DNA from: an uncultured Bacilli bacterium
Lineage (GTDB): Bacteria; Bacillota_I; Bacilli_A; RF39; UBA660
Assembly: GCA_944359015.1 (NCBI GenBank)
Contig: CALVSK010000004.1
Span: 1 to 38,473, forward strand
Reading direction: 5' to 3'
DNA length: 38,473 nucleotides
This document shows, in pieces, positions 1-38,473 of this stretch (the stretch's first letter is position 1; every line of letters begins with the position of its first letter). A program made the translations under genes and the position numbers. The notes beneath the pieces were generated by a model. The model did no database searches. It saw only the letters and a program-made list of their open reading frames with translations, and had not been told where the DNA came from.

Positions 1-62
1 ATAAATTCAAAAAATCGCCATATAGACGATAATTTTGTTTTGCTTATTTTGGTCACTATGTC

Positions 63-122
63 TTGACAAAAATCAAATTTATATATAATTTTGTTTACTT
101 ATAAATAAATACAATATATAAT
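63..122 (+). promoter_or_regulatory. Candidate promoter(s) of the first gene
   Basis: TTGACA lies at 63-68 with TATAAT at 84-89, a short 15-base spacer. A second TATAAT at 117-122 has the weaker TTTACT at 94-99, 17 bases upstream. Either could drive the gene starting at 143. The ribosome binding site AGGAAGG is at 131-137. Confidence 0.45.
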
Positions 123-142
123 AAAAATAAAGGAAGGTTAAA

Positions 143-460
143 ATGTATAATTATGATTTTAAAAAGAATAATGAATCGATAATGAAAGAAGCTGTGAATG
201 TAAATATAAAAATTAATAATAGTTATTATCAAACAAATTTTATATTAACTGAAAAAAATTTATTAGTATTTTATGATATTAATAAGAAAAATCCTGTTTG
301 GGGTACAGGTACGCACTCATTACCTGAATTATATATACTTTTTAGTGTCCCTATAAATAATTTAAAATATGAAATAGAAGAAAATAACTTATATATAATA
401 ATTGATAATCAAAAAGTTAATTGTTATAGTTTTGATTTAGAAACATTTTTAAAACATTAA
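143..460 (+). CDS. Hypothetical small soluble protein, unknown function
   Basis: The 105-residue product has no signal peptide or membrane segment and I recognise no family. The start is well fixed: ATG follows AGGAAGG by five bases. The sequence alternates short beta-like stretches (LTEKNLLVFYD near residues 36-46 and LYIIIDNQKV near residues 85-94), loosely like bacterial PH-like domains, but this is only a shape impression. It stands alone, about 180 bases before the calcium ATPase and in the same direction. A weak AT-rich hairpin near 475-495 may end its transcript. The same AAAGGAAGGTTAA leader is seen in front of the unknown gene at 33918. Confidence 0.6.
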   Translation: MYNYDFKKNNESIMKEAVNVNIKINNSYYQTNFILTEKNLLVFYDINKKNPVWGTGTHSLPELYILFSVPINNLKYEIEENNLYIIIDNQKVNCYSFDLETFLKH

Positions 461-639
461 AATTTTAGTTATTTAAAGAATTATTAATTATTCTATTTTG
501 ATATGTTAAGATAAAAGGTCAGTATTAAATTTTAATTTTTTTAATGTCCTTTTTCTTTTTTTGGATTTTTATTTTTTATAAGTTTATTTTAGTATTTTTT
601 TATCATTTAAACATATATTTGTTGTGGGAGGACAAGCAT

Positions 640-3222
640 ATGGGACTTAATGATAATGAAGTAATCAAAAGTAGAGCATTAAATGGAACAAATGAAATAA
701 CAAAAGTAAAGAAAAATACATTTTTGAAGTTATTATTAGAATCTTTAGGAGACCCAATAATTAAAATTTTGTTAATTGCTTTAGCAATAAAAGTAGTTGT
801 TTTATTTCGTAATTTTGATTGGTATGAAACTATAGGAATATTAATAGCTATACTTTTAGCATCATTTATTTCTACTATTTCAGAATATGGTTCTGAACAA
901 GCATTTAATAAATTACAACAAGAATCTATTAAAACAATGATTAAAGTAATAAGAAATAATAAAATAATGGAAATCCCTTTAAATGAAGTTGTGGTTGGTG
1001 ATGTAGTTGTTTTAAGTAGTGGTGATAAAGTCCCAGCAGATGGTTATTTAATTAAAGGAAATCTAAGTTTAGATGAATCTTTATTAAATGGAGAAACTAA
1101 AGAAGCAAAGAAAGAAAGTTGTAATGGTGTAAATATTATTGATAAAAATAAAGTTTATAGAGGTTCTATAGTTTATAATGGTGAAGGAGAAATGAAAGTA
1201 ACTTTAGTTGGTGATAAAACAATTATTGGAAAAATATCTCAAGAGTTACAAGAAGAAATTCCCGAAAGCCCATTAAAAATTAAACTTAGAGATTTAGCTA
1301 AAATTATAAGTAAAATAGGTTACGTTGGAGCTTTTTTAGCAAGTTTTGCATATTTATTTTCAAGTATTGTAATTGAGAATAATTTTGATGTTGATTTAAT
1401 TTTAGCAACTATTAGTGATTTTCCTACTATGTTTAAATATTTGCTGTATGCTCTTACTCTTTCAGTAACTATTATTGTTGTAGCGGTTCCGGAAGGTCTT
1501 CCTATGATGATTACTTTAGTTTTATCTAGTAATATGAAAAGAATGTTGAAAGATAAAGTATTAGTTAGAAAGTTAGTTGGTATAGAAACTGCAGGAAGTT
1601 TAAATGTATTATTAACTGATAAAACAGGAACTTTAACTAAAGGCGTATTAAAAGTAACAGAGTTTTTAAGTGGTGATGGAAAAGTTTTTAAAAATGTTGA
1701 TGAAATAAAAAAATATTCTTTTTATAAAATATTTTATAATTCATTTTTTTATAATAATGCTAGTAGCTATGGTGAAGATTGTGTAATTGGAGGAAATTCA
1801 ACTGATAGAGCATTATTAAATTTTATTAAATATGATGGTAGTATAAAAAATGCAGTTTTAAGTAAAGAGCCATTTGATAGTGCTAAAAAATATAGTAGTG
1901 TTTTGTTAAATGATGGATATTATTATATTAAGGGTGCTAGTGAAATAATTTTACCAAAATGTAATAAAATTTTAAAAAGTGATGGTACTAGTATTAATTT
2001 GAATAATAAATTTTTAATAAAAACAAAAATAGATTTTTATACTAAAAAAGCAGGTAGAGTACTAACATTTGCTTATGGTAAGGATTTAAATAATTTAACT
2101 TTTATTGGTTTTGTAAATATAAAAGATGAATTAAGAAGTGAAGCCTACGAAGGTATAAAATTAATTAAAAATGCAGGAATACATCCAATTATGATAACTG
2201 GAGATGCCGTTGATACTGCTAGAAGTATTGCTAAAGAAGTAGGATTATTAACAGTTAAAACAAATAAAGTTATAAGTAGTGATGAATTAAATAAAATGTC
2301 TGATATCGATATAGAAAAGAACTTAAATAGTATTGCTGTTATTGCTAGAGCATTACCACAAGATAAAAGTAGGTTAGTTAGTATTGTAAAAAATATGGGG
2401 TTGGTTGTTGGTATGACTGGTGATGGAGTAAATGATGCTCCAGCCTTAAAAAAAGCGGATGTTGGTTTTGCTATGGGAAGTGGTACGGAAGTTGCTAAAG
2501 AAGCAGCTGATATTGTAATATTAGATAATAATATTTTATCTATTAGTAAAGCTATTTTGTATGGCAGAACTATTTTTAAAAGTATTAGAAAATTTATCAT
2601 TTATCAATTAACGGTTAATATGTGTGCTTTAGTACTTTCAATTGTAGGTTCGTTAGTGGGTATATCTACTCCGATTACTATTGTTCAAATGCTATGGCTT
2701 AATATGATTATGGATACTTTTTCAGGAATAGCTTTTTCCTTTGAACCACCACTTTTAGAATATATGGATGAACCTCCTAAAAAGAAGAATACAAAAATTA
2801 TTAATAAATATATGTATAGTCAAATAATTTGGACAGGATTATATTGTGCTATTGTTTGTATGTTATTTTTAAAATTGCCAATAGTTAAATCTTTTGTTAG
2901 AAGTGATGATAATAATCGATATTTAATGACTGCATATTTCGCTATGTTTATTTTTATGGGAATATTCAATGCCTTTAATGCTAGAACTTCAAGAATAAAT
3001 ACATTTGCTAATTTAAATAAAAATAAAGTTTTTGTTTTAATATTTAGTTTTATATTTGTGGCTCAATTATATATAATTTATTATGGTGGTGAAGTTTTTA
3101 GAACTTTTGGTTTAAATTTAAGTGAATTTGTTTTAGTTTTTGTTATAGCTTTAAGTGTTTTTCCTGTAGATTGGTTAAGAAAATATATATTGAAAAAGAA
3201 ACATGTTGTTTTAGGTGTTTAG
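640..3222 (+). CDS. P-type calcium-transporting ATPase, PMCA-like (P2B)
   Basis: This is a membrane pump that would use ATP to export calcium. In an 860-residue protein the P-type motifs appear in order: the actuator loop NGET at 150-153 (usually TGES), PEGLP in M4 at 284-288, the phosphorylated aspartate D327 in DKTGTLT, and the hinge GDGVND at 594-599. The M6 segment NMIMDTFSG followed by a Glu-Pro-Pro turn resembles eukaryotic plasma-membrane calcium pumps more than SERCA, implying one calcium site. About ten hydrophobic segments are present. The frame is open back to 544, but the ATG at 640 follows GGGAGG at 626-631 and the extra 32 residues are a non-conserved hydrophobic run, so 640 is preferred. 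Calcium specificity is inferred from family resemblance. Confidence 0.88.
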   Translation: MGLNDNEVIKSRALNGTNEITKVKKNTFLKLLLESLGDPIIKILLIALAIKVVVLFRNFDWYETIGILIAILLASFISTISEYGSEQAFNKLQQESIKTMIKVIRNNKIMEIPLNEVVVGDVVVLSSGDKVPADGYLIKGNLSLDESLLNGETKEAKKESCNGVNIIDKNKVYRGSIVYNGEGEMKVTLVGDKTIIGKISQELQEEIPESPLKIKLRDLAKIISKIGYVGAFLASFAYLFSSIVIENNFDVDLILATISDFPTMFKYLLYALTLSVTIIVVAVPEGLPMMITLVLSSNMKRMLKDKVLVRKLVGIETAGSLNVLLTDKTGTLTKGVLKVTEFLSGDGKVFKNVDEIKKYSFYKIFYNSFFYNNASSYGEDCVIGGNSTDRALLNFIKYDGSIKNAVLSKEPFDSAKKYSSVLLNDGYYYIKGASEIILPKCNKILKSDGTSINLNNKFLIKTKIDFYTKKAGRVLTFAYGKDLNNLTFIGFVNIKDELRSEAYEGIKLIKNAGIHPIMITGDAVDTARSIAKEVGLLTVKTNKVISSDELNKMSDIDIEKNLNSIAVIARALPQDKSRLVSIVKNMGLVVGMTGDGVNDAPALKKADVGFAMGSGTEVAKEAADIVILDNNILSISKAILYGRTIFKSIRKFIIYQLTVNMCALVLSIVGSLVGISTPITIVQMLWLNMIMDTFSGIAFSFEPPLLEYMDEPPKKKNTKIINKYMYSQIIWTGLYCAIVCMLFLKLPIVKSFVRSDDNNRYLMTAYFAMFIFMGIFNAFNARTSRINTFANLNKNKVFVLIFSFIFVAQLYIIYYGGEVFRTFGLNLSEFVLVFVIALSVFPVDWLRKYILKKKHVVLGV

Positions 3223-3274
3223 GTAAAATGATTCTTTAATGTACGAAGTTATATTGCTTTTTTATTGAAATTTG

Positions 3275-3303
3275 TTGCATTTTCTAATTTTGTGTAATAT
3301 AAT
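3275..3303 (+). promoter_or_regulatory. Promoter of the tRNA pair
   Basis: TTGCAT at 3275-3280 and TATAAT at 3298-3303 are separated by 17 bases, with the first tRNA beginning 20 bases downstream. Confidence 0.7.
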
Positions 3304-3322
3304 TATAGTGCATTGGGAATTT

Positions 3323-3399
3323 GCGCCCATAGCTCAACTGGATAGAGCGCTAGACTACGGATCTAGAGGTTGGGGGTTCGAATCCCTTTGGGCGTACCA
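3323..3399 (+). tRNA. tRNA-Arg (anticodon ACG)
   Basis: The 77-base tRNA folds into a full cloverleaf. The acceptor GCGCCCA pairs with TGGGCGT, with one terminal G-U pair. The anticodon stem CTAGA/TCTAG encloses the loop CTACGGA, giving anticodon ACG. The T arm holds TTCGAAT and CCA is encoded. The A at the wobble position would normally be deaminated to inosine by TadA. Confidence 0.95.
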
Positions 3400-3409
3400 T
3401 TTTTAGAAT

Positions 3410-3486
3410 CGAGAAGTAGCACAATTTGGTAGTGCACTTGGTTTGGGACCAAGGGGTTGCAGGTTCAAATCCTGTCTTCTCGACCA
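3410..3486 (+). tRNA. tRNA-Pro (anticodon TGG)
   Basis: The acceptor CGAGAAG pairs with CTTCTCG. The anticodon stem CTTGG/CCAAG encloses TTTGGGA, so the anticodon is TGG. TTCAAAT occupies the T loop and CCA is encoded. It lies ten bases after the tRNA-Arg and is probably cotranscribed with it. Confidence 0.95.
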
Positions 3487-3495
3487 TTTGAATAT

Positions 3496-3522
3496 AAAAC
3501 TGTTAATTCAGTTTTTTTTTTT
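3496..3522 (+). terminator. Intrinsic terminator of the tRNA pair
   Basis: AAAACTG and CAGTTTT form a 7-bp stem with a six-base loop, followed by a long T run ten bases after the tRNA-Pro. Confidence 0.8.
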
Positions 3523-3572
3523 GTAAATAAATTGCCATATAAAAATGTAATTTATAAAAATTAATTTCTTTA

Positions 3573-3581
3573 TGTTATACT
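3573..3581 (+). promoter_or_regulatory. Extended -10 element TGTTATACT
   Basis: The element ends 19 bases before the ATG at 3601, so transcription would start near 3588. That start lies downstream of the alternative ATG at 3586 and so supports 3601 as the true start. Confidence 0.5.
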
Positions 3582-3600
3582 TTAGATGGTGGTAGTTTAT

Positions 3601-4215
3601 ATGAAATGTACTAAATGTAATAATGAATATGAAAATTTTTATACTAATTGTCCTAAATGTGGTTGTATAAATTCAATGTATATTCAAAATATATCACAAA
3701 ATGTTAATGATTTACCTTCTAATAATGTTCTTAAAAAAAATACCATTGAAATTATATTGTTTGTTTTTCTAAATATTATTTCTTTTGCTTTTTTGGTATT
3801 TTTATTTATGAAGAGAAGTAATTTAAATTTAATTTTTAGTATTATTTTTAGTGTAATATTAGAATTTTATTTTATTTGTTTGCAGTTTTTATTAAAAAGG
3901 GCTTATCTTCCTTGGTGGTGTATTTTTATTCCTTTTGTAAATTCATGGTTATTGTGTAAATTAGCATTTAAAAATGGTTCTCTTAGTCTCATTCCTATCG
4001 TATTATTTTTCTTATCATTATTGTCTTTTTATCTAAATGTTGCATTATTTTATTTTATTTTTGTTAGACTATTAACTATTTGTGTAATTTTATATCCACC
4101 TTTCTTTTTGTTTTTCTTAGGAAAAAGTTTTGGAAGAAGTGGTATATTGACTCTTTTATTTTCTTTTGTTATTATTCCTACCATTGCTTTTTCTAAAAAA
4201 TATAAATATATTTAA
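3601..4215 (+). CDS. Zinc-ribbon membrane protein, DUF5684-like
   Basis: The N-terminus has a compact zinc ribbon, CTKC near residue 3 and CPKC near residue 18, followed by about five hydrophobic segments. The central stretch (PWWCIFIPFVNSWLLCKLAF) and the late FGKSFG motif resemble DUF5684-type membrane proteins, whose function is unknown. I chose the ATG at 3601 because GGTGG at 3587-3591 is correctly spaced and the predicted transcription start lies after the upstream ATG at 3586. It has its own promoter and is monocistronic. The family assignment is tentative; the membrane and zinc-ribbon features are directly visible. Confidence 0.7.
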   Translation: MKCTKCNNEYENFYTNCPKCGCINSMYIQNISQNVNDLPSNNVLKKNTIEIILFVFLNIISFAFLVFLFMKRSNLNLIFSIIFSVILEFYFICLQFLLKRAYLPWWCIFIPFVNSWLLCKLAFKNGSLSLIPIVLFFLSLLSFYLNVALFYFIFVRLLTICVILYPPFFLFFLGKSFGRSGILTLLFSFVIIPTIAFSKKYKYI

Positions 4216-4226
4216 TGCAGTTTTTA

Positions 4227-4254
4227 TTGTAATTTATTTTTCGTTTGATATACT
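4227..4254 (+). promoter_or_regulatory. Promoter of the envelope operon
   Basis: TTGTAA at 4227-4232 and the extended -10 TGATATACT at 4246-4254 precede the first gene of a three-gene operon. AGGTGG at 4260-4265 is its ribosome binding site. Confidence 0.6.
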
Positions 4255-4272
4255 TATTATAGGTGGTTTAAG

Positions 4273-5076
4273 ATGAAAAAGAAGGCTAAAGAAGAAAAGT
4301 TAATTAATATTTTAAAAAATCAAATTAAGACTCATAAAAAAACTTTTGCAATATATGTTTTATTAAGATTACTTGTTATTGCAACTTTGATTTTACAATT
4401 AATTCATAGAAATTTTGAAAATGTATTTTTGTGTGTTTTAACTTTAATTTTATTTTTATTACCAAGTTTTATAGAATCTAAATTTAAAATTGAAATGCCA
4501 GAGGTTTTAGAAATTGTAATTTTATTATTTATTTTTTCAGCAGAAATTTTGGGAGAAATAAATAATTTTTATAATGTTTTTGCTAATTGGGATACTATAC
4601 TTCATACTATAAATGGGTTTTTATGTGCTGCGATAGGTTTTTCATTAATTGATATTTTAAATAGAAGTAAAGTTTTACATTTAAATTTATCGCCATTTTT
4701 TGTTGCAATTGTTGGTTTTTGTTTTTCTATGACTATTGGTGTATTATGGGAATTTTTTGAATATAATGCCGATAAATATTTTAAAACTGATATGCAAAAA
4801 GATGAAATAATATATAGGATAGATTCAGTAACTTTAAATGAAGAAGGTTTAAATAAAGCAGTTGCAATAAAAGATATTGTTTCTACTACAATATTTTCTA
4901 AAAATGGTACTTATGTTATTAATGGTTATCTAGATATTGGTCTAAATGATACTATGGAAGATTTATGGGTAAATTTTTTAGGTGCAGTTGTTTATTCATC
5001 TATTGGATATTTTTATGTAAAAAAACGTGATGAAAAAAGTTTGGCAAAAAAATTTATTGTGGAGCTAAAGAATTAA
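4273..5076 (+). CDS. Multi-spanning membrane protein, YjdF/DUF2238-like
   Basis: The 267-residue product has about six hydrophobic segments. Conserved-looking charged residues sit inside the membrane region: WDTILHTINGF near residues 112-122 and LWEFFEYNADKYF near residues 160-172. This D/H and E/E/D pattern is typical of the YjdF (DUF2238) group of unknown function. A hydrophilic loop follows before a last membrane segment holding DTMEDLWVN. It is the first gene of an operon: its TAA overlaps the ATG of the next gene by one base. Family membership is moderately sure; no reaction can be assigned. Confidence 0.7.
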   Translation: MKKKAKEEKLINILKNQIKTHKKTFAIYVLLRLLVIATLILQLIHRNFENVFLCVLTLILFLLPSFIESKFKIEMPEVLEIVILLFIFSAEILGEINNFYNVFANWDTILHTINGFLCAAIGFSLIDILNRSKVLHLNLSPFFVAIVGFCFSMTIGVLWEFFEYNADKYFKTDMQKDEIIYRIDSVTLNEEGLNKAVAIKDIVSTTIFSKNGTYVINGYLDIGLNDTMEDLWVNFLGAVVYSSIGYFYVKKRDEKSLAKKFIVELKN

Positions 5077-5747
5077 TGAAATTATTTTTAAGATTTGGAA
5101 ATTTACTTGTTATTGCATTATTTTTGTTGTTAGTATTTATTGCTTTAGATAGATTTGATTATTTACCTAGAAAAACATATTCAGATGATGATTTTAATGT
5201 TTCTTTTATTAAAAGTGAGGTTGATAAAGATAATGATGGGATTGATGATTATACCGATATTCTAGAAGGTGCAAAAGATTTTGTTGCCAAAAGGCCAAAA
5301 TATAAAAGTGCTTATTATGAAGGTGGATATCCTAATGATGATTATTATGTATGTACTGATTTAATATGGTATGCTTTAAAAAATGCTGGTTATGATTTTA
5401 AAACTATGCTCGATAATGATATTAAAAATAATATTGAAGATTATGCTCTAGAAGTAAGAGATAGTAATATTGATTTTAGAAGAGTTAGAAATATAAAAGT
5501 TTTTTTAGATAAATATACTGAAAAATTGACACTTGATGCTGATGATTATGAAAATTGGCAAGCTGGTGATATTGTTGTTTATGAAAATCATATTGCAATT
5601 GTGAGTGACAAAAGAAATAAATTTGGAATTAATTATATTATTCATCATGATGGATATCATAAATATGAAGAAGATGGATTAACTAGGAAGAAAATAATTG
5701 GTCATTATAGATTTAATTTAAATATGGAGGATGAAGATGGAAGTTAA
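5076..5747 (+). CDS. Membrane-anchored DUF1287 protein (papain-like fold, possible wall amidase)
   Basis: The 223-residue protein has one N-terminal membrane anchor (residues 7-25) and an external domain. A calcium-loop-like DKDNDGIDDYTD stretch lies near residues 50-61, as in many DUF1287 proteins. YVCTDLIWYAL around Cys93 and NHIAIV around His172 match the Cys/His pair of this NlpC/P60-like superfamily. A peptidoglycan-hydrolase-like role outside the membrane is inferred, not shown. It is translationally coupled to the upstream gene through TAATG, and the next gene starts inside its 3' end, so the three are probably one transcript. The family call is good; the substrate is unknown. Confidence 0.78.
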   Translation: MKLFLRFGNLLVIALFLLLVFIALDRFDYLPRKTYSDDDFNVSFIKSEVDKDNDGIDDYTDILEGAKDFVAKRPKYKSAYYEGGYPNDDYYVCTDLIWYALKNAGYDFKTMLDNDIKNNIEDYALEVRDSNIDFRRVRNIKVFLDKYTEKLTLDADDYENWQAGDIVVYENHIAIVSDKRNKFGINYIIHHDGYHKYEEDGLTRKKIIGHYRFNLNMEDEDGS

Positions 5748-6264
5748 AAAAAATAATACTAAAAAAGAAATTGTTAAAAAATTATTGAATAAAGATTTAA
5801 AAACTGATGATGAAAATGAATTAATTGAAATGTTAATAGATGAGCCACTTGCTATAGATGTTGATAAATATGAAGATGAATTTATTACTTTTAAAGATAA
5901 ATTGGCAGATAAAATTACTGAAATTGCTGGTTCTTGGAATTTTATTATTACTTTTATTGCATTTTTATTATTGTGGATGTTATTTAATGGTTTAACAAAT
6001 AATTCTATTGACCCATATCCATTTATATTGTTAAATTTAGTTTTGTCCTGTATTGCTGCTTTACAGGCTCCAATTATTATGATGAGTCAAAATAGAGAAG
6101 CTAAAAAAGATAGTTTAAGAAGTAAAAATGATTATCGTACTGATTTAAAAAGTGAATTAATTTTAGAAGTTTTACATGATCAAATGAATGAAATTGCCAA
6201 AAATCAAAAGAAAATTTTAAAAATATTAGAAAATCAAGGTTATTTTGATGAAGATGATAAGTAA
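5737..6264 (+). CDS. DUF1003 membrane protein
   Basis: The 175-residue protein has a charged N-terminus, two membrane segments near residues 68-88 and 98-118, and the family signature DPYPFILLNLVLSC followed by LQAPIIMMSQNR. A coiled C-terminal tail (NDYRTDLKSELIL onward) is also typical of DUF1003. I prefer the ATG at 5737, six bases after GGAGG at 5726-5730; the ATG at 5731 abuts that site. The gene overlaps the DUF1287 gene by 11 bases. The function of DUF1003 proteins is not established. Confidence 0.85.
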   Translation: MEVKKNNTKKEIVKKLLNKDLKTDDENELIEMLIDEPLAIDVDKYEDEFITFKDKLADKITEIAGSWNFIITFIAFLLLWMLFNGLTNNSIDPYPFILLNLVLSCIAALQAPIIMMSQNREAKKDSLRSKNDYRTDLKSELILEVLHDQMNEIAKNQKKILKILENQGYFDEDDK

Positions 6265-6280
6265 AAATAGGTATTTATTG

Positions 6281-6309
6281 TTCAAAAAAATGTTTTATTG
6301 TGATATAAT
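6281..6309 (+). promoter_or_regulatory. Promoter with extended -10
   Basis: TTCAAA at 6281-6286 and TGATATAAT at 6301-6309, with 17 bases between the hexamers, precede the HD gene at 6329. Confidence 0.6.
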
Positions 6310-6328
6310 TTATTAACGTGAGGTAAAA

Positions 6329-6817
6329 ATGACATTAAAAAAAGAAATAGAATTTAATAATATAGTTAATGATATATTAAAAAATCAAGAATTTATAGAT
6401 TTAAAATATGAAATACATCATGGTATTTCAAGATTAGAACATTCACTAAATGTTGCTAGAATGACATATAATATTTGTAAAATATTAAAAATTAAAAATT
6501 ATAATGAAATAACAAGGGCAAGTTTATTACATGATTTTTTTAAAAATAATGAAATAACTAAATATAGTTTTATTAATCATCCTGTTGTTGCCAAAAATAA
6601 CGCTCAAAAAGTATTTAATATTAATGATTTTCAATCTAATATTATAGAGTCTCATATGTTTCCTGTATCGTATAAACTTCCTAAAAATATTGGAGCATGG
6701 GTGGTTCTTAGTTCTGATAAAATTGTAGCAATATATGAGTGTATGAAATTTAAAATACCCTTAACTATAGGAGCAGCATTTTTATTTTTTATTAATGCTT
6801 CAATTATTCAAAGATAG
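6329..6817 (+). CDS. HD-domain phosphohydrolase
   Basis: The 162-residue protein carries the metal-binding HD pattern in order: H in SRLEHSLN (near residue 36), the HD pair in LLHDFF (near 66-67), HP in INHPVV (near 83), H in ESHMFP (near 108) and a late SDK in the position of the final Asp. The family cleaves phosphate esters with a divalent metal; the substrate is unknown. It has its own extended -10 promoter, GAGGT ribosome binding site and terminator, so it stands alone between the envelope operon and tkt. It is one of three HD-domain hydrolases in the window. Confidence 0.8.
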   Translation: MTLKKEIEFNNIVNDILKNQEFIDLKYEIHHGISRLEHSLNVARMTYNICKILKIKNYNEITRASLLHDFFKNNEITKYSFINHPVVAKNNAQKVFNINDFQSNIIESHMFPVSYKLPKNIGAWVVLSSDKIVAIYECMKFKIPLTIGAAFLFFINASIIQR

Positions 6818-6844
6818 ATGTTAAAATGTTAAACATCTTTTTTT
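6816..6844 (+). terminator. Intrinsic terminator after the HD gene
   Basis: AGATGTT and AACATCT form a 7-bp stem followed by a T run. The first two bases of the stem are the end of the TAG stop codon. Confidence 0.8.
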
Positions 6845-6889
6845 GTTTAAAAAAATATGTTATTATTTTAAAGTAGGGAAGTGAATTTT

Positions 6890-8893
6890 GTGAGTAAAAT
6901 AGATATTGAAGTTATTAATAGTATCAAAAGTTTAGCATTAGATATGATTGATAAGGCTGGAAGTGGACATCCTGGCATTGTTTTAGGGGCTGCTCCAATT
7001 TTGTATGCATTATATAAAGACCATTTAAAAGTTATTCCAAGTAAAAGTAATTGGATAAATAGAGATAGATTTGTAATGTCTGCTGGGCATGGTTCAGCAT
7101 TACTTTATTCTTTATTATTTCATGCCGGTTATGATATAGATATCGAAGAATTAAAACATTTTCGAGAATTAAATTCTTTAACTCCTGGTCATCCTGAATA
7201 TAGAGTTACCCCTGGTGTTGATGCATCAACTGGACCCCTTGGCCAAGGTATAGGAATAGCAGTTGGTATGGCTTTATCTGAACGTTATCTTAATAAAATT
7301 GCTAATATTGAAAACAAAAATAGTAAAATTTTAGATTACTATACTTACTGTTTATGTGGTGATGGTGATTTAATGGAGGGTATTAGTTATGAAGCTTTAT
7401 CTTTTGCTAGTACTCAAAATTTAAATAAATTAATTCTTTTATATGATTCAAATAATGTTTCTTTAGATAGTGATATTAGTATTACATTTAAAGAAGATAT
7501 TATAACAAGATTTGAGGCTTTGGATTTTAACATTTTAGAAGTTAAAAATGGTAATGATTATAATGATATTTCAAAATCAATTAAACAAGCTAAAAAAGCT
7601 AATAGACCTTCAATTATTATTTGTCATACAACTATAGGTAAAGATTCATTATTGGAAAATACTAATAAAGTTCATGGAAAACCACTTGAAAAAGAAGATT
7701 TAGTAAATGTTAAAAGTAAATTAAAAATTACTACGGAACCATTTTGTGTTGATAATAAATTATTAGTACATTTTCAATCAGCTATTAATAACCGGGTTGC
7801 ACCTTTTTTTAAGATGTGGGAAGAAGAATATATTTCAATAAAAGAAAATGATAATGTAGGACTATCTTTAATGTTAAATTTACTTGAAAGAAATGCTTTT
7901 GTTATCGATTTTGATGAAACTAAATTTAAAATTAGTGATGAATATTGTGAAGAATTAAGAGAAAGTAATCATAAAATAATGAATTTAATATCTCCAAAAA
8001 GTCCATTTTTTTTAGGAGGGTCTGCTGATTTATCATCGTCTTGTAAAACAAATTTGGATAAATCAACTATTCAAAGTGATGAAAATAGAGTAGGAAAAAA
8101 TATTTATTTTGGAGTTAGAGAACATGCAATGGGAGCTATTTTAAATGGTATGGCTTTATCTAATTTAAAAGTTTATGGTTCTACTTTTTTAGCATTTAGT
8201 GATTATTTAAAACCGGCGATTAGAATGTCTGCTTTGATGAATTTACCAGTTACTTATATTTTTACTCATGATTCAATTTATGTAGGTCCTGATGGACCAA
8301 CTCATGAACCAGTAGAGCAACTTTCTATGCTCAGAACGATTCCTAATTTTGTAACATTTAGACCTGCAGATATAAATGAAATTATGGGCTCTTGGGAATA
8401 TATTTTAAAAAATAATTGTGCTACTGCTCTAGTTATTAGTAAAGAAAAAAGAAGTAAAAATAAGAATACTAATGCTAAATTCGTTAAATATGGGGCTTAT
8501 ATGATTAGAAAAGAAAAATATCGTTTAGATGGGATAATTATTGCAACTGGTGCAGAAGTGGAAATGGCTATGGATATTTCTAAAGAGTTATTTACTATGG
8601 GAATTGATGTAAGAGTTGTTTCAATGCCATCGATGGAATTATTTTTAAAACAAAATCCTAAATATGAAGAACAGTTACTTCCTAAAGATGTACCAACTTT
8701 TGTAATTGAAGCTGGAAGTAGTCTTATTTGGAATCGTTTTGCCTCAAAGCCAGAATATATTTTTGGTGTAAATCGTTTTGGTATGAGTGGTAAAACTGAA
8801 GAAGTTGTAAAGTATTTTAAAATTGATAAAAACTCAATTTTAGAAAAAATTGCAAATTATTTAACAAAAGATATTAATATCGACATAATTTAA
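6890..8893 (+). CDS. tkt: Transketolase
   Basis: This thiamine-diphosphate enzyme of the non-oxidative pentose phosphate pathway moves two-carbon units between sugar phosphates. Motifs in order: SGHPG near residue 22, TPGVDASTGPLGQG, the cofactor motif GDGDLMEG at 157-164, the catalytic glutamate E411 in VREHAMG, and DGPTHEP. At 667 residues the length is normal. The start is GTG: 6881 and 6890 are both possible. I chose 6890 because the GGGAAGTGA stretch at 6876-6884 can then act as the ribosome binding site, whereas at 6881 it would overlap the start codon. It heads the conserved tkt-sirA-yneF order. Confidence 0.95.
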   Translation: MSKIDIEVINSIKSLALDMIDKAGSGHPGIVLGAAPILYALYKDHLKVIPSKSNWINRDRFVMSAGHGSALLYSLLFHAGYDIDIEELKHFRELNSLTPGHPEYRVTPGVDASTGPLGQGIGIAVGMALSERYLNKIANIENKNSKILDYYTYCLCGDGDLMEGISYEALSFASTQNLNKLILLYDSNNVSLDSDISITFKEDIITRFEALDFNILEVKNGNDYNDISKSIKQAKKANRPSIIICHTTIGKDSLLENTNKVHGKPLEKEDLVNVKSKLKITTEPFCVDNKLLVHFQSAINNRVAPFFKMWEEEYISIKENDNVGLSLMLNLLERNAFVIDFDETKFKISDEYCEELRESNHKIMNLISPKSPFFLGGSADLSSSCKTNLDKSTIQSDENRVGKNIYFGVREHAMGAILNGMALSNLKVYGSTFLAFSDYLKPAIRMSALMNLPVTYIFTHDSIYVGPDGPTHEPVEQLSMLRTIPNFVTFRPADINEIMGSWEYILKNNCATALVISKEKRSKNKNTNAKFVKYGAYMIRKEKYRLDGIIIATGAEVEMAMDISKELFTMGIDVRVVSMPSMELFLKQNPKYEEQLLPKDVPTFVIEAGSSLIWNRFASKPEYIFGVNRFGMSGKTEEVVKYFKIDKNSILEKIANYLTKDINIDII

Positions 8894-8938
8894 CAAATTA
8901 TTTAATTTAAATGAGTTATCATTTCTCTAGGTGATGAA

Positions 8939-9355
8939 ATGAGGACTTTTTATGTTTTTAAAATTAATCGGGAAATGTCATTGTTAATGCGTGAATCTCC
9001 GTACAATTTATTTAAATCTCTAGAAGGAATTTATTTATTAGATAAATCTAGTGTTGGTTATGGAAAAGATTTATTAGATCAAATTATAACTCCAATAGAT
9101 AAAGTGAAATATAATAGGTTGATTTATGATAAAAATAAAGATAATGATTTTTATATGAAAATCGGAGATAATCATAAAATTGTAAATAAATATCGTAAAG
9201 AGGAAACAAATATTTTAGTTAAAAATAGTCATATATTATTAAAAACTAATATTATTAATAAAAATATTAGAAAATTTTTACCATTAAATGAATTGTTTGC
9301 TTGTGATTTTGAAAATAAAGATTATTTTTGGTTAGAAGAATTAGTTAGATTATAA
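8939..9355 (+). CDS. sirA: SirA-like sporulation inhibitor of replication
   Basis: In B. subtilis SirA is made early in sporulation and binds DnaA to block new rounds of replication. Two lines support the call. The gene lies between tkt and yneF, the exact place of B. subtilis yneE (sirA). The 138-residue protein also matches SirA from memory at the N-terminus (FYVFKINRE), in the middle (QIITPID) and at the C-terminus (FACDFENKDYFWLEEL, compared with an Asp-Phe and Gly-Trp-Leu end in Bacillus). Overall identity looks low. Its start follows AGGTGAT by three bases. No clear Spo0A box is seen in the 45-base gap upstream, so it may be cotranscribed with tkt. Confidence 0.7.
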   Translation: MRTFYVFKINREMSLLMRESPYNLFKSLEGIYLLDKSSVGYGKDLLDQIITPIDKVKYNRLIYDKNKDNDFYMKIGDNHKIVNKYRKEETNILVKNSHILLKTNIINKNIRKFLPLNELFACDFENKDYFWLEELVRL

Positions 9356-9356
9356 G

Positions 9357-9385
9357 TTGTTAAAATAATATTTTTATAGTAAAAT
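9357..9385 (+). promoter_or_regulatory. Candidate promoter of yneF
   Basis: TTGTTA at 9357-9362 and TAAAAT at 9380-9385 are separated by 17 bases. AGGGAGTGAT follows as the ribosome binding site. Confidence 0.5.
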
Positions 9386-9405
9386 AGTGTTTAGGGAGTG
9401 ATTTT

Positions 9406-9615
9406 ATGGGTCAATTAATATTATATTTGGTAATTGGTATATTTATTGGATTAATTATAGGTTTTTTTGTTACTAGATTTATGTTTAAAAAACAAATGGA
9501 AAAAAATCCACCAATAAATGAAAAAATGATTGAAGTTATGATGAGTAGTATGGGAAGAAAACCAAGCCAAAAACAAATTAAACAAGTTATGCAACAAATG
9601 AATAGATATAAATAA
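9406..9615 (+). CDS. yneF: UPF0154 membrane protein YneF
   Basis: The 69-residue protein has one N-terminal membrane segment (residues 4-27). A conserved cytoplasmic tail with KQMEKNPPINEKMI and MMSSMGRKPSQKQIKQ is diagnostic of the UPF0154/YneF family. The molecular function is unknown. It follows the SirA-like gene as in Bacillus and ends at a strong terminator. Confidence 0.92.
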   Translation: MGQLILYLVIGIFIGLIIGFFVTRFMFKKQMEKNPPINEKMIEVMMSSMGRKPSQKQIKQVMQQMNRYK

Positions 9616-9642
9616 GCAAGTTATGTATTAACTTGTTTTTTT
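9616..9642 (+). terminator. Intrinsic terminator after yneF
   Basis: CAAGTTA and TAACTTG form a stem with a five-base loop, followed by seven T bases, immediately after the stop codon. Confidence 0.85.
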
Positions 9643-9730
9643 AAAAAAATTTTAGAAGTTTTTCTAAAAATATTTACTTTTTTTGCATATTTTGTTAAGA
9701 TAATAAATATAAGAGTAAAGAGGTGTTTGT

Positions 9731-10591
9731 ATGAAGGATTTCATATTTAATTTGTACCAAAATGATAATTTTGTTATTTATTTAACTATTGCTTTAATTG
9801 TTTTAATAATTCTTTTTGTAATTGTTTTATTTTTTGGAAAAAGAGACCAAAAGTTAGAAGAAACTAAAAGGTTACAAAAGTTAGAATTAGATACTTTTAA
9901 AGAAGAAGAAAATGTTAAAAAAGTAGAAGTAGAAGAAAAACAAGTAGATAAAAATAGTCAAAATAAAGAAGATGTTTCTAATGAAGAAGTTGTTCCAACT
10001 TTAAAAAATGATAATAGCAATATTAATGTTACTACTTTTGAACCAAAGGAAGATATAAAATCTGTTGATGAAAAAGAAGAAATTGTTTCAAAAGTGGAAA
10101 CAAAAGAGAAAGAAAAACCAGTTATTAAACCTTTAATAGATAGTGATGAAAGTAAACCTATAAGTTTAAATGAATTAGACAGTATTAAATTTGATGATAA
10201 AGAATTAGAAAAAGAATTAGATGAATTAGAAAATATAAAGAAAGAATTTAATAATATAAAAATACCAGAATTAGATTCTTTAAAAATAAAAGAAACACCA
10301 ATTGAAAATAAAGAACCTAAACCATATAAAGCTGGACCACAAGTTTTTAGTTCTGTATTTGTTAATAATGATGAAGAAAAAGAAGAAATTGTTCCAAAAA
10401 CTGAAACAAAAGTAGAAGAAAAGCCAGTAGTTAAAAGTGAACCTTCAAAAGTTAGTTTGTTTTCTATTGAAGATGATGCATCTGATATGGAATTGCCAAG
10501 TTTAAAAGATACAACTCCTAAAAAGGAAGAAAATGAATTGAAAACTATAAATTTTGATGATATTTCTGGAGAAACTTATAATATAAAATAA
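9731..10591 (+). CDS. Unknown anchored protein with a long acidic/lysine-rich tail
   Basis: The 286-residue product has one membrane segment near residues 16-36, followed by a mostly charged Glu/Lys/Asp-rich tail expected to be disordered or coiled. Two imperfect copies of a repeat are visible: EEIVSKVETKEKEKPVIK around residues 118-135 and EEIVPKTETKVEEKPVVK around 219-236. A short segment QVFSSVFVNNDE lies between them. I recognise no family. It is monocistronic with GAGGTG as ribosome binding site and a terminator behind it. The orientation (short N-terminus out, tail in the cytoplasm) is inferred from the KR-rich flank after the membrane segment. Confidence 0.6.
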   Translation: MKDFIFNLYQNDNFVIYLTIALIVLIILFVIVLFFGKRDQKLEETKRLQKLELDTFKEEENVKKVEVEEKQVDKNSQNKEDVSNEEVVPTLKNDNSNINVTTFEPKEDIKSVDEKEEIVSKVETKEKEKPVIKPLIDSDESKPISLNELDSIKFDDKELEKELDELENIKKEFNNIKIPELDSLKIKETPIENKEPKPYKAGPQVFSSVFVNNDEEKEEIVPKTETKVEEKPVVKSEPSKVSLFSIEDDASDMELPSLKDTTPKKEENELKTINFDDISGETYNIK

Positions 10592-10603
10592 TTGGTATTA
10601 CTA

Positions 10604-10634
10604 AAAAGTTCTTAATTGAGCAAGAACTTTTTTT
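10604..10634 (+). terminator. Intrinsic terminator
   Basis: AAAAGTTCTT and AAGAACTTTT form a 10-bp stem with an eight-base loop, followed by a T run. Confidence 0.85.
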
Positions 10635-10738
10635 CTTGTTCATAAAAAGTTATTATATTAAAAAAATTTAGTTAATTTATTTAATAGTAATAGTGACATA
10701 ATATGTTGTAAAAAGAAAGAAGTAACAAGAAATACAAG

Positions 10739-10799
10739 ACAATTAATTATTGTGCAATTTAATTAATTGTTGATTTATTGGGATTTTTATTGATATAAT
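10739..10799 (+). promoter_or_regulatory. parE promoter with an inverted repeat over the -35
   Basis: TTGATT at 10770-10775 and the extended -10 TGATATAAT at 10791-10799 form the promoter, with 18 bases between hexamers. A perfect 10-bp inverted repeat, ACAATTAATT at 10739-10748 and AATTAATTGT at 10761-10770, ends on the first base of the -35 and could be an operator. Confidence 0.6.
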
Positions 10800-10817
10800 G
10801 GACTAGGTGAATAAAAA

Positions 10818-12725
10818 ATGGTAAAGTACGATGAATCATCAATAAAAATTTTAGAAGGTCTTGAAGCTGTTAGAAAAAGACCTGGTATGTATATAGGTTC
10901 AACTGATAAAAGAGGTATGCATCACCTTGTATGGGAAATTGTAGATAATTCTATTGATGAAGTTATAAATGGTTTTGGAAATTATATTAAAATAATTTTG
11001 AATAAAGATAAAAGTATAACTATTGCTGATAATGGACGTGGGGTTCCTATTGGAATGCATGAATCTGGGAAAAGTACCCCAGAAGTTATTTATACTATTT
11101 TACATGCTGGTGGTAAATTTAGTGAAAATGGTTACAAAGTTAGTGGTGGACTTCATGGAGTTGGAGCATCAGTTGTTAATGCTTTAAGTAAAGAAATGCA
11201 AGTTGTAATTTATAGGGATGGTTTAATTTCTACAATTGAATTTGAAAATGGGGGAAAATTAAAATCCCCTTTAAAAACTGTTGGTAAAACAAACAAAACT
11301 GGAACTATTGTTAAATTTTTGCCAGATTTTGAAATATTTAAAAATTGTGATTTTTCTTATACTACTATTTGTGAAAGAATGCAAGAAAGTGCATTTTTAT
11401 TAAGTGGCTTAACTATTGAAGTTATTGATGAAGAAGATAAAAAACAATCTAAGTTTCATTATGATAATGGACTTATAAGTTTTATTGAATATATGAATGA
11501 AGGAAAAAATACATTACATAAGGTAATTAACTTTAACAATACTAAACAAAATATTGAAGTAAATATTGCTTTTCAATATACTGATACATATAATGAAAAC
11601 ATTTTATCTTTTGTAAATAATGTTAAAACTATTGATGGAGGTACCCATGAAGTTGGTTTTAAAACTGGGATTACTAAAGCCTTTAATGATTATGCTAAAA
11701 ACAATAATATTTTTAAAACTAAAGATGGTACTTTAGATGGTGCTGATGTTCGTGAAGGTATATCTGCTGTAATAAGTTTAAAAATTCCTGAAGAATTGCT
11801 ACAATTTGAAGGTCAAACTAAAGGAAAGTTAGGTACTCCAGAAGCACGTAGTGTTACTGAGAGTATTGTTTATGAATCTTTAAAATTTTATTTAGAAGAA
11901 AATAAAGAAGTGGCAATGAGTATACTAGATAAAGCAATGAAAAGTAAAATTGCTAGAGAAGCTGCCAGAAAAGCTAGGGAGGATGCTAGAAATGGTAAAT
12001 CCAAAAATAAACAAGAAAAAAATTTATCTAATAAATTAGCTCCAGCTCAAAGTAAAAATTCTAAAATTAATGAACTTTTTATCGTCGAAGGAGATTCTGC
12101 TGGTGGTTCTGCTAAAGGAGGAAGAGATAGAAAGTTTCAAGCTATTTTACCTTTAAGGGGTAAAGTAATTAATAGTGAAAAAACGAATATTGATGAATTA
12201 ATGAAAAATGAAGAAATAAATACATTAATTTATACTATTGGTGCCGGTGTTGGTCAAAACTTTGATGTTAATGATTCTAATTATGATAAAGTTATCATAA
12301 TGACTGATGCTGATGTCGATGGCGCTCATATTCAAATTTTACTTTTGACATTTTTTTATCGTTATATGAGACCTTTAATTGAAGCAGGTAAACTTTATAT
12401 TGCTATGCCGCCGCTTTATAAACTAGATTATGGTAAGAAAAGATTTTATGCGTATACTGATGAAGAATTACAAGAAATTAAAGATAATAATATGGGTAAG
12501 TATTCTATTCAAAGATATAAAGGGTTAGGAGAAATGAATCCTGACCAACTTTGGGATACAACGATGAATCCTGATACTAGAAGTTTAATTAGAGTCAATA
12601 TTACTGATGCGGCTTTAGCAGATAAAAGAGTAAATGTTTTAATGGGGGATAAAGTTGAACCTAGAAAAGAATGGATTAATGAAAATGTAGTATTTACTAT
12701 GGAAGATAATTATCGAGCAATTTAA
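10818..12725 (+). CDS. parE: DNA topoisomerase IV subunit B
   Basis: ParE is the ATPase subunit of topoisomerase IV, which unlinks daughter chromosomes. The 635-residue protein has the GHKL ATPase domain (EIVDNSIDE, DNGRGVP, GGLHGVGASVVNAL) and a TOPRIM domain with EGDSAGGSA and the acidic TDADVDGAH. It ends with the QRYKGLGEMNPDQLW signature. I call ParE rather than GyrB because of the MHESGKSTPEV segment and because the partner downstream is clearly ParC. AGGTGA at 10805-10810 is the ribosome binding site. parC follows after 22 bases, so the two form an operon. Confidence 0.9.
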   Translation: MVKYDESSIKILEGLEAVRKRPGMYIGSTDKRGMHHLVWEIVDNSIDEVINGFGNYIKIILNKDKSITIADNGRGVPIGMHESGKSTPEVIYTILHAGGKFSENGYKVSGGLHGVGASVVNALSKEMQVVIYRDGLISTIEFENGGKLKSPLKTVGKTNKTGTIVKFLPDFEIFKNCDFSYTTICERMQESAFLLSGLTIEVIDEEDKKQSKFHYDNGLISFIEYMNEGKNTLHKVINFNNTKQNIEVNIAFQYTDTYNENILSFVNNVKTIDGGTHEVGFKTGITKAFNDYAKNNNIFKTKDGTLDGADVREGISAVISLKIPEELLQFEGQTKGKLGTPEARSVTESIVYESLKFYLEENKEVAMSILDKAMKSKIAREAARKAREDARNGKSKNKQEKNLSNKLAPAQSKNSKINELFIVEGDSAGGSAKGGRDRKFQAILPLRGKVINSEKTNIDELMKNEEINTLIYTIGAGVGQNFDVNDSNYDKVIIMTDADVDGAHIQILLLTFFYRYMRPLIEAGKLYIAMPPLYKLDYGKKRFYAYTDEELQEIKDNNMGKYSIQRYKGLGEMNPDQLWDTTMNPDTRSLIRVNITDAALADKRVNVLMGDKVEPRKEWINENVVFTMEDNYRAI

Positions 12726-12747
12726 AAATTAGAAAAAGGTGTATGAA

Positions 12748-15243
12748 ATGGAAAATGTAATTAAAAGAATTGAAGATTATTCTTTAGAAGAAATAATGGG
12801 TGATAGGTTTTCTAAATATGCTAAAGAAATAATTCAAGATAGAGCAATTCCTGATGTTAGGGATGGATTAAAACCAGTTCAAAGAAGAATTTTATATGCT
12901 ATGTATAAAATGGGTAATACTTGGGATAAGGCATATCTTAAATGTGCCACAACTGTTGGAGATGTTTTAGGAAAATATCATCCTCATGGAGATTCTTCAG
13001 TATATGATGCTATGATTAGAATGTCTCAATGGTGGAAACAAAATCATATTTTAATTGATGTTCATGGTAATAATGGTTCTATTGATGGTGATGGACCAGC
13101 AGCATATCGTTATACTGAAGCAAGACTTGCTAAAATTAGTAATGAATTATTAAAAGATTTAGATAAAAATACTGTTTCTTGGGCTCCAAATTTTGATGAT
13201 AGATTGTTAGAGCCAACTGTTTTGCCAGCAAAATTTCCTAATTTATTAGTAAATGGCACTAATGGTATTTCGGCAGGTTATGCCACCAATATTCCACCCC
13301 ATAATTTGGGTGAAATAGTTGATGCTACAATAAAAAGAATAGATTCACCGAATTGTTATTTAGATACGATTTTAGAAATTGTAAAAGGTCCTGATTTTCC
13401 AACTGGTGGGATTGCTGAAGGAAAAGATGGTATTATTGATGCTTTTAAAACAGGTAGAGGAAAAGTAATAGTTAAATGTAAATATGAATTTAAAAAGGAA
13501 AAAGGTAAAGAACAAATAATAATAAATGAAATACCTTTTGATGTTAATAAATGGAATTTGGTTTCTAAAATAGAAAATATAAGATTAGAAAAAAAAATCG
13601 AAGGTATTTCTGAAGTTAGGGATGAAACTGATAGGGAAGGTTTAAGAATAGTAATAGATTTAAAAAATAATGCTAATAAAGAATTAATAATTAAATATTT
13701 ACTAAAAAATACTGATTTACAAATATCTTATAATTATAATATGGTTGCTATTGTTAATAGAACTCCTAAAACTTTAGGTATTTTAGATATACTTGATGCT
13801 TATATTGCTCATCAAAAGGAAGTAATTGTAAAAAGAACTGAGTTTGATTTGGCTTTTTATCAAAAAAATTATCATATTGTAGTTGGTTTAATTAAAGCTA
13901 TTTCTATATTAGATGATGTTATTAAAACTATTAGGTCTAGTAAAAACAAAAGTGATGCTAAAAATAATTTAATAGAAAAATTTGAATTTAGTGAAGAACA
14001 AGCAGAAGCTATTGTAACTTTACAATTATATCGTTTAACTAATACTGATATTGTGACGTTAGAAGAAGAATGTGAAAGATATAAAAAGTTAATCGATGAA
14101 TGTAATGAAATATTAAATGATGAAAATAAACTTAAAAATGTTATGAAAAGTGAATTACGTGAAGTAAAGAAAAATTATGCTATTCCTAGAAAAACTGAAA
14201 TAAAAGATGAAATCACGGAAATAAAAGTTGATTTAAAAGAAATGGTGCCTAATGAAAAAGTCGTAGTTGTAGTTACTAATGATGGTTATGTTAAAAGGGT
14301 AAGTTTAAAAAGTTATAATTCTAGTAATGAAGAAACTTTATTAAAACCTGGAGATTTTGTTAGAAATAAATATTTTGTTACTACTCAAGATACTTTATTA
14401 TTATTTACTAATTTAGGTAATTATTTATATGTTCCAATTCATAAAATTTTAGAATGTAAATGGAAAGAATTAGGTAAACATATAAGTAACACAATTGTAA
14501 TTAAAGAAGAAGAAAAAATAGTTTCTAGTATGATTTTAAAGGATAAAAATAAAAATGTAGTATTTTTTACAAAAAAAGGATTAACTAAACAAGTATCTTT
14601 AAATGATTTTGAAGTTAGTAGATATTCTAAACCAATAACTTGTATTAAATTAAAAGAAGATGATGAATTAATTAATGTAGCTATTAATAAAGAAGATGTA
14701 TTATTTGTTACTAATAATGGTTGTTATTTAAAATATAAAACTTGTGAAATACCTGTGGTTGGCTTAAAAGCTAGTGGTGTAAAAGGTATTAATTTAAAAG
14801 AAGATTATTTAATTTTTGGAAGTACTATACTAGAAGAATATGAATATTTAAATATTTATACTAATTTTAAAACTGGTAAAAGAATTAAAATTAGTGAATT
14901 AAATATTTTAAGTAGAGCAAAAAAAGGCAGTATGTTATTTAAAAAAGTAAAAACTAAAGATTATAAAATAGTAAATGCATATTTTACAACAAGTAGAGAT
15001 ATTATTCTTTGTAAAATGGGGTTAGATATTAAAGAATTTAAAAATAGTGATATACCTATAATGGATATTGTAAGTACTGGTAGTCAGTTAACTAAAAAAG
15101 ATGTTGATTTGTGGGCTTTAAAAGCTATAGATATAAATTTAATTAAAAAAGATGAAATAAAAGATGTTGAAGAAAATAATGAAGAAAAAAAAGAAACAAA
15201 ACAATTATCTTTTGATTCTTTTGTAGAAGATTTTAAAATTTAG
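12748..15243 (+). CDS. parC: DNA topoisomerase IV subunit A
   Basis: ParC is the DNA-breaking subunit of topoisomerase IV. In the 831-residue protein the active-site tyrosine is Y122 in RYTEARL. The quinolone-determining segment HPHGDSSVYDAM keeps S83, S84 and D87, so it looks like the sensitive type. ParC rather than GyrA is indicated by the GNTWDK and HGNNGSIDGD motifs and by the absence of a GyrA-box (QRRGGKG type) in the C-terminal beta-pinwheel. I chose the ATG at 12748, six bases after AAAGGTG; the frame also opens with a GTG at 12739 inside that site. The C-terminal tail is Glu/Lys-rich. Confidence 0.92.
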   Translation: MENVIKRIEDYSLEEIMGDRFSKYAKEIIQDRAIPDVRDGLKPVQRRILYAMYKMGNTWDKAYLKCATTVGDVLGKYHPHGDSSVYDAMIRMSQWWKQNHILIDVHGNNGSIDGDGPAAYRYTEARLAKISNELLKDLDKNTVSWAPNFDDRLLEPTVLPAKFPNLLVNGTNGISAGYATNIPPHNLGEIVDATIKRIDSPNCYLDTILEIVKGPDFPTGGIAEGKDGIIDAFKTGRGKVIVKCKYEFKKEKGKEQIIINEIPFDVNKWNLVSKIENIRLEKKIEGISEVRDETDREGLRIVIDLKNNANKELIIKYLLKNTDLQISYNYNMVAIVNRTPKTLGILDILDAYIAHQKEVIVKRTEFDLAFYQKNYHIVVGLIKAISILDDVIKTIRSSKNKSDAKNNLIEKFEFSEEQAEAIVTLQLYRLTNTDIVTLEEECERYKKLIDECNEILNDENKLKNVMKSELREVKKNYAIPRKTEIKDEITEIKVDLKEMVPNEKVVVVVTNDGYVKRVSLKSYNSSNEETLLKPGDFVRNKYFVTTQDTLLLFTNLGNYLYVPIHKILECKWKELGKHISNTIVIKEEEKIVSSMILKDKNKNVVFFTKKGLTKQVSLNDFEVSRYSKPITCIKLKEDDELINVAINKEDVLFVTNNGCYLKYKTCEIPVVGLKASGVKGINLKEDYLIFGSTILEEYEYLNIYTNFKTGKRIKISELNILSRAKKGSMLFKKVKTKDYKIVNAYFTTSRDIILCKMGLDIKEFKNSDIPIMDIVSTGSQLTKKDVDLWALKAIDINLIKKDEIKDVEENNEEKKETKQLSFDSFVEDFKI

Positions 15244-15246
15244 GAT

Positions 15247-15287
15247 AAATCACTCATTAAAGACATAAAATTTAATGGGTGATTTTT
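15247..15287 (+). terminator. parC terminator whose 3' arm is the ylbD ribosome binding site
   Basis: Bases 15247-15261 pair with 15271-15285 in an unbroken 15-bp stem with a single G-U pair and a nine-base loop, followed by T residues. The 3' arm includes GGGTGAT (15277-15283), the ribosome binding site for the ATG at 15290. The element would terminate parC transcripts and hide that site in any read-through RNA. Confidence 0.85.
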
Positions 15288-15289
15288 AT

Positions 15290-15655
15290 ATGAATAAAAA
15301 TGAAGCATTTAAAAATTTTGTTAGAACTAAACCAGAATTAATTAAATATGTAGAAAATAATGAAATGACTTGGCAAAAATTTTATGAAATTTATGATTTG
15401 TATGGAGAAGATGAAAATGTTTGGAAAAAATATAGTGGTGTAGATGAAAGAAGTGTAACTGATAGTATTTCTAAAATAACAAATATGGTTAAAAATGTTG
15501 ATGTAAACTCTATTAAAAGTCATATAAATACTGCTCAAAAAGCTATTGATTTTGTCCAAGATTTAACTAAAAAAACTCCAAAACCTAATATAACTGATAA
15601 TTTAAGTAAAGGTCCAGTATCTCCAAGACCTCTTAATAAGTTTTTTGAGGATTAA
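15290..15655 (+). CDS. ylbD: YlbD-like putative spore coat protein
   Basis: The 121-residue protein matches the YlbD_coat family in its N-terminal half: FKNFVRTKPELIKYV, then MTWQKFYEIYDLYGED and a tryptophan soon after. The C-terminal half is a less conserved helix plus a Pro/Lys tail. In Bacillus ylbD is next to ylbE, as here, which strengthens both calls. The true start is the ATG at 15290 after GGGTGAT; the earlier in-frame ATG at 15275 lies inside the hairpin and lacks a site. Its stop overlaps the ylbE start (TAATG). A sigma-E-like -10 (CATAAAAT, 15264-15271) lies in the hairpin loop. Confidence 0.78.
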   Translation: MNKNEAFKNFVRTKPELIKYVENNEMTWQKFYEIYDLYGEDENVWKKYSGVDERSVTDSISKITNMVKNVDVNSIKSHINTAQKAIDFVQDLTKKTPKPNITDNLSKGPVSPRPLNKFFED

Positions 15656-15876
15656 TGCAACTTTATTTACAAATGGCTTTTAGGTCTAATCAAAAAGATT
15701 ATTTAAGATTAAAAGAAAATTCTTATTTTATTAAAGATTTAAATAGAGGTATATTGGATTATAAAATGTTTGTAGATGCAATGAAAGAAAAGTATAAAGA
15801 AAGAACAACTGATAAATTAACAAATGTTATGGATAATATGGAATTAATTAGTTCGGTTTTAAATGTTTTTAAATAA
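15655..15876 (+). CDS. ylbE: YlbE-like small protein
   Basis: The 73-residue protein resembles the YlbE-like family: a short N-terminus, LKENSYFIKDLNRG in place of the family NPxWYRxLxR motif, a helical middle and a hydrophobic end ELISSVLNVF. It is coupled to ylbD by TAATG, with GAGGA ten bases upstream. The function is unknown; the family co-occurs with ylbD in Bacilli. The match is recognisable but divergent, and the gene order is a large part of the support. Confidence 0.68.
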   Translation: MQLYLQMAFRSNQKDYLRLKENSYFIKDLNRGILDYKMFVDAMKEKYKERTTDKLTNVMDNMELISSVLNVFK

Positions 15877-15919
15877 TTTTAACTTTTTTGTAAAAACTAA
15901 AAATACGAAGCATTATTTA

Positions 15920-15948
15920 TTGACTAATATTAAAAATTATTGTATTAT
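15920..15948 (+). promoter_or_regulatory. Promoter of the pilin-like gene
   Basis: TTGACT at 15920-15925 and TATTAT at 15943-15948 are separated by 17 bases, with TG directly before the -10. Confidence 0.7.
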
Positions 15949-15973
15949 TTAAACATAGAGAGGTGTTATCTAT

Positions 15974-16435
15974 ATGAATTATAATAAAAATATGAGAGGG
16001 TTTACATTAATTGAACTTTTGGCAGTTATTGTTGTTTTAGCAATAGTTATGTTAATTGCTGTTCGAGCTGTTTTACCTCAAATGGAAAAAGCAAGAAAGC
16101 AATCTTTAATCGTTGAAGCAAATGGTGCAATTCAATCAGCTCAACAATATTTTATGAGTGCTGATTTAACTGGTGCTGGTAGTGGTTTGCCAACATCTAC
16201 TGGTGCTACTAGTTGTGTTCCAATTGCAACTTTATCTAAAGGTTATTCTGAATTAGATGATGATTATGAAGGTAAGGTTATTGTTACTAAAGTTGGAGAT
16301 TATGATTATAGTTATAAAGTATGGCTTCATAAAAAATCTGTTAATTTAATGATAGTTGACGGTGATTATAAAGAAATGACTGAAGATGATGTAGAGGGAG
16401 ATGGAACTTGGAGTTCTGCTAATTCTACTTGTTAG
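15974..16435 (+). CDS. Type IV pilin-like / pseudopilin prepilin
   Basis: The 153-residue protein starts with a class III (prepilin) signal: a short leader with positive charge, then MRGFTLIELLAVIVVLAIV. Cleavage after the Gly of RGF by a prepilin peptidase is expected, leaving an N-terminal Phe and a Glu at mature position 5. The globular part is short and acidic, with two cysteines (TSC near residue 77 and the terminal C) that might form a disulfide. No pilus motor, platform or peptidase gene is in the window, so it relies on machinery elsewhere. It could be a competence-type major pseudopilin or an adhesive pilin; the sequence does not decide. Confidence 0.85.
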   Translation: MNYNKNMRGFTLIELLAVIVVLAIVMLIAVRAVLPQMEKARKQSLIVEANGAIQSAQQYFMSADLTGAGSGLPTSTGATSCVPIATLSKGYSELDDDYEGKVIVTKVGDYDYSYKVWLHKKSVNLMIVDGDYKEMTEDDVEGDGTWSSANSTC

Positions 16436-16446
16436 TATTGTTATTT

Positions 16447-16476
16447 AAAAGAATAATTTAATAGTTATTCTTTTTT
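16447..16476 (+). terminator. Intrinsic terminator after the pilin-like gene
   Basis: AAAAGAATAA and TTATTCTTTT form a 10-bp stem with an eight-base loop, followed by T residues. Confidence 0.8.
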
Positions 16477-16478
16477 AA

Positions 16479-16507
16479 TTTACAATATTTTTTATTTATG
16501 CTATTCT
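16479..16507 (+). promoter_or_regulatory. nfo promoter
   Basis: TTTACA at 16479-16484 and the extended -10 TGCTATTCT at 16499-16507 have 17 bases between the hexamers. GGTGG follows as the ribosome binding site. Confidence 0.6.
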
Positions 16508-16522
16508 TAAGTTGGTGGTAAA

Positions 16523-17404
16523 ATGATTATCGGTTCACATGTTAATTTTAATAAAGAACAATTGCTTGGTTGTGTTAAACAAGCTCTAAGTTTTGGAGCA
16601 AATACTTTTATGTTTTATACTGGAGCTCCCCAAAATACTGTTAGAAAAGAAATAGATTTAGATTTAACTAAACAGGCTTTTAATTATATGAAAGAAAATA
16701 ATATAGATATAAATAATGTTATTTGTCATGCTCCATATATTATTAATTTAGCTAATAAAGAAAAAGAAGATTCTTGGAATTTTTCAATTAGTTTTTTAAA
16801 AAATGAAATTAATCGAATAAATATGATGCAAGTAAAATATATTGTTGTTCATCCTGGTAATTCATTAAAATTGGATAAAATGGATGCTTTACATAACATA
16901 AGTGATGCTTTAAATTTAGTTATAGATGAAAATACTATTCCAATGATTTTAATTGAAACAATGGCTGGTAAAGGTAGTGAATGTGGGATAAATATTTATG
17001 AATTAAAGGAAATATATAATAATATTATTTTAAAAGATAAAGTTGGCTTTTGTTTAGATACTTGTCATTTAAATGATAGTGGAGTTGATATAAGTGATTT
17101 TGATTCATATTTGGATGAATTTGAAGAACAAATCGGAATTGAAAAAATAAAGTGTGTTCATATTAATGATAGTAAAAATGATTTGGGAATGAAAAAAGAT
17201 AGACATGCTAATTTGGGATATGGAACTATAGGCTTTAATAATCTTATTAATGTTATTTATAATCCTAGATTAAAAAATGTTCCTAAAATATTAGAAACAC
17301 CTTGGATTGGGGAATATCCACCATATAAAATTGAAATAGATATGATAAAATCTAAAAAGTTTAATTCAAATTTAGAAAATGATGTAAAAAAATTATATGA
17401 ATGA
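16523..17404 (+). CDS. nfo: Endonuclease IV (AP endonuclease)
   Basis: Nfo cuts DNA 5' of abasic sites in base excision repair using three zinc ions. The 293-residue protein shows the TIM-barrel family metal-ligand motifs in order: CHAPY, VVHPG, ETMAG, CLDTCH, VHINDS, DRHANLG and a late ETP. The N-terminus IIGSHV is typical. It is one of only two genes here that end in TGA. It overlaps the convergent yqfT-like gene by 12 bases; in Bacillus yqfS (nfo) and yqfT are also neighbours, though on the same strand. Confidence 0.95.
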   Translation: MIIGSHVNFNKEQLLGCVKQALSFGANTFMFYTGAPQNTVRKEIDLDLTKQAFNYMKENNIDINNVICHAPYIINLANKEKEDSWNFSISFLKNEINRINMMQVKYIVVHPGNSLKLDKMDALHNISDALNLVIDENTIPMILIETMAGKGSECGINIYELKEIYNNIILKDKVGFCLDTCHLNDSGVDISDFDSYLDEFEEQIGIEKIKCVHINDSKNDLGMKKDRHANLGYGTIGFNNLINVIYNPRLKNVPKILETPWIGEYPPYKIEIDMIKSKKFNSNLENDVKKLYE

Positions 17405-17653
17405 ACCAAATTTTTGATAGTATTCATCAAAAATTTTTTTAATTTTATTGAAGTTTTCTTCACTAAATTTATTTTTATATCTTTCTAATTGTAGTGCTTT
17501 AGGATTTTTTAATATGTCTTGCCAATTTTTTTTAATAAATTCATAAGTAAAATTTAATTCTTCTTCTGTTAAATTAACTCTTTTTTGTAAAGCAAAGTTT
17601 TTTACATCTTCTTTTTTAAAAGAACGCATATATTTTTCTATTAAATTGTACAT
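17393..17653 (-). CDS. Small helical protein, possibly DUF2624/YqfT-like
   Basis: The 86-residue protein is highly charged and helical, with the pattern KKEDVKNFALQKRVNLTEEE followed by a C-terminal helical stretch. This loosely resembles DUF2624 (YqfT), and the position next to nfo fits, but sequence support is weak. The ATG at 17653 is preceded by AGGTGA, so it is probably translated. It is convergent with nfo and divergent from the penicillin-binding protein gene. The function is unknown. Confidence 0.55.
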   Translation of the reverse strand: MYNLIEKYMRSFKKEDVKNFALQKRVNLTEEELNFTYEFIKKNWQDILKNPKALQLERYKNKFSEENFNKIKKIFDEYYQKFGSFI

Positions 17654-17669
17654 AAAATCACCTGATATA

Positions 17670-17699
17670 TTGTATGTTTTTTTAATAAAAAATTATACT
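17670..17699 (+). promoter_or_regulatory. Promoter placing the transcript start on an ATG
   Basis: TATACT at 17694-17699 has a weak TTGTAT at 17670-17675, 18 bases upstream. The expected transcription start, six to seven bases after the -10, coincides with the ATG at 17706, implying a leaderless transcript. Confidence 0.45.
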
Positions 17700-17705
17700 A
17701 ATAGT

Positions 17706-19649
17706 ATGAAAAAAGATAAAATTTTTTTATATGGTTTAACTATTAGTTTATTTTTTATCATTGTTATAAAATTATTGTTTATTATAAATGATTCAGTGGA
17801 ATATAAAAAAAAGTTAGAAGAAAAAACTACTATTTATGTTTATGGAAATAGTGCTCCACGTGGTAGAATACTTGATACTAATGGTAAAATTTTAGTAGAT
17901 AATGTGGGTGTTAAAACAATTTTTTATAATAAAATTAAAGGTGTTAGTATAGAAGACGAAATTGTTATTGCTTATAAATTGGCAAATATTTTATCTGTTG
18001 ATGAAGCAAATGAGAATGAATTGAAAAATTTTTGGTTAATAAATAATGATGATGGTAAAGATTTAATAACTGCCGAAGAATATCAATTATTAGATGAAAG
18101 AAAAATAACTAGTGATGTTTTATTAAATTATAAGTTAGAAAGAATTACTGATGAAATGTTAAATAGTTATACAAAAATTGATAGGGTTGCTGCTAAAATT
18201 TATAGTTTAATGAATGATGGATATATTTATAGTAAAAAAGAAATATTAACTAATGTTAATGAATCTGAATATGCCAAAGTTATGGAAGCAAATATAATGG
18301 GAATTACTGGTGAATTAACTTGGGAAAGAAAGTATTTATATGGTGATACTTTAAAAAATATTTTAGGAACTATTGGAAATATTCCTAAAGAGAATAAAGA
18401 AAAATATTTAAATAATGGTTATGAATTAACGGATATTGTGGGATTAAGTTATTTGGAATATCAATATGAAGATTATTTAAAAGGAAGTAAAGCTAAGTAT
18501 TTAGTTAATAATGATAATACTTTAACTTTAATAGAAGAAGAACAAAAAGGTAATGATTTAGTTTTATCAATTGATATTGATATTCAGTTAAAAGTAGAAG
18601 AAATATTAAAAGATAAAATATTATTAGGTGAAAAATATCCTAATACCGATTATTATAAAGATAGTTATGCTTTAATTAGTAATCCTTTAACTGGAGCAAT
18701 TATTGCTATTGCAGGTCTTAGACATAATGATGATGACTCTTGGAGTGATATTAGTTTAAATACTATTACTAAATCATTTACTATTGGCTCTGCAGTTAAA
18801 GGGGCTACAATTTCTGTAGGGTATAAATATAATTTGATTGAAATGGATAAATATATTACGGATAGTTGTGTAAAACTTTATATGGTTCCTCAGAAATGTA
18901 GTTTTAAAAGTTTAGGAAAAATAAATGACTTAAAGGCTCTTGCTATGTCTTCTAATTATTATCAATATTTAATAGCCATTTCTTTAACAGGTAATAAATA
19001 TACTCCTAATATGAAGTTAAATGCTACTGAAGAACATTTTAATATTTATCGAAATATGCTTTCTAGTTATGGTTTGGGTGTTAAAACAAATATAGATTTA
19101 CCTAATGAAGTAACAGGTATTAAAGGAAATATTATTTCAGATGATTTGCTTTTAAATTTAGCAATTGGGCAGTATGATACTTATACCCCTGTCCAAGTTC
19201 TTCAATATATTAATAGTTTAGCAACTGGAAATAGATTGTCTTTATCTTTAATGAAAGAAATAAAAAATAATGCAGAAACGATAAAAACTAATGAAATTAA
19301 TGTTTTAAATAAGGTTGATTTGGATTCTCTTTATTTAGATAGAATAAGGGAAGGATTAAAACTAGTTTTAAGTGAAGGTACTGGAAAAATATATGTTTCT
19401 CAAGATATAAATGCTGCAGGCAAAACTGGAACTAGTGAATCTTTTTACGATTCAAATAATGATGGTGTTGTAGATGTTGCTACAATTACTTCAACATTCG
19501 CTGGCTATTTTCCAAGCGATGAACCTAAATATAGTATCGTAGTTATTACTCCCAATATATCTCATAAAAATGCTAATGATGATACAATGTATTATGGTGC
19601 AAGCAAAATTACTAAAGATATTACTAATTATTTAAGTTCTATTTCTTAA
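17706..19649 (+). CDS. Class B penicillin-binding protein (transpeptidase)
   Basis: This is a peptidoglycan DD-transpeptidase anchored by one membrane segment (residues 7-27). After it comes the class B dimerisation signature PRGRILDTNGKILVDN. The catalytic motifs are SAVK with nucleophile S362, an SSN motif about 60 residues later, and KTG at 573-575. At 648 residues and without PASTA domains, it looks like a PBP2/FtsI/SpoVD-group enzyme; which role (elongation, division or spore cortex) cannot be told. I place the start at 17706 because the alternative TTG at 17646 overlaps the divergent gene and adds a non-conserved tail. No ribosome binding site precedes 17706. Confidence 0.88.
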   Translation: MKKDKIFLYGLTISLFFIIVIKLLFIINDSVEYKKKLEEKTTIYVYGNSAPRGRILDTNGKILVDNVGVKTIFYNKIKGVSIEDEIVIAYKLANILSVDEANENELKNFWLINNDDGKDLITAEEYQLLDERKITSDVLLNYKLERITDEMLNSYTKIDRVAAKIYSLMNDGYIYSKKEILTNVNESEYAKVMEANIMGITGELTWERKYLYGDTLKNILGTIGNIPKENKEKYLNNGYELTDIVGLSYLEYQYEDYLKGSKAKYLVNNDNTLTLIEEEQKGNDLVLSIDIDIQLKVEEILKDKILLGEKYPNTDYYKDSYALISNPLTGAIIAIAGLRHNDDDSWSDISLNTITKSFTIGSAVKGATISVGYKYNLIEMDKYITDSCVKLYMVPQKCSFKSLGKINDLKALAMSSNYYQYLIAISLTGNKYTPNMKLNATEEHFNIYRNMLSSYGLGVKTNIDLPNEVTGIKGNIISDDLLLNLAIGQYDTYTPVQVLQYINSLATGNRLSLSLMKEIKNNAETIKTNEINVLNKVDLDSLYLDRIREGLKLVLSEGTGKIYVSQDINAAGKTGTSESFYDSNNDGVVDVATITSTFAGYFPSDEPKYSIVVITPNISHKNANDDTMYYGASKITKDITNYLSSIS

Positions 19650-19670
19650 TTTTAACAATTTAAAATAATG

Positions 19671-19702
19671 TCAAACAATATAATTTTATTGTTTGATTTT
19701 TT
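19671..19702 (+). terminator. Intrinsic terminator after the penicillin-binding protein
   Basis: TCAAACAATA and TATTGTTTGA form a perfect 10-bp stem with a six-base loop, followed by TTTTTT. Confidence 0.88.
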
Positions 19703-19729
19703 GCTTTTATAAAAATAAAAATTATTAGA

Positions 19730-19759
19730 TTTACTCTTAGATAATCGGCGTGATATAAT
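19730..19759 (+). promoter_or_regulatory. Promoter of the dGTPase-like gene
   Basis: TTTACT at 19730-19735 and the extended -10 TGATATAAT at 19751-19759 predict a start near 19766, right at GGTGAT. The leader would be only about nine bases. Confidence 0.6.
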
Positions 19760-19774
19760 ATTTTTGGTGATATG

Positions 19775-20917
19775 ATGACTAATGTAAAAATAAATAATAA
19801 AATTTTGTGTGATTATGCATGCCTTGATGAAGATGCAATATATTTAAAAGATAATGATTTTGATTTTAGAACTCCATTTTTCAGAGATATAGATAGAATA
19901 ATATATACTTTAGCATTTATAAGATATTCAGATAAAACTCAAGTTTTTTCATATAAAAACAATGACCATTTAACAAAAAGAATGATACACGTTCAATATG
20001 TTAGTAAAATTGCAAGAACTATTGGAAGGGAACTAGGACTTAATGAAGATTTAATCGAAGCAAGTGCTTTAGGTCATGATTTAGGTCATACCCCTTTTGG
20101 TCATGTCGGAGAAGCCATATTAAATGAAATTAGTTTGAGGGTAAATGAAGGTTATTTTAACCATAATATCCATAGTGTAAGAATACTTATGAATATAGAA
20201 AATTATGGAAATGGTAAAAATATAACATTACAAACTCTTGATGCAATAATGTGTCATAATGGCGAATTTGTAAATCGTAAGTATGTTCCACTAAATAAAA
20301 CATCTGAGCAATTTTTAGAAGAATATGAAAACTGTTATAAAGATAAAACTGCTTTAAAAAGTTTAAGACCAATGACTCTAGAAGGATGTGTTGTTAGAAT
20401 AAGTGATTTAATTGCCTATTTAGGTAGAGATATTGAAGATGCAATGCGGCTTAATTTAGTAAGTTTTGATGATGTACCAGAAAATATTAAAAAATATTTA
20501 GGAAGAAGTAATAAAGAAATAGTAAATAATATTATTAATGATATAATAAAAAATAGTTTAGGAAAGAATTATATAGAACTTAGTGAAAATATATTTAAAG
20601 CAATTTTAGATTTAAAAAAATTTAATTATGAAAATATATATTATAAAGCTTATACTAATGAAGAAAAAGAAAAACTTAAATTAATGTTAAATACTTTGTT
20701 TAAAAAATATTTAAAAGATATAGAAGAAAATAATGTAGATTCTAATATAAATAAATCATATTTAAAAAATATGAGTGATAATTATAAAAATAATAATACA
20801 AAAGAAAGAATAGTACTTGATTATATAGCAGGTATGACAGATGATTATTGTTTAAATGAGTATAATAAATATGAAAAAAGTATACATACTAAAAAAGAGG
20901 TGGAAAATGACATATAA
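19775..20917 (+). CDS. dGTP triphosphohydrolase-like HD protein
   Basis: The HD-domain protein has the dNTPase layout: RTPFFRDIDRIIYTLAF near the N-terminus, then an H in NDHLTKR, the HD pair in ALGHDLGHTPFGH, and the later SDLIAYLGRDIEDA motif with the last metal Asp. Family members hydrolyse dNTPs to nucleoside and triphosphate, which can protect DNA precursor balance. The length (381 residues) suits the Dgt type-2 group. GGTGAT is three bases before the ATG at 19775, the same spacing as at sirA and ylmC, so I prefer it over the ATG at 19772. It overlaps the next gene by 11 bases and likely shares its transcript. Confidence 0.82.
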   Translation: MTNVKINNKILCDYACLDEDAIYLKDNDFDFRTPFFRDIDRIIYTLAFIRYSDKTQVFSYKNNDHLTKRMIHVQYVSKIARTIGRELGLNEDLIEASALGHDLGHTPFGHVGEAILNEISLRVNEGYFNHNIHSVRILMNIENYGNGKNITLQTLDAIMCHNGEFVNRKYVPLNKTSEQFLEEYENCYKDKTALKSLRPMTLEGCVVRISDLIAYLGRDIEDAMRLNLVSFDDVPENIKKYLGRSNKEIVNNIINDIIKNSLGKNYIELSENIFKAILDLKKFNYENIYYKAYTNEEKEKLKLMLNTLFKKYLKDIEENNVDSNINKSYLKNMSDNYKNNNTKERIVLDYIAGMTDDYCLNEYNKYEKSIHTKKEVENDI

Positions 20918-22172
20918 AACTTATGAGTGTAATTCTTTTAAAGTTCATACGATTAAAACAGATAGATTTAAAACTAGTCATATGGAAATAATGTTTAGAA
21001 AAAAAATAGTAAAAGAAGATTTAATTAAGTATTCTTTTTTAGTAGATTTATTAACGGAATCATCAAAGAAATATCCTAAAAGAAAGGATTTAGTTGTAAA
21101 ATTTGAAGAGTTATATAAAACAAGTGTGTATGGAACAACTGTTAAAACTGGGGATACTTTAACAATAAACTTTGTTACAGATTTTATAAATCCTAATTTT
21201 ATATTAGATAATGATTATTTAAAAGAAGTTTTATGTATGCCATTTGAACTTATTCAAGAACCAAATGTAGTAAATGATGAATTTGATTTAAAGCAATTTA
21301 ATATAATAAAAGAAAGAATAAGAAGAGAAATAACTAGTATAAGTGATAATCCATTTAAACAATGTGTTCGAAATGCATTTTTAGTAATGGATGAAGAGAG
21401 TCCAACCAGTTATCCTTTATATGGAACTATTGAAGAGTTAGAAAAGTTAAATCCTTCAATATTATATGATACTTATAAAAAATTATTTAAAGATAGTATT
21501 TGTGATATATTCATTATAGGTAATTTAGATATGGATGAAGTAGTAAATTACATAAAAAAATATTTTAAATATCGTTATATAAATAATAAAAAATTAGACT
21601 TATATGTTAATAATAAAGAGCGTAAAAAAGCTATTATAAAAAGTGATGTTTCTAATAATATACAAGCAAATATGGTTATGTTATATAATGTATCTAATTT
21701 AGATGAATATGAAAAAAACGTAGTTTTTCATGTATTTAATTATATATTTGGTAATGGGGGATTAACATCTAAGTTATATAAAGAAATTAGGGAAGAACAT
21801 AGTTTGTGTTATACAATAAGTAGTTTATATTTAAAATATGATAATTTATTATTAATATATTTAGGTTTAGATAATAATCATATAGAAAAAGCAATAGCAT
21901 TAGTAAAGAAATGTTTAAAAGAAATGGTTTTGGGTAATTTTAGTGATGAACAAATTGAAGATGCTAAAATGAATCTATGTATATCATTAGATTTATCAAA
22001 TGATAATAATGTATCAATATTAAATAATTATGTGTTTAATTATTTAGATAATTTACCCCTTATAGATGAAAGAAAAGAATTATATAATAAAGTAACAAAA
22101 GAAGATATTATTAAAGTGGCTAAAAAAATAAGTTTAAATACAACTTATGTATTAAAAGGAAAGGGGGAATAA
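20907..22172 (+). CDS. ymfF: M16-family peptidase homologue without zinc motif (YmfF-like)
   Basis: The 422-residue protein has the two-lobed M16 (insulinase/MPP-like) fold pattern, with SLCYTISSLYLKYD in the C-terminal lobe. It lacks the HxxEH zinc motif at the expected N-terminal position, where THSMEI-like residues (TSHMEIMF) are seen instead. In Bacillus YmfF is likewise the non-catalytic partner of YmfH. The start at 20907 follows AGAGGTGG and lies within the end of the dGTPase-like gene. The ymfH-like gene begins four bases after its stop, so a complex of the two products is likely. The substrate is unknown. Confidence 0.8.
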   Translation: MTYKTYECNSFKVHTIKTDRFKTSHMEIMFRKKIVKEDLIKYSFLVDLLTESSKKYPKRKDLVVKFEELYKTSVYGTTVKTGDTLTINFVTDFINPNFILDNDYLKEVLCMPFELIQEPNVVNDEFDLKQFNIIKERIRREITSISDNPFKQCVRNAFLVMDEESPTSYPLYGTIEELEKLNPSILYDTYKKLFKDSICDIFIIGNLDMDEVVNYIKKYFKYRYINNKKLDLYVNNKERKKAIIKSDVSNNIQANMVMLYNVSNLDEYEKNVVFHVFNYIFGNGGLTSKLYKEIREEHSLCYTISSLYLKYDNLLLIYLGLDNNHIEKAIALVKKCLKEMVLGNFSDEQIEDAKMNLCISLDLSNDNNVSILNNYVFNYLDNLPLIDERKELYNKVTKEDIIKVAKKISLNTTYVLKGKGE

Positions 22173-22175
22173 AAG

Positions 22176-23459
22176 ATGAAAGAAATAATACTTGAAGGAT
22201 TAGATGAAAAAATATATGAATATACAACTAAAGATGGTTTAAAGGTATATATGTGGGTTAATGAAAAGGTTAATAGTTGTTATTTTACTCTTTCTGTTAA
22301 ATATGGTTCTTTACATACGAAATTTAAGATTGCTCAAAAAATATATGAAGTACCAAATGGTTTAGCCCATTTTTTGGAACATATTAAATTTAATTTAAAT
22401 GCCAAAAAAACAGCACATGATGAATTTGCTAAAATTGGTGGAGATGTTAATGCATTTACAACATTTAAATATACAACTTACTTAGTTTTTGCTACTCAAA
22501 ATAAAAAAGAAAACCTAAATTGTTTATTAGATTTTGTTTATAATGATTATTTTACTAAAAAAATGATATCAAAGGAAAAAGGGATAATCGTTGAAGAGGC
22601 AAACATGACTAGTGATGATACTTATTCAGTAATGTTTTTTGAAAATTTAAAATCTTTATTTAAAGTGAGTAATTTTCGAAATGTAATTACAGGAACTGGT
22701 GAAGAAATAAAAAAAATAGAATTAGAAGATGTAGAAAATGCTTATTATAGTTTTTATCATCCTAAAAATATGTTTTTAGCAATAACAGGAAATTTTAATC
22801 CTTATGAAATGGCTAAAGTTGTTGAAGATAATTTAAGTAAAAAAACTTTTAGAAAATATACTGAGCCAGTGATTATTAGTGAAACTGAACCTAAAAAAGT
22901 AAATAGAAAATATAGTGAAACAAAAATAAATATTACTTATCCAACTATAAAGTATTCACTTAAAATACCTCTTGCAAAATTTAAAGGTATTGAAAATATT
23001 GATTTAAAAATGATAACAATATTATTATTTAATACTAATTTTGGAGCTACTAGTGATTTTAAAACAGAATTGATAGAAAAAGCTTTAGCATTAAGTTTAA
23101 GTTATAGCGTAGATATTTATGAAGATTATTTAGTTATAACACTAACTTCAACAACTAATTATCCTGATGAAATAATAAATAGAATAAAAAATAAAATAGA
23201 TAATTTAGAAATAATAAGTAAAGATATAAAAAGAAAGAAAAATGCTTTGCTAGCCACTTTAATTCTTGATTATGATGATATAGAGATAGTTAATTCAAAA
23301 ATTCAAAGTGATATTATTAATGAAGGAAAAATAATTACGGATTTTAAAACAAGAATTGAAAATTTTGATGAAAATATATTACCAAATATAATTAAAAATT
23401 ATAATAATGCTAATGTAGCAATAAATGTTTTTTTACCACAAGAAAACCAAGAAAATTAA
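22176..23459 (+). CDS. ymfH: M16-family zinc peptidase (YmfH-like)
   Basis: The 427-residue protein keeps the inverted zinc motif HFLEH near residues 67-71 and the downstream acidic ligand region EKGIIVEEANM, so it should be an active metallopeptidase. NAFTTFKYTTYLVFA follows the motif as in YmfH. It is probably the catalytic half of a YmfF/YmfH heterodimer acting in the cytoplasm, since no signal peptide is seen. Its ribosome binding site is GGGGGA. The last codons and the stop lie inside a terminator shared with the convergent rpsD gene. Confidence 0.83.
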   Translation: MKEIILEGLDEKIYEYTTKDGLKVYMWVNEKVNSCYFTLSVKYGSLHTKFKIAQKIYEVPNGLAHFLEHIKFNLNAKKTAHDEFAKIGGDVNAFTTFKYTTYLVFATQNKKENLNCLLDFVYNDYFTKKMISKEKGIIVEEANMTSDDTYSVMFFENLKSLFKVSNFRNVITGTGEEIKKIELEDVENAYYSFYHPKNMFLAITGNFNPYEMAKVVEDNLSKKTFRKYTEPVIISETEPKKVNRKYSETKINITYPTIKYSLKIPLAKFKGIENIDLKMITILLFNTNFGATSDFKTELIEKALALSLSYSVDIYEDYLVITLTSTTNYPDEIINRIKNKIDNLEIISKDIKRKKNALLATLILDYDDIEIVNSKIQSDIINEGKIITDFKTRIENFDENILPNIIKNYNNANVAINVFLPQENQEN

Positions 23460-23470
23460 ATCTTGGTTTT
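23443..23470. terminator. Bidirectional terminator between ymfH and rpsD
   Basis: AAAACCAAGA at 23443-23452 and TCTTGGTTTT at 23461-23470 form a 10-bp stem with T/A flanks on both sides. The ymfH stop codon is in the loop, and the rpsD stop lies just beyond. Confidence 0.85.
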
Positions 23471-23473
23471 TTA

Positions 23474-24076
23474 TTATCTATTATAGAATTCTACGATTAA
23501 TTGTTCATTAATTTCTGAATTAAGTTCACTTCTTTCAGGAATTCTAACATATTTTCCAGTTAATTTTTGTTTATCCATTTCTAAATATGCAGGAACAGTT
23601 CTATTTTGTTCTAATGCATCAATAATAGCAGGGTGTTTTAAAGAATTTTCTTTAACTGATATTACATCACCAACTTTAGTGATATATGATGGAATATCTA
23701 CTTTTTTACCATTAACAAGGATATGGCCATGGTTAACAATTTGTCTAGCACTACGTCTTGTTCTAGCCATACCTAAACGATAAACCATATTGTCAAGTCT
23801 TGATTCAAGTAATACTAATAAATTTTCCCCAGCTATTCCTTTCATTTTAGATGCTTTTTCAAATGTTTTTCTAAATTGTTTTTCATTTAAACCATAAAGA
23901 ATTCTAACCTTTTGTTTTTCTTGCATTTGGATACCATATTCACTTAATTTTTTGCGATGGTCTTGACCATGTTGCCCAGGTGCATAAGGTCTTTTTGCAA
24001 GTTCTTTACCATTTTCTAATGTAGAAAAACCAAGTCTTCTAGATTTTTTATATGCTGGTCCAGTATATCTTGCCAT
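23474..24076 (-). CDS. rpsD: 30S ribosomal protein S4
   Basis: S4 is a primary 16S rRNA-binding protein and, in Firmicutes, represses its own gene. The 200-residue protein has the typical start [16 protein letters not shown], the YGLNEKQFR segment, the S4 RNA-binding domain (residues about 90-150, with [15 protein letters not shown] and HGHILVNGK) and the conserved C-terminal part. GGAGG precedes the ATG. As in Bacillus the gene is monocistronic, here behind a leader of about 155 bases that can form a pseudoknot. Confidence 0.96.
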
Positions 24077-24232
24077 AATAGTCCTCCTTTCTTTTATATT
24101 TGCAAAAGTATTTATAGATTATATTAATCATTATAGGGAGTTTAAATTAATTTTTCTAGGGCAGTCCTAGATACTTTATTCCTATGGTTTAAACACATTA
24201 TAATGCAATATAACACTGCCTAAATAAATTGC
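24077..24232 (-). promoter_or_regulatory. Candidate S4-binding autoregulatory leader of rpsD
   Basis: In the RNA, GTTTAAA (from 24188-24194) can pair with TTTAAAC (24140-24146). This encloses a CTAGG/CCTAG hairpin (24156-24160 with 24166-24170). Its loop ACTGC (24161-24165) is complementary to an upstream GCAGT (24215-24219), giving a five-pair pseudoknot. Position and topology fit a ribosomal protein S4 autoregulatory element; the class is inferred. Confidence 0.6.
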
Positions 24233-24238
24233 AGTTAT

Positions 24239-24267
24239 ATTATATAATAAGTGTATGTTGTTGTCAA
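24239..24267 (-). promoter_or_regulatory. rpsD promoter
   Basis: On the minus strand TTGACA (24267-24262) and TATAAT (24244-24239) are exact consensus hexamers 17 bases apart. Confidence 0.88.
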
Positions 24268-24289
24268 ATTAACTTTAACCTGTTAATAT
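24261..24289 (+). promoter_or_regulatory. Divergent promoter overlapping the rpsD -35
   Basis: TTGTCA at 24261-24266 and TAATAT at 24284-24289 are 17 bases apart and lead to the broken gene at 24313. The -35 is almost the same base pairs as the rpsD -35 on the other strand. Confidence 0.45.
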
Positions 24290-24312
24290 ATTTGTAGCGG
24301 TTAGGGAGGTAT

Positions 24313-24585
24313 ATGAAAAGCAATTCAAATAAAATGAAAATTTATACTCAACTTTCATATTAACTATGTAGAAAACAACTAATTGAAAAAATAAATTTTG
24401 AATTGGATGCTCATTTTATTTTATTTGATTCAAATGAAAAATATGATGTTGGTATTTTATTAAATGATTGTAGTGAAAGATTGAATTTATTTGATAAAGA
24501 ATTTAATGAAATTGTTGATATTGTAATAAAAGATTTTAATAAAAAAACAATTTTAAAAATTTATTTTGATAAAAAAATTATATAA
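24313..24585 (+). pseudogene. Broken small gene with an in-frame stop
   Basis: A strong ribosome binding site (GGGAGGT, 24304-24310) precedes an ATG at 24313. That frame runs 16 codons (ending QLSY), hits TAA at 24361, then stays open in the same frame for 73 more codons to TAA at 24585. The second part alone begins with a TTG at 24403 that has no binding site. The simplest reading is a gene of about 90 residues killed by one nonsense mutation. I recognise no family. An AT-only terminator follows at 24593-24619. Alternatives are a deliberate 16-codon leader peptide or chance. Confidence 0.45.
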
Positions 24586-24592
24586 TTAAAGT

Positions 24593-24619
24593 AAATAAAA
24601 ATGATTAATTTTTATTTTT
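24593..24619 (+). terminator. AT-only terminator after the broken gene
   Basis: AAATAAAAAT and ATTTTTATTT form a 10-bp stem with a five-base loop and trailing T bases. Confidence 0.5.
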
Positions 24620-24682
24620 AAATGTAAAAGTTATAATTCTCCGAGATTTTCAAGAAAATTGCCATAAATTTCCATAAAAGTA

Positions 24683-24710
24683 TTGAAAAAAATTAAAAAA
24701 GTAGTATTAT
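24683..24710 (+). promoter_or_regulatory. tyrS promoter
   Basis: TTGAAA at 24683-24688 and TATTAT at 24705-24710 are separated by 16 bases, just before the T-box leader. Confidence 0.55.
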
Positions 24711-24717
24711 ATTAGTA

Positions 24718-24933
24718 TGTGTTAATAAATGTTGATTAGTGATAAGTAGATTATATTGGATATATTATAGAGAGTTAATGTTTGGTGTAAATTAACATAC
24801 AATATAATTGAATTACCCACTATGAGTTTATAGGTTGTTACTTTATAACATAATGAGTGTATGAATTTTATTCATAAATTAAGGTGGTACCGCGGTTTAA
24901 TCGTCCTTATTTGGCGATTTAGTCGTGGTTTTT
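24718..24933 (+). promoter_or_regulatory. Tyrosine T-box riboswitch of tyrS
   Basis: The leader senses uncharged tRNA-Tyr. Stem I has a lower stem AGTG/CACT (24738-24741 with 24818-24821) and an upper stem ATTATATTG/CAATATAAT. Between them is a specifier loop with AGTA (24745-24748) opposite GAA (24810-24812). The specifier codon TAC (Tyr) is at 24814-24816. AGAGAG and GGTGTAAA motifs of stem I are present. The T-box AAGGTGGTACCGCG is at 24881-24894. It overlaps the 5' arm of a terminator (24889-24903 with 24915-24929, then T residues), so antitermination and termination exclude each other. Confidence 0.95.
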
Positions 24934-24958
24934 ATTTTATTTAGGAGGGATATATTAT

Positions 24959-26161
24959 ATGAATAAAAAAGAAAAAATTGATTTAATTTTAAGACGGACA
25001 GTAGAAGTTTACAATAAGGAATCATTATTGAAAAAGTTAAATGGTGAAAAAAAATTGGTTGTTAAATTTGGAGCAGATCCATCAAGACCAGATTTACATT
25101 TAGGTCATACTGTTCCTTTAAGAGCATTGAAAATATTACAAGAATTAGGGCACGAAATTGTTTTTGTCATTGGTGATTTTACTGCAATGATTGGTGATCC
25201 ATCAGGTAAATCAAAAACAAGACCTTCTTTATCTTTTGATGAAACTAGAAAAAATGGTGAAACATACTTTAAACAAGTTGCTAAAATCTTAGATCCAACT
25301 AAAATTAGAATTGTATATAATTCAGAATGGCTTGGAAAAATGAATTTTGAAGATGTAATAAAATTATGTGGTAAATATACTGTTGCTAGAATTCTTGAAA
25401 GAGATGATTTTAGCAATAGATTTAAGAATAATATTCCTATAGGGATACATGAATTTTTATATCCATTAATGCAAGGTTATGATTCAGTAGCTTTACAAGC
25501 AGATATTGAAATTGGGGGAACAGATCAAACTTTTAATTTATTAGTTGGTAGAGAATTGCAAAAAGATTATGGGCAAGAATCTCAAGATGTTATGTGTTTC
25601 CCATTATTGGTTGGAACTGATGGAAAAGAAAAAATGAGTAAATCTTTAGGTAATTATATTGGTGTTGATGAAGCACCAGAAGTTATGTATGAAAAAGCTA
25701 TGAGAATACCAGATGATGTTTTATTTGATTATTTTAGGTTAACAACAGATTTGGATTTGAATGAAGTATCAGATTTAATGAAAAAAGATGTTGTTGAGGC
25801 ACATAAGTTATATGCTAGAGAAATTATTAAAATGTATCATAGTGAAGATGTAATTAAAAATGCTGAAGAAAGATATTCTACTGTAGCTGGTGGTGGTGTA
25901 CCACAAAACTTAGAAACAATATGTATTGAACAAAACAAAATTGATAAGGGCATTTTATTAACTGACTTGTTGGTTGAATCAGGTATTGTTCCATCTAAAT
26001 CAGAAGGTAGAAGAATGATACAACAAAAAGGAATTAGTGTAAATGGCAATAAAGAAGAAGATGTTAATAAAGTTATAAATTGTGAAGATTTTGTTAATAA
26101 TGAATTGATAATCCAAAAAGGTAAAAAGCTATTTAAGAAAATTAAAGTGATAAATTCCTAA
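24959..26161 (+). CDS. tyrS: Tyrosyl-tRNA synthetase
   Basis: TyrRS charges tRNA-Tyr with tyrosine. In the 400-residue class I synthetase the HIGH motif is HLGH at 47-50 and KMSKS is at 225-229. The acceptor region ADIEIGGTDQTFNLL is typical, and an S4-like RNA-binding domain closes the protein (SEGRRMIQQKGISVNG). The sequence resembles the bacterial TyrRS subtype often called TyrZ rather than B. subtilis TyrS, judged by the FGADPSRPDLHLGH opening. AGGAGGG is the ribosome binding site. Expression is set by the T-box leader upstream. Confidence 0.95.
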   Translation: MNKKEKIDLILRRTVEVYNKESLLKKLNGEKKLVVKFGADPSRPDLHLGHTVPLRALKILQELGHEIVFVIGDFTAMIGDPSGKSKTRPSLSFDETRKNGETYFKQVAKILDPTKIRIVYNSEWLGKMNFEDVIKLCGKYTVARILERDDFSNRFKNNIPIGIHEFLYPLMQGYDSVALQADIEIGGTDQTFNLLVGRELQKDYGQESQDVMCFPLLVGTDGKEKMSKSLGNYIGVDEAPEVMYEKAMRIPDDVLFDYFRLTTDLDLNEVSDLMKKDVVEAHKLYAREIIKMYHSEDVIKNAEERYSTVAGGGVPQNLETICIEQNKIDKGILLTDLLVESGIVPSKSEGRRMIQQKGISVNGNKEEDVNKVINCEDFVNNELIIQKGKKLFKKIKVINS

Positions 26162-26163
26162 AA

Positions 26164-26196
26164 AATGTGTATTTTTAGTAATACACATTATCTTTT
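26164..26196. terminator. Terminator after tyrS, overlapping the pseudogene end
   Basis: AATGTGTATT (26164-26173) and AATACACATT (26180-26189) form a perfect 10-bp stem, followed by ATCTTTTTT. The 3' end of the minus-strand XRE remnant lies within it. Confidence 0.85.
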
Positions 26197-26600
26197 TTAA
26201 AAATATCATCAGCAGATGAATCAGAATATAATTTTAATAAACCATATAAAAAATAAGTAGTGATTAGGTACATACCATTTTCATAGTGTGCAAATGTTGA
26301 TTGATTTGTATTTAATTTTTTGGCTAATTGTTTTTGATTATATTCATGTCTTTTACGCAAAATTCTTAATCTTTTTCCTATTTATTTTAAGTTTATTTCC
26401 AATTCTATATAATTATTTTTTTGAAAATCCAAATAAATAATCTAGTGAAAATTTATAATAATTAGCATATTTATTAATTGTTTTAATGGTATTGTATCTT
26501 TACCTGAAAAAGTAGAAAAATGTATGTTTAATTTTTTTGCAATATCTTTTTGCTTTAAATTTAAATCTTACCTGCTACTTTTTAAATTTTTAATAATCAT
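26175..26600 (-). pseudogene. Decayed tandem-XRE (double helix-turn-helix) regulator
   Basis: Only the last 61 codons are open (26360-26175), but reading the whole stretch shows a degraded paralogue of the intact regulator at 33382-33816. In frame are QKDIAKKLNIHFSTFSG and KDTIPL, with a four-codon gap where the intact gene has WETG. A shifted frame continues with NKYANYYKFSLDYLFGFS, matching NKLCNFYNVSIDYATGLS. The original frame then resumes with KRLRILRKRHEYNQKQLAKKLNT, matching the second HTH. Nonsense codons interrupt it near 26568-26570 and again just before the second HTH. At least two frame changes and two stops make it non-functional as a whole. The C-terminal HTH might still be made, but no start site is obvious. 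Confidence 0.8.
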
Positions 26601-26673
26601 AGTTACCATCTTTATTTATTTTGCCAAATAAAAGGGCAATTGTAATAAAAATAGAAATATAATAATTTTAATC

Positions 26674-26735
26674 GGGAAAATATAATTTAATTTGGGAAAA
26701 TAAACTAAATGTGATATATTTGTATGTAATATAAT
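26674..26735 (+). promoter_or_regulatory. Promoter/operator with two GGGAAAATA elements
   Basis: GGGAAAATA occurs at 26674-26682 and 26694-26702, 20 bases apart. The second overlaps a -35 (TTGGGA, 26692-26697) that is 17 bases before the extended -10 TGATATATT (26712-26720). A further TATAAT at 26730-26735 is too close to the ATG for a normal leader. The same arrangement occurs at 33868-33895. Confidence 0.6.
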
Positions 26736-26749
26736 TGTGGGAGGCAAAA

Positions 26750-27421
26750 ATGATTAATCGAAAATTAAAAGATTATATAGAAAATGAAATCATTCCAAGA
26801 AATAATTTAAATGACTTTGGTCATTCTGAAGAACATATTAATTATGTGATTAATAGAAGTTTAGCATTTGCAAGAACTGTTGAAAATATAAATTTGGATA
26901 TGGTCTTGACCATTGCTGCTTACCATGATATTGGGCATAATATTAATCCTGATGAACATGAAAAAATATCTGCTAAAATTTTATTGGAAGATAATTATTT
27001 GCCTTTGTTTTTTACAATTGAAGAAATATTTATAATGTATGATGCTATAATGGACCATAGAGCATCTTGTTTAAAAGAACCAAGAAGTATTTATGGAAAA
27101 ATAGTTTCATCGGCAGATAGAAATGTTTCAGTTGAAGAATTTTTGATAAGAACTTATGAATACCTTTTAAAAAATAAGCCAGGTTTAGATATTGAAAGTA
27201 TAATCCAAGATGCTTTTGTTCATTTAACTGATAAGTTTGGTTTGCTAGGTTATGGTAGACAAAAAATGTATTTTTATGATGCAGATTATGAAAAATTTTT
27301 ACAACAAATTTCAAATTTATCCAAAGATTATGCTTTATTTAAAGAAACTTTTTTAGAAGTAGTAGGTAAGATAAGAATAAGAAAACAAAAAAGGGTACAA
27401 GACCCTTTTATTCAACAGTAA
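26750..27421 (+). CDS. HD-domain phosphohydrolase
   Basis: The 223-residue protein has the HD signature in order: H in GHSEEHINYV, the HD pair in AAYHDIGH, H in PDEHEK, DHRAS in the middle and SSADR as the last metal site. The arrangement matches a common Firmicutes HD family of unknown substrate. The start at 26750 follows GGGAGG by five bases. Its promoter carries the operator-like GGGAAAATA elements next to the dead XRE gene. The last eleven codons are written by a hairpin that also contains the convergent glmS stop codon. Confidence 0.82.
   Translation: MINRKLKDYIENEIIPRNNLNDFGHSEEHINYVINRSLAFARTVENINLDMVLTIAAYHDIGHNINPDEHEKISAKILLEDNYLPLFFTIEEIFIMYDAIMDHRASCLKEPRSIYGKIVSSADRNVSVEEFLIRTYEYLLKNKPGLDIESIIQDAFVHLTDKFGLLGYGRQKMYFYDADYEKFLQQISNLSKDYALFKETFLEVVGKIRIRKQKRVQDPFIQQ
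27389..27409. terminator. Bidirectional terminator in overlapping gene ends
   Basis: AAAAGGGT (27389-27396) and ACCCTTTT (27402-27409) form an 8-bp stem with a five-base loop. On the minus strand it is followed by a T run. It lies inside the 3' coding ends of both the HD gene and glmS. Confidence 0.75.
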
Positions 27422-29213
27422 CAGATTTAGCTAAATTTCTTGGTTTATCAATATCACAACCTTTATTTTTAGCAACCTTATATGCTAGTAATTGCATAGG
27501 AATTATTGTTAATATAGGTTGCAGGATAGGATGCGTTTTTTGAACAATTATTAAATCATCGTAAAATTTTTCTGCAAAGTTTGTATTAGTTACTAATATT
27601 ACATGTGCTCCCCTGGCTTTAACCTCCTTTATGTTACTAATAGTTTTATTTATTAATTCTTCATCAGTTGCTATTGCTATTACAACTCTATTTTTTTCAA
27701 TTAGTGATATTGTACCATGTTTTAGTTCTCCTGCTTGGTAGGCAACACTATTAATATAAGATATTTCTTTTAATTTTAAAGATGCTTCCATACATAAAGC
27801 ATAATCTATTCCTCTACCAATAAAAAATATTTGATTGTTTTTATAAATTTTTTCTGCAATATCATAATAATTATTGGCTTTACTGATAGTTTTTTTGATT
27901 AAACTCGGCATTTTATTTAATTCTTTAAATATTTCTTTTAAATCGTCATTATCAATAAGTTTATTGTGATAGCCTAAATAAATTGCTAATAAACTAAATA
28001 TTGCAACTTGTGCTAAATAGGCTTTAGTTGTTGCTACTGCAATTTCACAGCCAGCTTTAATATATATAACTTCATCAGCTTCTCTAGCAATAGTACTTCC
28101 AATGACATTGACAATTGCTAAGGTTTTAATGCCATCTTCTTTGGCTTTTTTTAATGCTGCTAAAGTATCGGCGGTTTCTCCAGATTGGGAAACTAAGATT
28201 ACTAAAGTTTTTTTGTCGTAAAAAGATTTCTTATAACGATACTCACTGGCAATTTCAACGTTTACAGGAATATTAGCATATTTTTCAATTAATGATTTGC
28301 CAATTAATCCTGTGTGATATGCTGAACCACATGCAATTATATCTATTTTTTTAAATTTAGAAAATCCTATGAAGTTTTTTTCTAATGACTTTATTGTTCC
28401 ATCAAAATAATAATTTATAGTATCTTTAAATACTTTATCTTGTTCATTTATTTCTTTTAACATGAAGTGTTCATATCCCCCTTTAGCGGCGGATTCATAT
28501 GTACCTTCAAAAGTCTTAATTTGTTTTTTTATGTTTTTTAAGTCTTGATTATAAAATTCTAATTTATCAGTTGATAATATACAAATTTCTGCGTCATTTA
28601 ATAGATAATATTTATTTGTAAATTCTAAAATTGCTGGAACATCAGATGCAATAAAATTTCCAAATTTTGAACTAGCTATGATTAGTGGACTAGTTTTTTT
28701 GACGGCATATATATGTTCTAAATCATCACTACATATAATACCTAATGCATAAGAGCCTTCGAGTGTTTTTAAGGCTTTTTCTATTGCTTTTAAAATGTCT
28801 TTTTCTTTATTGTATAAATAATCAATTAAAGCACAAGCAATTTCTGTATCAGTTTCTGATTTAAAACTATATTTATTTTTTTCTAACATTTTTTTTAGTT
28901 CACTATAATTTTCTATTATGCCATTATGAACAATTGTAAATTTACCAACTTGGTGTGGATGAGCATTAATTTTGTTTGCTTCTCCATGCGTAGCCCATCT
29001 AGTATGACCAATCCCAATATAAGATTCGTTTTCTAAATTTAAGTTGTTTTTAAGATTTATTATTTTCCCTTTTTCTTTATTTATTATTATATTTTTATTA
29101 TTTATATAAGCAACACCAGCAGAATCATAACCCCGGTATTCAAGACACTCTAAGCCATGAATAATTTTGGGTAAACATTTTTCTTTACCGATGTAACCAA
29201 TTATTCCACACAT
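27408..29213 (-). CDS. glmS: Glutamine-fructose-6-phosphate aminotransferase
   Basis: GlmS makes glucosamine-6-phosphate, the entry to wall amino-sugar synthesis. The 601-residue protein starts MCGIIGYIG, so Cys2 becomes the N-terminal nucleophile of the glutaminase domain. TRWATHGE and HNGIIEN follow, then two SIS isomerase domains (ACGSAYHTG; SQSGETADT; GRGIDYALCMEASLKLKE) and the C-terminal KPRNLAKSVTVE. I chose the ATG at 29213 because the N-terminal Cys requires it; AAAGGA lies upstream. The gene is controlled by a glmS ribozyme in its leader. Confidence 0.96.
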   Translation of the reverse strand: MCGIIGYIGKEKCLPKIIHGLECLEYRGYDSAGVAYINNKNIIINKEKGKIINLKNNLNLENESYIGIGHTRWATHGEANKINAHPHQVGKFTIVHNGIIENYSELKKMLEKNKYSFKSETDTEIACALIDYLYNKEKDILKAIEKALKTLEGSYALGIICSDDLEHIYAVKKTSPLIIASSKFGNFIASDVPAILEFTNKYYLLNDAEICILSTDKLEFYNQDLKNIKKQIKTFEGTYESAAKGGYEHFMLKEINEQDKVFKDTINYYFDGTIKSLEKNFIGFSKFKKIDIIACGSAYHTGLIGKSLIEKYANIPVNVEIASEYRYKKSFYDKKTLVILVSQSGETADTLAALKKAKEDGIKTLAIVNVIGSTIAREADEVIYIKAGCEIAVATTKAYLAQVAIFSLLAIYLGYHNKLIDNDDLKEIFKELNKMPSLIKKTISKANNYYDIAEKIYKNNQIFFIGRGIDYALCMEASLKLKEISYINSVAYQAGELKHGTISLIEKNRVVIAIATDEELINKTISNIKEVKARGAHVILVTNTNFAEKFYDDLIIVQKTHPILQPILTIIPMQLLAYKVAKNKGCDIDKPRNLAKSVTVE

Positions 29214-29269
29214 ATTTAATCCTTTCATTAGTATTTTATATATTTTTTGTTACAATTTTAATTTTGCTT

Positions 29270-29370
29270 TTTTTAATATATTTAACGATTATACTAAACC
29301 GTAACTACATCCGCCGAATATTTCGATAATAGTTAACCTCGTCACCTTTATTGGTCTGGCGCTAACAAAT
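29270..29370 (-). ncRNA. glmS ribozyme (glucosamine-6-phosphate sensing)
   Basis: On the minus strand the conserved core is clear: A/GCGCCAG with the cleavage site between 29363 and 29362, GGTGACGAGG, TATCGA, and CGGCGGATG near 29318-29308. The ribozyme self-cleaves with glucosamine-6-phosphate, and the mRNA is then degraded, closing a feedback loop on glmS. The outer limits, including the P4 region near 29280-29300, are approximate. Confidence 0.93.
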
Positions 29371-29404
29371 TAGTTAACCTCCTTTTATTTAATTTGTTTA
29401 TTTA

Positions 29405-29433
29405 ATTATATTATATGAAATAATACTTGTCAA
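29405..29433 (-). promoter_or_regulatory. glmS promoter
   Basis: TTGACA (29433-29428) and TATAAT (29410-29405) on the minus strand are exact consensus hexamers with a 17-base spacer, about 35 bases before the ribozyme cleavage site. Confidence 0.88.
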
Positions 29434-29465
29434 AAATTAAAATAATAGATGTTATTGCAAAATAC

Positions 29466-29494
29466 TTGCTAGATTAATAAATTTTAGTTATAAT
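29466..29494 (+). promoter_or_regulatory. ftsA promoter
   Basis: TTGCTA at 29466-29471 and TATAAT at 29489-29494 are 17 bases apart. AAGGAGA follows as the ribosome binding site. Confidence 0.65.
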
Positions 29495-29522
29495 TATTTT
29501 GACAATATAAGGAGAATATTAC

Positions 29523-30764
29523 ATGCGAAAAATAATAGCAAGTTTAGATATTGGAAATCATACTATAAAAGTTGTTGTTGGTGAAATAGTTCGTGGAAAA
29601 CTAAATATTTTAGCATGTTTAGATACTCCTTCAAGAGGAATAAAAAAAGGTTTTATAATTAACCCGGAAAGTGCTATTGAAGCATTGGATGATACTTTTA
29701 AAAAATGTGAAGAGCAAATAGGGATTCCTATAAAAAAAGTTATAGTAAGTGTACCTAGTAATGGTATTGAATATTTTATAAGTGAGGGTTATACATCCAT
29801 TACTAATGAAGAAAAAATAGTTACTAGCAACGATATAATTAGGGCTTTACAATCTTCCGTATATAATAAAATCGATGATAATCGGGAATTGGTTACTATA
29901 TTGCCAACTAAATTTTTGGTAAATGATGAAATTGTATCTGATTTACCATTATCGATGCATGCTGAAAAGTTAAAGGTAAAAGCTGTAATAGCAACTGTTC
30001 CTAAAAAAAATGTTACTCCAATTGTTAAATGCTTGGAAAAAATAGGAATAGAAGTTGTAGATGTAACAATTGGATTATTGGGTGATTACTATGAATTTAA
30101 AGATAAAAAAAATAGTAATGAAGTTGGGGCAGTAATTAATATTGGGGCATCAAAAACTAGTGTAGCAATATTTAATAAAGGAATAATTACATCAAGTGAA
30201 GTTATAGATATGGGTGGAGATAATATTGATTATGACTTAGGTTATGTATATAAAATTAATAGAAAAGATGCTCTTTATCTAAAAGAAACTATTGCTTTGG
30301 CAGATAAGAATATTGCTCAAGTAAATGAAGCTGTTTTAATAGAAAATAAAAATGGTGATAAAATAAAAATAAATCAATTTAGTGCTAGTGAAATAGTAAT
30401 GAGCAGATTGGAAGAAATATTAAATTTAGCAAAAAAACAAATAAATCTCTTAACAAAAAAGGAAATTAGTTATATAATTGTTACAGGGGGAGTTACGGAA
30501 ACTGCTGAATTTAAAAATATGTTAGATTATGTTTTTAAAAATGCTTATATAGGAGAAGTAAAAGAAATTGGGGCCAGACATAATAAATATGCAACAGCAG
30601 TGGGTCTTATAAAATATTATGATAGTAGATTAAAATTAAGAAATAGAGATTTTTCAATATTTAGTATAGAAGAACAAGAGGAACTAAGTGGAATGCATAG
30701 AAAAGTAAATATTTCTGAAAATTCAATATTAGGGAAATTGTTTGGATATTTTTTTGATAATTAA
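29523..30764 (+). CDS. ftsA: Cell division protein FtsA
   Basis: FtsA is an actin-like ATPase that tethers FtsZ to the membrane. The 413-residue protein has the actin-fold phosphate loop SLDIGNHTIKVVVGE, the 1C (SHS2) subdomain near residues 80-160, NIGASKTSVAIF and VTGGVTE motifs. It ends in a short amphipathic helix (SILGKLFGYFFDN) that serves as the membrane anchor. ftsZ follows after 12 bases with a near-identical AAGGAGAAT ribosome binding site, so they are cotranscribed. Confidence 0.93.
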   Translation: MRKIIASLDIGNHTIKVVVGEIVRGKLNILACLDTPSRGIKKGFIINPESAIEALDDTFKKCEEQIGIPIKKVIVSVPSNGIEYFISEGYTSITNEEKIVTSNDIIRALQSSVYNKIDDNRELVTILPTKFLVNDEIVSDLPLSMHAEKLKVKAVIATVPKKNVTPIVKCLEKIGIEVVDVTIGLLGDYYEFKDKKNSNEVGAVINIGASKTSVAIFNKGIITSSEVIDMGGDNIDYDLGYVYKINRKDALYLKETIALADKNIAQVNEAVLIENKNGDKIKINQFSASEIVMSRLEEILNLAKKQINLLTKKEISYIIVTGGVTETAEFKNMLDYVFKNAYIGEVKEIGARHNKYATAVGLIKYYDSRLKLRNRDFSIFSIEEQEELSGMHRKVNISENSILGKLFGYFFDN

Positions 30765-30776
30765 GGAGAATGAGAT

Positions 30777-31835
30777 ATGAATGGATTACTGATGGATCAA
30801 ATAGCAAAGATAAAAGTTGTAGGAGTTGGCGGTGGCGGATGTAATGCTGTTAATCGAATGATAGAAGAAGGTGTAAAAAGTGTTGAATTTTTTGTAGTCA
30901 ATACTGATTTACAAGTTTTAAATAGTTCTTTATGTCCTAATAAAATACAAATAGGAAAAAATATAACTGGTGGAAGAGGTGCTGGAGCTAATCCGGAAGT
31001 AGGACGAGCAGCAGCACTTGAAAGTAAAACTGAGTTAGAAGATGCCTTGCAAGGAGCAGATATGGTATTTGTTGCTTGTGGTCTAGGTGGTGGAACAGGT
31101 ACAGGAGCAGCTCCAATTATTGCTGAAATTGCTCAAGAAATGGGTGCATTAACTGTGGGTATTGTTACTAAACCATTTAGGTTTGAAGGTAAAAGAAGAA
31201 TGGAAAATGCCTTAGTTGGGTTAGAAGAATTGCGCCAACATGTTGATTCATTAATAATAATACCAAATGATAGATTAAAAGATATAATAGATAAGACTAC
31301 AAGTTTTGATGATGCATTTAAAGAAGTAGATAACGTGTTACACCGTGGTGTTCAATCAATATCTGACTTGATTGCTGTAACGGGAGTAATCAATTTGGAC
31401 TTTGCGGATGTTAAGACAGTTATGGAAAAAAGTGGAACAGCGATTATTGGGATTGGATGCAATGCTGGAGAAAATAGGGCAATTGAAGCAGCTAGACAAG
31501 CTGTTGCAAATAGTTTACTTGAAGCAACAATTGAAGGTGCAACCAATGCAATTGTTAATGTAACTGGTGGTAAAAATTTAACTTTATATGAAATTGAAGA
31601 AGCAGTTGAAACTGTTAGAGAAGCTGCAAATTCGGATATTAATATAATCTTTGGAGCAATTAAAAATGAAAATTTAACTGATGAAGTTATTGTAACAGTT
31701 ATAGCAACTGGATTTGATGAAGAAACTGGAGAAGAAGCATTATTTAGTAATGAACTTCCTAAAAGAAGAAGTAAGCAAGTTGATGTAGATGATGAATATG
31801 AAATTCCACCATTTTTAAGAAGCGATAATTTTTAA
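30777..31835 (+). CDS. ftsZ: Cell division protein FtsZ
   Basis: FtsZ is the tubulin-like GTPase that forms the division ring. The 352-residue protein has the nucleotide loop [11 protein letters not shown] near residue 20, the signature GLGGGTGTG at 102-110, the synergy loop [11 protein letters not shown] and the C-terminal peptide EIPPFLR used by FtsA and other partners. The linker between core and peptide is very short, about 20 residues. The initial segment MNGLLMDQ could also start at the internal ATG at residue 6, but AAGGAGA is placed for 30777. Confidence 0.96.
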
Positions 31836-31858
31836 TAAATATTTTTAAAAAATAAAAT

Positions 31859-31902
31859 AACGACAAGAAACAACAAACTTTGTTGTTTTTTTATTTTATA
31901 AT
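31859..31902 (+). promoter_or_regulatory. spoIIGA promoter region with a possible Spo0A half-site
   Basis: TATAAT at 31897-31902 lies 15 bases before the spoIIGA ATG. No -35 is seen at 17 bases, where the ftsZ terminator sits. AACGACA at 31859-31865 is the reverse of a TGTCGTT sequence resembling a Spo0A box (TGTCGAA). An activated, Spo0A-type promoter as in Bacillus is possible but weakly supported. Confidence 0.4.
31869..31892 (+). terminator. Terminator after ftsZ
   Basis: AACAACAA and TTGTTGTT form an 8-bp stem with a three-base loop and a T run. Confidence 0.85.
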
Positions 31903-31916
31903 TACTAAGTGATAAT

Positions 31917-32720
31917 ATGAAAGTATATTTAGATTTAGTTTTTATATTAAATTTTTGCTATGATTTATTATTAATGATGACTGTAGATATTACCCTTAAA
32001 AGACATAAAAAATTTTTTAGGTTATTGATAAGTGCTTTTGTTGGGGCAATATCTTTGGGCATATTATTTTTGCCTTTAAATAATGCTTTATTATTTTTAA
32101 TCAAAATTTTAACAAGTATTGTCATGATTTTAATTGCATTTGGATATAAAAATGTTAAGTATTTTACAACTAATATGATTTACTTATATATGTGTAGCAT
32201 AATACTCGGAGGTTTTTTATATTTTTTGAACATTGAGTTTAGTTATAAACAAGATGGATTAGTATTTTTCTTTGATGGTTTTAGTATAAATTATGTAATA
32301 CTTTTAATATTAGGTCCAATAATATTATATATTTATATAAAAGAACATAAAAAATTTAAGAGTACATATAATTATAATTATCTAGTAAATATAGTTTTTA
32401 AAGATGGAAAAGAATTAAGATGTAATGGTTTTTTGGATACGGGAAATAAATTGAAAGATCCAATAACTAATAAATATGTAATTTTAGTATCTAAAAAAAT
32501 ATTGGTACCTTATGTAAATATAAGAAGTCCAATATATGTACCATATAAAGTAGTGGGGAATAAAGGTTTAATAAGTTGTTATAGTATAAAATATATAAAA
32601 GTAAATGAACAAATATTTAAAAATTATTTAGTTGGTTTAATACCAGATAAAATTAATATAAATGGTAGTGATTGTTTACTTAATTATAAATTAATGGAGG
32701 ATTTATGTTTAGAAAAATAA
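31917..32720 (+). CDS. spoIIGA: Sporulation sigma-E factor-processing peptidase SpoIIGA
   Basis: SpoIIGA is a membrane aspartyl protease that cuts the pro-sequence from sigma-E in the mother cell. The 267-residue protein has five membrane segments in the N-terminal half. A cytoplasmic domain follows with the catalytic aspartate D174 in FLDTGNKL, and later VPYKVVG and GSDCLLNYKL motifs of the family. Its 3' end overlaps the sigE start by 16 bases, the usual spoIIG arrangement that couples protease and substrate. A short leader carrying AAGTGA precedes it. Confidence 0.93.
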   Translation: MKVYLDLVFILNFCYDLLLMMTVDITLKRHKKFFRLLISAFVGAISLGILFLPLNNALLFLIKILTSIVMILIAFGYKNVKYFTTNMIYLYMCSIILGGFLYFLNIEFSYKQDGLVFFFDGFSINYVILLILGPIILYIYIKEHKKFKSTYNYNYLVNIVFKDGKELRCNGFLDTGNKLKDPITNKYVILVSKKILVPYVNIRSPIYVPYKVVGNKGLISCYSIKYIKVNEQIFKNYLVGLIPDKININGSDCLLNYKLMEDLCLEK

Positions 32721-33385
32721 TTGAATATTTAAAAAGTAAATATAATGAAGTATTTTTTGTCGGAGCAACTGATAAGTTACCACCACCACTTAGTAAAGAA
32801 GAAGAATTAGCATATTTAATTAGGGCTCAAAACAATGATATTGAGGCAAGAAATATTTTGATAGAACATAATTTAAGATTGGTAGTGTTCTTAGCTAAAA
32901 AATATGAAAATACAACTTATGATATTGAAGATTTAGTAAGCATTGGTTCGATAGGATTAATAAAAGGGATTAATACTTATAAAATAGATAAGAATATAAA
33001 ATTGGCAACTTATGCATCAAGATGTATAAGTAATGAAATACTAATGTTTTTAAGAAAAAATAAAAGAAAGAAAACTGAAGTATCTTTAGAAGAAGCACTA
33101 AATTATGATAGTGAAGGAAATGAGTTGCATCTAGAAGATATATTGGGAACTGATGCAGAATTGGTACCAAAAGAATATGAAAGAAAAGTTGATAAAGAAA
33201 TATTAAATGAAGAAATAAAATCTCTTAGTAAAAGAGATAGAGAAATAATGACTCTTAGATATGGTTTAAATAATACTTTGGAGTATACCCAAAAAGAAGT
33301 TGCAGAAATGTTAGGAATCAGTCAATCATATATTTCTAGAATAGAAAAAAAAGTGGTAAAAAAGTTAAAACAATTAATGCATTAA
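32705..33385 (+). CDS. sigE: RNA polymerase sigma-E (mother-cell sporulation sigma factor)
   Basis: The 226-residue protein matches sigma-E throughout: LPPPLSKEEE, NLRLVVFLAKKYENT, IEDLVSIGSIGLIKGINTY, ATYASRCISNEILM and the region 4.2 helix-turn-helix with ISQSYISRIEK. The pro-sequence removed by SpoIIGA is short. Alignment of NEVFFVGATDKLPPP with the Bacillus DEVYYIGGSEALPPP leaves about 16 residues (MFRKIIEYLKSKYNEV) against about 27 in B. subtilis, but it is still amphipathic. GGAGG inside the end of spoIIGA drives translation. Its stop codon interlocks with that of the convergent XRE gene in a shared TTAA. Confidence 0.95.
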   Translation: MFRKIIEYLKSKYNEVFFVGATDKLPPPLSKEEELAYLIRAQNNDIEARNILIEHNLRLVVFLAKKYENTTYDIEDLVSIGSIGLIKGINTYKIDKNIKLATYASRCISNEILMFLRKNKRKKTEVSLEEALNYDSEGNELHLEDILGTDAELVPKEYERKVDKEILNEEIKSLSKRDREIMTLRYGLNNTLEYTQKEVAEMLGISQSYISRIEKKVVKKLKQLMH

Positions 33386-33816
33386 TCTTTTTTACCAATT
33401 AATAAATCCATAGAACTATTATATTTTTTAGCAATAGCATATAAAAAATCAGTTTTAATTAATACTTTTCCTGTTTCGTAAGCAGAATAAGTTGAACTTG
33501 TAGTATTAAGGGGTAAAAATATATCTTTTTGAACTAAGTTATTTTGTTTTCTTAATATTTTTAAATTTTTTCCTACGTTTTTAGGATTTATATTATCTAC
33601 TTTATAATTATTTTTAGAATTATTACTTAGACCTGTTGCATAATCGATACTTACATTGTAAAAATTACATAATTTGTTTAGTTTTTGAAGGGGAATGGAG
33701 TCTTTTCCTGTTTCCCATCCTGAAAAAGTGCTACGATGAACTTTCATAATTTTTGCGACATCTGCTTGAGTAAGTTCAAGTGATTCACGTATATCTCTAA
33801 GTCTATCTAATTTCAT
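33382..33816 (-). CDS. Tandem XRE-type transcriptional regulator (two HTH domains)
   Basis: The 144-residue protein contains two Cro/C1-type helix-turn-helix domains. The first spans about residues 5-62 (LTQADVAKIMKVHRSTFSGWETGKD) and the second about 82-141 (LRKQNNLVQKDIF, SSTYSAYETGK). No sensor or oligomerisation domain is visible. It faces away from the unknown gene at 33918 across a 101-base region full of inverted repeats, so autoregulation and control of that gene are likely. It lies between sigE and sigG, which are normally adjacent. A decayed paralogue is at 26175-26600. Confidence 0.88.
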   Translation of the reverse strand: MKLDRLRDIRESLELTQADVAKIMKVHRSTFSGWETGKDSIPLQKLNKLCNFYNVSIDYATGLSNNSKNNYKVDNINPKNVGKNLKILRKQNNLVQKDIFLPLNTTSSTYSAYETGKVLIKTDFLYAIAKKYNSSMDLLIGKKD

Positions 33817-33831
33817 TTAATCACCAAAATA

Positions 33832-33895
33832 ATTTTCTCATTATTACTAGTATTTTCTAGAATGTGTGGGAAAATACGAGAAAATGTGATATGAT
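33832..33895 (+). promoter_or_regulatory. Operator/promoter between the XRE gene and its divergent neighbour
   Basis: Two perfect 8-bp inverted repeats are nested: ATTTTCTC (33832-33839) with GAGAAAAT (33878-33885), and GTATTTTC (33850-33857) with GAAAATAC (33870-33877). The palindrome TTCTAGAA lies at 33855-33862. GGGAAAATA (33868-33876) overlaps the -35 position of an extended -10 TGATATGAT (33887-33895). These look like binding sites for the tandem-HTH protein. Confidence 0.65.
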
Positions 33896-33917
33896 AATTT
33901 AAAGGAAGGTTAACATT

Positions 33918-34424
33918 ATGATAACTATTACAAATAATATAGAAAAAATTAAAATTAGTAATAAAGAGTTAGAAAAATACGATAATTATTATAAAGGCTT
34001 AAAAATAGAAGTTAAAAACGACTATTTTTTGATTGAGTTAATTATATTAAAAGAAAATGAAGACATCAGTGAAATTATAAAAATAAGAAAAAATGGCGAG
34101 GAAATATTAGATAGATTCAAAAATCGGGGTAGTGCTAAAAATACAATTGTTTTAAGTAATTATGATTTTAATAAATTTAAAAATTTATATAATAATATGC
34201 AAATAAAAAATAATTTAAGAAAAGAAATGATAATAAATATATATTCTGAAATGTTAAGTTATGAATATTATCAAACTTATTTAATTGAAGATACAAAAGA
34301 TATAATATTAGAAGATATATTAAATTATGAACTTCCTAATTATTATGCTCATGAAGAATATAAAAAAGAAATAATAAAAGAAAGCAAAAAGAAAATAAAA
34401 GATAAGTATGGCATAAATGAATAA
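33918..34424 (+). CDS. Unknown protein, partner of the XRE module
   Basis: The 168-residue product is hydrophilic, rich in Lys/Glu/Ile/Asn, and without signal or membrane segments. The N-terminal half alternates beta-like strands (LKIEVKNDYFLIELIIL) and the C-terminal half is helical with many Tyr and Glu. I recognise no family. AGGAAGG is the ribosome binding site. The promoter overlaps the presumed XRE operator, so it is probably repressed by that protein. Its transcript would run into the hairpin at 34428-34468 in front of sigG. It might be accessory cargo, since it separates sigE and sigG. Confidence 0.7.
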   Translation: MITITNNIEKIKISNKELEKYDNYYKGLKIEVKNDYFLIELIILKENEDISEIIKIRKNGEEILDRFKNRGSAKNTIVLSNYDFNKFKNLYNNMQIKNNLRKEMIINIYSEMLSYEYYQTYLIEDTKDIILEDILNYELPNYYAHEEYKKEIIKESKKKIKDKYGINE

Positions 34425-34448
34425 ATTAGTATCCTTTTAAACAAAATA
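34419..34448 (+). promoter_or_regulatory. Candidate sigma-G-type promoter inside the sigG hairpin
   Basis: GAATA at 34419-34423 fits the sigma-G -35 (GHATR). CAAAATA at 34442-34448 fits the -10 (CATnHTA) except at one base, with an 18-base spacer. A start near 34455 would omit the 5' arm and leave the ribosome binding site free. In AT-rich DNA such matches can occur by chance. Confidence 0.4.
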
Positions 34449-34468
34449 AAGTTTGAAAGGATATTTTT
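34428..34468 (+). terminator. Hairpin containing the sigG ribosome binding site
   Basis: Bases 34428-34442 pair with 34451-34465 (15 pairs, two of them G-U) around an eight-base loop, with a T run ending directly before the ATG. The 3' arm contains GAAAGGA, the sigG ribosome binding site. It would terminate the upstream gene and block sigG translation on read-through RNA. Confidence 0.82.
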
Positions 34469-35245
34469 ATGGCTAAGTATAAAGTAGATATTACTGGATT
34501 AAATACGAGTAATATAAAAGTATTGACAAATGAAGAAATGACCCATTTGTTTGTTAGATTGAAAAATGGCGATGTTACTGCTAAAGAAGAATTAATTAAT
34601 GGTAATTTAAAGTTAGTACTAAGTATATTGCGAAGTTTTAATAAGAACAATATTAATTTAGATGACCTTTTTCAAGTTGGAGTTATTGGATTAATTAAAG
34701 CAATTGATAATTTTGATTTATCTTATGGATTAAAATTAAGTACTTATGCTGTTCCTCTTATAATTGGTGAAATAAAAAGATATATAAGAGATAATACTGC
34801 AATGCGAGTTAGTAGAAGTATAAAGGATTTAGCATATCAAATAATAAAATTTAAAGATGAATATGTTTTAATGCATGGTTGTGAACCTAGCAATGCTTTA
34901 GTTGCTAATAGTTTAGGAATTGAAGAATATCAAATTGCATATGCATTAGATGCTTTGAAAGATCCAACTAGTATATTTGAGCCAATTTATAATGATGGGG
35001 GAGATACAATATTTTTGTGTGACCAAATAGCAGATGTAAAAGAGAAAAATAGTGATAAGGATATGTTAATCTCTTTAAGAAGAGCTTTGCAAAAAATAAA
35101 AGAGCGAGAAAAACAAATATTATTACAAAGATTTATTGTGGGAAAAACTCAAATGGAAATAGCTAAAAATTTAAATATTAGTCAAGCTCAAGTATCTAGA
35201 ATAGAAAAAAGTGCTATAAGTAATATAAGAAAATTAATAAAGTAA
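34469..35245 (+). CDS. sigG: RNA polymerase sigma-G (late forespore sigma factor)
   Basis: The 258-residue protein matches sigma-G along its length. The distinctive N-terminus KVDITGLNTSNIKVLTNEEM is followed by LFQVGVIGLIKAIDNFDL, STYAVPLIIGEIKRYIRDN, VSRSIKDLAY, FEPIYNDGGDTIF and the region 4.2 motif ISQAQVSRIEKSAI. Sigma-G runs the last forespore programme. In most sporulators it directly follows sigE; here two extra genes intervene. Its ribosome binding site lies in the 3' arm of a terminator-like hairpin, so expression from upstream read-through should be poor. Confidence 0.95.
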   Translation: MAKYKVDITGLNTSNIKVLTNEEMTHLFVRLKNGDVTAKEELINGNLKLVLSILRSFNKNNINLDDLFQVGVIGLIKAIDNFDLSYGLKLSTYAVPLIIGEIKRYIRDNTAMRVSRSIKDLAYQIIKFKDEYVLMHGCEPSNALVANSLGIEEYQIAYALDALKDPTSIFEPIYNDGGDTIFLCDQIADVKEKNSDKDMLISLRRALQKIKEREKQILLQRFIVGKTQMEIAKNLNISQAQVSRIEKSAISNIRKLIK

Positions 35246-35250
35246 AATCA

Positions 35251-35256
35251 TATAAT
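35251..35256 (+). promoter_or_regulatory. -10 element before ylmC
   Basis: TATAAT at 35251-35256 predicts a start near 35263, on top of GGTGAT (35262-35267), giving a leader of about eight bases. No convincing -35 is seen. Confidence 0.35.
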
Positions 35257-35270
35257 TTATTGGTGATAAA

Positions 35271-35492
35271 ATGTATTTAAGTGAACTTCAAAATAAAGAT
35301 ATAATTAGCGTAAAAACGGGGATGAATTTGGGGAGAATAGTAGATGTTGAAGTAAATAATGAAGGAAAAGTATTGAGTTTTATAGCGGAACAAAAAAAAT
35401 TTTTTAGAAAGGTTTTAAAAAATAGTGAAATAACATTTACTTTTAGTGATATTGCTAAAATAGGTACTGATGTAATACTGGTAAATAAATAA
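35271..35492 (+). CDS. ylmC: YlmC/YmxH family PRC-barrel sporulation protein
   Basis: The 73-residue protein is a single PRC-barrel-like domain with the family pattern LSELQNKDIISVKTGMNLGRIVDVEVN and a late FSDIAKIGTDVILV. In Bacillus ylmC lies downstream of sigG, as here (with ylmA between), and the related ymxH is sporulation-associated; the molecular role is unknown. GGTGAT is three bases before the ATG. Confidence 0.85.
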   Translation: MYLSELQNKDIISVKTGMNLGRIVDVEVNNEGKVLSFIAEQKKFFRKVLKNSEITFTFSDIAKIGTDVILVNK

Positions 35493-35498
35493 AAAATA

Positions 35499-35507
35499 TG
35501 ATATATT
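35499..35507 (+). promoter_or_regulatory. Extended -10 placing the lspA start on the ATG
   Basis: TGATATATT at 35499-35507 predicts transcription from about 35513-35515, coinciding with the lspA ATG at 35514. No ribosome binding site is present between them. Confidence 0.45.
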
Positions 35508-35513
35508 ATTCAT

Positions 35514-35984
35514 ATGAGGAAAAAAAGTATAATTATAGGAACATTTTTATTAATAATTGATCAATTAGTAAAAATATTAGTTGATAGTACACTAAGGTAT
35601 GGGGTAATAAAACCTATTATTCCTAATTTTTTTTATTTAACTAAAGTATATAATAATGGTGCTGCTTGGAGTATGTTTGATGGCTCTGTAATGGTTTTAA
35701 TAATTATTGCTTTATTATCTTTGGTATGTTTAATATATTATCAAAAATATTTTAAAAATAATTATTTAACAATAATGACTTTTAGTTTTGTGTATGGGGG
35801 TTTATTAGGTAACTTAGTTGATAGACTTATGTATGGTCATGTAATAGATTATTTTAAATTGGTATTTGGTAATTATAGTTTTCCTATTTTTAATTTAGCA
35901 GATATATTTATAGTGTGTGGTTTTATAATATTAATATACAAGGTAATAAAAGGTGAAGATAAAAATGCAGATATTAATAAATGA
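35514..35984 (+). CDS. lspA: Lipoprotein signal peptidase (SPase II)
   Basis: LspA cleaves the signal peptide of prolipoproteins within the membrane. The 156-residue protein has four membrane segments and both catalytic regions: YNNGAAWSMF, the GNLVDR and HVIDYF aspartate region, and FNLADIFI with the second aspartate. It ends in TGA, rare in this window. No ribosome binding site precedes the ATG, and the promoter position suggests leaderless translation; read-through from ylmC is the alternative. rluD starts within its 3' end, an order also found in Bacillus (lspA-ylyB). Confidence 0.94.
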   Translation: MRKKSIIIGTFLLIIDQLVKILVDSTLRYGVIKPIIPNFFYLTKVYNNGAAWSMFDGSVMVLIIIALLSLVCLIYYQKYFKNNYLTIMTFSFVYGGLLGNLVDRLMYGHVIDYFKLVFGNYSFPIFNLADIFIVCGFIILIYKVIKGEDKNADINK

Positions 35985-36858
35985 AGAAATAAATATAAGA
36001 ATAGATAAATACTTGGCAAGTAAAACTGATTTTAGTAGAGAAACAATAGAAAAAATGATTAACAATGACTATATATTAGTTAATGGGAATAAAATTAAAA
36101 ATAGTTATAAAGTTAAAGAAAATGATTTAATTACAATTAAAGATGGCTTTATAAAAACTACAAATGTTGTAGCTAAACAAATGCCTTTAAATATTGTTTA
36201 TGAAGATGATTACTTGTTGATAATAGATAAGCCAAGTGGGCTAGTAGTACATCCTGGAAATGGAAACTATGATAATACTTTAGTAAATGGTCTTATGTAT
36301 TATACTAAAAATTTAAGTAATATTGGAGAAGAATTTAGGCCAGGTATAGTCCACAGGTTAGATAAAGATACAAGTGGGTTAATGTTGGTAGCTAAAGAAA
36401 ATAAAACCCATGAATTGTTAGCTAATGATTTTAAAAACAAACGGATTTATAGAGAGTATACTGCATTGCTAGATGGTGTTTTTCCTCAAGAAAAGGCCAC
36501 TATTGATGCCCCGATTGGCAGAAGTAGGGATGCATTTTATAAAATGGCTGTGGTTCCAGATGGGAAAAAAGCAATAACTCATTTGACTGTATTAAAAAAA
36601 TATTCTCATAATACTTTAGTAAAATTAGTTCTTGAAACAGGTAGAACTCATCAAATTAGAGTACATCTTTCTTATATAGGATATCCTATTCATAATGATA
36701 ATATTTATAATAATAAAAAATGTGATGAATTTCATCAATTTCTTCATTCATCACATTTAAAATTTATTCATCCAATTACTAAAGAAACTTTAGAATTTAC
36801 ATCAAAGTTGCCAAAGGAGTTTCAAGATTATTTAGATATGTTGGATAAAAGTAATTAA
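35965..36858 (+). CDS. rluD: Ribosomal large subunit pseudouridine synthase, RluD family
   Basis: The enzyme converts uridines in 23S rRNA to pseudouridine. The 297-residue protein has an N-terminal S4-like domain (RIDKYLASKTDFSRETIEKMI) and the catalytic domain with D133 in HRLDKDTSGLMLVAK, plus GRTHQIRVHL. I place the start at 35965, eight bases after AGGTGA; the frame is open to a GTG at 35953 inside that site. The gene overlaps lspA by 20 bases. Its product corresponds to B. subtilis YlyB by position. Confidence 0.92.
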   Translation: MQILINEEINIRIDKYLASKTDFSRETIEKMINNDYILVNGNKIKNSYKVKENDLITIKDGFIKTTNVVAKQMPLNIVYEDDYLLIIDKPSGLVVHPGNGNYDNTLVNGLMYYTKNLSNIGEEFRPGIVHRLDKDTSGLMLVAKENKTHELLANDFKNKRIYREYTALLDGVFPQEKATIDAPIGRSRDAFYKMAVVPDGKKAITHLTVLKKYSHNTLVKLVLETGRTHQIRVHLSYIGYPIHNDNIYNNKKCDEFHQFLHSSHLKFIHPITKETLEFTSKLPKEFQDYLDMLDKSN

Positions 36859-37161
36859 TATATAAACAAATGAGAAGGATACTGTTAATAAATAGGGAAT
36901 AGTGGTAAGAAGATATGTACCAAAAATGTTTTTAAAATCTTTTATTAAAAGAATTGCCATAAAAACTAAAAAGGAAATTGCAATTAAACTTAAAAAATAA
37001 TTATTATAGTATCCAAAGAATAATGCAATAGATATATTTAAAATATAATTCGTTAAAAGTAAAAATAATGAATCATAATTTATTAAATTATAATTAATCA
37101 TTTTAAAAATGGGAAATAGAAGTAAACCAACCGAAATAGTGTAAAATAAAAAGAATAGCAA
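36832..37161 (-). CDS. Small integral membrane protein, unknown function
   Basis: The product is about 109 residues, nearly all hydrophobic, with four predicted membrane segments. The start is uncertain. The frame is open to 37212, but AAAGAGGTG at 37176-37168 (minus strand) is correctly placed for a TTG start at 37161. A TATAAT (37186-37181) lies just before, which would exclude the longer form. Its 3' end overlaps that of rluD by 27 bases in convergent orientation. No family is recognised. Confidence 0.6.
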   Translation of the reverse strand: MLFFLFYTISVGLLLFPIFKMINYNLINYDSLFLLLTNYILNISIALFFGYYNNYFLSLIAISFLVFMAILLIKDFKNIFGTYLLTTIPYLLTVSFSFVYILITFIQHI

Positions 37162-37223
37162 ATGTATCACCTCTTTACTAATTATATGAAGTATTGTAAA
37201 ATAAAAGAACAAGGAGAGTGCAT

Positions 37224-38381
37224 ATGGCTTCAGTAATGATACGTAAAAATGATCAAATAATGATGAGTTTAGTTCATTATTTTGTAACCAAAGAAAATTA
37301 TTCTCCCATACATGTTCAGGGGGTTAAAGATGAAATATGGTTAGAAAATTTAAATGGACCATATAGAGTAATAAGAATAAGTAGTAATTCTATTATTAAT
37401 GATGAACAATATAAATTTGATATTTTTAAAATGCAACATATTATTAAACAAATTAAGAAAAAAACTTTATCTTTTAAAATGAATGCTTTAAATATTTGTT
37501 TAGATATGAGTGATAAAGTTCATGTAAATGATGATAAATATATTGAAACTTTAAATATTAATTCTATTAATGCTTTAAAAAAGAATGATGAATTAAATGA
37601 AATTTTTCCAAACTTGAAAAATAATTTAATTGATTCAAATAATGGGTTAGAATTAATTTTAAATGTTACTAATGATATAAATGAAAAAACTGAAAAAGAA
37701 AATAAAAAATTTGTAAAAGTTTTCTCACCTAAAAAAATTATTTTTACCAAAATTATATTAATATTATGTGTGATTGCTTATATATTTGTAGCAATAAAAG
37801 ATTATAATTTTATATCGGTTAGTGCTAGTACTTTAGCACAATTTGGTGGCAATAATGGTTTACTTGTTAAAAGTGGAGAATTATGGAGATTAATAACTAG
37901 TGCATTTTTACATGTTTCATTAATCCATTTGCTTGTTAATATGTATTCATTAGTTATTTTAGGTACACAAGTAGAAACTTACATTGGTAAATGGAAATTT
38001 TTATTTATATATTTTATAAGTGCTATTACAGGAAATTTATTATCACTAGTATTTAGTGCTCCAAATGTAGTTTCTGTGGGGGCAAGTGGTGCATTATTTG
38101 GTCTTATGGGAGCCCTTTTGTATTTTGGTTATCATTATCGATTATATTTGAGTGATGCTATTAAAAATCAAATAATTCCTATTATTATTTTAAATTTATT
38201 TATAGGATTTGTTATCTCTGGTATAGATAATGTTGCTCATATCGGTGGTTTAATTGGTGGATACTTAGCTTCTATGGCAATAGGAATTGATAATAAAAGT
38301 GAAAAAAAAGATATGTTAAATGGTTGGATTGTATTAATCCTCTTAATTGGATTTTTAAGTTATATCGTATTTTTTAGATAA
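37224..38381 (+). CDS. Rhomboid-family intramembrane serine protease, GluP/YqgP-like
   Basis: The 385-residue protein has a cytoplasmic N-terminal domain of about 170 residues, then six or seven membrane segments. The rhomboid catalytic pair is S288 in GASGALFG and H339 in NVAHIGGLIGG; the WRLITSAFLHVSLIHLLVNMYSL segment is also diagnostic. The large N-terminal domain and extra membrane helix match B. subtilis YqgP (GluP), known for membrane-protein quality control. I chose the ATG at 37224, five bases after AAGGAGAG; a GTG at 37218 overlaps that site. An insertion-sequence-like end starts about 20 bases after the stop. Confidence 0.88.
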   Translation: MASVMIRKNDQIMMSLVHYFVTKENYSPIHVQGVKDEIWLENLNGPYRVIRISSNSIINDEQYKFDIFKMQHIIKQIKKKTLSFKMNALNICLDMSDKVHVNDDKYIETLNINSINALKKNDELNEIFPNLKNNLIDSNNGLELILNVTNDINEKTEKENKKFVKVFSPKKIIFTKIILILCVIAYIFVAIKDYNFISVSASTLAQFGGNNGLLVKSGELWRLITSAFLHVSLIHLLVNMYSLVILGTQVETYIGKWKFLFIYFISAITGNLLSLVFSAPNVVSVGASGALFGLMGALLYFGYHYRLYLSDAIKNQIIPIIILNLFIGFVISGIDNVAHIGGLIGGYLASMAIGIDNKSEKKDMLNGWIVLILLIGFLSYIVFFR

Positions 38382-38402
38382 AAAAAGAATTCAAAATTGA
38401 AA

Positions 38403-38473
38403 TGCACCCCTTAGAGTAGACAGAATAAAAAAGACCATTTCATAAAATTATGATAAAATACCTCCGAAAGGAG
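38403..38473 (+). mobile_element. Probable left end of an IS3-type insertion sequence (cut by the window edge)
   Basis: TGCACCCC, then TTAGAGTAGACA, resembles the terminal inverted repeat of IS3/IS150-type elements. It is followed by a short AT-rich stretch and the start of a CTCC-GAAA-GGAG hairpin (38462-38473) that would contain the transposase ribosome binding site. The transposase itself is outside the window, so the call rests on the end sequence and layout. Confidence 0.45.

Follow-up and report, generated by a model that had tools for sequence, protein, structure and literature searches.

A predicted start-site-dependent translation gate in the sigG leader of an uncultured Bacilli bacterium and its relatives

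The sigG locus and the hairpin over its start

The window, by which we mean the whole 38,473-nucleotide stretch of DNA analysed from an uncultured Bacilli bacterium, carries the sporulation genes spoIIGA, sigE, and sigG (Table 1). It also carries ftsA and ftsZ and, 3' of sigG, a YlmC/YmxH-like ORF followed by lspA (names by reading alone). The source assembly amounts to 1 Mb. The records closest to the source are metagenome-assembled "uncultured Bacilli" genomes, and some of those of more distant relatives are labelled goat gut or wild mice. Two genes occupy the interval between sigE and sigG, so that spoIIGA-sigE is not the direct neighbour of sigG as it is in Bacillus subtilis. The second of them, the ORF directly upstream of sigG, is the likely source of read-through RNA into sigG.

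Table 1. Positions of the genes and leader elements discussed in the text. Positions are those of the window unless a genome and contig are given.
Feature	Positions	Strand	Basis or remark
spoIIGA	31917-32720		upstream of sigE
sigE	32705..33385	+	NCBIfam SigE best match, 3.4e-95, below cut-off
Double-HTH Cro/C1-type gene	33382-33816	-	between sigE and sigG
ORF, 168 aa, without family match	33918..34424	+	same strand, upstream of sigG
-35 element GAATA, within TGAATAAA, sigma-F/G-type promoter	34419..34423	+	TGNATAAA conserved across 186 sigG upstream regions
5' arm (anti-Shine-Dalgarno)	34428..34442	+	fold; spacer shuffles; arm-swap test
-10 element CAAAATA	34442..34448	+	CANNAT at spacing 18 in 173/186
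Loop	34443..34450	+	fold
3' arm, includes ribosome site	34451..34465	+	fold
Predicted RNA start, embedded promoter	34454..34456	+	T of CANNAT set to -7 gives 34454; purine at 34455
Shine-Dalgarno GAAAGGA, inside 3' arm	34455..34461	+	sequence; accessibility
T run, Shine-Dalgarno to ATG	34464..34468	+	partly paired; poor terminator tail
sigG (RNA polymerase sporulation sigma factor SigG), 258 aa	34469..35245	+	NCBIfam SigG models best, 7.8e-102, below curated cut-off
spoIIID hairpin (L241; relatives L296-L325)	G000:C7:3216-3461	-	AAGGGG covered
yqzL, upstream of recO (L229; relatives L326-L347)	G000:C3:17006-17035	-	sigG-type promoter, hairpin TTCACC...GGTGAA

The RNA of positions 34419-34471 was predicted to fold with 15 pairs at -17.3 kcal/mol (all energies are model values at 37°C). 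The two arms pair exactly as the original prediction had drawn them, and its placing of GAAAGGA in the 3' arm and of the sigG ATG (34469) behind a T run was confirmed. None of 200 dinucleotide shuffles matched the native fold of this segment taken alone (z = -6.7), and longer flanks lowered the significance (z = -3.2 and -3.9). The stem can be extended by five A-U pairs, up to 34470.

The promoter elements that had been read around the hairpin, GAATA and CAAAATA, are spaced by exactly 18 bases. The -10 element is not wholly in the loop as had been proposed, since C34442 is still paired, at the end of the 5' arm, and AAAATA lies in the loop. From -35 to -10 (34419-34448) the promoter spans the 5' arm, an arrangement of the T4 gene e type, in which the promoter falls within the 5' strand of the hairpin. 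Taken alone, the pattern is weak evidence and near chance in the window: GNATA-N18-CANNATA has one match against 0.73 expected by chance, and the tighter TGNATAAA-N16-CANNAT has one against 0.20 expected. The promoter is convincing because it is conserved in relatives. Either sigma-F or sigma-G could use it, and the motif does not tell the two apart.

Promoter, pairing, and accessibility among relatives

The comparison set held 186 distinct sigG upstream regions, 149 from near relatives (at least 55% SigG identity) and 37 from distant ones (below 55%); these loci share descent, which limits the comparison. TGNATAAA-N16-CANNAT is nearly invariant across the 186 regions, with a spacing of 18 in 173. 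Among near relatives the G, A, T, and A of the -35 element are each 95-100% conserved, and likewise the C, A, and fifth-position A of the -10 element; the promoter search scored towards its consensus and these percentages are therefore somewhat inflated, although the motif is nevertheless visible by eye. Measured from the predicted RNA start, the start codon follows at a median of 15 bases and AAGG at 1-4 bases (5th-95th percentile), which would place the Shine-Dalgarno sequence at the extreme 5' end of the RNA made from sigG's own promoter.

The neighbourhood of sigG varies more. In 34 of the 37 distant relatives sigE stands immediately 5' of sigG and is thus the usual neighbour in the class. 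In most near relatives sigG is no longer directly behind sigE, and the gate is kept nonetheless. In the window the insertion between sigE and sigG comprises the HTH gene and the family-less ORF, other genes are found there in most near relatives, and the interval seems prone to insertion. Adjacency to spoIIGA-sigE is context, and the mechanism does not require it.

Pairing across the promoter was examined in three ways. When only the spacer was shuffled, 72% of the near relatives folded better than 95% of their shuffles. In an alignment-free arm-swap test, the 5' side of each locus was folded with its own 3' side or replaced by 5' sides from distant loci. The median energies were -11.5 (native) versus -7.4 kcal/mol (swapped) in near relatives and -14.1 versus -7.7 kcal/mol in distant ones, and native arms beat swapped arms over all loci (p = 7e-25). 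A helix of at least 8 pairs across the -10/start region was predicted in 157 of 185 loci. Outside the ribosome site, several columns switch between C-G, A-T, T-A, and G-C pairs from locus to locus, and G-U accounts for 12% of the helix pairs; these pair types were taken from predicted folds and serve as illustration, not proof. One distant family has TCCACC and GGAGGTGGA as its arms, flanking CATATAA. The leaders of two relatives (L161 and L162) share a near-identical GGAAATTCCTCAGAATG...GGAGGAAG, with another layout and little predicted gate.

The pairing itself has been solved in more than one way. The start codon region (ATTATGGC) is the partner of the -10 element (typically GCCATAAT) in 23 near relatives, where this pairing replaces or accompanies that of spacer and ribosome site. 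The 5' partner still lies upstream of the predicted start, so that the logic is unchanged, and the stem is followed by coding sequence with no terminator-like T run. The computed gate is small in some of these 23 loci. Such turnover of the pairing, with the logic held constant, speaks more strongly than anything else for start-site gating and against a terminator or a DNA operator.

The accessibility of the sigG start was expressed as the energy cost of opening the stretch from the ribosome site up to and including the start codon, in RNA beginning 110 bases upstream or at the predicted start. For sigG of the window, the cost was 16.3 kcal/mol in the read-through RNA and 2.3 kcal/mol in the predicted own-promoter RNA, in which the 5' arm is absent and the hairpin cannot form (fold z = 0.1). 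As described for B. subtilis, the hairpin stands directly before a sigG orthologue, and its folding is predicted to hide the ribosome site in RNA from upstream. The median costs were 12.8 versus 2.3 kcal/mol for loci of at least 70% identity, 12.4 versus 0.9 for 55-70%, and 13.0 versus 4.1 below 55%, and the difference exceeded 5 kcal/mol in 94%, 85%, and 78% of the loci, respectively. For the 149 near relatives overall, the medians were about 12.5 versus about 1-2 kcal/mol, with a difference above 5 in about 90%; eleven showed little or no gate. As controls, 311 ORFs from the same loci exceeded 5 kcal/mol in 15%, and none reached sigG of the window, which ranks 5th by this difference among the 791 gene starts scored in about 0.9 Mb of the same genome. 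The original prediction had named one pattern in relatives as speaking against it, namely the lack of both paired arms and a promoter-like element in the loop. That pattern was absent, with the promoter almost universal and about 90% of the near relatives gated.

The proposed gate and its alternatives

We propose, with a probability of about 0.8, that the sigG leader acts as a translation gate that depends on the RNA start site. RNA running from the upstream gene into sigG would carry both arms, the 5' arm would cover the Shine-Dalgarno sequence, and the start would go unused. RNA from the embedded sigma-F/G-type promoter would begin at the 3' arm and lack the 5' arm, leaving the Shine-Dalgarno sequence free at its 5' end. 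SigG synthesis would then be confined to the forespore, where its own promoter fires, regardless of the neighbouring gene. The computations show the structure, the conservation of the promoter, the matching of the arms, the difference in accessibility, and the dependence on the upstream strand; we infer the actual 5' end, the occurrence of read-through, and the effect on protein. That such a switch would be a conserved principle, as originally suggested, is supported by the conservation of the promoter and by the predicted accessibility in relatives.

A gate that silences read-through is expected to relax with an opposite-strand gene upstream, and it does so. The median gate difference was 5.8 with an opposite-strand upstream gene (n = 13) and 10.6 with a same-strand one (n = 130; Mann-Whitney p = 1.6e-5), and when opposite-strand loci were paired with their nearest same-strand relative on the SigG tree the gate was weaker in 10 of 12; the comparison uses heuristic ORF calls and 12-13 loci. 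This effect is suggestive and would fit a block on read-through. Further points go against the gate, as do the eleven near relatives with little or none. In the window, about 6 bases are all that separate the upstream stop codon (34422-34424) from the anti-Shine-Dalgarno, and the stop is similarly near the 5' arm in about 19% of near relatives; a ribosome terminating there could open the hairpin. Also, a Shine-Dalgarno sequence at the extreme 5' end might translate poorly.

The hairpin could instead serve chiefly to end the RNA of the upstream gene, as an intrinsic terminator whose stem and T run stop read-through just before sigG. We judge this unlikely, though it is the best of the alternatives. 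At least four T stand between the Shine-Dalgarno sequence and the start codon in 100 of the 149 near relatives, and hairpins are stronger in that group (median difference 11.7). Against this, a terminator scan of 33300-35700 called no intrinsic terminator-like site. The stem has few G-C pairs where a terminator has a GC-rich one, and the T run, which should be unpaired, is largely paired or pairable in the window. The loci with -10/start-codon pairing have coding sequence, not T, behind the stem. The original prediction had the read-through RNA either terminated or folded with the site hidden. The folds support the hiding, and termination is not needed, as 49 near relatives have no T run and 73% of those gate.

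It is improbable, and more so than termination, that the hairpin works inside the own-promoter RNA, either damping it constitutively or sensing a ligand or temperature. The B. subtilis PsigG transcript does have a 5-bp damping hairpin (PMC5942855), but in the predicted own-promoter RNA here the 5' arm is missing and the start stays accessible, and no Rfam leader family matched by covariance model up to E = 1 in 33000-35600. Least probable of all is a DNA operator, a regulator-bound dyad over the promoter with the RNA hairpin as a by-product: the dyad does overlap the -10 and start region, a frequent operator position, but arm sequences turn over widely while the pairing, with its G-U pairs, is kept, the arms shift position with respect to the promoter or give way to -10/start-codon pairing, and beyond promoter and ribosome site no operator-like sequence was seen to be shared among the relatives' leaders.

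If the leader is such a translation gate, what was proposed for one locus in B. subtilis becomes a testable rule, with pairing kept across a wide range of spore formers while the sequence turns over, and with a weaker gate where the same-strand upstream gene is missing. It would also show a route to tight gene packing that keeps silent a sigma factor harmful to growing cells.

Similar predicted gates and known systems

By the difference in accessibility between read-through and own-start RNA, spoIIID (Pfam SpoIIID, 1.3e-27) is at the top of the 791 genes of the same genome. Its hairpin has a TATAAT-like -10 element in the loop region, possibly a sigma-E-type, mother-cell promoter. A structure hiding the start was predicted in all 30 relatives examined, whose arms vary little and therefore give weak covariation. 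In 30 of 30 genomes spoIIID is directly preceded on its own strand by an M23 peptidase gene, SpoIIQ-like by position. Since B. subtilis makes SpoIIQ in the forespore, the spoIIID gate could stop a mother-cell regulator from being made from forespore read-through. The gate at yqzL, whose start-hiding hairpin recurs in many relatives, is weaker than that of sigG (median difference 5.4, 19 genomes). Promoter-in-hairpin gates may thus recur in the lineage (sigG, spoIIID, and yqzL) and insulate compartment-specific sporulation genes from read-through, with the one at spoIIID guarding against forespore read-through; we hold this tentatively, at a little under even odds. If true, the place where the RNA starts, beyond the presence of the RNA, would determine which cell makes the protein. 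As spoIIID suggests, RNA start sites may also help separate the forespore and mother-cell programmes.

A scan of the genome for the sigG-type promoter gave 8 matches versus 4 for the reversed pattern, a modest excess. Such a promoter also stands at a sensible distance before a spoIIR-like gene (G000:C7:10663-10692, L232, minus strand) and before a clp-like gene (L234/L235), both named by reading. The clp-like gene has identical copies on contigs C14 and C29, by duplication or assembly overlap.

Fold-back inhibition in IS10 follows a similar principle. Translational control of another sporulation regulator is found in B. subtilis, where translation of spoIIID requires usd (PMC4474612). There an upstream ORF must be translated, whereas in the relatives studied spoIIID is preceded by a hairpin with a promoter in its loop and, as its direct neighbour, by the M23 peptidase gene. 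In phage T4, the long early RNA of gene e (lysozyme) forms an inhibitory structure and the late RNA without the 5' strand is translated well; similar late-promoter hairpins are known for soc, 49, and I-TevI (PMC3014915, PMC2988022). Gene e is alike in that the ribosome site is hidden in the long RNA and the short RNA begins inside the 5'-strand region. It differs in that these are phage genes with T4 late promoters and no homology, and the effect there is experimental (about 100-fold), whereas here it is predicted.

The nearest system is sigG (spoIIIG) of B. subtilis itself, where a hairpin of 20 or more bp was proposed to prevent the translation of RNA reading through from PspoIIG, the promoter of the spoIIGA-sigE operon (PMC5942855; attributed there to refs 9, 52). 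The inhibitory leader hairpin that the original prediction ascribed to B. subtilis sigG is thus described there. The large hairpin cannot form in PsigG RNA, which has a separate 5-bp hairpin that dampens 2-4-fold and a Shine-Dalgarno core at +19 to +23 (PMC5942855). Both systems have the same gene, a proposed block on read-through, and a hairpin that is impossible in the own-promoter RNA. By the published description, they differ in the stem (20 or more pairs there, 15 here) and in the upstream gene (spoIIGA-sigE there, an unrelated gene here). The Shine-Dalgarno core also lies further from the start in B. subtilis than AAGG does here, and no inner 5-bp hairpin is evident here. Since the principle has already been described for B. 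subtilis sigG and T4 gene e, the kind is known and the sigG leader here would be a further member. A comparative case was not found in the literature searched; what is new is the breadth across relatives, the very short leader, and the similar predicted gates at spoIIID and yqzL.
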